A stretch of 61,953 bases of DNA from NCBI GenBank assembly GCA_020723165.1, contig DYJK01000006.1:1-61953 (forward strand), read 5' to 3'. Positions 1 to 61,953 of this stretch are shown one piece after another. The translations under genes and the position numbers were made by a program. Each line of letters opens with the position of its first letter. Positions within the stretch are counted from its first letter, which is position 1. The stretch comes from Melioribacter roseus. GTDB taxonomy: Bacteria > Bacteroidota > Ignavibacteria > Ignavibacteriales > Melioribacteraceae. Below the pieces are notes generated by a model, which did no database searches, was not told the origin of the DNA, and saw only the letters and a list, made by a program, of their open reading frames with translations.

Positions 1-328
1 TAGAGCCGAACAATGAACGTGATGCGAGAATATGATCGCCCGATTTTAACAGCGCTCCGAAAGTTGAAAAGACAGCCGCCATTCCGCTTGCAAATGCAAA
101 TCCGTCTTCGCAGTTTTCAAGTAGAGCCATCTTTTCGATAAACTCGGATGTATTTGGATTTGAGAAACGCGAGTAAATGTTGCCGGGAATTTCATCTGCA
201 AATAATTCTCGTCCGTGCTCGGCGCTGTCGAAGACAAAACTCGACGTCACGAAAATCGGGACAGAGTGTTCGCGGCTTTGCGATCTTTTTGTTTGTACTC
301 TAATTGATTTCGTTTCTTTGTGTTTCAT
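1..328 (-). CDS. metZ: O-succinylhomoserine sulfhydrylase, 5' part (runs off left edge)
   Basis: About 109 N-terminal codons are present; the gene runs off the left edge. The translation contains PIFVTSSFVFDSAEHG, GNIYSRFSNPNTSEF and GFAFASGMAAVFSTF, then GDHILASRSLFGS. This is the N-terminal part of the PLP-dependent Cys/Met metabolism family, closest in style to MetZ, which makes homocysteine from O-succinylhomoserine and sulfide. MetY (O-acetylhomoserine sulfhydrylase) or cystathionine gamma-synthase are alternatives. The PLP lysine lies outside the window. The start at 328 follows a purine-rich stretch (GGAAGGAAAA) and lies 25 bases beyond a terminator hairpin, so expression must read through an attenuator. 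The leader peptide upstream is rich in Cys and Met codons, which fits the pathway. Confidence 0.88.
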   Translation of the reverse strand, partial: MKHKETKSIRVQTKRSQSREHSVPIFVTSSFVFDSAEHGRELFADEIPGNIYSRFSNPNTSEFIEKMALLENCEDGFAFASGMAAVFSTFGALLKSGDHILASRSLFGS

Positions 329-352
329 TTTTCCTTCCGTTTGATAATAACA

Positions 353-388
353 AAAAAGGTCTTCCAAAAACTTTGAAAGACCTTTTTC
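353..388 (-). terminator. attenuator terminator hairpin upstream of metZ
   Basis: On the minus strand AAAGGTCTTTC (385-375) pairs over 11 bp, with one G-U, with GGAAGACCTTT (365-355) across a 9-base loop. A run of T follows (357-352), an intrinsic terminator. The same 11-mer GGAAGACCTTT also occurs at 425-415, so the 385-375 strand can pair upstream instead and form an antiterminator. It lies between the leader peptide and the metZ start, so it is read as an attenuator. Confidence 0.85.
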
Positions 389-412
389 ATGTTAAAATTA
401 TTTTCGAATTAT

Positions 413-490
413 TTAAAGGTCTTCCTCACATGCGCGATGCATACACATACAGAAGTAACTACAACAAGTATTTATGCGACCTTTAAACAT
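413..490 (-). CDS. Cys/Met-rich leader peptide of the metZ attenuator
   Basis: A 25-codon frame starts MFKGRINTCC, continues SYFCMCMHRAC and ends EEDL-stop. It has five Cys codons (466-461, 451-449, 445-443, 430-428) and internal Met codons at 448-446 and 442-440, a strong excess for so short a peptide ahead of a homocysteine/methionine synthesis gene. AAAAGGTC just before the ATG may act as a weak ribosome site. The stop codon lies inside the strand (425-411) that would form the antiterminator. Ribosomes that finish would mask it and let the terminator form; ribosomes stalled at the Cys/Met codons would leave it free. This follows the classical amino-acid attenuation model; function here is inferred. 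Confidence 0.75.
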   Translation of the reverse strand: MFKGRINTCCSYFCMCMHRACEEDL

Positions 491-511
491 GACCTTTTGT
501 CTTTTGGCTAG

Positions 512-542
512 CAAAGTAAAAAAATATATGGGTAAAATGCAA
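512..542 (-). promoter_or_regulatory. Bacteroidetes-type promoter for the metZ leader
   Basis: On the minus strand TTG (542-540), a 20-base spacer and TTACTTTG (519-512) match the Bacteroidetes primary sigma pattern TTG-N19/20-TAnnTTTG with one mismatch. Transcription would start near 505, about 15 bases before the leader-peptide ATG. Confidence 0.5.
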
Positions 543-673
543 CCTGAATAACTATGCTGGTAAAAAAATTTTAGTCAATTTGTATTTAGTAGCGATGTAT
601 AAATCTTTTTTACTTTTTTGATTAAACAAACATATTTTTGTGGTGACACTATCTAAAGCCCAAAGGGGGTTAA

Positions 674-1882
674 ATGAAAAAACTTACTTTACTTTTTCTC
701 GTTCTGGTTATACTTCCAAACATTATTCTACCGCAAGACAAAGGTATTTTTGTTGAACCGCAAAAAGGTTTCTGGGATGAAATCCGAAAATCGGTAGATG
801 AATTCAACAAGAAAGAAACACCGAAGAAAAAATCTTTTAAGGTTGATCTCACAAATTTTTCAGCGCCTAAAAACCTGGATGAATTCAAGTATGCATGGCA
901 TAATCCGCCGGTATCGCAAGGTAACACAAACACATGCTGGAATTTTTCGACTACGTCGTTCATGGAATCCGAAGTTTACCGTTTGCATGGAAAGAAAGTT
1001 CGTCTTTCCGAAGCATTCACAACTTACTGCGAGTACATCGAGCGCGTAAAAAGATTTATCAAAGAAAGAGGAAAATCTGCCGTTGCTGAAGGATCGGAAG
1101 CAAATGCCGTAACACGAAATTGGAAAATTTACGGATGTATGCCGTGGGATGTTTACAACGGATTACAACCCGGTCAAAAATTCCACGATCATGAAAAAAT
1201 GTACGGTGAGATAAAATCGTATCTCGATAATCTAAAAGCAACAAACGCATGGGATGAGGACGAAGCGCTTAAAACAGTGAAATCAATTATGAATCATTAC
1301 CTTGGTGTTCCACCGGAAAAATTTGTTGTTGAAGGAAAAGAATATACTCCGAAAGAATATTTAACTAACTATCTCAACCTTAATCCAGATGATTACGTTG
1401 ATGTACTTTCCTACATGCAGCAACCATACGGAGAACAAGTTGAATACGAAGTGCCTGATAATTGGTGGCACAACAAAGATTATTACAACGTTCCGCTCGA
1501 TACATTTATGAAAATATTGAGAAATGCTGTCCGCAAAGGATTTACGGTAAGCATCGGCGGTGATGTAAGCGAACCGGGCAAAGATGCAGATAAAAAAGTT
1601 TTCATGATTCCACCGTTCGATATTCCATCGCAGTATATTGATGAAAATGCTAGACAATTTCGTTTCAGCAACGGCACCACTACCGATGATCACGGTGTTC
1701 ATCTTGTCGGCTACAAAGAAGATGGCAGCAAAGACTGGTATTTGATAAAAGATTCCGGATCGAGTGCGCACAACAATGAACCGAAAGGATATTACTTCTT
1801 CACGGAAGATTATATCAAGCTAAAGATGATGGACTTTATGGTTCACAAAGATGCTGTAAACGGTTTTATTGAAGTGAAATAA
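674..1882 (+). CDS. secreted papain-family (C1B, bleomycin hydrolase/PepC-like) peptidase
   Basis: 402 aa with a signal peptide of about 21 residues (MKKLTLLFLVLVILPNIILP). The papain fold is shown by Gln82 and Cys88 in SQGNTNTCWNFS, catalytic His340 in DDHGVHLVGY, and a tail YYFFTEDYIKLKM...HKDAV like bleomycin hydrolase/aminopeptidase C enzymes. The usual catalytic Asn before SWG is Asp360 here (IKDSGSS), so the third residue of the triad differs from classical papain. Unlike cytosolic PepC it has an export signal, so it probably acts in the periplasm or outside the cell. The start follows a G-rich ribosome site (AAAGGGGGTTAAATG); TATTTTTG at 633-640 could be a -7 element. Family confidence is high; substrate is unknown. 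Confidence 0.85.
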   Translation: MKKLTLLFLVLVILPNIILPQDKGIFVEPQKGFWDEIRKSVDEFNKKETPKKKSFKVDLTNFSAPKNLDEFKYAWHNPPVSQGNTNTCWNFSTTSFMESEVYRLHGKKVRLSEAFTTYCEYIERVKRFIKERGKSAVAEGSEANAVTRNWKIYGCMPWDVYNGLQPGQKFHDHEKMYGEIKSYLDNLKATNAWDEDEALKTVKSIMNHYLGVPPEKFVVEGKEYTPKEYLTNYLNLNPDDYVDVLSYMQQPYGEQVEYEVPDNWWHNKDYYNVPLDTFMKILRNAVRKGFTVSIGGDVSEPGKDADKKVFMIPPFDIPSQYIDENARQFRFSNGTTTDDHGVHLVGYKEDGSKDWYLIKDSGSSAHNNEPKGYYFFTEDYIKLKMMDFMVHKDAVNGFIEVK

Positions 1883-1899
1883 GTTTTTTAATGCTGAGC

Positions 1900-1990
1900 G
1901 CAGCGAAGCATCTCTATCAAAATATTGCCAGATAGATTTCCAATCTTTGCTATTTCACTTTTGTTTAATGGGCAGATTAAAAATCTGCTC
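1900..1990. repeat. two small palindromic repeats between convergent genes
   Basis: An imperfect palindrome with ATGCT/AGCAT ends surrounding GAGCGCAGCGA (about 1910-1932), and GGGCAGATT-AAA-AATCTGCTC at 1970-1990 (9 bp arms including one G-T). They lie between the stops of the convergent peptidase and DUF362 genes. Neither has a clear T tract, so they look more like dispersed palindromic elements than terminators. Confidence 0.5.
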
Positions 1991-1997
1991 TACTTTT

Positions 1998-2888
1998 TCA
2001 AATCAAAATCTGTTCTTTCCAGCCGAGTTTAATTAATTCTATTTTATCTAAATCCGCAGTACCTAGATGATGGCGCGTATCGGCAAGCGCAATATGTTTT
2101 GCCGGTGGATTCAATGGCCGGTTTTCTTTGAAATATTCTTTTCGTTTTGTCTCGATAATTTTCAATCCAACCGCGTCACACGCGACCGGATCGGTTCCAA
2201 CAATTAATCCTTTATACTGCCATGTATATTCGGAACTGAATCCGTGGGGACCAACACTATTGAAGAGGGGTGTAAGCATAACTAAAATATTCAAGCGAGT
2301 TTTACCCTTTACGTTAGGGAGTTTCCAGATAGCAGCTAAATCTGCACATGAGTCGTCGTGGTAATCGGATGGTTCTTCAGCAAACATTATATAATTTTTT
2401 AGAAGCGAACCAACACCCGACCAGTAATGCGTGCGCATCGGGCGAGTGTTTATCAAAGCAGTAGATTTTTTGAATATTGGATTATCTAAAATATCCCGAT
2501 CATCAATACTAATATTTTTACCTAACACACCGCAGTCCATAACGCGGTTTTTAATTACTTGTTCAAGTTCCGGCGGCGTCCGCAGATAATTCCAGACATT
2601 TGTTTTGATACCAACAACATCATCCGCTTTGATAATTTTCTTCCATGCTTTTACCGGGTCGTCATTATCAAACAACTTCGTTACTGCATCATCAAGCATT
2701 TTTTGAATTACTTCCGGATTAACCTTCCCTTTTGCATCAACAACTTTTTGATCCCTGATTAATACAACTCTTGTTTTTTTCTCCGGTTGCCCTAAAATAA
2801 TTTTTGCCGGATCAAACAGCATTATCCCGGCTGTGGTAATTATACTCGTCCCGATAAATTCTCTTCTTGTAAGTTTTCTTTTAGACAT
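1998..2888 (-). CDS. Tat-exported DUF362-domain protein
   Basis: 296 aa. The N-terminus KRKLTRREFIGTSIITTAGIMLF is a twin-arginine signal (RREFIG), so the protein is exported folded and probably carries a cofactor or binds metal. The body (DDVVGIKTNVW, RPMRTHYWSGVGSLLKNYIMF, GTDPVACDAVGLKIIE) matches the DUF362 family, some members of which are linked to iron-sulfur proteins. I see no CxxCxxC ferredoxin cluster here. A DUF6599 protein is encoded just upstream on the same strand (35-base gap), so the two are probably co-transcribed. Biochemical role unknown. Confidence 0.8.
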   Translation of the reverse strand: MSKRKLTRREFIGTSIITTAGIMLFDPAKIILGQPEKKTRVVLIRDQKVVDAKGKVNPEVIQKMLDDAVTKLFDNDDPVKAWKKIIKADDVVGIKTNVWNYLRTPPELEQVIKNRVMDCGVLGKNISIDDRDILDNPIFKKSTALINTRPMRTHYWSGVGSLLKNYIMFAEEPSDYHDDSCADLAAIWKLPNVKGKTRLNILVMLTPLFNSVGPHGFSSEYTWQYKGLIVGTDPVACDAVGLKIIETKRKEYFKENRPLNPPAKHIALADTRHHLGTADLDKIELIKLGWKEQILI

Positions 2889-2923
2889 AATACCCCCATC
2901 TATTTTATTTACGTTCAGTCATT

Positions 2924-3850
2924 TCATCGGTCATTAAAATCAATTTTTTTCTCCTTAACTGATTGAAATAATTTCCTTACCTCGCCTTCAGATTCGGCGT
3001 TAAACAAAACCATCAGCAAATTGTTGTGCAAATTCATTCCTAAAAATTTTCCTTCTTCGCTTTTTATAATTGGCGACAAAGCAAGTTCGTGGTTGTAACT
3101 CTTAACAAATTTATCTTTTCCAATTACAGCTTTATTACTATCTGGATATTCAACAAGAAGCAGTAAACTTTTTTCATTCCCGTTGTTATGCTTTGCGAGC
3201 ATACAATGAGTGTTCTGATCAATATTCAGGATGTTTTCGTTCGAAATGAAACTATGTGAATTGAGCCAGATATAATGGCGGAAGTAACGGATGCTTCCTT
3301 TATCTAACGATTCTTCCGGAAGATAATTAAGAAGCTTCGGTAAAATTCCTTTTTGAGTAATTGATTTGTCGATCAACTCAGCCAATAACTTTATTGTTTC
3401 GGCTGATTCTTTTGTTTCATTCATACCAGAAATAAAAACATAAAAATTGTCTTTCCAGAAAAGAATTGCGCCGGCAGTTGTTTCGGATTGATTACCATAG
3501 TTATGTTCAATCTTACCGCTGCTTAATGAAAAAACTCCAAATGCATCGTAAGATGAATTCATGTAAAAAATATCGATATGTATTTCGGGCTGATCGGGGC
3601 GGGAATAAATTCTATTGAAAACTCTTGTAAAACCGAAACTTAGATAGAGTTCGGCACCGCCATCAATGTAATCGTATAAAGTTTCACTATTGAAGATTCT
3701 ATCTTCAGAAGATTTTTTCCAATTGTTAATTTCTTCGGGGAGTGCTTGTGCCGGATCCGATTTCATTTGTCCAAAAATGCTAGCTGTAAAAGCACTAGTA
3801 AGAAAAAATAGTTTAAAGATGATGCTTCGAAATAATCCTTTCGTTTTCAC
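2924..3850 (-). CDS. exported DUF6599-like protein
   Basis: 308 aa with an N-terminal hydrophobic export signal (residues 9-25, ending SIFGQ). The region LYDYIDGGAELYLSFGFTRVF, followed by IDIFYMNSSYDAFGVFS, is characteristic of DUF6599 family proteins. No catalytic motif is recognised. It is first in a likely two-gene unit with the Tat-exported DUF362 protein, which suggests a shared envelope function. I infer a periplasmic location; the family name is from memory of its sequence style. Confidence 0.65.
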   Translation of the reverse strand: MKTKGLFRSIIFKLFFLTSAFTASIFGQMKSDPAQALPEEINNWKKSSEDRIFNSETLYDYIDGGAELYLSFGFTRVFNRIYSRPDQPEIHIDIFYMNSSYDAFGVFSLSSGKIEHNYGNQSETTAGAILFWKDNFYVFISGMNETKESAETIKLLAELIDKSITQKGILPKLLNYLPEESLDKGSIRYFRHYIWLNSHSFISNENILNIDQNTHCMLAKHNNGNEKSLLLLVEYPDSNKAVIGKDKFVKSYNHELALSPIIKSEEGKFLGMNLHNNLLMVLFNAESEGEVRKLFQSVKEKKIDFNDR

Positions 3851-3941
3851 TTTTATGTTTAAATAATTTAATTCTCTACTTAATATGAGCCAAACTACGG
3901 ATAATTTCTATGCCAAAATCTTTCTTAAAATCTATAAAAGA

Positions 3942-4418
3942 TTAATGCTTCATCCCGTTCATCTTCGGCATATCGCGTATTTCAGCTTTAACTTTAATTG
4001 CCCCGGCATTTTTAAACAATAAAACTGCCTCTCCTTCATCGCCGATTTTTAAGTCTTTCTTTGTTTTGATCAACATTACATGAATGTCTCTCGGTTTAAA
4101 CTCCACTTTTGAGTTTGGTAGTACTACAACAAATTCAACCTGGCGCATACCCATCATATCGCCTTTTTTGAACATCTCGTGGATTTCAACTACTTCAGAG
4201 AGGGAGGATTTGGCTGAATAAATAGTATCCGGTTTATCGCTTTTATTCTCTACCACAAAAAAGAGTGCTGTGTTAGAACCTTGTGCGGCCGGACGAATCC
4301 ATGGATCATGAATTTGAATTTTGGATTTAGAGTTCTCAATTTCTTGCGAATACACTATTGACAAATTTGTTAATAACAAAAAGAAAATTGCTGCTGCTAC
4401 AAATATTTTGTATTTCAT
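3942..4418 (-). CDS. periplasmic copper chaperone PCu(A)C
   Basis: 158 aa from the start chosen at 4418, where GGGGTT precedes ATG and the protein begins directly with a signal peptide (MKYKIFVAAAIFFLLL). An in-frame ATG at 4442 would add eight residues before the signal. The copper-binding pattern H-X10-M-X21-HXM is matched exactly by His80, Met91, His113 and Met115. PCu(A)C delivers Cu(I) to cytochrome oxidase together with SCO1, whose gene ends 26 bases upstream (2 bases from the alternative start). They form a small copper-delivery operon. Confidence 0.9.
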   Translation of the reverse strand: MKYKIFVAAAIFFLLLTNLSIVYSQEIENSKSKIQIHDPWIRPAAQGSNTALFFVVENKSDKPDTIYSAKSSLSEVVEIHEMFKKGDMMGMRQVEFVVVLPNSKVEFKPRDIHVMLIKTKKDLKIGDEGEAVLLFKNAGAIKVKAEIRDMPKMNGMKH

Positions 4419-4444
4419 TTTAACCCCATATACTTTTTGCAACT

Positions 4445-5032
4445 TTAATCTGCAAGTGATTTAATATCTTCTACAATTTCATCAATGTTGATTGAACTGC
4501 CAGGATAATTTTTTCTGATCTTACCATCGGTATCCATAATTTGTATCCTATCGGTGTGAACATAATAAATAATTTTTTCCCCGCTTTGAAAAACAGTGGA
4601 ATCACCCGGCACTGCAAAAACTTGCACTTTTTTCAAAAGTGAATCGATTACATTTTTCTCGCCGGTTAAAAATGTCCAGTTGCTTAAATCAAGGTTCCGT
4701 ATCTCCGCAAATTTTCTGAGTACTCCCGGCTTATCAACAAGCGGATCAAAACTTATAGAAACAAATTCAATGTTATTTATTTTTTCTTCTTTTAACCTTT
4801 CCTGGATTAACCGCATATTGTTTGTGGTAAGAGGACAAATATCCGGACAGTTCGTAAAAATATAACCAACTACAGCCATTTTACCTTTAACTATCCCGGG
4901 AAAGTTTATCCTCGAGTTGTTCTGATCAACGAGATTGTATTTCTCATCGCTCAAATCTTCTATTGTATCGAATTTTCCACCGCAAGAATAGACAACAAAT
5001 ATTAAAGAAAGCGTAAATATTAATTTTTTCAT
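4445..5032 (-). CDS. SCO1/SenC-family copper chaperone lipoprotein
   Basis: 195 aa. The signal ends in a lipobox (VVYSCGG, Cys17). The thioredoxin-like fold carries the CxxxC copper site NCPDICP (Cys62, Cys66) and the third ligand His159 in YYVHTDRIQI. SCO proteins load or reduce the CuA centre of cytochrome c oxidase. The PCu(A)C gene follows at once, the usual partner in a copper relay. The oxidase itself is not in this window. Confidence 0.92.
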   Translation of the reverse strand: MKKLIFTLSLIFVVYSCGGKFDTIEDLSDEKYNLVDQNNSRINFPGIVKGKMAVVGYIFTNCPDICPLTTNNMRLIQERLKEEKINNIEFVSISFDPLVDKPGVLRKFAEIRNLDLSNWTFLTGEKNVIDSLLKKVQVFAVPGDSTVFQSGEKIIYYVHTDRIQIMDTDGKIRKNYPGSSINIDEIVEDIKSLAD

Positions 5033-5154
5033 GTTGATTTGATGAAGTTATGAACAAAAAGATGCCGTGAACATATCTTAAAATTTCTTTAATGAAAAAA
5101 TATGAAAATGTTTATTAGATTTAATCATCATAATTATCAATCATGGGTATTACA

Positions 5155-6432
5155 ATGAAAAAGCACATTTCAATAATTCTAATGTTATTCCTTGCTATTT
5201 CTATTTATCCCCAGCAAAATGTTAAAGTGATGACGTGGAATATCCATGAATATTCGAATTACAATACACCTCCCAACAATTTGGACTGGGATAACCCGGC
5301 TTTAAAATATGTTGTCGATTATGTTAATCCAGATATATTGGTCTGCCAGGAAGTACTCTACCAAGAATCAGTAGACCAGCTTTTACAGTATGTTCTGGAA
5401 AACAAATATCTATCCGGCAATTTTATACAATCCGATTACATGAACAGTGCACTTTTTTATAAGGAATCTGTTTTCACATTCGTAGAGAATAGAGCACATC
5501 CAACAACGGCGTACACACGTCCTTTTAACGAGTTTGTCCTTATTCATAAAGGAACAAATGATACGCTGAGAATTTTTTCTTTACACCTAAAAGCAAACAG
5601 CTTTAGCGGTAACAATGATGATAACATTCAAAAAAGAAATAATGAAATAACGGTATTGCGGAGTAGAACTGCCCAGTTAAGAACCGATGCCGATTTCCTT
5701 ATACTGGGTGATTTAAATTCCTTAAATGGTTCCGAGCCCGGAATTGTAAAATTATTCGATCAATCAACCACGGGTTATGTTTACGACCCTTTAAATGCTG
5801 TGGGCCAATGGGAAAACAACCCTTCTTTTGCCAGTACACATACAATGTATGCACAAAATTTAACTGTTCGTTTTGATATGATTTTAATTTCGCAAGCTGT
5901 AAAAGACCCGAATGGAATTGAATATGTTAATAGTTCATATAAAATCGTGGGAAACGATGGAAATCATTTTAACACGGCAATTAATACCGGGAGTAATTCT
6001 TTCGGGAAAACCCTTGCTGATTCTTTGATATCTGCTTCTGATCACCTCCCGGTTTATGTTACATTAAAATTCAATAACCCGACAAGTGTTGAAGACAAAA
6101 TTGCTCTCCCAGAGAATTTCGAATTATTTCAGAATTACCCGAACCCGTTTAATCCTGTTACTACAATTTCATATTTCATTCCGACCTCACCCCTGAATCC
6201 CTCTCCTTACCAAGGAGAGGGACATAGGGAGAGGTTAGTTACATTAAAAGTGTATGATATTCTCGGAAGTGAAGTCGCCACACTTGTGAATGAAACCAAA
6301 CCGCCGGGAAAATATTCTGTACAGTTTAATGCAAAGACTCGCAGCGGCGAGTCTTTGCCAAGCGGAATTTATTTCTATAAACTACAAGCCGGTGACTTTA
6401 CTTCAGTTAAAAAAATGATCTACTTGAAATAA
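5155..6432 (+). CDS. secreted endonuclease/exonuclease/phosphatase-fold protein with T9SS sorting domain
   Basis: 425 aa from Met at 5155 (an upstream ATG at 5143 adds four residues). A signal peptide (MKKHISIILMLFLAISIYPQ) precedes an EEP-superfamily domain (residues 20-305) with TWNIHEY, the metal-binding Glu in VCQEV, LGDLNSLNG and SDHLPVYVTL. The C-terminus is a T9SS type A sorting domain (NYPNPFNPVTTISY ... SGIYFYKLQAG ... KKMIYLK). It may be an extracellular DNase or phosphodiesterase. The sorting domain is longer than usual: palindromic DNA at 6184-6236 adds about 18 residues (TSPLNPSPYQGEG...) and a second palindrome at 6331-6358 adds about 7 (KTRSGES), both in frame. The repeats fall in the loops between beta strands. 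Confidence 0.85.
   Translation: MKKHISIILMLFLAISIYPQQNVKVMTWNIHEYSNYNTPPNNLDWDNPALKYVVDYVNPDILVCQEVLYQESVDQLLQYVLENKYLSGNFIQSDYMNSALFYKESVFTFVENRAHPTTAYTRPFNEFVLIHKGTNDTLRIFSLHLKANSFSGNNDDNIQKRNNEITVLRSRTAQLRTDADFLILGDLNSLNGSEPGIVKLFDQSTTGYVYDPLNAVGQWENNPSFASTHTMYAQNLTVRFDMILISQAVKDPNGIEYVNSSYKIVGNDGNHFNTAINTGSNSFGKTLADSLISASDHLPVYVTLKFNNPTSVEDKIALPENFELFQNYPNPFNPVTTISYFIPTSPLNPSPYQGEGHRERLVTLKVYDILGSEVATLVNETKPPGKYSVQFNAKTRSGESLPSGIYFYKLQAGDFTSVKKMIYLK
6184..6236. repeat. palindromic element inserted in frame in a T9SS domain (copy 1)
   Basis: The inner arms CCCTCTCCTT (6199-6208) and AAGGAGAGGG (6212-6221) are perfect with an ACC loop. The outer arms ACCTCACCCCT and AGGGAGAGGT are imperfect. 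It encodes about 18 residues missing from other NYPNPFNP domains in this window. It resembles the dispersed repeats often found between genes in this phylum. Confidence 0.75.
6331..6358. repeat. palindromic element inserted in frame in the same T9SS domain (copy 2)
   Basis: Arms GCAAAGACTCGC and GCGAGTCTTTGC (12 bp, perfect) flank AGCG. It falls between FNA and LPSGIYFY of the sorting domain, where other domains in the window have only two or three residues. Confidence 0.75.
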
Positions 6433-6566
6433 TTTTGTTGTCCCATCACTTTTATTATTCTTTGTTATGGGGAAGGAATTATCATTTTTATTTTTAGATA
6501 AATACAATATTTTTAAATCCGCAGCGTTTATACAACTAAATCAAAAAATATTATTGTGAGCATCGA

Positions 6567-7940
6567 ATGGAAAAAGCAGCCCTCCCTTCCGCTTTTTTAA
6601 AAGCATCCATAACAGAAAAACTAAAAATTTACACCAAGAAACTCGATGAAAAGATCGAAAAGCTAAAACTTCCCAAACCATTAAAAAACAGATACGTAAT
6701 TATTGGAACAGCGGCTCTACTTCTTATACTTATCATTACCTTTGCCACAACATCCGGGAGCGATGTTGAAATTCCAACGTTTACCTTGAAGCGCGACAAA
6801 TTTCTAGTCTCGATCACGGAAAGCGGTGAGATAAGGGCTAAAAATTCAATTTCCGTTTCTGCACCGCGTATAAGAGGAAATTTAAAAATTGTTTTTTTTA
6901 TCCCCGAAGGCACATATGTCAACCCCAACGATGTAGTATGCAGATTTGATCCTTCCGAAGCAATAGCAACACTTAGAGATGCCGAAGCTAAATTAGAAAT
7001 AGCATTATCGGATAAAGAAAAATTAATCGCCAATCACAAAGCTACAATAGCACAAATGGAGTCGCAGCTAAAAAGTGCCGAACTTAGCTTTGAACTATCC
7101 AAATTGAAACTTGAGCAAGTTAAATTCGAAGCGCAAGCAATTCAGCAACAAACAAAACTTGAGCACGAGAAAAACAATTTGAGCTTCGAGCAGACAAAGC
7201 AAGAATATGAATCAAAAAAAGTAATCAATAAATCCGAAATGGATAAAATGCAAGTCGAGATCAAACAGAGAAAGAGCGATTTAGAAAAAGCACAAAGAGA
7301 TCTCGAGCAGCTTACATTAACAGCCCCCTCGGAGGGCTTGGTTGTTTACGGAATCAATTGGTCTAACAACGGAAGAAAATTTGCTGTTGGCGATACACCG
7401 TGGGGCGGCGCTCAAATAATTACTCTGCCCGATCTTTCGGCAATGGAAAGTGTTACCAACATCAACGAAGTAGATGTAAGCAGAATTAAAAAAAATCAAA
7501 ACACAATAGTTAAACTCGATGCATTCCAGGATTCAAGTTTTGCCGGGGAAATTATTGATGTTGCTTCAATCGGAAAACAAAAAGAACAAAATTCCAACAT
7601 TAAAGTTTTCGAAGTCATAATTACCATTAAAAGCCAATCAGATATTCTGCGTCCCGGCATGACAACAAGCAATAAAATAATAATCAATGAGATACCAAAT
7701 GTTCTTTTCATTCCTCAAGAAGCAGTATTTGAAAAAGAAGGAAAGAAAATAGTTTACAAAAAGAACGGCGGCGAATTTGAGCCGGTTTCGGTTGAATTGG
7801 GTGAACGCGGTGAGGATTATATAATAGTTAAAAAAGGATTATCGAAAGACGATGTTGTTGCCCTTGTAGACCCAACTTTAGAATCGGAAGAAGCAGACAG
7901 CGAAAATGAAAATGTAAACCTCCCAAATTCAGGGAGTTAA
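6567..7940 (+). CDS. HlyD/MacA-type periplasmic adaptor
   Basis: 457 aa. A short cytoplasmic N-terminus, one membrane helix (about residues 43-62, VIIGTAALLLILIITFATT), a barrel/lipoyl half (SVSAPRIRGNLKIVFFIPEGTYVNPNDVV), a long Glu/Lys/Gln-rich coiled coil (about 130-250), the second lipoyl half (LTLTAPSEGLVVYG) and a beta-barrel domain with LRPGMTTSNKI. This is a membrane fusion protein that would bridge an inner-membrane transporter to TolC. The permease gene starts 2 bases after its stop and tolC follows, so the three are probably co-transcribed. Cargo unknown. Confidence 0.88.
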   Translation: MEKAALPSAFLKASITEKLKIYTKKLDEKIEKLKLPKPLKNRYVIIGTAALLLILIITFATTSGSDVEIPTFTLKRDKFLVSITESGEIRAKNSISVSAPRIRGNLKIVFFIPEGTYVNPNDVVCRFDPSEAIATLRDAEAKLEIALSDKEKLIANHKATIAQMESQLKSAELSFELSKLKLEQVKFEAQAIQQQTKLEHEKNNLSFEQTKQEYESKKVINKSEMDKMQVEIKQRKSDLEKAQRDLEQLTLTAPSEGLVVYGINWSNNGRKFAVGDTPWGGAQIITLPDLSAMESVTNINEVDVSRIKKNQNTIVKLDAFQDSSFAGEIIDVASIGKQKEQNSNIKVFEVIITIKSQSDILRPGMTTSNKIIINEIPNVLFIPQEAVFEKEGKKIVYKKNGGEFEPVSVELGERGEDYIIVKKGLSKDDVVALVDPTLESEEADSENENVNLPNSGS

Positions 7941-7942
7941 AA

Positions 7943-9253
7943 ATGAAAGAGATAGAAAATTTTAGAATAGGTCTTGCAGAATTAAAATCAAACAAACTCC
8001 GTACATCACTTACAATGCTCGGAATTATTTTCGGCGTTGGTGCGGTAATAGCTATGCTATCAATCGGCGAAGGCGCAAGGCAAGAAACCCTGGAACAGAT
8101 TGAATTAATGGGAACTAACAATATTATCATCAAAGAGAAAAATGTAACTGTGTCGCAAGGGGAAAAAAGTAAAGCCGCTTTTTCTCCAAAATTAAACTTG
8201 CACGACGGCGAATCAATAAAAGAACTTAATCCATTTGTAGAAAAGGTTACCCCGCAAAGAGAATCTATTAACAATATCACTTACAAATCAAATATCATCG
8301 AAGCTAAAATTATCGGTACCAGCGATGATTATCCGTATGCATATAATTCACAGTTGGCTGCCGGTACATTTTTCAAAAAACATCATCTCCAGGATTATTC
8401 AAACGTTTGCGTTATCGGTTCGGGGGTTAAAGAAAAACTATTCAAGTTTGAAAACCCGATTAACAAGGAAATTAAAATTCACGACCTCTGGTTTAAAATC
8501 ATCGGAGTTATTGCTTCAAAAAATGTTTCTGCTTCGGGAATAGAAAATTTAGGATTACGGGATTTCAACAATGATATCTATATACCGATCACAACAATGA
8601 TCTTCAAGATGAAAAAGTATGTCCCCGAATCGAACGGAACATTAAATATGGGTAACATAGTATTCTTTTTCGATTTCGGAAACTTCGCACAGAATTACGA
8701 TCGGACATCGATAAACCAATTAACCATAAAAATAAAAAAGGATGCGCCGATTAAAAAAGCTGCCGATCTTATCAAAAGAATTATGGAAAGAAAACATTAC
8801 GGCGTTGCAGATTATGAGGTGATTATACCCGAACAATTGCTGGCTCAAAAACAAAAAACTCAAAAGATATTCAATATAGTAATGGGTGCTATTGCCGGTA
8901 TTTCTCTGCTTGTTGGCGGAATAGGAATAATGAATATTATGCTTGCCAATATTCTTGAACGAACTAAAGAGATTGGGATACGCCGCGCCCTGGGTGCAAC
9001 TAAACATGATGTACTTTATCAATTCATGTACGAAGCCGTTGTTATAAGTATAGTGGGCGGAGTTCTAGGAATTATAACCGGGTTTATACTTACATCGCTA
9101 ATAACGGGATATGCCGAATGGCGCACTATAATTACACCGTTTTCTATTTTGCTTGCATTTGTTGTCTCGGTAGCGGTTGGGCTGGTCTTTGGTATTTATC
9201 CGGCTAAACAAGCCGCAGAAAAAGATCCTATAGAATCCCTCCGGTATGAATAA
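7943..9253 (+). CDS. MacB/FtsX-type ABC permease (no ATPase domain)
   Basis: 436 aa. It starts directly with the MacB permease signature (ELKSNKLRTSLTMLGIIFGVGAVIAMLSIGEGA, first helix about 20-42), followed by a large periplasmic domain and three C-terminal helices including GIMNIMLANILERTKEIGIRRALGAT and the ending PIESLRYE. In MacB these helices are fused to an N-terminal ATPase; here the nucleotide-binding domain is absent and no separate ATPase gene is in the operon. The partner ATPase must be encoded elsewhere, or the permease works with a shared one. Confidence 0.9.
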   Translation: MKEIENFRIGLAELKSNKLRTSLTMLGIIFGVGAVIAMLSIGEGARQETLEQIELMGTNNIIIKEKNVTVSQGEKSKAAFSPKLNLHDGESIKELNPFVEKVTPQRESINNITYKSNIIEAKIIGTSDDYPYAYNSQLAAGTFFKKHHLQDYSNVCVIGSGVKEKLFKFENPINKEIKIHDLWFKIIGVIASKNVSASGIENLGLRDFNNDIYIPITTMIFKMKKYVPESNGTLNMGNIVFFFDFGNFAQNYDRTSINQLTIKIKKDAPIKKAADLIKRIMERKHYGVADYEVIIPEQLLAQKQKTQKIFNIVMGAIAGISLLVGGIGIMNIMLANILERTKEIGIRRALGATKHDVLYQFMYEAVVISIVGGVLGIITGFILTSLITGYAEWRTIITPFSILLAFVVSVAVGLVFGIYPAKQAAEKDPIESLRYE

Positions 9254-9314
9254 CAACCGGATTCATCTGATGAGACAACACTTTGTTAACCACATTTAAT
9301 CTCTTGGGGAAGAA

Positions 9315-10739
9315 ATGAAAAGGGTAATAATAATTTTTGTTTTTCTATCATATTCGATTGTTTATTCGCAGAGAACTTTAACACTTGAGGAATCTATATC
9401 TATCGCGATGGGTGAAAGTTACAGTATAAAATCTGCAGAGCAATCATTGGTAAGTTCACAAATGAATCTTGAAGCAATCAAAATGGGCTTGCGCTCGTCT
9501 GTAAATTTAGAATTTGATCTCCCGAGGTATTCTCGTTCTTTATCGAGCCAGTTTAATACAACAATAGGAACGGAACAATTCTTTGAAGTAGGATATACTA
9601 CCATAGAGGGCCGGCTTTCAATAACACAGCCGATCCTTTTCACTAACGGAACTTTATCGATAAGCGGTTCGGTTTTTGGAAGGGATCAGTTTGGTGAACT
9701 CACCGGTACAAACCGGGATTACTTTTCCAATGTCGGGATTAGATTACGACAGCCTCTTTTTGTATTCAACACACAAGCTGCCAATCTCGATCGCGCAGAA
9801 ATCAATCTTGAGAAAACAGAGCGGCAATACACACAAGCGGAGAAAGATATTATCTATAACGTCACTTCATCTTTCTACTACCTATTCCGTTCAAAAAAGA
9901 ATGTTGAAATAACAAAAGAGAAGGTGGCACAGACAGAAATATCATATAACACTGCCGCTAACAAGTTCAAAGCCGGATTAATCCCGGAAGTTGAAATGTT
10001 GCAGCTCGAAGTTGACCTTGCCGCCAGCAAAAATGAATTGCTGAATGCCGAACAGCTTTTTGAAGAAGCGAGGAATGAATTCAAATTATTGATCGGGTTA
10101 AGCCTTGACGAACAAATCGATGTGATGGCTAACTTACAATACTCTCCGGTTGAAATAAAAACGGAAGAAGCTATTGAAAATGCACTGAAACATAGATCTG
10201 ATATTTTAAATGCAGAAGCAGATATTACATTAAGTAAAATGAACATTGACCAGGTTGAATCACAAAGCACTATTAGAGCCGACTTAACAGCCAATTACGG
10301 CATAAATAAGAACGACGAACAGTTTGATAACATTTTTAATAACTTTGAGGATACAAGAAGTGTTACAATGACTGTTTCCATCCCGGTTTGGGATTGGGGA
10401 AAAAATGCAAGAGAGGTTGAATCTGCCGAAGCCGGGCATAATCTAAATTTATTAAAATATCAGAACCTGAAAGAGCAAATTGTTAAAGAAGTGCTTTCGG
10501 CAATTAATAGATTGAATTCCGCAAAAGCCCGTGTTGAAGTCTTGAGTAAAAGTGTAGATGTAGCTGTAAAAAGTTATGAGATCAACCTCGAAAGATTTAA
10601 ATCAGGCAATATTACGAGCTTTGATTTATCACAGATGCAATTAAAATTAACAGATTCAAAAATCAATAGTTTGAATGCGATGATCGATTATCAAATTGCA
10701 CTTGCCGACTTGGAAAGAAAAACATTTAAGGAATACTAA
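9315..10739 (+). CDS. TolC-family outer membrane channel
   Basis: 474 aa with a signal peptide (MKRVIIIFVFLSYSIVYSQ). Two OEP repeats are visible: LTLEESISIAMGESYSIKSAEQSL at the start of the first, and AIENALKHRSDILNAEADITLSKM at the start of the second. The alpha-helical barrel is Glu/Lys/Ala-rich. The upstream adaptor and permease genes make this the outer-membrane exit of a MacA-permease-TolC exporter. Its stop overlaps the next gene's ATG (TAATG), so translation is coupled. Confidence 0.9.
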   Translation: MKRVIIIFVFLSYSIVYSQRTLTLEESISIAMGESYSIKSAEQSLVSSQMNLEAIKMGLRSSVNLEFDLPRYSRSLSSQFNTTIGTEQFFEVGYTTIEGRLSITQPILFTNGTLSISGSVFGRDQFGELTGTNRDYFSNVGIRLRQPLFVFNTQAANLDRAEINLEKTERQYTQAEKDIIYNVTSSFYYLFRSKKNVEITKEKVAQTEISYNTAANKFKAGLIPEVEMLQLEVDLAASKNELLNAEQLFEEARNEFKLLIGLSLDEQIDVMANLQYSPVEIKTEEAIENALKHRSDILNAEADITLSKMNIDQVESQSTIRADLTANYGINKNDEQFDNIFNNFEDTRSVTMTVSIPVWDWGKNAREVESAEAGHNLNLLKYQNLKEQIVKEVLSAINRLNSAKARVEVLSKSVDVAVKSYEINLERFKSGNITSFDLSQMQLKLTDSKINSLNAMIDYQIALADLERKTFKEY

Positions 10740-11443
10740 TGCAAATAATGCTTCCCGGATTGGGAAATCAATTAGATTTTTTCCTAAAAAATTATAACGT
10801 TGTCCCTGGAAAGATTCTAGTAATCGGCTCGGCAAGCGAGTACATTGCTAAAACGCTCGCCAAACGATTTAACCGCCAAGTAGATTTAATCGTAGAAGAT
10901 TACGAATCACTCCTCAACTCAAAGTTGTTGATAGATAACAATCCCGGTATCAACATAAAACTGATGGAATACGATATAACGGATTTTCAAGATTCCGAAT
11001 TTGATTTGGTGTATGCACAAGCATCCATCTCGTTAACAAAACGAAATAAAATTATAAAAGAGTTGAAAAGAATTACCAACGCCGGGTCATATCTCTGTGT
11101 TGGTGAGATTGTAAACCTAACTCAAGTAGTTCCCCGGTTTATTAAAGATATTTATGATTCCTCCGATCTTTCACCACTATATGTTGAATCTCTAGAACAA
11201 TATTACTTGGAGCGGGGATTTTTAGTACTTGCATCATCGGATTTTTCGGAATCATTGCACGATTATTATAGTAACAGTTTGAACATGCTTAAAGACTCTA
11301 AGCAAATTCTTACTGATAACGAGAAAAGTTATTACAAAAAGCTCCTCAATAAAATCAGCCACGAATCAAACGCTTTTCTAAAACTTGGCGGTGATAAATA
11401 TACCGGCTTCAAAGTATTGCTTCTGCAAAAGGGGCAAAATTGA
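10739..11443 (+). CDS. class I SAM-dependent methyltransferase-like protein
   Basis: 234 aa. The fold looks like a Rossmann methyltransferase: a motif I-like strand KILVIGSASEYIAKTLAKRF without the usual GxGxG spacing, YDITDFQDSEFDLVYAQ (motif IV region), and an Asn/Ala/Gly-containing loop KRITNAGSYLCVGE. The C-terminal 70 residues are helical. Because motif I is degenerate, activity is uncertain. The gene overlaps tolC upstream (TAATG) and rlmD downstream (TTGA), so it is embedded in one operon. Its substrate is unknown. Confidence 0.6.
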   Translation: MQIMLPGLGNQLDFFLKNYNVVPGKILVIGSASEYIAKTLAKRFNRQVDLIVEDYESLLNSKLLIDNNPGINIKLMEYDITDFQDSEFDLVYAQASISLTKRNKIIKELKRITNAGSYLCVGEIVNLTQVVPRFIKDIYDSSDLSPLYVESLEQYYLERGFLVLASSDFSESLHDYYSNSLNMLKDSKQILTDNEKSYYKKLLNKISHESNAFLKLGGDKYTGFKVLLLQKGQN

Positions 11444-12912
11444 AAAAAGGTGATCAGCTTGAATTAAAAATTACCGATTACGCTTTTGAAGGGAGGGGTG
11501 TTGCCCGTTTCGCTCTCATGGAAGCGATGCGAGCAAAAATTATAACGGAGCTGCATTCAACCGCGGATACGGAACCGAAAAAATTCGTAATCTTTGTTGA
11601 TGGTTCATACCCCGGTGATAGGGTAATTGCTACTATAACAAAAATTAGAAAATCCTATGCAGAAGCTAGGATAAATGAATTAATCATCGCTTCAACTTTC
11701 CGAACAAAGGCAAAATGTAAATACTTTGGGGTTTGTGGTGGATGCAAAGCGCAAAATCTAATTTACTCACAACAAGTCAAATTCAAGGAAGAACAAGTCC
11801 GCGATATTTTTGAAAGAATCGGCGGATTAAAAGATTTCGAATTATTACCGATCATTCCTTCCGAAAATGAATTCTTCTACCGAAACAAAATGGAATATTC
11901 ATTTGCTCAGAAAAGGTGGCTTACCGAAAAAGAAATTGGCTCAATGCAAGAGATTCCCGACAAGGACTTCGCTCTTGGTCTTCATATACCCGGTTTATAT
12001 GACAAAGTATTAGATATTGACGAGTGCTATCTACAATCAGATTTGAGCAACCGGATTTTGAATTTTACCCGGTTTTTCTTCAAAAGTCGGTCGATTTCTA
12101 TCTATTCTACACAAAAACATGATGGTTTTTTAAGAAATCTGATAATCCGGCAATCTCAATATGTTAAAGATTTGATGATTAACTTAGTCGTCTCCGAAGA
12201 GAATGAACGATTGTTCACAGAATACAAAAATGCTCTTTTGGATGGGTTTCCTAAAATAACCACCCTGGTTTTTAATATCAATAAAAAGAAGGCGCAAGTT
12301 GCAACGGGTGATTACGAAATAGTTTATTATGGTCCCGGTTATATACATGATTATATAGGTAAAAGAAAATTTAGAATAAGTGCTAATTCTTTTTTCCAGA
12401 CGAACACGCTTCAAGCCGAAAAACTTTATCAAACCGCGGTAGAGTTTGCCGGATTCGTTGGTAACGAGATTGTGTTTGACCTCTATTCCGGCGCCGGTAC
12501 TATACCAATTTACATTTCAAGCCGGGTAAAATATATCTACGGTTTTGAATCTGTTGAACCTGCAATTACAGATGCAAAGGTAAATATCGAAATAAACTCG
12601 GTAGAAAATTTCCAGCCGATACTTGCAGATCTTAACAAATCATTTCTACCGTTAGTAGAAAACAATGAATTACCTAAACCTGATGTTATCATTACCGATC
12701 CCCCGAGAAGCGGAATGAATCCGAAAACAGTAAACGATATTCTAAATCTAAAACCTACGAAAGTAGTTTACATCAGTTGTAATCCGACGACCCAAGCGCG
12801 TGATATTAAATTGCTATGCGAGGGCGGATACGAAGTTAAAAAGGTGAGACCTATTGATATGTTTCCACATACTTATCACATCGAGAATGTTGCTTTACTG
12901 ATAAAAAAATGA
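11440..12912 (+). CDS. rlmD: 23S rRNA (uracil-C5)-methyltransferase, RlmD/TrmA family
   Basis: 490 aa. It starts with TTG at 11440, overlapping the previous stop. An N-terminal TRAM domain (KGDQLELKITDYAFEGRGVAR ... VDGSYPGD) is followed by Fe-S cysteines (Cys93, Cys99, Cys102 in CKYFGVCGGC), the SAM site FDLYSGAGTIPIY, DPPRSGM and the catalytic-Cys motif YISCNPTTQARD. RlmD-type enzymes make m5U in 23S rRNA; RlmC or a TrmA homologue is possible. The TRAM domain carries about 23 extra residues (around 24-47, LMEAMRAKIITELHSTAD) between the GRGVAR and VIFVDG strands. Confidence 0.88.
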   Translation: MKKGDQLELKITDYAFEGRGVARFALMEAMRAKIITELHSTADTEPKKFVIFVDGSYPGDRVIATITKIRKSYAEARINELIIASTFRTKAKCKYFGVCGGCKAQNLIYSQQVKFKEEQVRDIFERIGGLKDFELLPIIPSENEFFYRNKMEYSFAQKRWLTEKEIGSMQEIPDKDFALGLHIPGLYDKVLDIDECYLQSDLSNRILNFTRFFFKSRSISIYSTQKHDGFLRNLIIRQSQYVKDLMINLVVSEENERLFTEYKNALLDGFPKITTLVFNINKKKAQVATGDYEIVYYGPGYIHDYIGKRKFRISANSFFQTNTLQAEKLYQTAVEFAGFVGNEIVFDLYSGAGTIPIYISSRVKYIYGFESVEPAITDAKVNIEINSVENFQPILADLNKSFLPLVENNELPKPDVIITDPPRSGMNPKTVNDILNLKPTKVVYISCNPTTQARDIKLLCEGGYEVKKVRPIDMFPHTYHIENVALLIKK

Positions 12913-12931
12913 GAGAGATTTTAAAAGGTGT

Positions 12932-12953
12932 GAGACGCGCTCCGGCGCGTCTC
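12932..12953. repeat. small GC-rich palindrome between convergent genes
   Basis: Arms GAGACGCGC and GCGCGTCTC flank TCCG. It lies between the stops of rlmD and the DUF4252 gene. It may end transcription but has no T tract. It resembles the other dispersed palindromes in the window. Confidence 0.6.
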
Positions 12954-12963
12954 TACAGACATT

Positions 12964-13497
12964 TTATTCTTTATCCACTTCCGGTAAATTAAATTCCTTC
13001 GATATTTTTCCAATTGAATCAAGGCTAACTTTCCCAACAATATTTACTAAAGTTACTTTCCCTTCTTTATCGAGAGAAGTGATCATCAGGCCAACATATT
13101 CATTTGTGCCGCCGCTTTTTACGTAAACATTTGCAAGGTTGTCTTTATGTTTCGTTTTGATTATACGTGACCACTTCGATGATTGTAATTCTTTATCGAT
13201 ATTGAGTAAAGCATCTTCAATTGATTCAAGATTGCCCGCCATGAATTCATTTACACGGATTAATTTAAGAGCGCTAATAGCTTCGGAAATCCCGTCACTT
13301 TCGCCTTCTGCCATTTTAGCTACCATTTTGATTAATGGCTCTTCAAGATAAACTTCTGTTATCATCTCACCAGTTTTAAGACCGGTTATTTTTCCATAAT
13401 CAAAATAGCCCGGTTCTTTTGTGTAATCTGTTTCTTGTGCAAATGCAAAAGTAGTTGCGAAGAGAAAAAGAATTATTAATAGATTTTTTGTTTTCAT
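12964..13497 (-). CDS. exported DUF4252-domain protein
   Basis: 177 aa with a signal peptide (MKTKNLLIILFLFATTFAFAQ). The middle (EAISALKLIRVNEF ... SSKWSRIIKTKHKDNLANVYVKSGGTNEYVGLMITSLDKEGKVTLVNIVGKV) matches the DUF4252 pattern. Such proteins often sit next to an ECF sigma/anti-sigma pair, as here: it lies 10 bases downstream of the anti-sigma gene on the same strand. I infer an envelope protein belonging to that regulon; its activity is not known. Confidence 0.75.
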   Translation of the reverse strand: MKTKNLLIILFLFATTFAFAQETDYTKEPGYFDYGKITGLKTGEMITEVYLEEPLIKMVAKMAEGESDGISEAISALKLIRVNEFMAGNLESIEDALLNIDKELQSSKWSRIIKTKHKDNLANVYVKSGGTNEYVGLMITSLDKEGKVTLVNIVGKVSLDSIGKISKEFNLPEVDKE

Positions 13498-13507
13498 TTT
13501 ATCCTCC

Positions 13508-14056
13508 TTAATTAAATATACTATTTACAATTCCAAGTCCGTCTTTTATCGGTTTTGAAACCCGGTCATTTAAAACTTCTCTTTTGAGCGTTGTTCCGGT
13601 TTGATTAAATATTTTACCAACAATTGCAAGGGCTTGCCGTGCTTGTTTATCCGCATGTTCAATTTCTTGCCGGCTATAAACGGGATGGATTTCCCGTGTA
13701 CTGAATAAAGCAACTATTATTGCCGCAACTACCAGGACAGAAGCAATGGCGGATACTAACGGTCTGCCGAATACAACCGCAGCAAAATCACTATTGAATG
13801 AATTTTGACTAATCCGCAGCGGAATGCTTTTTTGTTTTAATGATTCAATTATCTCTTCGGGGCAATCTTCTTCTTTTAATTCGTGAACCTTGATTGCTGT
13901 GTTGCAATAGCTTTGCAAAAGTTTTTTGACATTATCATCACCCTTAGCGGCACGATAGACAAAAATACGTTCAAAAATATTTGCATCATTATATGCTACG
14001 GAAATGATCTTGTTGATCATTTCTTCGTTAAGCTCATATGACTTCTTGCGGTTCAT
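13508..14056 (-). CDS. membrane-bound anti-sigma factor-like protein
   Basis: 182 aa. An N-terminal cytoplasmic region of about 95 residues precedes one membrane helix (about 100-117, LVSAIASVLVVAAIIVALF) and a periplasmic tail of about 65. There is no zinc-finger HxxxCxxC motif. Position is the main evidence: its ATG (14056) overlaps the end of the sigma gene (14034) by 23 bases, the usual arrangement for a sigma and its anti-sigma. It probably holds the ECF sigma at the membrane. The trigger is unknown. Confidence 0.65.
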   Translation of the reverse strand: MNRKKSYELNEEMINKIISVAYNDANIFERIFVYRAAKGDDNVKKLLQSYCNTAIKVHELKEEDCPEEIIESLKQKSIPLRISQNSFNSDFAAVVFGRPLVSAIASVLVVAAIIVALFSTREIHPVYSRQEIEHADKQARQALAIVGKIFNQTGTTLKREVLNDRVSKPIKDGLGIVNSIFN

Positions 14057-14567
14057 AATGTTTTAGTTCCTCTTGCAACTTTTTACGCGCCCTTAATAAA
14101 TAAACTTTTACAGAGTTTAGGGGTATATCAAGTGTCTTGCTGATTTCGTTGTATTTCAGTCCTTCAATTTCGTACAAGACGAAAATGCTTCTTAAGTTTT
14201 CCGGTAATCTTTGAATTGCTTCTTTTACCTTTGATGTTACCATATTAATGTGCGTTACAAAATAAGGATTATCATTATTGCTGTTAATTGAATATGTATC
14301 TTCAAACTCTTCGTCCATCTCGTATTCGCGTGTAATGCTTATTGCTCTTTTTCTTAAATAATCAATACATAGATTGTTCGTTGTTTTCATTATCCATGTT
14401 TTAGCAGCCAGCATATTAAATTTATCAACGTTCTGCCAGATTCTGATCATTACCTCCTGGGTAACATCGTCAGCATCCATTCTGTTTTTCAGCATATAAA
14501 GGGAATATGTATAAATCTTGTTTTTATACTGCTGAATTAGAAACCGGTATTTCTGTTGTTCCAGCAT
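14034..14567 (-). CDS. ECF-type RNA polymerase sigma factor
   Basis: 177 aa from the Met at 14567 (MLEQQKYRFLIQQYKNK); upstream frame to 14669 encodes residues unlike the family. Region 2 is DADDVTQEVMIRIWQNVDKF ... KTWIMKTTNNLCIDYLRKR. Region 4 is IQRLPENLRSIFVLYEIEGLKYNEISKTLDIPLNSVKVYLLRARKKLQ with its helix-turn-helix. It overlaps the anti-sigma gene by 23 bases. The divergent gene at 14703 and the DUF4252 gene are plausible targets, but I saw no matched promoter pair. Confidence 0.9.
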   Translation of the reverse strand: MLEQQKYRFLIQQYKNKIYTYSLYMLKNRMDADDVTQEVMIRIWQNVDKFNMLAAKTWIMKTTNNLCIDYLRKRAISITREYEMDEEFEDTYSINSNNDNPYFVTHINMVTSKVKEAIQRLPENLRSIFVLYEIEGLKYNEISKTLDIPLNSVKVYLLRARKKLQEELKHYEPQEVI

Positions 14568-14702
14568 AATTTCTGATATTAAAGACGAGTTAAGATAATG
14601 AATTGTTACATTGTTGAATACCGTATTGTATTCGAGGCATATAAAAATTAATTTATTAATAGTATTCAAAAATGTTTGTAAACAAAATAATAATCGTTAA
14701 TA

Positions 14703-15242
14703 ATGGATGAATCAATAAAAAGAATCGAATTCGTTTTTAGAAATTCGATTTCGCAAGATGAGCTCTTTGATGCATTCCGCGAGGCAATCATCTTAAAAAT
14801 AAACGATGCTACTCTTTACAAAATACTTTTGGCCAACCCGGCACTTAACAAAGACGAAATTAAACTGTACACCGAAAAATTACTTAAAGAAATTCCGGGA
14901 AGCACTTACCAATTGTGCATGTGGACAGCGAAAGTATTTGAAAACCACGTAGAAGATTACGAGCAGCTTGAACATGCAATTCTATACTACACAAAGGCGT
15001 GTTATCACAACCCGGGATCGCACGAACCTTATTTGGATCTTATTAAATTGTACAACCTGGATATAGAATTACCCTCTAACAAAAAAATTCTCCAGATAGT
15101 AGAAAGCGGTACTTCTTCTGTTATTTATAAAAGCAAAATTTATTTTGCGCTTTCCGATCTATTCAAAAAGATAAATGATCTTAACGGTGCATCAAAGTAC
15201 CTTGCATTGGCCAACAAAGCATTAGAGACAGAGCCGGATTAA
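14703..15242 (+). CDS. small TPR-like protein, function unknown
   Basis: 179 aa with no signal peptide or membrane segment. It is mostly helical; YEQLEHAILYYTKACYHNPGSHEPYLDLIKLYNL and KIYFALSDLFKKINDLNGASKYLALANKAL look like tetratricopeptide pairs. It is transcribed divergently from the ECF sigma operon, which hints at shared control. No enzymatic motif. TPR assignment is by eye only. Confidence 0.6.
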   Translation: MDESIKRIEFVFRNSISQDELFDAFREAIILKINDATLYKILLANPALNKDEIKLYTEKLLKEIPGSTYQLCMWTAKVFENHVEDYEQLEHAILYYTKACYHNPGSHEPYLDLIKLYNLDIELPSNKKILQIVESGTSSVIYKSKIYFALSDLFKKINDLNGASKYLALANKALETEPD

Positions 15243-15361
15243 AATCCGAAATTCGGAGTCCCAAAATATTGAGGGGATCAAATACGGTTTAGATGAAAGG
15301 ATCTTTCAATTTATGAAAGCATTATTTTCTTTTTCAAAAGAATCAAGAGACTTGTTGAATT

Positions 15362-18064
15362 TTAATAGTAGTACCCGATTGTGAAGTAAAAAAATGTTGG
15401 TCCCCACACAACGGTATTATTAGGAAGAGTATCCTTCAAGTAAAAACTTTTGCCAACCGAAAAATCCGCCGGACCAACCGGTGTGTTTAACGAAACCGAC
15501 GCCCCGATACCATGACGCAAATCTTTTAGTCTTATCTGTTCGCGTTCGGTCCAAATGGAGCCGAGATCATACCGTACTTTAACATAAGCATCAAAGAAAA
15601 GCTGGAACGGAAGTTTGTGTCTATATTCGAGGGAGGAAACCAATATTTGTCTGCCCCGGTACTCGTTCTCCCTTAATCCGTAAAAATTATTTTGTCCGCC
15701 CAAAGAAAATTGCTGGCTCAGTGGAAGCGTTTTATCGGCAAAACCAAATATACCGTGATATGTAAATGCATTGGGTGCATTTAATCCTAACACACTTTTG
15801 TAATCAAAAAGAAATTTGGAATAGCCAACATCGCCGCCCAAGGCTTCTTGCGCGGTTTCAAATGTACTTTTTATTAAAAAACCATCTGTTGGATAAGGAT
15901 AATCATTTTGTGAATCGATCGAAAGCGAAACTTTAATACTCGATATATCTATTTTATAAGCTTGAACACTTCGTTCAACTTTATTTTTTATCTGGTCACT
16001 CTGGTACCTTGCTTCTATAAACAAATTACCAAATCTTTTTACCTGGGCTCCAATACCGATCGATCCACCAATATTAATTTGGCGGTACTCGCCGATTTTG
16101 CTTCTAGAATATTTATTGTGCGCCTCGATAGAATCATCTTTAAAAGTATTTATATCAACAAATTCATAAAATCCGCGGACTTTGTAGGTTAGGTAAGAAT
16201 CAAAAACACGGTTCGATTTAAATTCGAAAACGTATGATCTGTTTCTAATGCCTCCTGAAATAGTAGCGCCAAGTTCGGTACCGGTACCGTTAAAATTTTC
16301 ATCACGCAGATCAAAAGAGAGCTGCGACAAATACTCGTTGTCTATTCTCATACCAAATCTTATAACACTAGACGGTTTTTCCATAACCCGAACGATTAAA
16401 TTATTTTCCGTTCCGTTCCTTTCAACCAATAACTCAATCTGTTCGAACAAATTACTGCTTCTTAAATTTGCCAATCCGCGTTCAGCCCTATCATATAAAA
16501 AATAGTCCCCGGCATTCATCGGGAATTCTCTTGTTATCAATCGACCTATAGTTTTAGTATTGCCTTCTGTTCTGATATTTGAAATGCGTCCTTCGTCAAC
16601 TTCGATTTCAAGCGTTCGAGAAGTTTCGTTGTAATTTAACTTGTTTATTCTTGCTAAGAGATATCCCATTTTTTTGTAATGCCTCAAAATCTTTAAGCCG
16701 GCACTAAGAACTTTTGTTGGGTTATATGACTTGTTCAAGAGAGGTGTTAATTCATTATGTATAACATCTATTGAAAGAACGGAATCGCCAAGAAGCGAAT
16801 AATTCAGAACAACCGGATATTTTTCAACAAAGAAACTTATATAAGAAGATGAATTGAACTGTTCGATTTCTGCCCAGATATTTTTAAAATCACTTTCCTT
16901 TTGAAGTTTATAAAGCTCGAAGAGTATTTCTTTGTTTGAAATTGAATCTTTGCCGGTAAATTTTGACTTGATGTAAATTTCAATTTCCGGCGGTGCTTCT
17001 TTCACAAAAACATTTTTATAAAATGTTTCCTTCGCCCCAAGATTCTGTTTGAATTTCCTTTCAAAAACATTTCTGATACTGTCGATTATCATATTGCATG
17101 AATCATTGCCTTCTTTTATTAAACGGTCAATATTTGCAAAGTCAGAATTCTTAACACCGGCAAGCTTCGGTTGAATAACAAAATCTGCGGCTTGTAATTG
17201 CTGGTCGTTCAATATTTGCATAGGAATACTCACAAGCTGATCGGCAATCACCCACGGATAGTTTAATTCACTCTCCTGGTATAACGGGCTGACTGCGTTG
17301 CCGGCAACAACTATCTCGGCACCAAGATTTCTTGTTTCCTTTGCCGGTATATTCGCGACTAGCCCACCGTCAACAAGCAGAAGGGAATCGTGTTTTACCG
17401 GCGGCAGAAGAAGTGTTACGCTCGAACTTGCTTGCATTGCAGTTCCAAGCGGTTCCTTGTCGAGTATTATTTCTTTTCCCGAAACCAAATCGGAGCTTAC
17501 TGCACGGTATTTAAAAAGCAGATCGTCAAATGAATCTTTGGGTTGAAGCGGTGCGTTCAGAGAAAGTAAATTCAAAAAATTCGCCGCTCTTTGTCCGGAG
17601 CTGATTGATTTGGGAATTATCGGCTTCAACCCGTCCATTCTAAATGCAACAATTGCTCTGTCTTCTGTAATTTTTTGATCGATAAATAATTCATTACGGC
17701 TTGACTGTTCTACGGAAAACAGATCGCCCCAGTTAATTACCGAAAGTATGGAATCGATATCGTCAATCGAATAACCGGAAGAATACAAACCGCCGATTAT
17801 GCTGCCCATGCTTGTACCGACAATAAATTCTATGGGGATATCGTTTTCTTCGAGCGAGCGGAGAATTCCAATTTGCGAAAGAGCTCTTGCACCGCCGCCG
17901 CTTAACGCCAAACCTATCTTGGGCAAGCTGTTGGGTACTAGCTCTATTATTCCGAATGGCAGTACTTTTTCGGTTAGACTTAATTTAAGTGTGTCTTTCT
18001 GCTGGGCTGCTGCCGGTGTAAATAGAAGAACAAACAAAAAAATATTTAAAATTTTTCGAGTCAT
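15362..18064 (-). CDS. patatin-like phospholipase fused to POTRA/BamA-type outer membrane barrel
   Basis: 900 aa with a signal peptide (to about residue 20). Patatin domain (about 48-300): oxyanion loop [12 protein letters not shown], nucleophile Ser85 in GTSMG, catalytic Asp232 in [11 protein letters not shown] linker and POTRA-like region (about 355-560; [35 protein letters not shown]) precede a 16-strand Omp85-type barrel with [21 protein letters not shown] and a C-terminal aromatic strand ([10 protein letters not shown]). The layout is like type Vd (PlpD) autotransporters or the NTE/BamA fusions common in Bacteroidetes. Substrate not known. Confidence 0.9.
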
Positions 18065-18089
18065 TTAACACCGGCGTTAAAAGAAAATA

Positions 18090-19934
18090 TTATTTTCTTT
18101 TTGAAACAGATTTCTTCTGTGTTTGCGCTTGTTTCTCTGCCGCTTCCATCATACGCGCCATAAACCCTTGCTTCTTTTTAGGGTTAGCAACCGGCACAAG
18201 TTCTATCTCGGTTCCTTTCCTATGATTAACATAATATTGTTGTGCTATCGAAAGAAAATTGAACATAAAATAATACAAGTTCAACCCGGAAGGAAGTCCC
18301 ATAAACATTAACGTAAACATTATCGGCATTACATACACAAGCGCTTTTTGCGATGGATCTTTTACCGTCATCTTCTGTTGAACAAACATTGTAATACCCA
18401 TCAGCAAGGCAAGTCCGCTTACTACATCTATTCCGAAGAGCGGAATCTTGAATGGAAGCCGGAACAACACATCGGGTGCAGAAAGATTATTAATCCAAAA
18501 TATAAACGGCTGCTGACGAATATCAATAACTATATTCAGCAGACTCCACAATGCTATAAAGATGGGCATTTGAAGAACCATCGGCAAGCAACCGCCCATT
18601 GGATTTATTCCATAAGTAGAATAAAGCTTCATTGTTTCTTTTTGAAGCTTCTGCGGATCATCTTTAAACTTTTCTTTTATTTCACTTACCTTCGGCTGAA
18701 GAAGCTGCATCTTCTTCATTGATTTCAAACTTTGGCGCGTTAAAGGATGAAGTGCAATTTTAATGATTAAAGAAAAAATTATTATCACAAATCCGTAGTT
18801 CGGAATAAATGTATGTATGAATTGCAGAAGCGGAAGAAATATATATTCCGATAATGGCCTGATAATAAATTTAAGTCCAAAGAAACTTCCAAAATCAAAC
18901 AGTGCTTGATAGTTTCTGTTATAAGATTTTAAAGTATCATAAATAATCGGTCCGGCGTAAAGCTCAAACGAGTCTTTTTGATAGCTCCCGTTTTGGAAAG
19001 GTATTTTTAAACTTGCGCTGTAATACTCACGAACACCCTGGCTGTTCTGAACATGAGTCCCTTCAAAGTAAGCACCGCCATCCTTTGATGGGCTATCCGG
19101 TGAAATGATAACTGCAAAATATTTGTTGCGGACAGCAATCCAATCGACTTTACCGTTAATATCTTTTGTTACTTTTTCCGATCCGGTAGCATCAACCACA
19201 ACTTGCTCGTCACCCGAATATGCGCTGGAGCTCGAATTTGTAGCTTCGTCAACGGAGTTTTTCTCGACAAAATTTATTCCCTCCGACCAGACAACATCAT
19301 AACGGTAGCTGCTTATTACATCTTGCATATTCTCAAGTTCTATATCAACTTTGCTGGAGTAGCTGCTTCCGCAAAAAATAAATTTTTTCCTGATTATTCT
19401 GTTTTCCGAATTCTTAAATACATAGTTAACCGCAAGCGAATCCCTGGTAGAAAGTTTATAGTAATAATTCGTAAGATCGGAGTTGAAATCGAGTGCGGAA
19501 GAGTTAACAAGCTTACCGTCTTTGGTAACAAACAGAACATTAAAATCGCCGCCGCTTTTGGGATTGATTAATTGAACATGGCGGTTGTAAAAATCGGAAG
19601 TATCTTCAATTTCATTTCTATACCATGTGCCGTAATTCTTCAAAAAATATTTTCTTATTCTTCCGCCCTTGCTTGTAATTTCAATTTTTGCAAGTTCGGT
19701 TTCGATGGTAACAATTTTTTCGGGCTGTTCCATATTTCCAAAAGAAGCGGGCACTTCTGTTTGTTCTGCTGCCGGTTTAGATTCTATCTTTTCTTTAACC
19801 GGTGCTTCTTTTTGTACGTGTGTGGTATCAGTTTTTTTCTGCTGGGTTGGCTGCGGAGTGGGCGAATTAAAGTAGAGCCATACTACTAAAATTATTCCTA
19901 TAAGAATGAATGCTGATGTTGTCTGTTTGTCCAT
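18090..19934 (-). CDS. yidC: membrane protein insertase YidC
   Basis: 614 aa. N-terminal helix (MDKQTTSAFILIGIILVVWLYF), a periplasmic beta domain (about 70-340), and the conserved core of five helices including PNYGFVIIIFSLIIKIALHPLTRQS, INPMGGCLPMVLQMPIFIALW and LPSGLNLYYFMFNFLSIAQQYY. YidC inserts proteins into the inner membrane, alone or with SecYEG. The order yidC-yidD-rnpA-rpmH on this strand is the classical conserved cluster. The tail is Lys-rich, as expected for ribosome contact. Confidence 0.97.
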   Translation of the reverse strand: MDKQTTSAFILIGIILVVWLYFNSPTPQPTQQKKTDTTHVQKEAPVKEKIESKPAAEQTEVPASFGNMEQPEKIVTIETELAKIEITSKGGRIRKYFLKNYGTWYRNEIEDTSDFYNRHVQLINPKSGGDFNVLFVTKDGKLVNSSALDFNSDLTNYYYKLSTRDSLAVNYVFKNSENRIIRKKFIFCGSSYSSKVDIELENMQDVISSYRYDVVWSEGINFVEKNSVDEATNSSSSAYSGDEQVVVDATGSEKVTKDINGKVDWIAVRNKYFAVIISPDSPSKDGGAYFEGTHVQNSQGVREYYSASLKIPFQNGSYQKDSFELYAGPIIYDTLKSYNRNYQALFDFGSFFGLKFIIRPLSEYIFLPLLQFIHTFIPNYGFVIIIFSLIIKIALHPLTRQSLKSMKKMQLLQPKVSEIKEKFKDDPQKLQKETMKLYSTYGINPMGGCLPMVLQMPIFIALWSLLNIVIDIRQQPFIFWINNLSAPDVLFRLPFKIPLFGIDVVSGLALLMGITMFVQQKMTVKDPSQKALVYVMPIMFTLMFMGLPSGLNLYYFMFNFLSIAQQYYVNHRKGTEIELVPVANPKKKQGFMARMMEAAEKQAQTQKKSVSKRK

Positions 19935-19949
19935 TAAAATTCCTATTGA

Positions 19950-20159
19950 TTATTCAACTGGATCGTAACCGCCTTTATTAAAGGGGTTACACCTTAAAAT
20001 TCTCCATACTGCTTTTGTTCCTCCTTTAAATACACCGTATTTGGAAAAAGACTGTATCGCATACTCCGAACAAGTAGGGTAAAACCTACAAGAGGGGGGA
20101 AACATCGGCGAAATAAATTTCTGGTAAAGTTTAATTAGATATATAAAAAAAAGTCGCAT
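19950..20159 (-). CDS. yidD: membrane protein insertion efficiency factor YidD
   Basis: 69 aa. Family signature [24 protein letters not shown], then [17 protein letters not shown] small amphipathic protein that helps YidC. Its gene lies between rnpA (1-base gap) and yidC (15-base gap). Confidence 0.95.
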
Positions 20160-20160
20160 G

Positions 20161-20559
20161 TCAGAATATTTTTCTCAACTTGTCCATCAAATCTAATACA
20201 TCCGGCATAATATCTTTCAACGATAGTTTTTTGTTCTTTTTTTGATTCAATGTATTAGAAGAAAAAATAAGAAGTAGCCCAATTTTATTTTCCGTGCAAT
20301 AATTACAAAGATCGATCTTGTTCAAGCGGAAAGATTCGCGAAGTAGTCGTTTAAATCTATTCCTCCAAACAGCATTGCCGCTTTTTCTAGAAACTGCATA
20401 GGCAGTTTTAATCCCGGCTGTGTCGGAATTTCTATCAATATAAAAAGCTGCTTTTAATCTAAGGGAAGAGGAGAAAACAACTTCTCCTTCAGAATAAACC
20501 AGATCAAATTCCTTTTTACTTTTGATTCTTTCTTTAGAAGAAAGACCAAACTGTTTCAA
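20161..20559 (-). CDS. rnpA: ribonuclease P protein component
   Basis: 132 aa. RnpA core with [30 protein letters not shown], including the RNR motif. It is the protein subunit of RNase P, which matures tRNA 5' ends. It follows rpmH, as in most bacteria, with a gap of about 90 bases. Confidence 0.93.
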
Positions 20560-20650
20560 AAGAACCTCAACAAAACTATATATGAGGAGTTACCTAAAAT
20601 CATAAAATGTTATTTAAGATGATTAAAAATCTCCTCTTATACCAATGGTA

Positions 20651-20797
20651 TTATTTTTCGTCGCTGACGGTTAGTTTTTTTCTTCCTTTTGCTCTTCTGC
20701 TAGCAAGAACTTTGCGGCCGTTTTTTGTAGCCATTCTTTCGCGGAAACCGTGTTTATTCTTTCTTTTTCTATTGCTTGGTTGAAAAGTACGCTTCAT
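20651..20797 (-). CDS. rpmH: 50S ribosomal protein L34
   Basis: 48 aa. [20 protein letters not shown], then [20 protein letters not shown] and KLTVSDEK is a textbook L34. First gene of the rpmH-rnpA-yidD-yidC cluster. It has a well-matched promoter at 20825-20856. dnaA, often next to rpmH, is not in this window. Confidence 0.98.
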
Positions 20798-20824
20798 TGT
20801 TAATCCTTATCATTTGAAAGTGGG

Positions 20825-20856
20825 CAAAATTACGCAAAAAAGAGGTAACTACCAAA
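20825..20856 (-). promoter_or_regulatory. Bacteroidetes-type promoter of rpmH
   Basis: On the minus strand TTTG (20856-20853), a 20-base spacer and TAATTTTG (20832-20825) match the TTTG-N19/20-TAnnTTTG consensus perfectly. The -7 element is 28 bases before the rpmH ATG. Confidence 0.7.
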
Positions 20857-20889
20857 GAATCCGATAGGAGATGCTATCTAAATAATCTC

Positions 20890-21030
20890 AACATAATCTA
20901 TTTAAAAGGAGAAGGCGGCTTCCCGATGAACAACCCAGCCGAAGTGTTGTCCACCAAAAAAACCGCCGCCATCAGAAAGCTTTTTTTGAGGGTGTTTTGC
21001 TTTCTTATTAGGGTGCTTATGTATGCTTTA
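20890..21030 (-). other. orphan reading frame, possible dispersed repeat or gene relic
   Basis: The gap 20798-21230 holds no intact gene. On the minus strand an open stretch without a good start reads KHPNKKAKHPQKKLSDGGGF, then FGGQHFGWVVHREAAFSF and a stop near 20908. It is GC-rich against an AT-rich background. It does not look like a signal peptide or known domain, and could be the tail of a decayed gene or a dispersed repeat. Seen in the sequence; meaning is guesswork. Confidence 0.3.
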
Positions 21031-21171
21031 TTATGCAACAGAAATGCCAATTAAACATTGCGAAATTGAACGGAAATCATTGTTGACTTATATGACGGAT
21101 GTATCAGTTTGAAATGGAATATTAAAATAGACCACTATTTATTTTCCGTTGAATAAGGGAATACAGCAAAC

Positions 21172-21203
21172 AAAAAAAGCGGTCCTTGTGAGACCGCCTT
21201 TCC
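21172..21203 (-). terminator. intrinsic terminator after the YCF48-like T9SS gene
   Basis: On the minus strand GGCGGTCTC-ACAA-GGACCGC is followed by TTTTTTT. It lies just downstream of the gene ending at 21231. The same hairpin sequence recurs at 23911-23939. Confidence 0.85.
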
Positions 21204-21230
21204 TTGATTTTGAATATTTGATGCCGGGAA

Positions 21231-22475
21231 TTACTTTATCAATAACATCTTCTTTGTAATGGAATTTGATGAAGTTGTAAGATTGTAGAAATATACTCCG
21301 CTCGGTAAATTCGATGCGTTGAATTCTATTTCATGCTTACCAATTTCAAACTCGTCGTTGGCAAGTACCACAATTTCTCTTCCGAGAATATCAAATACTT
21401 TTAGTTTTATATTTTCTTTCAAGGGTAAAGAGAAAACTATTTCTGTTGTTGAGTTGAAAGGATTGGGGTAATTACTTAACATTTCAAATTTTTTTGTTTG
21501 TTCGATTGCTGCGTCAACATGGGTAATATTATTTTTATAGAATAAAATCTTTCCATTTTTTCCAACTACCCAACAGTATTTATTTAAATAGTTGTCAATA
21601 GCGTTTAGTATTAATGGAGTTTCATATATTTTATTAAATCTTAGCGTTGGATCAGTGTAATATACTTGATGTTCTCCGGTAGGTTTTACATACAGAAACC
21701 AAGAGTTTTCTCTATCAGCAGAAGATATATCTTTGATAAAGTAAATAAAATCGTTGTATAATGACCAATTATTTCCCTGATCAATCGAAGTAGTTAAGCA
21801 GCCATCTCCAGCTATTATTAAAGAATCATCTATAATTTTTAGATCAAGTATTCCAGAACTAAAGCTGCCGGTATATTCCCAACTATCACCACCGTTTTTT
21901 GTTTTGAAAAATTCTGTTTCACTATTATCGACAAATGATGTTTTGGTTACTATCCCATAATTGCTATCAAGAAAATCAATACAGATAAATGATATAATGA
22001 TATCAGCGGAATCTTTAATCACAGTTTGCCATGTATTACCCCGATCACTTGTTTTGGCAACCATAGAAACTTTTGGTATAAACCACGCATCGGCGAGTGT
22101 AATCCACCCGGTATTTTCATCGATAAAATAAAAGTCATTTACATTAAGATTATTTTCTATTTCTATTTGAGACCAATTTGTTCCACCATCAAAAGAAGTA
22201 AATAATTTACCTTGTGTTTGAATGAAACCATTTGACTTATCAATAAATTTTAGTTTTGTGAAGCTATTTGTAATAAAATTAGTTTGAGTTAACTCCCACG
22301 AAATTCCGCCATTTGTAGTTTTAATAATTAAACTATCTCCAATAGCCCATCCCGTAAGTGAATCAACAAAACAAACGTCCCACAAATCAACTGTAACACC
22401 GCTATTTTGTTCACTCCATTGCGCTCTCAGCAGAATAGACATAAAGAGAAATATTAAAAACGTAAACCTTTTCAT
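21231..22475 (-). CDS. YCF48/BNR-like beta-propeller protein with T9SS sorting domain
   Basis: 414 aa with signal peptide (MKRFTFLIFLFMSILLRAQ). Repeated blades such as WAIGDSLIIKTTNGGISWE, FTSFDGGTNWSQ, AKTSDRGNTWQTV and FFKTKNGGDSWE are sialidase/YCF48-type propeller motifs (about residues 20-320). The last 80 residues form a T9SS type A domain (NYPNPFNSTTEIVFSLP ... SGVYFYNLTTSS ... KKMLLIK). It is probably exported to the cell surface. A strong ribosome site (GAGGAGGTAATATG) precedes the start. Ligand unknown. Confidence 0.85.
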   Translation of the reverse strand: MKRFTFLIFLFMSILLRAQWSEQNSGVTVDLWDVCFVDSLTGWAIGDSLIIKTTNGGISWELTQTNFITNSFTKLKFIDKSNGFIQTQGKLFTSFDGGTNWSQIEIENNLNVNDFYFIDENTGWITLADAWFIPKVSMVAKTSDRGNTWQTVIKDSADIIISFICIDFLDSNYGIVTKTSFVDNSETEFFKTKNGGDSWEYTGSFSSGILDLKIIDDSLIIAGDGCLTTSIDQGNNWSLYNDFIYFIKDISSADRENSWFLYVKPTGEHQVYYTDPTLRFNKIYETPLILNAIDNYLNKYCWVVGKNGKILFYKNNITHVDAAIEQTKKFEMLSNYPNPFNSTTEIVFSLPLKENIKLKVFDILGREIVVLANDEFEIGKHEIEFNASNLPSGVYFYNLTTSSNSITKKMLLIK

Positions 22476-22850
22476 ATTACCTCCTCAAAGGGAATAATAG
22501 GGGATTTATTTTTTTGTTTTTATAAACTATTAATTTAGATAAACAGTGAAAGGTTCGTTAAAAAAGGATCGCTGGATTTTTATCTGCGAATAATCTAAAG
22601 CAATGTTTTTTTTAAATCAAGACAAAAAATATTGTATCAACTAATTGTTGTACAGATTATCCTTTTTTAACTGTTAAGACAAAAATTCTTCCAGCGCTCT
22701 GCTCTTCTGCTCGAGCTCAATTAGGAAAGGATCGTATTCGTATATCGATTCGAATTAAAGGGGAGGCAATTTGCTGCTGCTTATTTAGTGTTGAGAATCC
22801 ATAAAGCAATGTCAATATGAAAACTTTTTGTAAATCTCTCTCTTTTTCCT

Positions 22851-22878
22851 TGCTGTCAAGGACCATTCCTTGACAGCA
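22851..22878. repeat. palindromic element, GTCAAGGACCAT type
   Basis: Perfect 12 bp arms TGCTGTCAAGGA and TCCTTGACAGCA flank CCAT. A decayed half-copy (CCTTGCGGTCAAGGACCATT) lies at about 23729-23748 and a related copy with compensated stem changes at 23876-23899. The remaining gap 22476-22972 contains a ribosome site for the upstream gene and a short gene relic (22882-22959); nothing else was recognised. Confidence 0.7.
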
Positions 22879-22881
22879 ATA

Positions 22882-22959
22882 TTATTCTATAATACGTCCC
22901 TCATTTCTATGCCGGCCCAGTATACAAGAAATAAAAATAACAAATAAATTTTTCATCAT
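22882..22959 (-). pseudogene. truncated signal-peptide relic
   Basis: Fourteen bases beyond the lipoprotein stop, ATGATG (with AAGGGGAAAC ahead) opens a frame reading MMKNLFVIFISCILG, a typical export signal, then an unrelated HRNEGRIIE and a stop. The palindrome at 22851-22878 follows at once. It looks like the first codons of a lost exported protein gene that once followed the lipoprotein gene. It may instead be chance. Confidence 0.35.
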
Positions 22960-22972
22960 TGTTTCCCCTTAT

Positions 22973-23710
22973 TTATCTGTAATCTGTTAATAACGTTTTT
23001 CTTATGTATGAATATTTTCCAAGATTATAATGATACACCATCTCTACCATTCCTACAATTCCAAGCCCAACTTTAACAAAGTAATAAACTTCATCGCGGA
23101 ACAACGGTTCATAGTCTGCATATGCCATCTTATAAACAACACATCTGAAATCCCCAAATGGTGTGCTCAATAAGGAATCTGTTGACACACACGTGTATTG
23201 CGTAATTACATCATCGGGCACATTAGAATAATTTCCTACAGTTGAATAATAGAATACATGTCCGCTTTCTGATTTCCCTTTTTCAGTTGGGTAAGGGAAT
23301 ACTAAATCATTAAAAGACATTTTTACAGTATCATATTTTTCTATTCCTGAATAATATAATCCGTTTCTATTTTGATAAATTAATTTACTTCCTTCAAATG
23401 AACCTGGTTTATCATAATAAGGTTTTAACCCTTCATCACAATTAAATAATTTGTAATTTATAATTTTTTCTCCGTTAATAACTTGCGATATAGTGTCATC
23501 AATAATAAATCCAAATTTCCATTGACTAGGCGTTCCACCAGTACCATCTGAATTAAGTTCGTATTCTCTATAGAGCCAGTAGTTGCCAAGATTAAGTGGC
23601 ATAAGAGTGTCGTATTCAATCAGTTGATCAGGTTTTACAACGTCGCCGCCTTCACATCCACCAATTATTATGAACATACCTACTATAATTAGAGTGATTA
23701 GTTTTTTCAT
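22973..23710 (-). CDS. lipoprotein of unknown function
   Basis: 245 aa from ATG at 23710 (AAGGAAAA at best spacing; ATGs at 23716 and 23740 are alternatives). Signal MKKLITLIIVGMFIIIGGC is a lipobox type II signal. The rest is beta-rich (LNLGNYWLYREYELNSDGTGG, YDTVKMSFNDLVFPYPTEKG, GDFRCVVYKMAYAD, YFVKVGLGIVGMVE) with no recognised domain. This layout is common in uncharacterised Ignavibacteria surface lipoproteins. A gene relic follows it. Confidence 0.65.
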   Translation of the reverse strand: MKKLITLIIVGMFIIIGGCEGGDVVKPDQLIEYDTLMPLNLGNYWLYREYELNSDGTGGTPSQWKFGFIIDDTISQVINGEKIINYKLFNCDEGLKPYYDKPGSFEGSKLIYQNRNGLYYSGIEKYDTVKMSFNDLVFPYPTEKGKSESGHVFYYSTVGNYSNVPDDVITQYTCVSTDSLLSTPFGDFRCVVYKMAYADYEPLFRDEVYYFVKVGLGIVGMVEMVYHYNLGKYSYIRKTLLTDYR

Positions 23711-23875
23711 AATCATTTTTCCTTTTTTCCTTGCGGTCAAGGACCATTTTTAGTCAGTAATGTTCAATACCTTGATAAAATTTAGAATAAATAATAGTAG
23801 TAACAAAAAAGAAGAGTTCATCTGTTAGATAGTTTCTACCTCTTAGTCCCATAACTAAATATAGTCAATATTATT

Positions 23876-23899
23876 TCGTCGAGGGATGGTCCTCGACGA
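23876..23899. repeat. palindromic element, GTCGAGGACCAT type
   Basis: Arms TCGTCGAGG and CCTCGACGA flank GATGGT. Compared with the copy at 22851-22878 (core GTCAAGGACCATTCCTTGAC), both stem positions A to G and T to C change together, keeping the pairing. Confidence 0.65.
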
Positions 23900-23910
23900 T
23901 TGCTTAAAAC

Positions 23911-23939
23911 AAAAAAGGCGGTCCTTGTGAGACCGCCTT
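23911..23939 (-). terminator. intrinsic terminator after the 2064-aa surface protein gene
   Basis: On the minus strand AAGGCGGTCTC-ACAA-GGACCGCC then TTTTTTG. It shares its hairpin core GCGGTCTCACAAGGACCGC with the terminator at 21172-21203. Confidence 0.85.
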
Positions 23940-23987
23940 GGAATCTATTGGCATTGCCTTCTTGTAGACAGCTACCTTCTGCTTATT

Positions 23988-26900
23988 TTACTTTGTCAAT
24001 ATCATCTTCTTACTGATGTTTACATTGTTACCAACTAATCTGTAAACATAAATTCCTGATGCAATATCTGAAGCATCGAATGTTACTTTGTGCATTCCAG
24101 AACCAATCTCTCCGTTCAACAATGTTGCAACTTCTTGACCGAGTACGTTGAATACTTTAACCGAATAATTTCCGGCTTCGGGTACTGCAAACTGAATTGT
24201 TGTGCTCGGATTGAATGGGTTCGGGTAATTCTGGTTCAATTCGAATTTAGTCGGTACTTCGCTTAATCCATCGTTTACATCTGTAGCTGTGCCGGTGGAT
24301 TTAGACATATAGATCTTGCCTTCTTTTGTTCCGACAAACAGATCATCCGAACCGGTTGGAACCATTAACGAGCTTACACCAAATCCGCCCATGCCAAGTG
24401 ATGTCCATGTATTACCATTATCAGTTGATTCGAATACACCGCTTGCCCATGATGCTACATAAACTTTACCGCTGCCGCTTACACTTATCGAGTAGATGAA
24501 TGGAGCGTTTAAGTTTGTAACTTTAGACCATGTTGCACCGCCATCGAATGAACGATAGAGACCGTCGCCGTATGTTCCGGCATAAATTGCGCTGCTTGAT
24601 GAGTTCATTACCCATACAAAATCATAACCGATATTTACGTTAACCCAAACCGATCCGTCGAATTTAAATACTCCGCCGCCAACACTTGCTGCAAAGAGTT
24701 CGCCTGATGCAGTTGCTGTTACCGACTGAATTGTTAAGAAGTAACTTAAACCGTTGTTCATCGGCAACCATGTTGTTCCGTTGTCTGTAGATTTGTAAAC
24801 CCCAAGACCCCATGTTCCGGCATAGATAACTCCGCCGCTTACTGTAAGTGAATGAACATCGATTCCGGCTAATGAAGTTAATGACCAGCTTGTACTGTTA
24901 AATCTGTATATACCAAGTTCGGTTGCTGCGAATATGTATCCACCGCTTATCTGTAATGACCAGATGAATGATACATTCATTCCGGTGTTTATAACTGTCC
25001 ATGTCTGACCGTTGTTAGAGGACATATAGATTTTTCCGCCCCATGTACCGGCGTAGATATTCTGTCCGTCAAAGATCATCGAGTAAACAATTTCGCCTTC
25101 ACCAAATCCGTTTACATACTGCCAATCATCACCACCGCCATTATTTCCGCCGTTGTCATTACCGCCAACAGTTACTTCAACTGAAGCCGAGTTATTGTTT
25201 GGATTAGGATCGATTGTTATTGAAGATACAATAATTGCAACGTTTGTTATCTCTTTTTCACCAGGAATATTTCCGCCGAATGGTGAAAGGTTCATTTGAC
25301 CCATACCGACCAATGATTTACAAATCATTTGACCGTTGATAACTCCGGCTGCAAAGTTAATATTGGCAAAAGAAGCTAAGATTGATCCGCGGATATCTAT
25401 TCCTTGGATTGTCATGCTTGTTGCTTGATAGAAATTATAAAGTACATTATTAATTGCAGTACCATTTACTGTTAAACCGCCGGCCCAGTTAATATTTGTA
25501 CCGTCAATGTTAACCAATACTGCTGATCCGTTTGGAACGCTGATAGTTACATTGTTAGCAGAAGAAAGATCGGAACCGCTAACTGCAAATACGTTCAAGA
25601 ACGGATCGGTACCCGATAATGTTAAGCCGCCCCATTGGAATGTTGTTGTACCGTTTACTGTGTAGCCGCTTAACGATAGTGATAAGTTTTCTAAGTATAT
25701 TTTTGCTGCTGCAAAATCAATCGGGTTACCCTGGCTGATTGTTCCATCAACTGTAACGCCCGGGATTGGTAAGTTTGTTGTGTTTCCGTAAACAACATTG
25801 CCATTATAAACGCGTCCGCTTAAGTATGTTAAATCACCGCCGACTATTAATACATCACCGCTGTTCATTGGTAACTGGTCGCCGATGCTGTAGTTTGCAA
25901 AGTTAGCATCGCCGCCAACTGCAACTTTACCTTGTGTATCTGAAGAAGGTTGATCAACGTCTTCAATTACAAACAAGTTATAGTCTGCTGCAACTCCAAG
26001 ATCGAATGTGCTGTTGTTTACCTGGTCGCAATCAACTTTAACATAAATTGTTAATGTTGCTGTCGAACCTGAATTCAAATCTCCAACATTCCAGATACCG
26101 GTTGTGTAATCGTATGTACCTTGTGATGTTGTGTGAGAAATATAATCTGCGCCCGAAGGTAAAAGATCACTTGCAATAATACCTTCTGATTTATCAGGAC
26201 CGTTATTCTTTACAGTAATTGTATAGTAGAATTGTTCGCCGCATTCCGGATTGCTTTCGCTTGAAGTTTTATTGATTTCAAGATCTGCTTCTTTCTCTTC
26301 ACAGTTAACAATAACCGTATGGTTGTCATCATAACGAACTGTATTATCGCCAAAGTTATAATTATCTAATGAAGGATGACCGATTACCCAAGCTTCATTT
26401 ATTAATTCGCCGCAATCATTAGGAGTAGTTTCGTAATCATATGTAAATGTTGCGCTTTGACCCGGGTAGAGTTGTAAATATTTAATCTTATGATCGCCGC
26501 TCGGTTTTAACATTGGATCATAAACATTTGCGCCGCCCGAAAGAAGAACATCGCCGCAGTTGCTTACTGTAAATGTGTATGTAATTGTCTCGCCAACGTT
26601 AACTGTAGCCGGACCGGTTTTGATCATGCTTACACATACTTTGAAAAATCCGAAATCTATTGTTAAGTCATCATTGCAATTAACAGTAACAGTTGCAGTC
26701 TTATTGTTATCGCCGTCGCTGTCTTTTGCATCATCAGAACCTTTGTCTTTAAATGTTAAGAACCATTTTTCACTTTGTGAACCGGCTAAAACGCCGCTGC
26801 CAGTAAAGTTGCTTGCTGCTACTCTAACTTTATATGTACCATTTGGCAGATTGTTGAAGAAGTAATAACCGTTTGCATCTGTAGTTGTTGTTTGCAATGG

Positions 26901-29900
26901 GTTGCCTTGTGAGTCGAGTAATTCAACGACAACATTAGCTAATCTGGGTTCGTCAGTATCTTGAATTCCATCTGTATCCATATCATGCCATATAAAATCG
27001 CCAATCTTATTCATACATTCTTCTTCACATTTAGGGCCATATGTTGTACAATAAGTAATATCTTGACCGGCTTTTATTGCAAGGTCTGTTATAACAGCTT
27101 CGAACTGTCCGTCTAAAGTTACAGAGAAAGTAACTTGACCTCCGTCTTTATTAACCGGGACATCCCACTTGATTCCAAATAATCCGGTTGTTGGATCGGT
27201 TACGACTTCCCATGGCTCCGGTGATGCATCAATAACATTATCTTCACAAAGAGCTAAAACCCAATGAGATAGATCGTGATCGGCATTAATTCCGGTTATG
27301 GTATATGTCCATGTAGAAGTGCCGTCGTTATTGTTGACTACTCCATCGAAGTGGACATCAAAACCTCCGCACAGATCTTCCGGAGGACAATAACCGAAGT
27401 CCGCATCGTAATATTTCTGATTATTACTTAATGTTATATTATATGATCCGGTTGTACTTAATGTATATACCTGGTATTGTGCCGGAACAGATATGATTTC
27501 AACGAGATAATTATTATCACAAAGACCGGTAAAGAAATATTTTCCTTGTGCATTTGTTGTGTCTGTTTTAACTATTGTTTGACTATTTTCAGTATAAGTC
27601 AATTTAACAACCGCGCCTTCTATTGGTGTTGAACCTTGCTGACCGCCATTACAATCACCGGTCATGTCAACAAACACGTAATCACCAATTTCGCCAGCAC
27701 ATTCTTCATAAATACCGGCATCCCATGTTAAGTCATTTTCGCCGGCTGTTAATGTTGTGCAGATTGTCTTTCCGGTGGTTATATCAGCATCGCTGTCTTT
27801 TGCATCATCGCTACCAGCATCCTTAATTGTGAATACATAGCCGGAAGGTAATGTAAATACTACATAGTAATCACCGGGATTCAGATTCGAGAATAAGTAA
27901 TTACCGTTTGAGTCTGTTGTTGTTGTTGAAATTAAATTATTGTTGCAGTCGTATAATTTTACCGTAACATTTGGTACACCTGATTCGCTACCATCTTGTA
28001 TGCCATCTTTATCGGTATCAAACCAAACTTTGTCACCTAAAGAAGCTTTACAATCTATAATAACAGTTGCTGAAGCTGAAAATTCAACATTAGCAGAACC
28101 GTCCGTTGGATGGCCAATTGCTGTAACAGCATTAACTAATTCGCCGCAATCTGTTGTTTTAACTGTGTATGTCTTGGTTAGTGATTTTGTTGCGCCTGGA
28201 TTTACTGGTGTAAGATTACCAATTTTATGATCGCCGCTTGGATTGATCATAGCGTCATAAAGATCAACACCGCCGCTTAATGTTATATCACCGCAATTTT
28301 CTACCGTGAAGGTATAGGTAATAACATCACCCGGCTGCGCTGTTTGCTTATCCGCTGTTTTGATTACGCTTACACATGTCTTATAAAATCCAAAATCTAT
28401 TGTGATGTTATCATTGCAGTCCAATGTTACAGATACTGATTGATTTTTATCAGCGTCGCTGTCTTTTGAATCATCGCTGCCTTGATTTTTCTTTGTTGAA
28501 TACCACTTTGTTTGAGCTGTACTTTCTAATACTCCGCCGGCATTATAATTAGATGATGCTACCCTTACTTTATAAGAACCATTATCTAAATTTGCAAATT
28601 CATATTTACCATTTGCATCCGTGGTGGTTGTAGTAATTAAGTTACTATTGTCGTCAAGCAGTTCAACTAATACTCCTGGTATTCCAGGTTCATTTGCATC
28701 TTGAATTCCATCAACATCTTTATCGTGCCATACGAAATCACCAATCTTATTTTTACATATAACGACTTCACATATTAAATAACCGTTATCAACTGTACCG
28801 TTGTCAAAATTTTCATTTATCGCTGTTGCTGCATCTGTAATTTCGCTAAAAGAATATGATGTAGACCCGCCGCCTAATGCCGTATTTGCAATAGCTAAAA
28901 ATTGGTCAACTGTTAATCCATAGAAAGTTCCGCTTGCTATTACAAGATTGGCAAGGTCAGTTGAGTTTGTACCGAGATAACCAGCTCTATCAAACTCAAC
29001 ATTAAGGGTAAGTGTTACAACATGTCCGGCTAACGTATTACTTAATGTATTACCCGGATCAGTATAATTCTGTGTTAAGGCAGCAGACGTTCCGCCGGAT
29101 GGTAGAAAATCTTTTACCGCCGAAGCACTGGTTAATTCTAAAGTATAATTACCGCCAACTGTTAATCCGGAAGGGAACACGCTATCAAAATATAGATCCC
29201 TAATTTTACCGGGTGTACTGTTTGATGAACTTCCCCATCCGCCGGGTGTAAATGTTGTATAACCATTTAAATCACAATCGCCGGGGGTGTACCATTCAAC
29301 GGTTGCAGTAACTTCTTTTTCATCAAAGGATGGTGTTGCTAAAACTAATTTCTGTTTTGTATCGGGATAATTTTTATGAACGTATCTTGTTCCTTGCGGT
29401 ATTTCAATATCTGCTTTTGCTTTAATTGTAGCAGTGCCGGTTCCACTGTAAGTTAAAGTAATTGGTCCAGCATGACCGCTTGCATCGGTAGTAACTGTTG
29501 TTGCACTAAGTGTTCCTAAAGTTGTTGTTAACTGAACTTGAATTCCCGATAAAGGATTGCCATTAATATCTGTAGCATAAATATCAAAATTTGCCGGTGT
29601 TCCTTGAACAAATGATTGTGCCGGCGGTATTATTAAAAGAGTCTGAAGATATTCTACTACATTATGATTTGCATTTGCGTCTGCTATAATTGCAAGAGTT
29701 CTGTTCTTTACATTGTTATTGTTTGTAATTGTGTTTGGGTCCACTCCATCACTGAAATGCCAAATAGCAAACTGAACTGAAGCCGCTTCTTCGTTGTTAT
29801 CGGATAGCTTTCCTGAATAACTGGTTTTGTAAGGATAATAATGATTCAATACATAAGTAATTTCCGATGATGTACTTCCTTCATCCCAGTAATCCTGGTT

Positions 29901-30182
29901 ATATACTAATCCGTGTTGAAGATCAATACAATAGAACTTTTCCGGGTTAGAGTTTAATGTACCATTAAAAGTACCGGCAAAGTTACTTGCGCTATTATGC
30001 GTATAAGGATTAGTATAATTAATTGTTTTGCCCTCAGCAGTACCGGTAATTTGAGCATAGCTGGTATAATCTGTTACACTTTTCGCCCCGTCTTTTGATT
30101 GAGCTAAATTAGTAACTGTCAAGCCAAATAAGAGCACTATACTTAATAATACTCTCATAAACGGTTTCGGCTGTAAATTCAT
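23988..30182 (-). CDS. giant surface protein: thioester domain, Big_1, SdrD B repeats, DUF11/choice-of-anchor A, propeller, T9SS
   Basis: 2064 aa. Signal peptide to about residue 28. Thioester-domain pattern at about 35-185: YCIDL with Cys85 and ASVQFAIWHF with Gln137, the pair that forms an internal thioester in adhesins. Big_1 Ig-like domain at about 190-285. Four SdrD B-type domains (KIGDFVWHDKDVDGIQDANEPGI, LGDKVWFDTDKDGIQDGSES, EIGDYVFVDMTGDC, KIGDFIWHDMDTDGIQD). A DUF11 domain (from ADLEINKTSS) holding a choice-of-anchor A domain inside it, a BNR/YCF48-like propeller, and a T9SS sorting domain (NYPNPFNPSTTIQF). It has a strong ribosome site (AGGAGGATAAATG) and a possible sigma-54 site at 30229-30244. 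I infer an adhesin; target unknown. Confidence 0.85.
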   Translation of the reverse strand: MNLQPKPFMRVLLSIVLLFGLTVTNLAQSKDGAKSVTDYTSYAQITGTAEGKTINYTNPYTHNSASNFAGTFNGTLNSNPEKFYCIDLQHGLVYNQDYWDEGSTSSEITYVLNHYYPYKTSYSGKLSDNNEEAASVQFAIWHFSDGVDPNTITNNNNVKNRTLAIIADANANHNVVEYLQTLLIIPPAQSFVQGTPANFDIYATDINGNPLSGIQVQLTTTLGTLSATTVTTDASGHAGPITLTYSGTGTATIKAKADIEIPQGTRYVHKNYPDTKQKLVLATPSFDEKEVTATVEWYTPGDCDLNGYTTFTPGGWGSSSNSTPGKIRDLYFDSVFPSGLTVGGNYTLELTSASAVKDFLPSGGTSAALTQNYTDPGNTLSNTLAGHVVTLTLNVEFDRAGYLGTNSTDLANLVIASGTFYGLTVDQFLAIANTALGGGSTSYSFSEITDAATAINENFDNGTVDNGYLICEVVICKNKIGDFVWHDKDVDGIQDANEPGIPGVLVELLDDNSNLITTTTTDANGKYEFANLDNGSYKVRVASSNYNAGGVLESTAQTKWYSTKKNQGSDDSKDSDADKNQSVSVTLDCNDNITIDFGFYKTCVSVIKTADKQTAQPGDVITYTFTVENCGDITLSGGVDLYDAMINPSGDHKIGNLTPVNPGATKSLTKTYTVKTTDCGELVNAVTAIGHPTDGSANVEFSASATVIIDCKASLGDKVWFDTDKDGIQDGSESGVPNVTVKLYDCNNNLISTTTTDSNGNYLFSNLNPGDYYVVFTLPSGYVFTIKDAGSDDAKDSDADITTGKTICTTLTAGENDLTWDAGIYEECAGEIGDYVFVDMTGDCNGGQQGSTPIEGAVVKLTYTENSQTIVKTDTTNAQGKYFFTGLCDNNYLVEIISVPAQYQVYTLSTTGSYNITLSNNQKYYDADFGYCPPEDLCGGFDVHFDGVVNNNDGTSTWTYTITGINADHDLSHWVLALCEDNVIDASPEPWEVVTDPTTGLFGIKWDVPVNKDGGQVTFSVTLDGQFEAVITDLAIKAGQDITYCTTYGPKCEEECMNKIGDFIWHDMDTDGIQDTDEPRLANVVVELLDSQGNPLQTTTTDANGYYFFNNLPNGTYKVRVAASNFTGSGVLAGSQSEKWFLTFKDKGSDDAKDSDGDNNKTATVTVNCNDDLTIDFGFFKVCVSMIKTGPATVNVGETITYTFTVSNCGDVLLSGGANVYDPMLKPSGDHKIKYLQLYPGQSATFTYDYETTPNDCGELINEAWVIGHPSLDNYNFGDNTVRYDDNHTVIVNCEEKEADLEINKTSSESNPECGEQFYYTITVKNNGPDKSEGIIASDLLPSGADYISHTTSQGTYDYTTGIWNVGDLNSGSTATLTIYVKVDCDQVNNSTFDLGVAADYNLFVIEDVDQPSSDTQGKVAVGGDANFANYSIGDQLPMNSGDVLIVGGDLTYLSGRVYNGNVVYGNTTNLPIPGVTVDGTISQGNPIDFAAAKIYLENLSLSLSGYTVNGTTTFQWGGLTLSGTDPFLNVFAVSGSDLSSANNVTISVPNGSAVLVNIDGTNINWAGGLTVNGTAINNVLYNFYQATSMTIQGIDIRGSILASFANINFAAGVINGQMICKSLVGMGQMNLSPFGGNIPGEKEITNVAIIVSSITIDPNPNNNSASVEVTVGGNDNGGNNGGGDDWQYVNGFGEGEIVYSMIFDGQNIYAGTWGGKIYMSSNNGQTWTVINTGMNVSFIWSLQISGGYIFAATELGIYRFNSTSWSLTSLAGIDVHSLTVSGGVIYAGTWGLGVYKSTDNGTTWLPMNNGLSYFLTIQSVTATASGELFAASVGGGVFKFDGSVWVNVNIGYDFVWVMNSSSSAIYAGTYGDGLYRSFDGGATWSKVTNLNAPFIYSISVSGSGKVYVASWASGVFESTDNGNTWTSLGMGGFGVSSLMVPTGSDDLFVGTKEGKIYMSKSTGTATDVNDGLSEVPTKFELNQNYPNPFNPSTTIQFAVPEAGNYSVKVFNVLGQEVATLLNGEIGSGMHKVTFDASDIASGIYVYRLVGNNVNISKKMILTK

Positions 30183-30576
30183 TTATCCTCCTATTTAGAA
30201 ATTCTTCTATTTGAAGTGAATAGATAAATTCAATACAGATGCCAAGGAAAAGTGCATTTTTCATTAATAATCGAAACTTTTTGCGAGATGTTAAGGAGTG
30301 TTTTGTACCAAAATGATATTTTGATTCATTAACGAATAATTTTTTGCCTCTTATTAATTTATTTGAAAACAATCAGTTAGGTCAGAATAAACCTCAAGAC
30401 ATCTTTAAGACAAGCATTTGTATGACGGTTTTTCAATATCGTTACAACATGGCTTAATCTTCTTATTGAAATGAGATGTTTATTCTCAAAGTGGGGCGAT
30501 TTTTTTGCACTAAATCTGTGATTTGAATTAAATGAGGAGACAATTGCTTGCCTCCTCATATCTTAAGGACGGCTGG
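30183..30576 (-). promoter_or_regulatory. intergenic region before the 2064-aa gene; weak sigma-54-like site
   Basis: No gene is credible in this gap. On the minus strand TGGCAT-CTGTA-TTGAA at 30244-30229 resembles TGGCAC-N5-TTGCA with two or three mismatches, including the -12 C. It lies about 47 bases before the ATG, much like the better site before the neighbouring giant gene. An imperfect hairpin (ATGAGGAG arms, 30531-30559) just after the 35514-30577 gene may act as its terminator. Confidence 0.3.
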
Positions 30577-33500
30577 TTACTTCATCAATATCATTTTCTT
30601 AACAATATTAACATCATTACCAAAGAGTTGATAGAAATAAACTCCCGATGATAATGCACTGGCATCAAAAATAATTTTATGATATCCGGGACCGAATTCT
30701 TTTTCAGTCAAAGTTTTGATCGTTTGACCGAGTATGTTATAAAGTTTTATTGAGTACGTTCCGGATTTCGGAATGCCAAACTCGATTGTGGTTGTTGGAT
30801 TAAACGGGTTGGGGTAATTCTGCTTCAAGGAAAATTCTGTTGGAATGATTTCCTTCTCTTCCAAACCGGTTGCAGTGCTTACTTTCATAAATATCTTTCC
30901 GTCTTTTGTACCGGCGTAGATATTATGAGTTCTCGGATTAACAAGAATCGAACTCACTCCAAATCCACCCATACCAAGTGACGACCAGGTATTTCCAAAA
31001 TCGGAAGAAGCAAACACACCGCTCGTCCACGAGCTTACATAAACATTATCGTCCGGATCAATTTGAATTGAATAAATGAATGGTGCATTCAAGTTTGTAA
31101 GTTGCGCCCAGTTCAATCCGTTATCCATAGAACGATACAATCCCTCGCCGTAAGTTCCGGCAAAAAGAACATCGGTCGATGTTACATTTATACTCCACAC
31201 AAGATTGTAGCCGAGGTTCATGTGCTGCCAGTCTGTTCCGCCATTGATAGAAGAGAATAATCCGAATCCATATGTAGCAGCAAATATTTTTGCCGAAGAA
31301 GTTATCGTCATAGAGTTAACAACCGGGTAAATCAAACCGGCGTTAATCGAATTCCATGTAGCACCGTTATCTTCGGATTTGAAAATTCCCAATCCCCACG
31401 TACCGGCGTATAAATTTCCGGAGGCATCGATAACTATTGATCTAACATCATTAAATTGTAATCCAACAAGCTGCCATGTAACACCGTTATCAAACGAGCC
31501 GAATAAACCTTGCTCGGTTCCTACAAAAATATGTCCGCTTGAATTGACCGCAATAGACCAGATCAGTCCGACATACATATCATTGTTAATGCGTGTAAAT
31601 GATTCCCCGTTGTTGGCGGAACGATAAATTTTTCCGCCCCACGTACCGGCAAGAATATTACCGCTATTATCATAAGCAAGTGAATAAACTATTTCGCCGG
31701 CGGCGAACTGACCAACATAATGCCAATCATCGCCCGGTGTGCCGGAATCCAATTCAACATGAATTGTTACCGAGGCATAATCGTCTTCGTTCGGATTACC
31801 ATTGCCGGGTGTTGAATCGCGATCATCCTGATCTGCATCAATAATTTCTGCTACATTAATTATATCCGGTGGAAGCGGTATATGTCCGCAGAACAATGCT
31901 AAATTAAATTGGCCTGAACCGTGCATCGAATTACAAATTACTTGTCCGTTAACAACGCCGGAAGCAAAATGAAGATCTGCAAAAGGTGCAAGTATAGAAC
32001 CGCGGATATCGATTCCGAATATTGTTAAAGTTGTAGCTTCATAAAAATTATAAAGTACATTTGTTATCGCCGTGCCATTCACGCTCAATCCGCCCATCCA
32101 GGAGACGGTTGTTCCGTTTATGTTAACAAGAACAACTGCGCCGTTAGGAGCGTTGATGATCACATTATTTGCAGAAGAAAGATCGGCACCATTTAATTCA
32201 AATACGTTCAGATATGGATCTGTTCCGGTTAATGTAATTTGCCCATATTGTATAGAGCTGGTTCCATTAACTGTATAGGTTGAAAGTTGTGTTGAAAGAT
32301 TATTCAAATAAGTTCTTGCTGCCGCAAAATCAATCGGGTAATCTTGCCGCAGTGTACCGTTTAATATACTTACACCCGGATGCGGAAGATTGGTTGTGTT
32401 TCCATAAACAACATTGCCGCCGTATATACCTCCGCTGATGTAAGTAAGGTCTTGTCCAACAATAAGAACATCTTCTGTTCCGTTGGAATTCGGAAGCTGA
32501 TCACCAACACTGTAATTTGCAAGATAAGCATCCCTTCCAACCGCCATTTTACCTTGTGTATCGGATGATGGCTGATTTATATCTTCAAGAACAAATAGAT
32601 TAAAGCCGGCTGCCGGACCAAAATCAAAGGCTGCCGTGAAAATATCTACGAGAACATTTATTGTTAATGTTTCGGTTGTACCAACAGTCATAAATCCAAC
32701 ATTCCAAATGCCCGCGTTTGGATCATAGATTCCATTAGTTGTTGTGTGCGATACATATTCAAAACCGTTGGGAATAATATCAACAACTTGTGCCCATGCA
32801 GAATTGCCGGGACCATCATTCGTTATTGTGATTGTGAAAGTAATGTTATCGCCATTGTTAGGATGTTCATCGCTTACAGTTTTTATAATAGAAAGGTCTG
32901 CGAAGCAATGATAAATTTCTTCGGGTCCAACCGATGGCACTGGTTCCGGTTCCGCATATTTTCTTACAAGAAGCCAATCAACATTCATACACGAACCGCC
33001 GAGAATAAAAAACCACGGCGCAAGCGGATCGGTCGTTATTCGATTCGGCCGCGATACTGTATTAGTAATTGTTGTAACCGGAAAATTATCTAATTGAAAT
33101 TTTGCCGTTGAATTATCAATTCTCATTACTTTATGAATGAGATAATTATTGAAATCGAGCGGTGTAGTTGTAACGACATAATCACCGGGCGATTCAATAT
33201 GTTCTGCATTATCGGCATCAACAACAAAATAAGATCCGCTGATCGGACGTAGATCCATTATTCTTAAATTTTTAAATCCAAATGGAGGACCGCTCCAGCT
33301 TGATGTTGGTTCTTGTCTGCCAAGTCCCATTTCGCCGGCAAAACCAGAAATACTATGCTTCGCCCTCGCTTCAAGCATGTGTCCAATTCCAAAGGATTGT
33401 TTTGCGGTAACCTGGGTTAAAAATCCACCCGAGTTGCATATTTGCATCTCTCCGCCGGATACCGTAACGGTTCCGCTGTAGCCGGGATCAACTCCATTCC

Positions 33501-35514
33501 ATTTGTTGGGATCTAAAACGGTTCCGTCAAAGTCATCGTAAAAATCAAATACTGCATCCGCACCATAAAGAGATAGACCCGGCGTGGTCCCGGTTGAAGC
33601 TTGAGTACAAATCATAAAAGGACCCGGACTTGACAAACTACTTCCGAGGTAAGAGAAATAATAAATATCATTGTATTCTAAAATTGCACCACGGAAAGGA
33701 CTATTCCCTTCATTGGTGTAAACATAAGAAGTCGATTTAGTAACATTCTCCCAGTCAGTGGTTGTTAAGTACATCGTACTCCAACCCCATGTTGTGGGAG
33801 ACGCCGCGTAGAAAATATAATAGGTACTTCCAAATTTTACCGGGTGTGCATCTGCAATTGTGCCGGCATCGAGCGAGCCGGGAGGTCCGAAAGCAATAAA
33901 CGGATCGGTACCGCCGTGCCATTTAGTGTATGGTCCGGCTATATCATCTGCAATTGCATAACTGCACTGTTCTATGTAATAATAATTCGGATTACCGGGA
34001 TCGTCAAAATTTCCTTTGTCTGCCATAAATAACATTATCCACTTACCATCATCACGTTTAAATACATACGGTTCGGATACGCGTGCCCAATCCCATGCAT
34101 CAGTATCACCTTCAATCGCGGAAGACATCAATACAAGTGGATCGATTTCTACATAAGGACCGGTAATAGAAGATGCTTTTGCAACACCAATAGCTGCATA
34201 AGCATTTTGTCCCCAGCTCCAAGCGCCGTGAACTCCGCATCCGCTTGTTGTTTCAAAAACTACGTCGCGAAAATAATTGCTGTTGTCAAACGATATTGTT
34301 GGAAATCCGCCCGGTGAATTTGCATACACTCCATTGTTGCCATCAGCAATTCCGGTAAGAACACCATTCATAACGGGTGAATCAAATTCATGATTAGTTG
34401 CACCGTATGCACTGTTCGAATTAACAGAAACTATGTATGTAGTGTTGGGGATAATATATAAAGGAGTGGATAGTGCTGCTTCTTGCCAGCCGGAAGGCGT
34501 CTCGCTGGAAAAATTAATTGATGCCAAAAGAGCGCCGGTGCTTGACCAAATTCTTCCGGTGTGTGAACCGGTTTCTCCCGCTGTTTTGTAATAACGAATC
34601 TTAGTTATCCTTCCTTCTTGTGTTGCCTGGAATTTCATTCCGAGTTCATAAGGACCATCATTAAATTCGCCGCTTGGTGTTTGTGTTGTTAACACACTAG
34701 TCGGGGTTCCATATCCGCCATGTGCATCTCCACCAACAATCCAGTGATAGAATAAATACCAATAGCCATCATCACCTTTTTCAACATGGGGACAATCAAG
34801 ATACGGATTCAATAAATTTCCGGGATTAGTGTTCAACCTCGAATCGCCGGCAAACATTGGCGTTGAATTCCGAATTGAAAAATCAATTGTAACATCTCCC
34901 AGCCAACTCCACCCGGAAGAATTCCCGGGATTGCCGCTTGTGTTAATGGCAAAACCAACTTGCCCGTTACACACACTTCTATCAGTAAATAGTTGATAAA
35001 AATTTCCGCCCTCTTCAACCATATTTTCTGCAAGAAGACTTCCCGGACTGCCCGTAATCGTTACGCCGGGTACATTTGTCCATGGCCCGGTTGGGGGAAG
35101 AGCAACAGATACCGGTGGTTCGGGCGGTGGAAATGTTGCCGAGGGATTATCATAATACATAAAAATTGTTGTACCTCCATCGGGAATCGATGGAACTTTA
35201 ACCCAAATTTTCGCATATGTTCCGCCCGGGTTCCATGTTTCAAGCCAATAGGGAATAAGTGTTTGTGTATCATCGGAAGTAAAACGTATATCGCTTCCAT
35301 CCGGTTTGCATCGGCTGAAATCAAAAGAACTGTTCAGTTCAATCATAACTTGAAAATCGGCAAGGGGTGCGCCAGTGCTGTTTGAAACTGTTATAGCTCT
35401 TCGATAGCCCCAATCTTGACTATTCCAACTTTGAGCAAATGTATTGTTGTGAATAATAAGTGGTACTAAAAAGAGCAAAACAATCCATGCTCTTCTTAGA
35501 GATACTTTTTCCAT
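30577..35514 (-). CDS. giant surface protein: DUF2341, GH43-like propeller with DUF4082 insert, lectin-like domain, DUF11/choice-of-anchor A, propeller, T9SS
   Basis: 1645 aa with a signal peptide (to about 27). DUF2341 at about 30-115 (WGYRRAITVSNSTGAPLADF, IFMYYDNPSA). A GH43-like five-bladed propeller (LDCPHVEKGDDGYWYLFYHW ... AIGVAKASSITGPYVE ... SEPYVFKRDDGKWIMLF ... ADAHPVKFGSTYYIFYAA), interrupted at about 275-430 by a DUF4082 domain (YELGMKFQATQEGRITKIRY ... GWQEAAL ... NYFRDVVFE). A lectin-like domain (about 660-860), then DUF11 with choice-of-anchor A inside, a YCF48-like propeller and a T9SS domain (NYPNPFNPTTTIEF). The last 770 residues closely match the 2064-aa neighbour. Probably binds or cleaves polysaccharide; catalytic residues were not assigned. 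Confidence 0.85.
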   Translation of the reverse strand: MEKVSLRRAWIVLLFLVPLIIHNNTFAQSWNSQDWGYRRAITVSNSTGAPLADFQVMIELNSSFDFSRCKPDGSDIRFTSDDTQTLIPYWLETWNPGGTYAKIWVKVPSIPDGGTTIFMYYDNPSATFPPPEPPVSVALPPTGPWTNVPGVTITGSPGSLLAENMVEEGGNFYQLFTDRSVCNGQVGFAINTSGNPGNSSGWSWLGDVTIDFSIRNSTPMFAGDSRLNTNPGNLLNPYLDCPHVEKGDDGYWYLFYHWIVGGDAHGGYGTPTSVLTTQTPSGEFNDGPYELGMKFQATQEGRITKIRYYKTAGETGSHTGRIWSSTGALLASINFSSETPSGWQEAALSTPLYIIPNTTYIVSVNSNSAYGATNHEFDSPVMNGVLTGIADGNNGVYANSPGGFPTISFDNSNYFRDVVFETTSGCGVHGAWSWGQNAYAAIGVAKASSITGPYVEIDPLVLMSSAIEGDTDAWDWARVSEPYVFKRDDGKWIMLFMADKGNFDDPGNPNYYYIEQCSYAIADDIAGPYTKWHGGTDPFIAFGPPGSLDAGTIADAHPVKFGSTYYIFYAASPTTWGWSTMYLTTTDWENVTKSTSYVYTNEGNSPFRGAILEYNDIYYFSYLGSSLSSPGPFMICTQASTGTTPGLSLYGADAVFDFYDDFDGTVLDPNKWNGVDPGYSGTVTVSGGEMQICNSGGFLTQVTAKQSFGIGHMLEARAKHSISGFAGEMGLGRQEPTSSWSGPPFGFKNLRIMDLRPISGSYFVVDADNAEHIESPGDYVVTTTPLDFNNYLIHKVMRIDNSTAKFQLDNFPVTTITNTVSRPNRITTDPLAPWFFILGGSCMNVDWLLVRKYAEPEPVPSVGPEEIYHCFADLSIIKTVSDEHPNNGDNITFTITITNDGPGNSAWAQVVDIIPNGFEYVSHTTTNGIYDPNAGIWNVGFMTVGTTETLTINVLVDIFTAAFDFGPAAGFNLFVLEDINQPSSDTQGKMAVGRDAYLANYSVGDQLPNSNGTEDVLIVGQDLTYISGGIYGGNVVYGNTTNLPHPGVSILNGTLRQDYPIDFAAARTYLNNLSTQLSTYTVNGTSSIQYGQITLTGTDPYLNVFELNGADLSSANNVIINAPNGAVVLVNINGTTVSWMGGLSVNGTAITNVLYNFYEATTLTIFGIDIRGSILAPFADLHFASGVVNGQVICNSMHGSGQFNLALFCGHIPLPPDIINVAEIIDADQDDRDSTPGNGNPNEDDYASVTIHVELDSGTPGDDWHYVGQFAAGEIVYSLAYDNSGNILAGTWGGKIYRSANNGESFTRINNDMYVGLIWSIAVNSSGHIFVGTEQGLFGSFDNGVTWQLVGLQFNDVRSIVIDASGNLYAGTWGLGIFKSEDNGATWNSINAGLIYPVVNSMTITSSAKIFAATYGFGLFSSINGGTDWQHMNLGYNLVWSINVTSTDVLFAGTYGEGLYRSMDNGLNWAQLTNLNAPFIYSIQIDPDDNVYVSSWTSGVFASSDFGNTWSSLGMGGFGVSSILVNPRTHNIYAGTKDGKIFMKVSTATGLEEKEIIPTEFSLKQNYPNPFNPTTTIEFGIPKSGTYSIKLYNILGQTIKTLTEKEFGPGYHKIIFDASALSSGVYFYQLFGNDVNIVKKMILMK

Positions 35515-35565
35515 TTAGTCTCCTTTATTAGTTGACTATAAATATTTTATTCAACCGGGTAAGGG

Positions 35566-35580
35566 GCAATTGAAGTGCCA
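35566..35580 (-). promoter_or_regulatory. consensus sigma-54 promoter
   Basis: On the minus strand TGGCAC-TTCAA-TTGC matches the RpoN consensus TGGCAC-N5-TTGC at every fixed base. Transcription would start about 12 bases on, near 35554, leaving a 40-base leader before the ATG at 35514 (ribosome site AAAGGAG). The rest of the gap 35515-35942 holds the start signals of both divergent genes and no other gene. Confidence 0.6.
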
Positions 35581-35921
35581 GTGATAATCTTCATTATTTT
35601 TTGAAAAAAGAACTTTGTTGAAGTAACGGGAAAAAATATCTGTATCAAAAAATTAAAATCATTTTATTATGAGTCAGCCCATAAACCTAAAATGAGTTGA
35701 AAACAAATCAAATCCATTCTTCATTTAATACTAAGACACAAACTTTTTCATCTATCTGTTTATTTACTCCCGGCGATAAGAAACTAAAACGATGATTTTG
35801 CACGGCAGCCCGTTGGTTCTTTTCTCCAAAGGAGAGACTTAGAAAATTTTTTCTAAAGAAAGCAACTATCCTATAACCATGTGAGTCTAATTACCATCTT
35901 ACTTGCTCGGATTAATGAAAA

Positions 35922-35929
35922 TAAATTTG
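35922..35929 (+). promoter_or_regulatory. possible -7 element for the DUF5916 gene
   Basis: TAAATTTG is a full TAnnTTTG match, 14 bases before the ATG. An upstream TTG (35913 region) is at 16 bases, a little short. The gene also has a G-rich ribosome site (CGGGGGACACATG). Confidence 0.35.
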
Positions 35930-35942
35930 CATCGGGGGACAC

Positions 35943-38594
35943 ATGAAAAAAATCTTACAAGCTTTTCTATTACTTTTTTTGCCGGTTATTTTATTAGCGG
36001 GCGGTAAGGCGGCAACAGAAAAAGTAGTTATTGCATTCAAGCTCGATAATCTTAATATAAATATTGATGGAAAACTTACAGAACCAGTCTGGCAGCAACA
36101 ACCAATAAGTGAATTTATTCAAAGAGATCCGAACGAAGGAAACCCGGCTTCGGAAAGAACCGAAGTGTGGATCGCATACGACGATGCAAATATTTACGTA
36201 GCGGCAAGAATGTACGATTCCAAGCCGGAATCTATTGATGCAAGTCTTGCAAGGCGCGATGATTTTGTTGATTCCGACTGGTTCCACTTTTTTGTTGATC
36301 CATACAACGATAAAAAATCCGGCTATTACTTCGGCGTCAATGCCGGTGGGACTTTGAGCGACGGGATTCTATTCAATGACAGCTGGGATGATAATGCGTG
36401 GGATGGAATTTGGCGAGCCCAAACAAATGTTGATGAAAATGGCTGGTCTTTAGAAATGCAAATTCCTTTTTCGCAATTACGTTTCAATGAATCCGATAAA
36501 ATGACGTGGGGAATAAACTTTAAAAGAAATTTAAAAAGAAATAAAGAAAGTTCTTATTTCGTTATGGTTCCAAAAAAGGAGAGCGGCTTTGTTTCAAGGT
36601 TTGCTCTTCTTGAAGGTTTGAACGGCATTAAACCGAAACAAAGATTTGAAGTAACTCCTTATGTAGTTCAAAAAGCGCAATACCTTGTGCACGATGCAAA
36701 TGATCCTTTTTACAAATCAAACCAATATAATACCGCCATCGGTGCAGATCTTAAAATTGGAATCGGCAGCAATTTAAATCTTGATGTTACAATCAATCCA
36801 GATTTCGGACAAGTTGAAGTTGACCCGGCAGTAATAAACTTATCAGCATTCGAATCATACTTCAATGAAAAACGCCCTTTCTTTATTGAAGGTTTTGATT
36901 TGTTTTACTTTGGTATCGGAGGGATAAATAACAATTGGGGTTTTAATTTCGGCTGGCCCGAATTGTTTTATTCCCGAAGAATCGGGCGCTCTCCGCAAGG
37001 CCCGATTTCCGATGCTGAATATGCAGATTATCCAACGGAAACCAGAATCCTCGGCGCCGCAAAATTAACCGGCAAACTCGATGAATCAACTTCCGTTGCT
37101 GCTTTAAGCGCAATTACAGAAAGAACGTATGCTACTCTCTTCAATAACGGAACAAAAACCAACGAAGAAGTTGAACCTCTTACACATTATGGTGTCCTAC
37201 GAGGAAGAAAAGAATTTAACGATGGTAACCAGGCACTCGGATTTATGTTCACGACCGTTAATAGAGATTTAAACAATGATGTTCTAAAAGAACGGCTTGC
37301 AGATAATGCGCTCACACTTGGTTTAGATGGATGGACGTTCTTAGATGAGGAAAAAGAATACGTTTTAGCGGCAGCTTTCTTTGGATCTTACTCCCACGGA
37401 ACAAAAGAATATATCCAACGCTTACAAAAGAATTCTTTAAGATATTTCCAGAGACCCGACGCAACTTATGCTACTTTCGATCCGGAACGGACATCGCTTT
37501 CCGGTTACTACGGAAGAATCATGTTAAATAAACAACAAGGTAATTTTTATATTAATTCGGCAATCGGTCTCGCTTCTCCCGGACTGGATAACAACGATCT
37601 CGGATTTCAATTTGCAGCAGATAGAATAAATGCACACACAGTTATAGGATATAGATGGTTTGAACCAGAGGGAATATTGAGATCGAAAAGCGTTTATGCT
37701 GCATATGCCCGCACGTTTGATTTTGAAGGCAATCCAACAAGCAACTTCTTGTGGTACCGGCTCAACGCAACATTTACAAACTACTACAGCATTTATATCG
37801 GGGGCAACTATCAATTTGAATCGATAAATAAAACATTAACCCGTGGCGGTCCGCTTGTAATTCAACCGAAAGAATTTAATGTTTGGTTGGAAGCATCAAG
37901 CGACAGCAGAGAAAAAATAATTGTGGAAACAAATGGAACGTATGCAAAAGATGATCTTGGAGGTACGTATATAGATGGCTATGCCGGAATAGAGTGGCGT
38001 CCAAACTCACAAATTAATTTCAGTGTTGGTCCGGCATACTCTAACAACGACGAATTCCGTCAATGGGTCGGCAACTTTACCGATGCAATGGCGATAAATA
38101 CTTACAACACAAGATATGTGTTCGCTAGAATTAAACAACATACTTTATCTGCAAACATCCGGTTGAATTGGACATTCTCGCCAACTCTTAGCTTTCAATT
38201 ATTCATGCAGCCGTTTTTTGCTGTGGGTGATTATGAAGGATTCAAAGAGCTTGCAGCACCACGCACAACAGATTTTAATGTTTACGGAGAGAGTGGTTCG
38301 AGTATCAACTACGATTCGAACTCCGACGAATATACTGTTGATCCGGATGGAAGCGGAACTGCGGAACCATTCAGTTTTAGCAACCCCGATTTCAATTACA
38401 AATCATTGCGCGGTACTGCCGTGCTGCGCTGGGAAGTTTTACCCGGCTCTATCTTCTATTTTGTATGGTCGCATAACCAAACAAACTTTGATGATCCCGG
38501 TAATTTTAGTTTTGGAAGAGACTTTAAAAACTTGTGGAAAACCGAAGGTGACGACATTTTAATTGTTAAGTTCTCTTATTGGCTCGATATCTAA
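35943..38594 (+). CDS. DUF5916 outer membrane protein with N-terminal carbohydrate-binding (CBM9-like) domain
   Basis: 883 aa with signal peptide (to about 19). CBM9-like domain at about 30-215 (LNINIDGKLTEPVWQQQPIS, TEVWIAYDDANIYVAARMYDS, VDSDWFHFFVDPYNDKKSGYYF, MQIPFSQLRF). The rest is a DUF5916 beta-barrel (NPDFGQVEVDPAVINLSAFE, FNEKRPFFIEGFDLF) with aromatic strand ends and a final FSYWLDI. These proteins are common in Bacteroidetes and are thought to be outer-membrane pores of unknown cargo. It is transcribed away from the giant surface gene. A terminator follows it. Confidence 0.85.
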   Translation: MKKILQAFLLLFLPVILLAGGKAATEKVVIAFKLDNLNINIDGKLTEPVWQQQPISEFIQRDPNEGNPASERTEVWIAYDDANIYVAARMYDSKPESIDASLARRDDFVDSDWFHFFVDPYNDKKSGYYFGVNAGGTLSDGILFNDSWDDNAWDGIWRAQTNVDENGWSLEMQIPFSQLRFNESDKMTWGINFKRNLKRNKESSYFVMVPKKESGFVSRFALLEGLNGIKPKQRFEVTPYVVQKAQYLVHDANDPFYKSNQYNTAIGADLKIGIGSNLNLDVTINPDFGQVEVDPAVINLSAFESYFNEKRPFFIEGFDLFYFGIGGINNNWGFNFGWPELFYSRRIGRSPQGPISDAEYADYPTETRILGAAKLTGKLDESTSVAALSAITERTYATLFNNGTKTNEEVEPLTHYGVLRGRKEFNDGNQALGFMFTTVNRDLNNDVLKERLADNALTLGLDGWTFLDEEKEYVLAAAFFGSYSHGTKEYIQRLQKNSLRYFQRPDATYATFDPERTSLSGYYGRIMLNKQQGNFYINSAIGLASPGLDNNDLGFQFAADRINAHTVIGYRWFEPEGILRSKSVYAAYARTFDFEGNPTSNFLWYRLNATFTNYYSIYIGGNYQFESINKTLTRGGPLVIQPKEFNVWLEASSDSREKIIVETNGTYAKDDLGGTYIDGYAGIEWRPNSQINFSVGPAYSNNDEFRQWVGNFTDAMAINTYNTRYVFARIKQHTLSANIRLNWTFSPTLSFQLFMQPFFAVGDYEGFKELAAPRTTDFNVYGESGSSINYDSNSDEYTVDPDGSGTAEPFSFSNPDFNYKSLRGTAVLRWEVLPGSIFYFVWSHNQTNFDDPGNFSFGRDFKNLWKTEGDDILIVKFSYWLDI

Positions 38595-38632
38595 TTTTGA
38601 GTACTTAGTATTTAGATTTAAGTAGAGAGATT

Positions 38633-38667
38633 AAAAGCCCGGTTCAAATTTGAATCGGGTTTTTTTA
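38633..38667 (+). terminator. intrinsic terminator after the DUF5916 gene
   Basis: AAAGCCCGGTTCAAA and TTTGAATCGGGTTT pair (one G-T), then a T run. It lies about 40 bases after the stop. Confidence 0.85.
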
Positions 38668-38985
38668 TACAAGTAACGGTAAATACTTCGTATCAGTTGA
38701 TCTGCGTCAAACATCATAAAACCACTCACAGTCTTAATTTATTTCTATTGATTCTATATACGTGCCTAATTAGATTTATCAAAGAATTCAATGCAGCTAT
38801 TATGCATTACACAATTTTATCTTACAATATTCAAAATCTACTTACCACTTTTTCTACGCCGCGAAAAGTAACGTTTTAAAAATAGATTATTACATCATCG
38901 ATAGTGGTTTGCTTGCTTAATAAAACATTCAAAAATGTTTTACAAAGAGGTAATCTTCATAATTAAAATAAATTAGGAGTGTCTT
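38668..38985. other. intergenic region with a perfect hairpin before the tryptophan-rich gene
   Basis: No gene is supported. TAAAACATT-CAAA-AATGTTTTA (38921-38942) is a perfect 9 bp inverted repeat 44 bases before the next ATG, possibly an operator. The ribosome site is TTAGGAGTGTCTTATG. Confidence 0.35.
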
Positions 38986-40392
38986 ATGAAAAAATTCTTC
39001 TATCTAGTTATAATAATTTTCTCGACTTTAAATGCCTCTTTGGCGGCAGTGCCCAATGGAAATAAGGAATCTCGAAAAAGCGCCGAAGACAAATTATTGA
39101 AAGAATATTTATTGCCTTCTTTCAATTTGCAAGAAATTAATTCTACTCATTTAACTATTCTCCGCAACAATATACTAAATCAACCGCACACTTTATTTAA
39201 AACCTCTAACGGCTGGTACAGAACCGAGAGGTTATATCAAACATGGAATGGTTCCGACTGGGAAAATTCAACAAGATATTTATATGAATATGATGGCGCA
39301 TTGCGAAACAATATTTACACCAACCAGGATTGGATAAATAGTGCGTGGGAAAATGATTATCGCTATGAATATATTTATGGTACAGATGGAAGAATGACCG
39401 GATACTATGAATCTAGTTGGGAAAATGGTGCGTGGGTTTATGATTACAAAGCCGAAATTACCTATCTGCCGAATGGTCGTACTTCTATGTATATGTTCTA
39501 TAATTGGGAAAACAATAATTGGATCTATTCAACCCGGTATAACTATATCTATGATACAAATAATAAATTGACGGAAATATTTGTTGAATATTATAACAAC
39601 GGTGTCTGGGAAAATTCTTTTAAGGGGTTTTACTTTTATAACAATCAAGGTTATCTGTCGGAGTACATTAGCCAAAATTGGTATAACGGTGACTGGTTAA
39701 ACAGCGGAAGAAGTCTATACAGCTATAATACCAGCAATTATATGACAGAATACATCTGGCAATCATGGGTAGATAATGCCTGGCTTAACATTAACAAAAC
39801 AGAAAATGTTTACAACGCACAAAATTACCAAACATTGGGATATTCATACTTGTGGATACCTCCGACCGGCTGGGTTTATCTCACAAAAGATACTTACACA
39901 TATAACCAATCAAATCAAAACGATGAAATAACAACTGAGGAATGGTCTGATGCTACAAGCACCTGGGTAAATTTCTATCAGAGTCAATATTTCTATAATG
40001 CTAATGGTTATTTAGAAAAAGAACTTTACAGAACTTGGGGCAACGGTTTCTGGGTTTACGATGAACAGACACTCATTACATATGCTCAACTCACCGATGC
40101 CGAAAACTTAAGCGAATTACCGGGGGATTATTGCCTCTATCAAAATTACCCGAACCCATTTAATCCAACAACAACCATAGAGTTTCAACTTCCGGGCTAC
40201 GAGTTTGTAAGTTTGAAGGTATATGATCTGCTCGGCAGAGAAGTAACAACGCTAGTAAATGAATACCAACAGCCGGGAAAATATTCAGTAGAGTTTACAA
40301 CGCAGAATGCAATGTTATCCAGTGGTGTTTACTTTTACAAATTAACTGCCGGTAACTTTTCTTCGGTTAAGAAATTTATAATTGCCAAATAA
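38986..40392 (+). CDS. tryptophan/tyrosine-rich repeat protein with T9SS sorting domain
   Basis: 468 aa with a signal peptide (to about 20). From about 75 to 365 it has repeats of about 35 residues: YxxxWxNxxWxxxxRYxYxYDxxxxxTE, such as WNGSDWENSTRYLYEYDG, WENNNWIYSTRYNYIYDTN and WVDNAWLNINKTENVYNA. These are like the Trp-rich beta repeats in Ignavibacteria surface proteins; I know of no assigned function. The last 80 residues are a T9SS domain (NYPNPFNPTTTIEFQLPGYEFVSLKVYDLLG). Probably cell-surface. Confidence 0.8.
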   Translation: MKKFFYLVIIIFSTLNASLAAVPNGNKESRKSAEDKLLKEYLLPSFNLQEINSTHLTILRNNILNQPHTLFKTSNGWYRTERLYQTWNGSDWENSTRYLYEYDGALRNNIYTNQDWINSAWENDYRYEYIYGTDGRMTGYYESSWENGAWVYDYKAEITYLPNGRTSMYMFYNWENNNWIYSTRYNYIYDTNNKLTEIFVEYYNNGVWENSFKGFYFYNNQGYLSEYISQNWYNGDWLNSGRSLYSYNTSNYMTEYIWQSWVDNAWLNINKTENVYNAQNYQTLGYSYLWIPPTGWVYLTKDTYTYNQSNQNDEITTEEWSDATSTWVNFYQSQYFYNANGYLEKELYRTWGNGFWVYDEQTLITYAQLTDAENLSELPGDYCLYQNYPNPFNPTTTIEFQLPGYEFVSLKVYDLLGREVTTLVNEYQQPGKYSVEFTTQNAMLSSGVYFYKLTAGNFSSVKKFIIAK

Positions 40393-40400
40393 AACTTGCA

Positions 40401-40431
40401 TTGTAGGTCGAGAAAAATTCTCGACCTACAA
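40401..40431. repeat. perfect palindrome between convergent genes
   Basis: Arms TTGTAGGTCGAGAA and TTCTCGACCTACAA flank AAA (14 bp, no mismatch), between two convergent stops. It could work as a bidirectional terminator, but its form matches the other dispersed palindromes. Confidence 0.7.
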
Positions 40432-40438
40432 AATTAAT

Positions 40439-41557
40439 TCAAGTTCTCTTTTTGTAATTTAAAATCGCAAGCAAATTAAATCCTACAGCAAAAAGAATTA
40501 TAATCAAAAAGTGATATCGTAAATCCCAAAAGCTGCTTCCCTTTAATACTAACATTCTCATCGCATCGATTAAGTAACTTACCGGGTTGATGCGCGTAAG
40601 AAACTGCGCCCAGTCCGGCATATTCTCAACCGGTGCAAATAATCCCCCGAGCAGAATAAAAATCATCATAAAAAAGTAAGAGATGAACATTGCTTGCTGC
40701 TGGGTTTGTGCAAATGTTGATGTAAATAACCCAAATCCAAGTAGTGCTATTAAATATACAGCCGCAAATAAATATCCTACAAAGAAACTTCCTTCGGGAT
40801 AGATGCCGTAAATTATAAAGCTGACCAAAAAACCTATTGTTAAAACTACCAGCCCGATTATCCAAAACGGGATCAGCTTGCCAAGTATAAATTGATATTT
40901 TTTAATGGGGGTTACATTTAATTGTTCGATGGTCCCGGCTTCTTTTTCTTTTACAATATTGAGCGAGGCAAGGATAAATCCCACTAACGTAACGAGAAGA
41001 GCAAGTATGCCCGGCACAATAAAAAATTTGTAATTCATCTGCTGGTTAAACCAGTTTGAATATGTAATCTCAATCGCCGGAAAAGAATTAATGCGAGGCG
41101 GTAGTATCCATTCGGAAAGAATTTCATTATTGAAATCCCTGATGATTGCGTTTGAATATGAAACTGCGAGTCCGGCTGTTTGACCATTAATTGCATTTGC
41201 GGAAATTAACAATTTTGATCTGTTTTCCTTTACGAGATCACTTTCAAAATTTTTAGGTATTTCAATTATAACATCCGCTTCGTCTTCCTCTACACGATTT
41301 AATGCTTTCTCATAAGTTTCAGAATAATCAACCAACCTAAAGTAACCCGAAGAAGTAAATTTATTAATCAGCTTCCGCGAATATTCCGAATGATCATTAT
41401 CAACAACCGCAAGTAAAATATTTTTCATTTCATACGTTGCCGCATAAGGAAGTATTATCAGTTGAACTACAGGCACGGCAAGGATCATTCTTAAAATGAG
41501 CTTGTTCCGGAATATTTGTAGAAATTCTTTTCTAAGTAAGAATAATAAAGTTCTCAT
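40439..41557 (-). CDS. ABC-2 type permease (YbhR-like)
   Basis: 372 aa. One N-terminal helix (LILRMILAVPVVQLIILPYA), a large extracytoplasmic domain (about 45-175), and five helices with the ABC-2 motif KEKEAGTIEQLNVTPIKKYQFILGKL and GGLFAPVENMPDWAQFLTRINPVSYLIDAMRML. It is the second permease of the TetR-TolC-HlyD-ABC-ABC-permease-permease operon and overlaps its neighbour by 4 bases. Together they form a drug or lipid exporter like E. coli YbhGFSR. Confidence 0.9.
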   Translation of the reverse strand: MRTLLFLLRKEFLQIFRNKLILRMILAVPVVQLIILPYAATYEMKNILLAVVDNDHSEYSRKLINKFTSSGYFRLVDYSETYEKALNRVEEDEADVIIEIPKNFESDLVKENRSKLLISANAINGQTAGLAVSYSNAIIRDFNNEILSEWILPPRINSFPAIEITYSNWFNQQMNYKFFIVPGILALLVTLVGFILASLNIVKEKEAGTIEQLNVTPIKKYQFILGKLIPFWIIGLVVLTIGFLVSFIIYGIYPEGSFFVGYLFAAVYLIALLGFGLFTSTFAQTQQQAMFISYFFMMIFILLGGLFAPVENMPDWAQFLTRINPVSYLIDAMRMLVLKGSSFWDLRYHFLIIILFAVGFNLLAILNYKKRT

Positions 41558-42666
41558 TGTAATCTAATTTTAAATCTCTTAGTGCTTATTAAAAGAAATG
41601 TCGCTGTCATTGCTATAATAATGATCAACTCTTTCCAAATTCCATCGATCCCGATTCCTTTGATCATAATCCCTTTCACAATTATTATAAACCACTTAGC
41701 CGGTACAAAATTGGAGAGTGCTTGTAAAATGAAAGGCATATTGGCAATCGGGAATGCATAACCGCTCAACATCACTACCGGCAGCATCAATCCAACAAGA
41801 GAAACAAGCATTGCGGCTTGCTGGGTATCGGTAATTGTAGAAATTAAAATACCAAGCGAAAGTGCGCAAAGTATATACATTACAGTCGCAGCACTGAGCA
41901 AAATTAAACTTCCTTTTATTGGAAGTCCCAATACCAATGTACTCAAAACCAAAATCGTTATAACGTTCGTGAAAGAAATGATAAAGTAGGGAATAACCTT
42001 GCTTATAATTACAAGCCATGGTTTCATTGGCGATGCAAGCAGAACTTCCATAGTTCCCATTTCCTTTTCTCTTACTATTGATATGGAAGTCATCATTGCG
42101 GAAATAAGGAGAAGTATCAGCGCCATAACGCCGGGCACCGATGAGTAAGCGCCCTTCAGCTGGGGATTATATAACATTCTTATTTCGGTATTGATATTTA
42201 ACGGTAAGCTGGTTTGCTTGTTTATTTCATTCTGGTAATCTGCAATTATGGTGTTTGCATAATTTGTTAAAGTTGTTGCTTGATTAGGATCGGTCGCATC
42301 GGCAATAATTTGTATTTGCGCTTTGTTGCTGTGAGCTAATTCATTCTGAAAATTGGGTGGAAAAATAATTGCTAATCTAATTTTGCCGGCTTTAAATGCT
42401 GCTTCAATCTGATCGTTTGTTTTTATTGTCTGCTCAATATCAAAGTAACTGCTGCTCTCAATCTTAGTTAGGATATTTTGAGTTGCCTCGTCTTTTGAAT
42501 TATCAAGGACAGCAATTTTTGCATTTCTTACTTCGGTTGTTATTGCAAATCCAAAGATAATAAGCTGTACAATCGGCAGCCCGAGTAGTATCAGCATCGA
42601 GCGTGTATCACGGAGTATATGATGAAATTCTTTTCTTATAAATGATAACAATTGCTTCATAAACAT
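41554..42666 (-). CDS. ABC-2 type permease (YbhS-like)
   Basis: 370 aa (ATG at 42660 is an alternative). Same plan as its neighbour: one N-terminal helix (MLILLGLPIVQLIIFGFA), an extracytoplasmic domain, and C-terminal helices with VREKEMGTMEVLLASPMKPWLVIISKV and YAFPIANMPFILQALSNFVPAKWFI. It overlaps the ATPase gene by one base. The pair would form the membrane channel of the exporter. Confidence 0.9.
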   Translation of the reverse strand: MFMKQLLSFIRKEFHHILRDTRSMLILLGLPIVQLIIFGFAITTEVRNAKIAVLDNSKDEATQNILTKIESSSYFDIEQTIKTNDQIEAAFKAGKIRLAIIFPPNFQNELAHSNKAQIQIIADATDPNQATTLTNYANTIIADYQNEINKQTSLPLNINTEIRMLYNPQLKGAYSSVPGVMALILLLISAMMTSISIVREKEMGTMEVLLASPMKPWLVIISKVIPYFIISFTNVITILVLSTLVLGLPIKGSLILLSAATVMYILCALSLGILISTITDTQQAAMLVSLVGLMLPVVMLSGYAFPIANMPFILQALSNFVPAKWFIIIVKGIMIKGIGIDGIWKELIIIIAMTATFLLISTKRFKIRLQ

Positions 42667-43412
42667 TATTCTCCGCGTTTCGCACCACGTGCAAGTTTTA
42701 CAAATACTTCGTCCATAGAACCGGCGCTAAACTTTGTTTTCAAATTGCCGGGTGAATCGAGCGCTGTTATTACACCATCTACCATAATCGATACACGGTC
42801 GCAATACTCGGCTTCGTCCATGTAATGTGTAGTAACAAATACTGTAATACCATTGTGCGCAGCTTCATAAATAAGATCCCAAAATTGTCTTCGGGTAATG
42901 GGATCAACGCCGCCGGTTGGCTCATCAAGAAAAACAATTTTCGGTTCGTGAAGTATTGCAATGCTGAATGCAACTTTTTGTTTCCATCCTAGAGGAAGCG
43001 ATACAATAAGTTTATCAGCTTCGCTTTGAAGATTTAATTTATCAATTAAATTTTTACTCTTCGTTTCAATTTGTTCATCGCTCAATCCGTAAATGCCGCC
43101 AAATAACTGTATGTTTTCTTTGATGGTTAAATCTTCATACAAAGAAAATTTTTGACTCATATAACCAATACTTTCCTTAATCTGTTCGGTTTGCTTATAA
43201 ACATCGTAGCCGGCTACTTGTGCTTTTCCGCCCGAAGGTTTTGAAATGCCTATTAGCATTTTCATTGCCGTAGTTTTACCGGCACCATTGGCTCCAAGAA
43301 ACCCGAATATTTCCCCTTGCTTAACTTCAAAGGTAACTTCGTTTACAGCAATAAAATCACCAAACTTTTTTGTGAGCTTATCAGTCCTTATAACAATTTC
43401 TTTTGTTGTCAT
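42666..43412 (-). CDS. ABC exporter ATPase with degenerate signature
   Basis: 248 aa. Walker A GANGAGKTT, Q-loop region YMSQKFSLYEDLT, Walker B KIVFLDEPTGGVDP and a normal H-loop His in VTTHYMDEAEYC. The signature is LPLGWKQK instead of LSGGQ. The partner ATPase has the opposite defects, so the pair can form one full catalytic site. In E. coli YbhF the two are fused in one chain; here they are separate genes. Confidence 0.93.
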   Translation of the reverse strand: MTTKEIVIRTDKLTKKFGDFIAVNEVTFEVKQGEIFGFLGANGAGKTTAMKMLIGISKPSGGKAQVAGYDVYKQTEQIKESIGYMSQKFSLYEDLTIKENIQLFGGIYGLSDEQIETKSKNLIDKLNLQSEADKLIVSLPLGWKQKVAFSIAILHEPKIVFLDEPTGGVDPITRRQFWDLIYEAAHNGITVFVTTHYMDEAEYCDRVSIMVDGVITALDSPGNLKTKFSAGSMDEVFVKLARGAKRGE

Positions 43413-43413
43413 A

Positions 43414-44334
43414 TTATCTCTTCATCAATTGCATAAAGCAATCTTCTATACCGGGACTTATCTGAGTAACTGTTAAGTTAGTGTGTCCGGTTGTTATTAG
43501 ATAGTTCTCTAGCTCACTAACTTTAACTCCATTATCCTTCAACAATAAATGATGGTAATCCCCGAATGCAAAACATGATTCTGTCTGAGGAAATATGCGT
43601 AAGTCATTTAAAAGTTTAAACATGCTGCTTGATCGAATCGCGTAAAGATTTTTACCAAATCGATCTATAACATTTTGCGGTCTATCTATCTCTAAGATTT
43701 TTCCACTTTGCATCAAGGCAATTCTATCACAAAGGTTTGCTTCGTCCATGTAAGGTGTTGATACAAGAATGCTGATCCCTTGCGCTTTTAATCGCTTAAG
43801 CATTTCCCAAAACTCTTTCCGGGAAACCGGATCTACGCCGGTGGTGGGTTCATCGAGAAACAACATTTTCGGTTTATGTATCAATGCACAGCTAAGAGCG
43901 AGCTTCTGTTTCATTCCGCCGCTTAATTTACCGGCCCGGCGTGTTTTAAATGGTTCCAGCTGTTTATAAATATCTGCAACTAAATCATAGTTTTCTTGAA
44001 TTGTTGTGTTAAAAACTGTTGCAAAGAATTCAAGATTTTCTTCAACTGTTAAATCCTGGTAGAGGGAAAATCGACCGGGCATGTATCCAACTATATTGCG
44101 TATCTCCTTCCAATCTTGTATAACATCATGCCCTAGAACTTTTGCGCTTCCGCTATCAGGCAAAAGTAAAGTTGTAAGAATTCTAAAAATGGAAGTTTTG
44201 CCGGATCCGTCGGGACCAATCAATCCAAACAGTTCGCCCTCATCTACAGAAAAGGAAACGTCATCAACAGCCGTAACGATTGATTTTTTTGTTGAGTATG
44301 TTTTAACAATATTTTTTAGTTCAACCGCTTTCAT
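43414..44334 (-). CDS. ABC exporter ATPase with intact signature but no H-loop His
   Basis: 306 aa. Walker A GPDGSGKTS, signature KLSGGMKQKLALSCAL, Walker B KMLFLDEPTTGVDP, and STPYMDEANLCDR where the usual His is Pro. A C-terminal extension (about 230-306) lies beyond the standard domain. It is in operon with a second ATPase and two ABC-2 permeases. A gap of 64 bases separates it from the HlyD gene. Confidence 0.93.
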   Translation of the reverse strand: MKAVELKNIVKTYSTKKSIVTAVDDVSFSVDEGELFGLIGPDGSGKTSIFRILTTLLLPDSGSAKVLGHDVIQDWKEIRNIVGYMPGRFSLYQDLTVEENLEFFATVFNTTIQENYDLVADIYKQLEPFKTRRAGKLSGGMKQKLALSCALIHKPKMLFLDEPTTGVDPVSRKEFWEMLKRLKAQGISILVSTPYMDEANLCDRIALMQSGKILEIDRPQNVIDRFGKNLYAIRSSSMFKLLNDLRIFPQTESCFAFGDYHHLLLKDNGVKVSELENYLITTGHTNLTVTQISPGIEDCFMQLMKR

Positions 44335-44398
44335 TCAGTCCTATTATAATATTTCTCTTTTGTTTATGGGATTTCTCGCTGTGACCAGAGTCATAAAG

Positions 44399-45304
44399 TT
44401 AAAATTTTACTTCGCCGTACATTCCAATTTTTACATAGCTATCGTTTTTAACTCTAACTTTAATAGCATACACAAGATTTGCACGCTCATCTTTTGTTTG
44501 AATTGTTTTGGGTGTAAACTCTGCCTTGGAAGAGATCCAATAAATTTCTCCACTCATTTCTTTTTGTTCACCCTCTCCTTTATCGATAAAAACTTTCACA
44601 TTTTGTCCAAGTTTGATTTTCCCAAGTTGGTCCCCATCTACATATGCGCGAAGTGTCATTACAGATAAATCTGCTACCTTGTAAAGCGCTTTGCCGGTTG
44701 TAGTAACTTCATATTGTTTAGCATAGCGGGCGAGCACCGTTCCATTAATTGGATTAACAACAACGCTCTTTTTTACCTGGTCTTCTATCTGTTCAATCTG
44801 TACTTGCAAAGTATAGGTTTCACTTTGAAGTCCTTGTTTAGTAATGGAGAGATTAGATTTGCTTGCGTCATACTGCTTATTCAGCAATTCAAGCTGTGCA
44901 TTAATATCATCGAGCTGCTTGGTTGATGCCGCGTTGGATTTGACAAGATTCTCAATTCTTTTCTTTTCTGTTTCGGCAGTTTTAATTTGTTCTTGAATAG
45001 CCGCAAGCTGTGTTTCAATATCGGGAAGTTTGCTCAACACGGCTCTAATCGTTGCCTGAAGCTGCTTCTTCTTTAAATGAAGCTGCACTGTGTCTATTAA
45101 TCCTACGGTTTGGTTCTCTTGAAGAAGCATTCCTTCTTCAATATTAAACTCTATTAGTTTGCCCGCAGCTTCTGAAGAAACAATAATCTCTTCCGATTCA
45201 AATGTTCCGGTTGCATCAAATTCATTGTTTCCATTACTGCACGCAACAAATAATGGTATAAACACAAGTAATGTAAAAATCCATCTTTTAAATTTCGTTT
45301 TCAT
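44399..45304 (-). CDS. HlyD-family adaptor lipoprotein
   Basis: 301 aa. Lipobox LFVACSNG, lipoyl half (EEIIVSSEAAGKLIEFNIEEGMLLQENQTVGLIDTVQL), coiled coil (about 80-180), second lipoyl half (VVNPINGTVLARYAKQYEVTTTGKALYKVADLS) and a short beta domain ending VKIGMYGEVKF. It is the membrane fusion protein of the exporter, anchored by lipid and not by a helix. YbhG is the matching E. coli family member. Confidence 0.9.
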   Translation of the reverse strand: MKTKFKRWIFTLLVFIPLFVACSNGNNEFDATGTFESEEIIVSSEAAGKLIEFNIEEGMLLQENQTVGLIDTVQLHLKKKQLQATIRAVLSKLPDIETQLAAIQEQIKTAETEKKRIENLVKSNAASTKQLDDINAQLELLNKQYDASKSNLSITKQGLQSETYTLQVQIEQIEDQVKKSVVVNPINGTVLARYAKQYEVTTTGKALYKVADLSVMTLRAYVDGDQLGKIKLGQNVKVFIDKGEGEQKEMSGEIYWISSKAEFTPKTIQTKDERANLVYAIKVRVKNDSYVKIGMYGEVKF

Positions 45305-45329
45305 TTTGTTATCTATTATTATTTATGAA

Positions 45330-46592
45330 TTAGTTTCCTAATGTTAATTTGTAATTTTGCTGTGCAAGTAAAAGTTGAATTTTGTGTATAACCAAATTTT
45401 GTTTTGCCTGGTCTTCTGCATTTAACTCGCGGATAAAATCGTTAGAGGTAATTACACCGTTTTCAAGCTGAGACTGTGCGGCATCCTTAACCGATATCCT
45501 GATTTTTATTATCTCTTCATCAACTTTTATCAACTCTCTAAGTTTATTTATCTCGCTGCTTTGCTGATTTAACAAAAGATCAGTGTTAAGTAAAAAGGTT
45601 TCTTTTTGTGTTTCGACAATTTTTTTGTTGAGTTCTGTTATTTCATTTTCGTTGCCGTATGTATAAAGGTTTGATAATTGCCATGTTAATCGTGCGCCAG
45701 CGGTGTAATACCAATCAAACTCATTTTTAAGCATATTCAAAGTCGGTTTACCATACCCTCCTTGAAAAAATAAGTTTGCTTTCGGAAGAACTTTCGCAAG
45801 CGATAAACCGCTTTGATTATCAATTAGTTTTTCTTGTGAAGAATACAATTTCAGTTCAGGACGATCAACCACTTTGCTGTCTAATAATATTTGATCTTCC
45901 GGTAGTTCTAGCAGAATTGTTACTTCCAACCTAAGATTGATCAACAAGCCCAGCATTTCAACATAACTTTTCCTGGATGTTTTTAGCTCTATTTCTCGTT
46001 GGTCAACTTTCAACAGTTCTGATTTTAATATATCAACATTTGTTTGTGTAGTAGTTCCATTTACCAATGCGGCGTTCAGCTTGAGAAGTGAGGCGGTTAA
46101 ATCTCTTTTAATCAAATCGGTTTGTATTAGTTGCCCGTGCAAAAGCAGAATTCCAAAATAAAGTTGATTGATCCGCTCTTTCACTTTCAAAAATTCTACT
46201 TCTACTTTTTGATCATCAATTTCTGCGGCGGCGTTTTGGATGCTTGATTGAGAACTCATTATCCCGCCATCGAAAATGGTTTGTGTTACTTCTGCAACAG
46301 CTTTATACTGCTCTTTTGTAAGTGATTCTATGGTTAGTCCGGGAAAAGAAACCGGGAGCGAGGTGACATCCGATTGATATGTTGCTTGCCCGTTAATAGT
46401 AATCTGCGGAAAATATCCCTTCCATATATTGCTAACACTATAATCTTTGCTTTTAGCAATATATTCTTTCTGTTTAATAAGAGGATAATTTTCGCGTGCT
46501 TTTTGGTAACATTCATCTAACGTCAATTTTGTCTGTGGGTATATAGTTACAGCACAAACAAGAAAAAATATTAAAGATAGTCTTTTTTTCAT
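45330..46592 (-). CDS. TolC-family outer membrane channel
   Basis: 420 aa with a signal peptide (to about 19, ending TIYPQ). OEP start LTLDECYQKARENYPLIKQKEYI and helical repeats, ending LLAQQNYKLTLGN. It overlaps the TetR gene by 4 bases, so it is second in the operon. It would supply the outer-membrane exit for the ABC/HlyD exporter. Confidence 0.9.
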   Translation of the reverse strand: MKKRLSLIFFLVCAVTIYPQTKLTLDECYQKARENYPLIKQKEYIAKSKDYSVSNIWKGYFPQITINGQATYQSDVTSLPVSFPGLTIESLTKEQYKAVAEVTQTIFDGGIMSSQSSIQNAAAEIDDQKVEVEFLKVKERINQLYFGILLLHGQLIQTDLIKRDLTASLLKLNAALVNGTTTQTNVDILKSELLKVDQREIELKTSRKSYVEMLGLLINLRLEVTILLELPEDQILLDSKVVDRPELKLYSSQEKLIDNQSGLSLAKVLPKANLFFQGGYGKPTLNMLKNEFDWYYTAGARLTWQLSNLYTYGNENEITELNKKIVETQKETFLLNTDLLLNQQSSEINKLRELIKVDEEIIKIRISVKDAAQSQLENGVITSNDFIRELNAEDQAKQNLVIHKIQLLLAQQNYKLTLGN

Positions 46593-47197
46593 GATCGATT
46601 TTTATAAATGGTTTTATTAAAAATTTTTTTACCTTTTTCCGTTAATATCCCGCCAATCATTATTTTAAAAGCTGTGAATGCCGCTTCTAAAAACGAAAAG
46701 TTGTTGTTAAGAATAAATTTCGGATTCACGACTGATCTCACAGAAGCAACCAACATGTTCATTACAATGGGCGTTGGGTATTCAAGGAACAAACCTTCGG
46801 CCTTCCCTTGATCGATTACCTTGGTAATATTTCCAAACATCATATCCGTCCTGAACTTATCAATCTCATTCCATAAGTGTGGAAAGTGGCGCCTCATCTC
46901 ATCAAGCGTTTGGGGGTTAATCCGCACAGTCGTTTTTGCAAGTATTTTCATTAACTCTTCAAGTTTTTCAATAGCATTTTTGTTGCTGTTTAGCACCGGT
47001 ACTATTTTACTTTTCATCGAATTCATAAAATACTTCACAATCGCCATGATAAGATCTTCCTTAGAAGGGAAAAACTTATAAATAGTTTTTTTACTCATCT
47101 TCAGTTCGGCGGCAACGTTATCCATGGTTGTTTTGTAAAACCCTTCCCTGAAAAATTTTTCTTCCCCCAGCTCTATAATTTTTTCTCTTTCGTCCAT
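46589..47197 (-). CDS. TetR/AcrR-family transcriptional regulator
   Basis: 202 aa. N-terminal helix-turn-helix (EREKIIELGEEKFFREGFYKTTMDNVAAELKMSKKTIYKFFPSKEDL), followed by a helical ligand domain. First gene of the export operon, so it is likely an autorepressor that controls the efflux genes. Five copies of GTTTCC/GGAAAC and a promoter lie just upstream (47208-47285). The inducer is unknown. Confidence 0.92.
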   Translation of the reverse strand: MDEREKIIELGEEKFFREGFYKTTMDNVAAELKMSKKTIYKFFPSKEDLIMAIVKYFMNSMKSKIVPVLNSNKNAIEKLEELMKILAKTTVRINPQTLDEMRRHFPHLWNEIDKFRTDMMFGNITKVIDQGKAEGLFLEYPTPIVMNMLVASVRSVVNPKFILNNNFSFLEAAFTAFKIMIGGILTEKGKKIFNKTIYKNRS

Positions 47198-47207
47198 AAA
47201 TCCTCGT

Positions 47208-47285
47208 GGAAACTAATTAAGTATTTTCGGTTTCCAACTTACGAAACGGAAACTGAATTGTCAAGTATTAGTTTCCTTAGTTTCC
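47208..47285 (-). promoter_or_regulatory. export-operon promoter with TetR operator candidates
   Basis: On the minus strand TTGACA (47264-47259), a 17-base spacer and TAAGTT (47241-47236). Overlapping it are GTTTCC/GGAAAC hexamers at 47208, 47230, 47248, 47271 and 47280, with the palindrome GGAAACT-N15-AGTTTCC at 47248-47276 covering the -35. A repressor bound here would block the polymerase. Confidence 0.6.
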
Positions 47286-47449
47286 GGCAAAGTTTTCCCG
47301 GGTTTATATCTGTTCTGTCTTCATCCGCATAGATTGATTCTCAAAATACCTCATCAATTAATCTGCTGCCGGTGTGCCAGTGATCATATATAATTGTAAC
47401 TTATAAACCCATTTTATTATATTGTTTATATAAGTTGAAAGCCCGGTAA

Positions 47450-50416
47450 GTGAAAAACTTAGATAAAAAACATTTCAAAAAATTTCTCAATAAGCCATTT
47501 TTAACTTTATTAATACTTTATATATCCATTACAACTTTATTGTTGTTGGTCGGATTTTATTACTACGGCTTACAAAAAGAGAAAATTGTTAATGACCGGT
47601 TTGGATACTTAGGATCAATAGCAAAATTCAGGTTGTTGCAAATTGAAGATTGGCTGAAAGAAAAATATGTGGACCTTGAAATTCTCAGGGTTAGCTCACC
47701 TTTAAATGCGAGTACCCTAAAGAGAATAAATTCCCCGGAGAATTTTCCGGCCGATGTTGAAGGTTGGCTGCGACTTGTAAAAAATTATTATGGCTACGAC
47801 GATATTATGCTTTTTAACAATAACTTCGTTTACAGCTTAACAAATTCCAAAAAGGATATTACCCCAATTGATTCACTTTTATGTAAGACTGCTTTAGACT
47901 CGCGGCTGGTTCAATTTTCGGATACACATGAAAAAACTGCGGTGCAAGAAGAAATAAAATTTTACGTTCCGCTCAAAGAGCAAACCCGATCTGAAAACGG
48001 CAGTGTATTAATTCTAATTCTTAAAGCACAAAGATATTTCGAACCAATTTTAGGATACAATATTAATGAATCACCTACTACGGAATCTTTGCTGCTAAAA
48101 CCTTTTGGTGACGGGGTAATTTATCTAAACGCACCTCGATTTGCCGACATAAACGGCGATTCCGGCACGGCTACTTTCAAAAAAGCTCTTACCGAAACAA
48201 AAATGATCGAAGATAGAAAAGGATTTGCAGAGGGTGTCGATTATAAAAATGATGAGGTTATGGCTGTCATCCAAAAAATACCATCAACTGCATGGTACTT
48301 GTTTACGAAAATAAATAAATCAGAATTTTATGAACCGGTAAGAAATCTTGCAAGAATTGTGTTTCTGGCTGTAATGTCCGCAGACTTATTATTTGCTTTC
48401 GTTCTCATTTTTATCTGGCGCAAAAACATTGTAGCTAACTATAAAAAAATCTACACAGCAGAAACCGAAAAATTCAAAATGGAAAAACGTTTTGAATCCC
48501 TTGTCAACGGTGTTAAGGATATGGCAATTTTTATACTGGATGCCGACGGAAACATAATTTCGTGGAACGAGGGCGCAGAAAAAATAGAAGGTTATACATC
48601 AAAGGAGATTATAGGCAAACATTTTTCAATATTTTACCCCGATGAAGAAAAACATAAAAACTACCCGGCTATAGATCTAAAAGAAGCTATTGAAAAAGAA
48701 GGTATTGAGAATGAGGGGTGGAGAGTAAAGAAAGATGGTACCACTTTTTGGGCAAACTCTGTTATCACTCCTCTTAAAGATGAAAGCGGCAAAGTTTACG
48801 GTTTTCTAAAAATTACACGGGATTTAACCGAGAAAAGAAAAAACGAGGAGGAAATAAGGAACTCAAGGGATTTCTACTTGAAACTACTCGATGATTTTCC
48901 GAATCCGGTTTGGCGTTCGGGATTAGATGGAAAGTGCAATTACTTTAACAAGGCGTGGCTAAGCTTTACCGGCAGAGCTCTTGAACTTGAAATGGACGAT
49001 GGCTGGGTATCGGGCATCCACCCGGAAGACCGGGATAAAATAGTAAATGAATATTATAATGCTTTTCAACAACGAAAAGAATTTAAGCTTGAGTACCGTT
49101 TAAAAAACGCGAAAGGGGAATACCGATGGTTCGTTGATTTCGGTATGCCATACTATGATTTCAAAGAAGAGTTCGCCGGCTATCTCGGTTCTTGTTATGA
49201 TATAAACGATAGAATAAAATATGAAGATACAATAAATACTCTCTTGAGAATTATTGAAAAACTCTATTCCTCATTGGAAATAAACCAAATATTAGATTCG
49301 TTAGTTACCGAAAGCATACAATTAACGGATGCCTCCGGCGGTTTTGCATGCATAAAAAACGAAGCGTCTTACCATGCCGGAAGATATTATAATAACGATC
49401 ACTGGGAATACTTAGAAAAAATATATATTACCTCGGATCAAGTAATACAAAAATTTATATCGAATAAGAACAGCTATCTTTCCAACGATCCGGTTAATGA
49501 AGCCTCGATTGATAAAGAACTAATAAACAAATACGGGATTAAACAATTGCTTTCAACACCGCTATTTGGAACCGATGGAGAGTTAATCGGGTTTTTTGAA
49601 ATTCACAATAAAAGAAACAAGAGTAATTTCAACAACGACGATATTAATTTGCTGCGCGCTGTAGCAAAGAATGCTTCTATCGCTATCACAAAATCGCTGA
49701 ACTATGAAAGACTGCGCGCAACCGAGGCCCAGCTACGCAATTCAGAAGCTGAACTAAGAAAACTCGCAGCACAAATACAATATGCACGCGAAGCAGAGCG
49801 GCAGCGCATTGCAAGGGAAGTTCACGATGAACTGGGGCAGCTTTTTACCGGCATTAATTTGAACATTTCCCTTTTAACCGAACTTTTTGAACTAGACAAC
49901 AAACCCCGGGTAGATGAAGTGCTTAATGAGCTACATTCCGTGCAAGAGTTTGTAAACCAGGGTATCCAAATTGTCCGGGATATTTCCGGAAGTCTGCGTT
50001 CATATGTACTCGATCACCTGGGATTGATACCGGCGGTACATGAATATTGCAGAGAAATTGAACGGATGAGCAATGTTAAATGCAACTTTGAATCTGAGCT
50101 TGAATCTATTAGTCTTGAAGACGAAAAAAATGTGGCTCTCTTCAGAATAATCCAGGAAGCATTAACAAATGTTGTACGCCATGCAGAAGCTACAATAATT
50201 AATGTAAAAATCTTGCGGCTTGAAAATAATCTCAAGATTATAATTTCCGATAACGGCAGAGGAATGAACAAAAGCCAGCAGACACTAACAGATTCCATGG
50301 GCATATTAGGAATGAAAGAGAGAACTATTTTTCTTGGTGGTAAATTGGTAATTGATAGTGTCCCTGAAAAGGGAACCAAGATTGTTCTTTTAATTCCAAT
50401 GGATCGACAACTTTAA
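47450..50416 (+). CDS. PAS/GAF sensor histidine kinase (NarX/DegS-type HisKA_3)
   Basis: 988 aa from a GTG start. Two membrane helices (about 20-38 and 300-322) around an extracytoplasmic sensor domain, PAS 1 (about 350-465, FILDADGNIISWNEGAEKIEGYT), PAS 2 (about 475-590), a GAF domain (about 605-750), then HisKA_3 with His792 in IAREVHDELGQ and a HATPase (EALTNVVRHAEATI, DNGRGM, GILGMKER). It belongs to the kinase class that pairs with LuxR-type regulators, which follows at once. Confidence 0.93.
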   Translation: MKNLDKKHFKKFLNKPFLTLLILYISITTLLLLVGFYYYGLQKEKIVNDRFGYLGSIAKFRLLQIEDWLKEKYVDLEILRVSSPLNASTLKRINSPENFPADVEGWLRLVKNYYGYDDIMLFNNNFVYSLTNSKKDITPIDSLLCKTALDSRLVQFSDTHEKTAVQEEIKFYVPLKEQTRSENGSVLILILKAQRYFEPILGYNINESPTTESLLLKPFGDGVIYLNAPRFADINGDSGTATFKKALTETKMIEDRKGFAEGVDYKNDEVMAVIQKIPSTAWYLFTKINKSEFYEPVRNLARIVFLAVMSADLLFAFVLIFIWRKNIVANYKKIYTAETEKFKMEKRFESLVNGVKDMAIFILDADGNIISWNEGAEKIEGYTSKEIIGKHFSIFYPDEEKHKNYPAIDLKEAIEKEGIENEGWRVKKDGTTFWANSVITPLKDESGKVYGFLKITRDLTEKRKNEEEIRNSRDFYLKLLDDFPNPVWRSGLDGKCNYFNKAWLSFTGRALELEMDDGWVSGIHPEDRDKIVNEYYNAFQQRKEFKLEYRLKNAKGEYRWFVDFGMPYYDFKEEFAGYLGSCYDINDRIKYEDTINTLLRIIEKLYSSLEINQILDSLVTESIQLTDASGGFACIKNEASYHAGRYYNNDHWEYLEKIYITSDQVIQKFISNKNSYLSNDPVNEASIDKELINKYGIKQLLSTPLFGTDGELIGFFEIHNKRNKSNFNNDDINLLRAVAKNASIAITKSLNYERLRATEAQLRNSEAELRKLAAQIQYAREAERQRIAREVHDELGQLFTGINLNISLLTELFELDNKPRVDEVLNELHSVQEFVNQGIQIVRDISGSLRSYVLDHLGLIPAVHEYCREIERMSNVKCNFESELESISLEDEKNVALFRIIQEALTNVVRHAEATIINVKILRLENNLKIIISDNGRGMNKSQQTLTDSMGILGMKERTIFLGGKLVIDSVPEKGTKIVLLIPMDRQL

Positions 50417-50427
50417 AAGGGAGAAAG

Positions 50428-51063
50428 ATGAACATAGCAATAACCGATGACCACGATATTATAAGAGAGGGTCTTAAAAAAGTTTTAACAAAACAAAGCG
50501 ACTTACAAATAGTAGCCGAAGCATCAACAATAGGAGAGCTCGAAAAATTACTTGGAGAAAAACCGATTGATTTATTGCTGCTTGATATTTCGCTGCCGGA
50601 TAAAAGCGGACTGGATTTCGTTAAAGATTTGAAACTCCGTTACCCCGAAATTAAAGTTTTGATCTTCAGCATTTACCCCGAAGGGAAATTTGCTAAGAGA
50701 GCCATAAATATGGGTGCCGATGGTTATCTGAGCAAAAGTTCGAAGCCTAGTGAAATAATAAATGCAATAAGAAAGATTGAGAAGGGGGGAAAATATCTAA
50801 ACCCGGAAATTATTGAAGAACTGATTCTCCGTCCCAATAGATCTACAGAAGATTCTGCGCACGAAATTCTTTCAAATAGAGAATTCGAAGTGTTGAGACT
50901 CTTAGCAAAAGGCAATAAAATTATTGAAATCGCAGAGTCGCTCGGTTTGAGCGTAAATACAATTGCTTCATACAAAACCCGTATTCAAGAAAAACTTAAT
51001 ATAAAGTCCACCGCAGAACTTATTCGTTATGCCATTGATAACGATTTAATCGAGAAATATTAA
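50428..51063 (+). CDS. NarL/LuxR-family response regulator
   Basis: 211 aa. Receiver domain with Asp53 in LLLLDISLPDKSG and acidic DDHD near the start; C-terminal LuxR helix-turn-helix (LSNREFEVLRLLAKGNKIIEIAESLGLSVNTIASYKTRIQEKL). Directly after the HisKA_3 kinase (11-base gap), so the two form one two-component system. Targets may include the surface genes that follow. Confidence 0.95.
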   Translation: MNIAITDDHDIIREGLKKVLTKQSDLQIVAEASTIGELEKLLGEKPIDLLLLDISLPDKSGLDFVKDLKLRYPEIKVLIFSIYPEGKFAKRAINMGADGYLSKSSKPSEIINAIRKIEKGGKYLNPEIIEELILRPNRSTEDSAHEILSNREFEVLRLLAKGNKIIEIAESLGLSVNTIASYKTRIQEKLNIKSTAELIRYAIDNDLIEKY

Positions 51064-51231
51064 ATTAAATCGATTAAGCCGGTGTAAGTTGCCCTGGGAC
51101 ACAGAGATTAAGCCATCTTTTCCTTCTTTTTCTTGCCGTAAAAACGACCACAACCTTTTCCAACAAAGCACTGCATACAAGTTCATTCCCCGCAATTAAG
51201 TTAGCAACAGAAATCAATACAAAAAATAAAA

Positions 51232-51663
51232 ATGATAATCCTAATAGTAGATGGTTCGGATAGTGTTAGAGAAACGCTGATTCGATATTTGGATCTTGAG
51301 AAAATGTTTGACTTGGTTTTTGAAGCAAGTACTGTTAAAGAGGCAAAAAGAATTATGAATAGCATCAAGGTAGATATTGTTCTTCTCGATATTCAATTAC
51401 CGGATCAAAGCGGTTTGGAGTTTGTGAATTACTGCAATAGGCAGACTTACAAACCGTTAGTAATTGTTTGTTCGAATTACGGAATGCCTCAATACAAAAA
51501 TGTTTATGAAAAATTATCAATCGACCAGTTCTTCGATAAGTCTTCCGAGCTGCTCGCTCTAAAAAAATATATTATAAAATTGGTAAAAGATAAAAAAAAA
51601 TATTACGGCTCTCTTTTTATGAACAAAACCGCTTACAATAAAACCATAAGGAGGTTAAAATGA
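51232..51663 (+). CDS. receiver-only response regulator
   Basis: 143 aa. Receiver fold with phospho-acceptor Asp53 (VLLDIQLPDQSG), the first acidic residue pair reduced to VDGSD, and the Lys in DKSS. No output domain, only a short basic tail. Its stop overlaps the ATG of the following lipoprotein by 4 bases (ATGA), a sign of translational coupling. It may be a phosphate sink or bind a partner. No ribosome site is obvious. Confidence 0.85.
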   Translation: MIILIVDGSDSVRETLIRYLDLEKMFDLVFEASTVKEAKRIMNSIKVDIVLLDIQLPDQSGLEFVNYCNRQTYKPLVIVCSNYGMPQYKNVYEKLSIDQFFDKSSELLALKKYIIKLVKDKKKYYGSLFMNKTAYNKTIRRLK

Positions 51664-52703
51664 AACGTCATGTTGTTTTCTTTCCTTCACTCATCATAAC
51701 TATTATCCTTATAGCCATTGCATACGGATGTAGTGATCAAGGCGATATAAATAATCCATTTGATTCCAACGACCCTACTTCGAAGGCGTTGCGTAAAATT
51801 GCTGAAAGTAGTCCTTCCGTTAATTCGTTTACGCCAAATTACAACGAAGAAGAGGCAATGGCTCTTTCGGGAATGGCAAGCAAAGACCTTTACCCGGTTC
51901 GTATAGGCCAGAAATTAACGCTGGCTAATCAAGATTTAACTCTTATTAAAGATAGTGTTACTGCTACCGGAACGCTGGTACAGCAATTCGACGGTGAGTT
52001 AATCATCATGGGTTCGTTTCAGAAACCGACAATCGGCGTACACTCCGGCGTCGATACAGTAATAACTAAACTATTCTCAACAACTATCACTCGTGTGATA
52101 AAATTCGAAAAGGTTTCGGATACCGGCAATGATACTATAGATTGGAAAATTATAGCTATTTCTCTTCCCAACGGCGGAACGGAGGGAGACGATATCCTGA
52201 TTCAAAAACTTACTTTAACTGCACAAGACGGTTCAACAGTGGTGATTGATAATCCTAATGAATTCTTCTTCAATGTTGGAAAAGATAAAGGTGAAGTTTA
52301 CGATGACGACGATGATGATGAGGAAGACGATGATCACGGCCGTCTAGGATTCAGTGCCGATTTCGGGTGGCATGGCTGGAAAAAGCTGTTCACCTGGTAC
52401 AAACGAGACCAAAAAGTAACGCTTACGCTGGAAGTGCTCAGCAGATCAAGCGACCCCGATTTATTGACAATTACATACGGCGCTAAGATGAACGGCGGAC
52501 ACAAAAGCAAATATAAATTCAGCCTTACTTCAAGTGTGCAAGAAGGTGATTACTACAGAAAAACTTATGAAAGAGATTGGAAAATTCCTTCATACGGCGG
52601 AAGAATGCATGCGGTAATAAATGCCTTGCCAAGATTTTCTGCATATGATACCGATTCTACCGTGGTTGAAAAAACATGGGGTATTCCTTTTAAAGTAAAA
52701 TAA
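51660..52703 (+). CDS. Asp-rich lipoprotein, function unknown
   Basis: 347 aa. Lipobox signal (IIAIAYGCSD style, Cys near residue 24). A run of Asp/Glu (DDDDDEEDDDHGR) about residues 216-228 may bind Ca2+. The flanking regions are beta-rich with no named domain. Coupled to the receiver-only gene. Probably outer membrane or surface lipoprotein. Confidence 0.7.
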   Translation: MKRHVVFFPSLIITIILIAIAYGCSDQGDINNPFDSNDPTSKALRKIAESSPSVNSFTPNYNEEEAMALSGMASKDLYPVRIGQKLTLANQDLTLIKDSVTATGTLVQQFDGELIIMGSFQKPTIGVHSGVDTVITKLFSTTITRVIKFEKVSDTGNDTIDWKIIAISLPNGGTEGDDILIQKLTLTAQDGSTVVIDNPNEFFFNVGKDKGEVYDDDDDDEEDDDHGRLGFSADFGWHGWKKLFTWYKRDQKVTLTLEVLSRSSDPDLLTITYGAKMNGGHKSKYKFSLTSSVQEGDYYRKTYERDWKIPSYGGRMHAVINALPRFSAYDTDSTVVEKTWGIPFKVK

Positions 52704-52764
52704 TTAATAATTCTTTGTTAGCATAAACATAATTAATAATAACACAAACTAGGAGATTACAATA

Positions 52765-54093
52765 ATGCGACATATAAAATCCTTTCGTTTCGACATTTTG
52801 AAAGCGGTAATGATATTTACCATTACAATTTTTCTTGCCGCTTGTTCTGATGACGATACTCCCTCCGGATCGGAAGGAAATCCATCCAAAGTATCCGGAA
52901 GAATTTCTGAACCAAGCAGTTCATCAATGGCATTGGCTAAAAGCGGGTCGGTTGAAGGAGCCGTTGTAACTTTGGCCCAGGTTCAGGCAGACGGTTCTTT
53001 AAAGACCGTTTCGAATCAAAGTATTCAGACCGATGTTAGCGGGAAGTTTGTAGTTGAAACAAATCTTAGCGGTACTAAAAATCTTATTGTTGTAGCAGAA
53101 CAAGGTACAACAAAATGGAAAGCGATTGTATCTGCAGAAGTTAAAAGCGGAACAACCGTATATGCGCCCCCTCTTAATGAAGAATCGAGCGCCGAGGCAG
53201 ACATTTATATTAAGGTTGTAAGTGAGGGTCATTCAAACGAAGTATCCGAAGCCGACCTTAAATTATTATTGAATGCCGAAGCTGCCGCGCAGATAAACGG
53301 AAATGCAAATGCAGAAACACAATTTATTGGTGCGGTTCGGACAAAATCGCAAGCAGCGGCACAAGCAGCAAACAATACATATTTCGGATTTACAAGCAGC
53401 CAAGTTCAAACAATGACAACAGCTCGCTCGGAAGCTTGTGCAAACCTTGACGCTGATTTATACATGTCGGGTGATACAGATAATGAAATTGAAGAGGGTC
53501 ATAAAAACTATGAGAGCGCGGTCCTCTCTGCTTATGCAAGTAATAATATCACCGCCACTGTCTACTCGGAATTAACGAGAATGGAATTATCTGCTTTCAC
53601 AAATGCAGCTGCTTCAATGGAAACAGAAGCACAGTTTGCTTTAGTAAAAAACTACTTTATGAGATATTCTCTTGTAATCAGTTCTGCAATGAGTCAGCAA
53701 TTTCAAGCTGCCGGTGCAGCAAGCGCACAGTTAAATGCTGTATCATCGGCGGGAACTACTTTGTACGCTTCAATTAAAAATTGCACGAACGAAAACCAGA
53801 TTGACGATGCGTTTGTTCAATACCACTCTACGATAAAATCGCAATTGTCGGTTACATTGAACACCTACGCAAGCTCGATCGATACACTCGATGCAACTAT
53901 TAACGCAAGCGGCAGTACTAAAACAATTTTGAAAGCCGCCTTAAATATTGGTGCTACTGCAAATGCTATCGTAGATGCTTATGTTGTTTTTTATAATTCA
54001 ATTAAAACCTCTACGCAGACAGCATTAACCGGCGCAACATCGGCACAGATCAACGCAGCATCGCATATATTGATTTTAGCTAATATGAACTAA
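52765..54093 (+). CDS. Ala-rich lipoprotein, function unknown
   Basis: 442 aa with lipobox FLAACSDDD. An N-terminal beta region of carboxypeptidase-regulatory type (GAVVTLAQVQADGSLKTVSNQSIQTDVSGKFVVETNLSG, about 45-125), then a long helical Ala/Ser/Thr-rich region (about 150-442) with no coiled-coil heptads I can count. A ribosome site (TAGGAGATTACAATAATG) precedes it. An intrinsic terminator follows at 54101. Confidence 0.7.
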   Translation: MRHIKSFRFDILKAVMIFTITIFLAACSDDDTPSGSEGNPSKVSGRISEPSSSSMALAKSGSVEGAVVTLAQVQADGSLKTVSNQSIQTDVSGKFVVETNLSGTKNLIVVAEQGTTKWKAIVSAEVKSGTTVYAPPLNEESSAEADIYIKVVSEGHSNEVSEADLKLLLNAEAAAQINGNANAETQFIGAVRTKSQAAAQAANNTYFGFTSSQVQTMTTARSEACANLDADLYMSGDTDNEIEEGHKNYESAVLSAYASNNITATVYSELTRMELSAFTNAAASMETEAQFALVKNYFMRYSLVISSAMSQQFQAAGAASAQLNAVSSAGTTLYASIKNCTNENQIDDAFVQYHSTIKSQLSVTLNTYASSIDTLDATINASGSTKTILKAALNIGATANAIVDAYVVFYNSIKTSTQTALTGATSAQINAASHILILANMN

Positions 54094-54100
54094 ACAAAAG

Positions 54101-54137
54101 AAAAGATGGGACCCTCGCGGTTCCATCTTTTTTGTTT
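54101..54137 (+). terminator. intrinsic terminator after the Ala-rich lipoprotein gene
   Basis: AAAGATGGGACC and GGTTCCATCTTT pair across CTCGC (one G-T), followed by TTT and TTTTT. Confidence 0.88.
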
Positions 54138-54169
54138 TTATAGAATTCAATAACAAGGAGGGCAGTGTT

Positions 54170-56590
54170 ATGATTACTCAATATAGACCATTGATGGGGG
54201 TAATAAAAAAAATATTTTTTCTATTGCTCGTCCCGGTTTTCTTGATAGCACCCGGCACAATTAAAGCCGATGGCGACATAGAACTGAAGGGTACTATCCA
54301 GGCAAAATCAGATTCAAGTATTACGGTCAATCTACTGGAAATATTTGTTGATTCCTCCACTGAAATAAAAAACGGTGAGCATGAAACTTTAACGTTTGCC
54401 GATTTAAATGTTGGGGATTTCGTAAAAGTGGAAGCTTCTGCCGGTGTATTAGGAAAACTCTTTGCCTCGGAGATTCGTCTGTTTGATGGCAACATGGATT
54501 TCGAATTTAACGGTTCAATTACCGCAATCTCCTCAAATTCGCTCACGGTTAACGGAACAGAAATTTTCGTTGATTCCAACACCGTTATACTTACACGTTT
54601 TCATGCCGCACTACAGTTCTCGGATCTTAAGATAGGAGACAATGTTTTTATCAAAGCAGATCTGGATACCAGCAGCCAATACTTAGCTTCCGTAATATGG
54701 GTAGAAACACAAAACACAAACTACGAGATTGAGATAGAGGGAACAATACAAACCACTTCTGAAACTTCCATCACAGTGCAAAACGTAGAATTTTTTGTGG
54801 ATAGCAATACAATTATTGTTGCTGAAGAACATGGTCTTATACAGTTTGGTGAGCTTGCCGTTGGACAAGAAGTCGAAGTCCGTGGTTTCTTGAGAGAAGA
54901 TTCAACTTACCTGGCATTAGTAATTAAAGTTGAAGACGATGATTATACAAGCGACGACTTAGAGTTTGAAGGTCCAATAACAGAAATCGGTTTAGACTTT
55001 CTCGTAGTAAGCAATGTTACTTGTTACGTTGATTCAAGCACAGTAATCTTTACACACCATGGCACGATGCTCGGTTTTGCCGACTTAAGTGTTGGAGATA
55101 TTGTTGAGATTAAAGCCGTTCTCCAGGAAGATGGTACATATAAAGCTATGAGAATAAAATTAGAGAACGATGAAGACGAAATTGAAGTCGCCGGAACAAT
55201 CGATTTCATTGGTTCCGATAATTTTACCGTTGGCGGATTTACTATATATGTAAATAGCGAAACCCAAATTTATAATCACGAAAAAGAAAATCTTACTTTC
55301 GGAGATTTAACCGTAGGAATGTTTGTAAAGGTGAAAGCTTACTTCCAAAACGAAAATTACTATGCCTTCAAAATTAAAGTTAAGAATGAAAATAGGCCCG
55401 AAATACATATAACCGGTTCGATAGATTTAATTGCCGGCGATACTATAACTGTTAAAGGCGTAGTATTTGTAACCGACCAAAACACAGAATTCTTTGCTAA
55501 TAATAAAATAGAGATTACGATAAACGACTTAAAAGTTGGACAGATTGTAAATGTTGAGGGAAGCGTGCAAGATGATAATTCATATTACGCACAAAGAGTA
55601 AAGGTAGAGAACTTCTGGCGGTCGGCTGTTATTGTTGAAGGTACAATCGATAGTCTCGGTGTCAATTCTATCAAGGTGTCGGATAAATTATTTATCGTTG
55701 ATTCTACAACTGTAATTTGGGGTCATGGAGGAGTTGGTGTCATAGATTTTCTGAGTTTAACACTTGGTATGAAGGTAGAGATAAAAGGGATTGTTAACGC
55801 TAATGGTGTTTTGGTTGCTAAGCTGATCAAGGTACACCCCGAACATGAATTCGAAGTTTACGGCACCATCGATTCTATTTACTCTTCACAATTAGTTGTT
55901 GCCGGATTGACAATCACCACCAACGATGAAACTGTTTTCTATGATAAATTTGATAGTGAAGTTACGTTCGATAGTCTGAAAGTAGGACAAACAGTTGAAA
56001 TAAAATATGTAAAAACCATTCTTAATGAAAATCTTGCTGTAAAGATAGAGATAGAAAAAGAACCCGGTGATGTTGAATTCAGCGGCGTTGTCACATTAAT
56101 TTCTTCAAGCAATATTCAGCTTTCTATTCCATCGTTTACACTTAATAGTAATACTCAATTTCTAAGCACTACATACTCGCCGATCGTTTCTTCCTCAATT
56201 CAAGTAGGCCAGGCTGTAACCATTTGGGCAAACGAAGATAATAGCGGTAATCTGCGGGCAGAACAAGTTCTGCAAGTAACCGGCGAAATAACTGCCATAA
56301 ATGGAAACGGTAATAATAATCTGCCGACAGAATTCGAGTTGAAACAAAATTATCCGAATCCTTTCAACCCCGCGACTAAAATCTCATTCTCACTACCGCA
56401 GCCGGAAAACGTGGTTCTAAAGGTATATAATATTGTAGGACAAGAGGTAGCGAGTTTAGTTAATGAACACATGAATGCCGGGCAGCACGAAGTTACATTT
56501 AATGCCGCAAAGTTAGCATCGGGAATTTATTTCTATCGCTTGAAAGCCGGCAGCTTTGTATCTGTAAAGAAAATGATGTTCCTTAAATAA
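54170..56590 (+). CDS. DUF5666-repeat surface protein with T9SS sorting domain
   Basis: 806 aa. Signal peptide (to about 34). From about 35 to 710 there are about ten repeats of 65-75 residues, each with GTI..I....I.V....I.VDS.T.I......L.F.DL.VG..VEV.A, typical of DUF5666. The last 85 residues are a T9SS domain (NYPNPFNPATKISFSLPQPENVVLKVYNIVG). Start chosen from ribosome site AAGGAGGGCAGTGTTATG. It is probably exported to the surface; the role of DUF5666 is not known to me. Confidence 0.85.
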   Translation: MITQYRPLMGVIKKIFFLLLVPVFLIAPGTIKADGDIELKGTIQAKSDSSITVNLLEIFVDSSTEIKNGEHETLTFADLNVGDFVKVEASAGVLGKLFASEIRLFDGNMDFEFNGSITAISSNSLTVNGTEIFVDSNTVILTRFHAALQFSDLKIGDNVFIKADLDTSSQYLASVIWVETQNTNYEIEIEGTIQTTSETSITVQNVEFFVDSNTIIVAEEHGLIQFGELAVGQEVEVRGFLREDSTYLALVIKVEDDDYTSDDLEFEGPITEIGLDFLVVSNVTCYVDSSTVIFTHHGTMLGFADLSVGDIVEIKAVLQEDGTYKAMRIKLENDEDEIEVAGTIDFIGSDNFTVGGFTIYVNSETQIYNHEKENLTFGDLTVGMFVKVKAYFQNENYYAFKIKVKNENRPEIHITGSIDLIAGDTITVKGVVFVTDQNTEFFANNKIEITINDLKVGQIVNVEGSVQDDNSYYAQRVKVENFWRSAVIVEGTIDSLGVNSIKVSDKLFIVDSTTVIWGHGGVGVIDFLSLTLGMKVEIKGIVNANGVLVAKLIKVHPEHEFEVYGTIDSIYSSQLVVAGLTITTNDETVFYDKFDSEVTFDSLKVGQTVEIKYVKTILNENLAVKIEIEKEPGDVEFSGVVTLISSSNIQLSIPSFTLNSNTQFLSTTYSPIVSSSIQVGQAVTIWANEDNSGNLRAEQVLQVTGEITAINGNGNNNLPTEFELKQNYPNPFNPATKISFSLPQPENVVLKVYNIVGQEVASLVNEHMNAGQHEVTFNAAKLASGIYFYRLKAGSFVSVKKMMFLK

Positions 56591-56602
56591 TCATTTTAAT
56601 TG

Positions 56603-56647
56603 AAGGGGAGATAAGAGAGGGCATTAGCTTATTTCCCTGGTTTTTTT
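56603..56647 (+). terminator. intrinsic terminator after the DUF5666 gene
   Basis: GGGGAGATAAG and CTTATTTCCCT pair with two G-T pairs, then TTTTTTT. Confidence 0.8.
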
Positions 56648-56665
56648 AACAAAAAGAGAATCGCT

Positions 56666-57163
56666 ATGATGAAAAATTCTTTTTATGCAGTGATGTTTTT
56701 CTTACTCTTGATTCTGTCTACCAGCATACACGGACAGAATAAAAAATTCGGCCTTGGTGTTATAATTGGCGAACCAACCGGTATAAGCGCAAAGTTAACT
56801 CTCTCCAATGCTAATGCAATTGCATTCGGCGTCGGCTGGTCGGTTGAAGACTATCGGTTTGACGGTTACGATCCTTATTATGACGATGTTACGCGTACAC
56901 ACATTCATATAGATTATTTGTGGTATTCGTTTTATGCAATTAGTTCCAGCGGCCAATTTCCTTTGTATTACGGAATCGGGGGACGAATAAATACCGGTCC
57001 CAGATACAGCGGAACTTTTGCCGTGCGCGGTGTTATTGGAATTGAATGGTTGCCAAGAGATACTCCTCTTGGTATTTTTATCGAAGTAGTTCCATCGCTT
57101 CGCCTTGTTAGTTCCACCGGTTTCGGTTTCGATGCCGGGATCGGCGCAAGATTCTATTTCTAA
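56666..57163 (+). CDS. small outer membrane beta-barrel protein
   Basis: 165 aa. Signal peptide (to about 23, ending IHGQ). Alternating aromatic/hydrophobic strands (FGLGVIIGEPTGISAKL, NAIAFGVGWSV, RGVIGIEWLP) and a terminal Phe (GARFYF) mark an 8-strand barrel. FIEVVPSLRLVSSTGFGFDAGIG resembles small barrels of the BAPKO_0422/DUF3996 type. No cargo is known. Confidence 0.75.
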   Translation: MMKNSFYAVMFFLLLILSTSIHGQNKKFGLGVIIGEPTGISAKLTLSNANAIAFGVGWSVEDYRFDGYDPYYDDVTRTHIHIDYLWYSFYAISSSGQFPLYYGIGGRINTGPRYSGTFAVRGVIGIEWLPRDTPLGIFIEVVPSLRLVSSTGFGFDAGIGARFYF

Positions 57164-57258
57164 CAATGCCGATAAAAAGCATCTACTTAGTTTCTTATTG
57201 AAACAAACATACTTATTACGATATAAAATTATTTAATCACAAAAAAACCGGAGGAATT

Positions 57259-57528
57259 ATGTTGAAGAAAATGATTGGTCGGTCGTTTATGCTTACCGTA
57301 ATTTTCATTCTCCTTGCTATTACGGGATGCAGCGGGGTTTCCGAACAAGAAATCGCCGAACTTGAGGCGCTGAGGTCCGAAGTCAAAGCTTTGGATGATC
57401 AAATAAATACTCTTAAGTCACAAAAAAATATGTTTGAGACCGAGATAGCAGAAAAGAATGCCCGGCTGGATGAATGCACCAAACTAAGGGAAGAGACTCA
57501 GCAGAATCTCAAAAAAATTGGCTATTAA
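57259..57528 (+). CDS. small coiled-coil lipoprotein
   Basis: 89 aa. Lipobox LAITGCSG (Cys about 24). The rest is one coiled coil (IAELEALRSEVKALDDQINTLKSQKNMFETEI), like Lpp-type proteins. A strong ribosome site (CGGAGGAATTATG) is present. It may tether the envelope, perhaps with the LysM protein encoded 32 bases on. Confidence 0.75.
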   Translation: MLKKMIGRSFMLTVIFILLAITGCSGVSEQEIAELEALRSEVKALDDQINTLKSQKNMFETEIAEKNARLDECTKLREETQQNLKKIGY

Positions 57529-57560
57529 CCTGAACAAGTCAAATAACAAAAGGTGGAATT

Positions 57561-58271
57561 ATGAAACCATATAAATTTGTATTCCTTTTAGTATCCTTCG
57601 TTCTCTTATCAACTGCCGTATTTGCGCAAGAGACCGAAGAGATAACCCGTGAAGAGTGGCAGAACGAAATGACCTTGCTCGCATCACAAAAAGAATCATT
57701 GCAAGCCGAACTAACTTCCCTCGAGACTCAAATAACCGAGCTCACAAATATGAATAACAACATTCAGTCCTACGACGATTGTATCAACAACATTTATAGC
57801 ATGCTCGGTGCAACAAGGGAAGGAGTGGATAACTACAGACTGCAACTCAATACATTAACTTCTACTATTAATAACCAGCAAGGGCCAAAAGCAGATCGGC
57901 AAAAAGAACTTGATGCAATGAAAAAAAATAAAATTAGCGCCTTGCCGGAATTCTTTGATCTAGTTCACGATCAATTACAAACGAAACTAGACGAATGGAA
58001 AGAAAAACCCCAGACCGTCAGTTACAATGTTGTAAAGGGGGATTGTCTTTGGAACATTGCTAAGAAAGAAAAACATTATTCCAACGCATTTGCATGGCCT
58101 ATTATTTACAGGGCTAATAGAGATCAAATAAAAGATCCTGATCTTATATACCCCCAACAAGAATTTAATATTCCCGATTTAACGGAAGATGAAGAGACTA
58201 AGTATGATAAAATAAGAAGAAATTATAAACCGGCTCCTCCGTCACAATCACTTAGCACAAGAGCTCCTTAA
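57561..58271 (+). CDS. exported LysM-domain protein with coiled coil
   Basis: 236 aa. Signal peptide (to about 22, ending AVFAQ), a coiled coil (about 30-150), and a LysM domain (about 154-215, YNVVKGDCLWNIAKKEKHYS ... DPDLIYPQQEFNIP). LysM binds peptidoglycan. It probably sits in the periplasm, possibly next to the small coiled-coil lipoprotein encoded before it. A terminator follows. Confidence 0.88.
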   Translation: MKPYKFVFLLVSFVLLSTAVFAQETEEITREEWQNEMTLLASQKESLQAELTSLETQITELTNMNNNIQSYDDCINNIYSMLGATREGVDNYRLQLNTLTSTINNQQGPKADRQKELDAMKKNKISALPEFFDLVHDQLQTKLDEWKEKPQTVSYNVVKGDCLWNIAKKEKHYSNAFAWPIIYRANRDQIKDPDLIYPQQEFNIPDLTEDEETKYDKIRRNYKPAPPSQSLSTRAP

Positions 58272-58289
58272 TATGTTGATCTCTCGCAT

Positions 58290-58337
58290 AAAAAAATCCG
58301 GGGATTGTAAAAGAAGTCGAATATCCCCGGGTTTATA
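58290..58337 (+). terminator. intrinsic terminator after the LysM gene
   Basis: AAATCCGGGGAT and ATCCCCGGGTTT pair with a loop of about 18 bases, then TATATTA. The T tract is short, so efficiency is uncertain. Confidence 0.65.
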
Positions 58338-58339
58338 TT

Positions 58340-58990
58340 ATGTTAGTTTTTAAATCATGTTCTTCCAGGATGAAAGAGTCTAACAACAAAATTCGTTCAC
58401 TAATTAAGTATTTAACCCTCGCTGCATTTTTCTATACCACAATGGTCCTAACATTGTCGTGTGGCAGTTCTGCTCCAAGTTTAAACGATTACATTAATGG
58501 CGGGTTCGAAGAGAAAGATTCCGGCAACCCGGATCCTGATGGCTGGTTCCCAAATAGACTACCGGCATTGAGCGGATTTGTCAAGTTCGAACTCGAAGAC
58601 AAGACTGTGCACGGCGGTGAAAAATCTATTTCAATTTCTATTTCCAAATCTCAGCCAGGAAAATCTAACATATACAACTGGGTAAATATTGTTGAGGGAT
58701 TAGGGGCTAAAGATGTTTACGAACTTAACGGGTGGATTAAAACAAGAGAGATTACTAATTCCCCTTTCATTGAAATTCAGTTCTGGAACAGAAAACAAAA
58801 CAAGTTAATAGCAAAAGTTTCGACCTTAAACCAATACCCGGTAACGGGAACAAACAATTGGCACAATGTAAAAACAACTTTTACCGTACCGGAAGGAACA
58901 ACCAGGGTATTGATTATCGCCGGTATAACCAGTAATGGCAATTCCGGCGGCAAAGTTTGGTTCGATGATATCCAGTTGAAAAAACTTTAA
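58340..58990 (+). CDS. lipoprotein with carbohydrate-binding (CBM4/9-like) jelly-roll fold
   Basis: 216 aa; a Met at 58370 is a likely alternative start since the 58340 ATG lies right after a terminator. A hydrophobic signal with lipobox LTLSCGSS, then a jelly-roll pattern (GGFEEKDSGNPDPDGWFPNR, HGGEKSISISI, VYELNGWIKTREI, NWHNVKTTFTVPEGTTRVLI, GKVWFDDIQLKKL) as in CBM4/9 domains of exported enzymes. No catalytic domain. A surface polysaccharide binder is inferred. Confidence 0.7.
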   Translation: MLVFKSCSSRMKESNNKIRSLIKYLTLAAFFYTTMVLTLSCGSSAPSLNDYINGGFEEKDSGNPDPDGWFPNRLPALSGFVKFELEDKTVHGGEKSISISISKSQPGKSNIYNWVNIVEGLGAKDVYELNGWIKTREITNSPFIEIQFWNRKQNKLIAKVSTLNQYPVTGTNNWHNVKTTFTVPEGTTRVLIIAGITSNGNSGGKVWFDDIQLKKL

Positions 58991-59033
58991 TCCTTATTTA
59001 ACAGATCTGATAAAACATTTTAAGTAATACTTT

Positions 59034-59630
59034 TTACGGCTTAACGCCAACAAACCTTATTACAACTGCTTCGCCGTAGTGCCCTTTACCTTCCATTAGA
59101 AAAACTTTTTCCTTGGAGAGTTTTTTAAACTCGAGAGTTGAAAATTCTTTTTTCACTTCTTCTAATGAATACATCAATTCAGTGTTTTGCGGGCCCCCGG
59201 ATTGAAAATTGATTTGTTCTTTCTCAAAACACTCAAAGATAATCTTGCCGGTTGGCTTCAGCGAGTTGATAACGCGTTGAAATAATTTTGTTTTTAATTC
59301 TTCATCTTGATGAATAAAGAAAATTCCGGCGGCATCGTAAAAATTTTCTTGCGGTGTGTAGGTAGAAAAATCTCCTAATTGATAATTAATCTTCACGTCA
59401 AATTCTTCTGCTAATTTTTTCGCTTTCCTTTTTGCTTCTTCACTGAAATCCATTGCGTCAACTTGCCAGCCGAGCGCTGCGGCAAAGACAGCGTTTCTTC
59501 CTTCGCCTTCGCCTATGAACAAAATTTTTCCCGGTGAAAGTTTCGGCAATTCTTCTTTCAAAAAACTATTCGGCTCTTTGCCGTAATTATATTCTTCTGC
59601 CGAATATCTTTTATCCCATTTCTCTTTCAT
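59034..59630 (-). CDS. class I SAM-dependent methyltransferase (TehB-like)
   Basis: 198 aa. WDKRYSAEEYNYGKEPNSFL is the start of the TehB/thiopurine-like family; motif I ILFIGEGEGRNAVFAAALGW, motif II VDAMDFSEEA, and a DAAGIFFIHQ region follow. It is cytosolic with no signal. Substrate is not clear; TehB-like proteins are linked to tellurite or chalcogen detoxification. Divergent from the GroES-like gene. Confidence 0.8.
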   Translation of the reverse strand: MKEKWDKRYSAEEYNYGKEPNSFLKEELPKLSPGKILFIGEGEGRNAVFAAALGWQVDAMDFSEEAKRKAKKLAEEFDVKINYQLGDFSTYTPQENFYDAAGIFFIHQDEELKTKLFQRVINSLKPTGKIIFECFEKEQINFQSGGPQNTELMYSLEEVKKEFSTLEFKKLSKEKVFLMEGKGHYGEAVVIRFVGVKP

Positions 59631-59698
59631 ATCTATTTCTCAAGTTTAAATTATTGTTGACCGAAAAATATTTCTCTCTATGAGAATAACAAACATAA

Positions 59699-59729
59699 TT
59701 GATGCTCTATTTTTCTTTGTTTATTTTTG
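59699..59729 (+). promoter_or_regulatory. Bacteroidetes-type promoter of the GroES-like gene
   Basis: TTG (59699-59701), a 20-base spacer and TATTTTTG (59722-59729) match the consensus. The ATG is 21 bases after the -7 element. Confidence 0.6.
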
Positions 59730-59749
59730 TATAGAAAACGAGGCTGTTT

Positions 59750-60112
59750 ATGATAAATACAGATAAAATAATTATTGTTGGTGACCGGGTTTTAATTAAA
59801 CCCGAAGAGAACTTAAACAAAACCAACAGCGGACTATATCTTCCTCCCGGTGTACAAGAAAAAGAAAAAGTTCAAGGCGGTTATGTAATTAAAGCCGGAC
59901 CGGGCTACCCGATAGGCACACCAACAGACGACGAAGAGCCGTGGAAAGAGAGAAAAGATATTAAGTATATACCTCTCCAAGCACGAGAGGGCGACTTTGC
60001 TCTTTTTCTCAGAAAAGATGCCATTGAGGTTGAGATAGAAAAACAAAAAATGGTTATCATTTCGCAATCCGCTATCTTGCTACTATACCGCGATGAGAGT
60101 TTGTTAAGTTAA
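59750..60112 (+). CDS. GroES-family co-chaperone-like protein
   Basis: 120 aa. GDRVLIKPEENLNKTNSGLYLPPGVQEKEKVQGGYVIKAGPGYP is the GroES beta-barrel start, including the mobile-loop region. A longer insert (DDEEPWKERKDIKYIPLQAREGDFALFLRKDAIEVEIEKQKMVI) replaces the classical GroES end, so it is not the main GroES. No GroEL gene is nearby. It probably makes a lid or an accessory chaperone ring. Confidence 0.8.
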   Translation: MINTDKIIIVGDRVLIKPEENLNKTNSGLYLPPGVQEKEKVQGGYVIKAGPGYPIGTPTDDEEPWKERKDIKYIPLQAREGDFALFLRKDAIEVEIEKQKMVIISQSAILLLYRDESLLS

Positions 60113-60200
60113 CTAATACTTCCTTAAACCATCTCTCTTTAAGTGTTGGTCAGTAAATTAAAGCCATAGCTTTAATATTTCTTATATTAAATTATATTTC

Positions 60201-60254
60201 TTGACTATAAATAATATTTAATTATATTAGTCAATAATGATTGACTATAATATG
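60201..60254 (+). promoter_or_regulatory. fic promoter and operator-like repeats over the start
   Basis: TTGACTATAA (60201), its inverted form TTATATTAGTCAA (60222) and TTGACTATAATATG (60241) form an arch: the last two are a near-perfect palindrome centred at about 60237. TTGACT-N16-TATATT would be the promoter. A repressor here would cover the ATG at 60237. Confidence 0.5.
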
Positions 60255-61301
60255 ATTAGCTCATTACCCCCTTCTCCAAAATTAAAGTTAGATTCCGAGA
60301 CCTATTCACTCATAAGTAATATTGATTCTTCTTTGTACCGTTTAGACGGAATGTTATCCCTACTTTCTAACGACAAACAATTGCTCTCGTTAATGATCTC
60401 TATCGAAGCGTTCCAAAGCTTACTGATTGATCACTACCTTTCCGGGGGTCGTTCTTCTTTCTCTTCGTTGTTTGAAGATGTTGAAAAATCTAATGCGGTA
60501 AAGTGTTATTCACAAAGTCTCGCACTCGGGCTAAAGCTGATCAAAGACGTGTCTAAATCATCACACATAATAAAAACTATACACAAAGAATTTTTCAGGG
60601 AAGATGACAAATTAAAAAATAGCGCCGGAGAATATAGAAACGATAAATTTGATTCCGAGGGAAACGTCGTTTCATATCCAGAAAAAATTGACGATCTAAT
60701 GGAAGACCTGGAAAAATATCTTGCGTTAGATTTTTCTTACCCGGTAATTGTAAACATAGCGTTGGTACACGCCCAATTTGAAACGATTCACCCATTTCCT
60801 TTTGCCAACGGTTTAGTAGGAAGAATGCTGATACCGCTCCATCTTTATTGGAAAAGAATCCTAAACCACCCGGTGTTTTTAATTTCTAATGTTCTTAGTA
60901 ATAAAAAGCTAGAGTATTTTGATCGGCTCGAAGATATTGCAAAGAATAATAACTGGGAGAGCTGGATAAAATTTTTCCTTCGCTGCACGCTGGACTCGGC
61001 AAATAAAACCATCGATACAGTCAAAAGAATTAAAGAGCTGGAAACCGTTGAGTATAAAAAAATCCTCTCCGGTGATTTTGCCGCCCCGGCATTATTAAAG
61101 TTATTCCATTTCATATTCTCTAAACCAATTTTTACCGTTCCCGAAATAACCGGGGCATTAAACTTTACAAAACAAACTGCTAATATTGTTGCGGCTAAAT
61201 TAATTGATCTTAATATCATCGAAGAAACGACCGGCCAAAAAAGAAATCGTGTCTTTTCCCATAAAAAGCTTATTGAAGTTATAGATGATTTGAACTGTTA
61301 A
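60237..61301 (+). CDS. Fic-family protein with degenerate active site and C-terminal wHTH-like domain
   Basis: 354 aa (ATG at 60252 is an alternative). The N-terminus has SIEAFQSLL where many Fic proteins have SxIEG, the region of the inhibitory helix. The catalytic motif is HPFPFANGLVGR (His185), against the usual HPFxDGNGRxGR: the Asp/Glu is Phe, the first Gly is Ala, and the first Arg is Leu. His185, Asn191 and Arg196 remain. The last 60 residues form a winged helix-turn-helix (FTVPEITGALNFTKQTANIVAAKLIDL). It may lack AMP-transfer activity and act as a DNA-binding regulator. Confidence 0.82.
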   Translation: MIDYNMISSLPPSPKLKLDSETYSLISNIDSSLYRLDGMLSLLSNDKQLLSLMISIEAFQSLLIDHYLSGGRSSFSSLFEDVEKSNAVKCYSQSLALGLKLIKDVSKSSHIIKTIHKEFFREDDKLKNSAGEYRNDKFDSEGNVVSYPEKIDDLMEDLEKYLALDFSYPVIVNIALVHAQFETIHPFPFANGLVGRMLIPLHLYWKRILNHPVFLISNVLSNKKLEYFDRLEDIAKNNNWESWIKFFLRCTLDSANKTIDTVKRIKELETVEYKKILSGDFAAPALLKLFHFIFSKPIFTVPEITGALNFTKQTANIVAAKLIDLNIIEETTGQKRNRVFSHKKLIEVIDDLNC

Positions 61302-61355
61302 TTAGTGCATAGCTAAGTCAACAAATAAATTAATATAAACCAAATGGAGTCAATA

Positions 61356-61760
61356 ATGAAGTTTTTCCATGAATTTAAATCTTTCGCCATGAAGGGCAAT
61401 GTGGTTGATATGGCGGTTGGTATAATCATTGGGGCAGCTTTCGGGAAAATAGTAACTTCTCTTGTTAATGATGTGCTAATGCCCCCGATCGGATTGTTGG
61501 TCGGCGGCATCGATTTCGGCCGTCTCGCAATCACCATCAAACAAGCAACCGAAACTTCCCCAGCTGTTGTTATTAAATACGGGGTCTTTATCAATACGGT
61601 AATTGATTTCATAATTGTTGCATGGGCAATCTTTATTGTTGTTAAAGGAATGAACTCATTAAAGAAAAAAGAGGAACTAGCTCCGGCGGCACCGCCTAAA
61701 CCAAGCGATGAGGTTGTTTTGCTTTCCGAAATTAGAGATATTCTTAAAGCATCCAACTAA
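61356..61760 (+). CDS. mscL: large-conductance mechanosensitive channel
   Basis: 134 aa from ATG at 61356, with GGAG at the right spacing (an upstream ATG at 61344 adds four residues). [46 protein letters not shown] is the first helix, then [26 protein letters not shown] is the second. MscL opens under membrane tension as an osmotic safety valve. The tail after residue 110 is Pro/Ala/Lys-rich, as usual. Confidence 0.97.
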
Positions 61761-61889
61761 CTAAACTTATTTCTGAAAAAACATTAAATTCGCTACAACT
61801 TGTTGGCGGCTCAATTTTATTAAAATGTTTTTGCCTTGACTCTTTATTATGAATACGCTCCGATAATTTTCTCCGATCGTTATTCTCGT

Positions 61890-61953
61890 CAGAAAATTAA
61901 TTGTAGTAACTCTTTAAAAATGTCAGTAATTAAAACTCCATAGAAATGTCAGT
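61890..61953. repeat. possible insertion-sequence end at the right edge
   Basis: AAATGTCAGT occurs twice near the edge (about 61918-61927 and 61944-61953), with TCGTCAGAAAAT upstream. Spaced copies of one motif at an end are typical of IS21-family elements. No transposase is visible in the window, so this is only suggestive. Confidence 0.3.

Follow-up and report, generated by a model that had tools for sequence, protein, structure and literature searches.

Transcription of metZ in Melioribacter roseus is very probably controlled by a ribosome-mediated attenuator which, judging from sequence and folding models, most likely senses cysteine and probably also governs the sulfur genes behind metZ. 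The region lies in a 61,953-nucleotide stretch of contig DYJK01000006.1 (assembly GCA_020723165.1), referred to here as the window; other genomes and loci carry our own G and L numbers, G000 being the window's genome. The frame, terminator, competing strands and geometry of the attenuator (Table 1), as well as its occurrence in six orthologs, were read from the sequence and from comparison with related genomes. A preliminary description of this DNA had placed a Cys/Met leader-peptide attenuator in front of metZ, and a frame, a terminator and an antiterminator were indeed present in 6/10 close orthologs. All the coordinates that it had given were correct, namely those of the frame, of the two 11-mer copies (425-415 and 365-355), of the strand pairing with them (385-375) and of the AAAGGTC copies.

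Table 1. Features of the metZ leader region, in window coordinates.
Feature	Position	Strand	Basis
Promoter-like site: TTG (542-540), 20 nt, then TTACTTTG (519-512)	512-542	minus	Five of six letters of the Bacteroidetes -7 consensus; weak evidence
Leader peptide frame MFKGRINTCCSYFCMCMHRACEEDL (25 codons; ATG 490-488, stop 415-413), with five Cys and two internal Met codons	413-490	minus	Cys count p = 0.0005; Cys frame in 6/10 orthologs
Strand A, AAAGGTC, able to pair with strand B (putative protector helix)	479-485	minus	A:B duplex -10.1 kcal/mol, p = 0.006; kept in G097
Strand B, GGAAGACCTTT, antiterminator 5' strand, holding the final codons of the leader	415-425	minus	B:C duplex -14.2 kcal/mol
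Strand C, AAAAAGGTCTTTC, common to antiterminator and terminator	375-387	minus	Folding and duplex tests; near-identical arm across six leaders
Strand D, GGAAGACCTTT, terminator 3' strand	355-365	minus	Terminator -19.3 kcal/mol
U run of the intrinsic terminator	352-357	minus	Sequence
Likely metZ ribosome binding site, GGAAGGA	332-338	minus	Sequence; presumed
metZ, O-succinylhomoserine sulfhydrylase-like, first 109 codons (gene cut by the contig end)	2-328	minus	Best NCBIfam match TIGR01325

The leader frame carries Cys at codons 9, 10, 14, 16 and 21, a count assessed against short frames ending near a terminator, and its seven Cys plus Met codons were reached in 0/2000 shuffles. An intrinsic terminator (387-352, minus strand) lies between this frame and metZ, and none of 200 shuffles equalled either its fold or that of the whole metZ leader (z = -3.87). 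The earlier proposal that a single strand, AAAGGTCTTTC at 385-375 of the minus strand, could pair with either 11-mer held in these tests, with 0/1000 shuffles as stable as the B:C antiterminator duplex and 0/200 equal to the terminator, and the leader stop codon lies within the antiterminator strand, as had been noted. AAAGGTC occurs twice on the minus strand, at 497-491 and 485-479, and both copies had been suggested to pair with the first 11-mer; the pairing was supported for the second (500 shuffles), whereas the first is absent in G097. The suggestion of a Bacteroidetes-like promoter stood only in part: TTACTTTG matches five of the six letters of TAnnTTTG, which we take to be the Bacteroidetes -7 consensus, and by eye G097 has the same box and G149 a looser version, but a pattern scan of six metZ leaders found no exact TAnnTTTG. 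Scanning for sigma-70 promoters and simple terminators gave results at chance level, and the simple terminator scan of the window did not list the hairpin at 387-352; no match was found in the phage collection compared. The full-length metZ ortholog in G097 had its best match to the same function, below cut-offs.

In the mechanism that we propose, transcription would start near position 505, and a ribosome would translate the 25 codons of the resulting leader RNA. With charged tRNA-Cys in ample supply, the ribosome would run to the stop codon and cover strand B, so that strand C would pair with strand D and transcription would terminate at the U run. When cysteine is scarce, uncharged tRNA-Cys would stall the ribosome between Cys9 and Cys16 (methionine presumably acting as a lesser signal), and the free strand B would pair with strand C before strand D is made, allowing read-through into metZ. 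If the leader is left untranslated, strand A may pair with strand B in the window and lead to termination, a feature missing in most relatives.

The ribosome-stalling logic put forward in the preliminary description was consistent with a folding model, in which each codon in turn was placed in the A site and the nascent RNA, ending with strand C, was folded without the part that the ribosome would cover (cover assumed to reach 11 nt beyond the codon, model temperature 37 C). Stalling at most Cys codons of the window leader is predicted to keep the antiterminator available: the fraction of strand C in upstream pairing was 0.85-0.86 at Cys9, Cys10, Cys14 and Cys16, 0.19 at Cys21 and 0.07 at the stop. 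A ribosome at the last Cys codon (21) would thus mask strand B rather than free it. For the leaders of the window, G097, G131, G149, G133 and G124, in this order, the modelled share was 0.85, 0.84, 0.78, 0.74, 0.84 and 0.66 with the ribosome at the first Cys and 0.07, 0.17, 0.04, 0.23, 0.38 and 0.33 at the stop, so that the drop towards the stop was seen in 6/6 metZ leaders. The untranslated RNA had a modelled antiterminator share of 0.25 in the window versus 0.66-0.85 in the other five, and a protector helix is therefore likely in the window leader alone among the six. Its A:B pairing was supported in three of the six leaders; in G149 the strands AACGG and CCGTT look compensatory by eye to AAAGG and CCTTT of the window, but the automated test of A:B pairing, which used a shorter strand B, did not support this (p = 0.53).

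Orthologs of metZ were collected from 164 genomes of the order (E 1e-20), and 13 passed, ten being close (66-100% identity over 109 residues, the window's genome included) and three distant (44-45%). Six of the ten close orthologs (G000, G097, G131, G149, G133 and G124) have both a Cys leader and a terminator, and G128 has a terminator without a Cys frame, which brings terminators before metZ to 7/10; upstream of metZ in G067, G115 and G083 neither a Cys leader nor a terminator was found, and in G067 the gene is preceded by sulfite reductase and sirohaem genes. The leader peptides have strongly diverged (for example MLSCGCKILMLRE and MINGILNNCWCMNPF), yet each of the six retains at least two Cys codons. 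The terminator arms and a strand B complementary to strand C are present in all six, with B:C complementarity exceeding that of shuffles in every case (p 0.000-0.007); strand B was misaligned by MAFFT, and duplex tests against shuffles were therefore used in place of a covariation count. In G097, G131, G133, G128, G124 and G149, metZ is apparently followed by a gene of OsmC type and a pair of half-size genes for sulfur transport, according to open reading frame lists with families checked for G097 only. In that genome (L021:8376-9995) the two half-size genes are of the Sulf_transp family, an arrangement that suggests co-control of sulfur uptake.

A combined test, defined as a terminator within 520 nt together with a frame holding two Cys or four Cys plus Met codons, scored in only 3/383 control genes taken from the window, L018-L029 and L060-L139, mostly from other Bacteroidota, and two of these three look like genuine poly-Cys leaders before sulfite reductase genes. 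Poly-Cys leaders with terminators lie between metZ and a sulfite reductase gene at L062:3693-3770 and L077:3750-3854 of other Bacteroidota (7 and 8 Cys, respectively), of which that of L077 passes the ribosome-position model and that of L062 fails; metZ itself has a SAM riboswitch at both loci, and one gene string thus seems to use both sensors. Among named genomes, for which the best 80 metZ loci of a longer list were used, L060 has the same metZ leader as G124; for the remaining 79, a reading of the 420 nt upstream of metZ found no frame of at least two Cys codons beside a terminator. Six of these loci have a one-Cys frame immediately followed by a hairpin, apparently where an upstream gene ends. 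The string TGYATGTGYATG has exactly two copies in the 3.8 Mb genome, one in the metZ leader and one in a metY leader, and is present in 85/164 genomes of the order. It was rejected as a marker across the order because an attenuator was seen in 0/30 fetched loci, one of which has a hairpin 121 nt beyond the frame; judging by their positions, two or more of the other hits (G097 and G135) belong to leaders of metY. In the window's genome, a terminator pattern of the GAAG type gave 13 hits versus 26 for the reversed control, two of the 13 being the metY terminators.

The preliminary description had also proposed comparing metZ and metY upstream regions for Cys/Met frames, which proved positive at both genes; the tandem Met/Cys attenuators at metY and their relation to the SAM riboswitch were absent from it. 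In the window's genome, metY (L030, G000:C190), assigned by TIGR01326 over its cut-off and followed by an aspartokinase gene and a metX-like fragment, is preceded by two successive Met/Cys leaders, MKPFTNNISAKNICRGMMCMIYFFAKG and MNHRMLNSAIMMMCMCMSPNIRGGPD (start codons taken as the longest option), with one terminator each. The B:C antiterminator exceeded shuffles in three of four metY leaders of the genus, the second leader of G097 giving p = 0.44. In the folding model, a stall freed and the stop masked the antiterminator in all four metY leaders tried, and in both leaders of this genome and those of G020 and G061 the Met/Cys run stops at or just before the step.

Across the order, metY was found in 69/164 genomes (E 1e-160), and 66 upstream regions were read, G148, G082 and G008 being left out because the metY match begins inside the gene. 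A SAM riboswitch lies upstream of metY in 49/66, of class SAM-I in 46 and SAM-I-IV in three (L173, L174 and L175, where it takes the place of a SAM-I match). The combined test scored in 36/66 regions, and a shuffle test (60 shuffles, p <= 0.05 uncorrected, 82 terminators) returned 44 Met/Cys leaders, or 42 in 33 genomes after those of G053 and G058, which overlap SAM-I-IV, were dropped. Leader and riboswitch occur together in 17/49 riboswitch genomes by test, and seven more (G072, G071, G019, G022, G064, G004 and G133) have a leader by eye but no filter-passing terminator; about half of the riboswitch metY genes (24/49 including those by eye; L038-L059 and L140-L175) thus have a leader in front, two sensors in series.

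All 16 assessable genomes without a riboswitch at metY have a leader attenuator there (G120, with merely 234 bases upstream, was left out for that reason). Two leaders were present in 9/16 of them by test and in 11/16 by eye, which adds G097 and G104, versus 0/49 with a riboswitch (Fisher p = 5e-9 for the by-eye count with kinship ignored). When the 30 metY proteins most similar to the query were placed in a tree, a branch with support 100/98 set the 12 riboswitch-less ones apart; five further riboswitch-less genomes (G105, G120, G159, G160 and G070) are outside this tree, three of them from other families, so that a single origin is not established. A genome-wide search, run with stricter filters and for the SAM-I class only, found SAM-I in 69/164 genomes, 68 over the cut-off, and none in the 17 genomes lacking a riboswitch at metY, the window's own included. 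Considering these results, we somewhat favor the view that a lineage without SAM-I runs its methionine and sulfur genes by translation, with a Cys leader at metZ and two serial Met/Cys leaders at metY, both of which polymerase must pass, and that sister genera have a SAM riboswitch as the second element behind a like first leader, so that leader and riboswitch would have been swapped at one gene within the order.

Outside the order, 391 genomes of the class were drawn, 71 of them with metY, and 40 upstream regions were fetched from 37. By eye, 7/40 have a Met/Cys leader with a terminator (G218, G241, G281, G319, G356, G423 and G360), as exemplified by MQNQQFNIACKAMCNNMMQMCMMMCCACNRENVGASL, and metY leaders may therefore be older; we claim no direction for the riboswitch exchange. 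Rfam searches of 20 of the 40 regions gave eight hits, none of them in the five leader regions included. In G360 (L248), from another family of the class, metY has two serial leaders with the runs MCMCMC and CMMMCCRM. In G345 (L256), a frame far upstream of metY (-497 to -374 relative to the match) carries CCCRCCCC, with 8 Cys in 40 codons, and no filter-passing terminator was found directly behind it.

The choice of signal at metZ was weighed against a reading in which the same attenuator senses methionine, or slow translation in general, with Met15 and Met17 as the regulatory codons. The Met codons are interleaved with Cys, stalls at Met15 and Met17 likewise free the window antiterminator in the model, and Met is abundant in the two leaders before metY in this genome; against this stands the ratio of Cys to internal Met codons, 18:8 by hand count in the six metZ leaders versus 78:214 in the 42 metY leaders (odds ratio 6.2, p = 2e-5, with kinship ignored and the longest metY starts adding some Met). 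We consider this reading unlikely; from codon content, cysteine is the likelier signal for metZ and methionine for metY. The idea that metZ and reverse transsulfuration are the sole source of cysteine was rejected, since a cysE-like gene is present, below its cut-off, and cysteine need not come via metZ. Such a route is possible, as a cystathionine beta-synthase gene, over its cut-off, adjoins a gene best matching cystathionine gamma-synthase, with gamma-lyase second.

It is improbable that the Cys-rich nascent peptide binds a ligand (metal, sulfide or redox state) in the manner of arrest peptides: Cys clusters could bind metals, and the G097 operon has OsmC-like and sulfur transport genes, but the six peptides have no evident common spacing or motif except their Cys codons, which fits codon sensing better. 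Still less probable is a plain intergenic terminator beside a chance Cys-rich frame, with no regulation. Short frames are frequent, and three of the six leaders, with two Cys codons only, are singly non-significant (p 0.10, 0.11 and 0.14); however, the B strands exceed shuffles in all six, few control genes score, and the gene at 674 is oriented away from metZ and so does not read into the terminator. A riboswitch or T-box in place of a translated leader has the least to recommend it and is very improbable, although a SAM riboswitch precedes metZ in 3/20 loci tested, all from other Bacteroidota, and is common at metY in the order. At gathering scores the window had no match to Rfam families, T-box and RF00162 included, and the nine metZ orthologs tested (L006-L014) had no riboswitch match at metZ, their sole hit being a tRNA in L011.

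Literature searches, mostly of papers outside subscription, found nothing recognizable on Cys or Met leader attenuation at metZ and metY or on this lineage. The mechanism is classical, and Cys versions of it exist in other groups. The searches turned up no example of this gene context, of a Met/Cys tandem or of alternation with the SAM riboswitch; these features, together with the sensor and the lineage, set the system apart from known attenuators. In the accessible part of one source, which added a case from Firmicutes, leader peptides were until then (2010) known only from Proteobacteria and Actinobacteria, and the exchange of a riboswitch or T-box with leader peptides was noted, so far mostly between distant groups (PMC2965389). 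Here both sensor kinds are found at a single gene within one order, stacked or alternating by genus, and the question of what favors either sensor can thus be addressed; the results also point to control of sulfur assimilation by Cys codons in a group that has received little study. Parts of other reports mention hints of attenuation by leader peptides in amino acid operons of a flavobacterium (PMC9723704) and describe tandem attenuators at mgtCBR (PMC3641672).

The SAM-I riboswitch (RF00162) serves the same pathway and, in this order, even the same gene, metY, but senses SAM via an aptamer and not via translation, and was not found in the window's genome. The his/trp-type attenuators are alike in having a leader peptide with regulatory codons and an antiterminator overlapping an intrinsic terminator, the position of the ribosome deciding between them; unlike these, the present leaders use Cys (and Met) codons at the sulfur genes metZ and metY in a Bacteroidota-related lineage. 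Mycobacterial poly-Cys leaders are reportedly Cys-responsive, leaderless frames, going by the title of the work of Canestrari in 2020. Those of the mycobacterial cys operons resemble the metZ leader in being Cys-rich short frames before sulfur genes, but their Cys runs are described without conserved terminators in the accessible portion of another report (PMC1262725), whereas the metZ leader has an intrinsic terminator and a clear antiterminator. As far as the available part of its description goes, uORFC-8-2 of the Rhodobacterales, predicted to be a Cys-codon attenuator with an intrinsic terminator before cysS, is alike in both respects and has two tandem Cys, usually at codons 14-15, while the metZ leader differs in gene, lineage, structure and Cys positions (PMC8632094).
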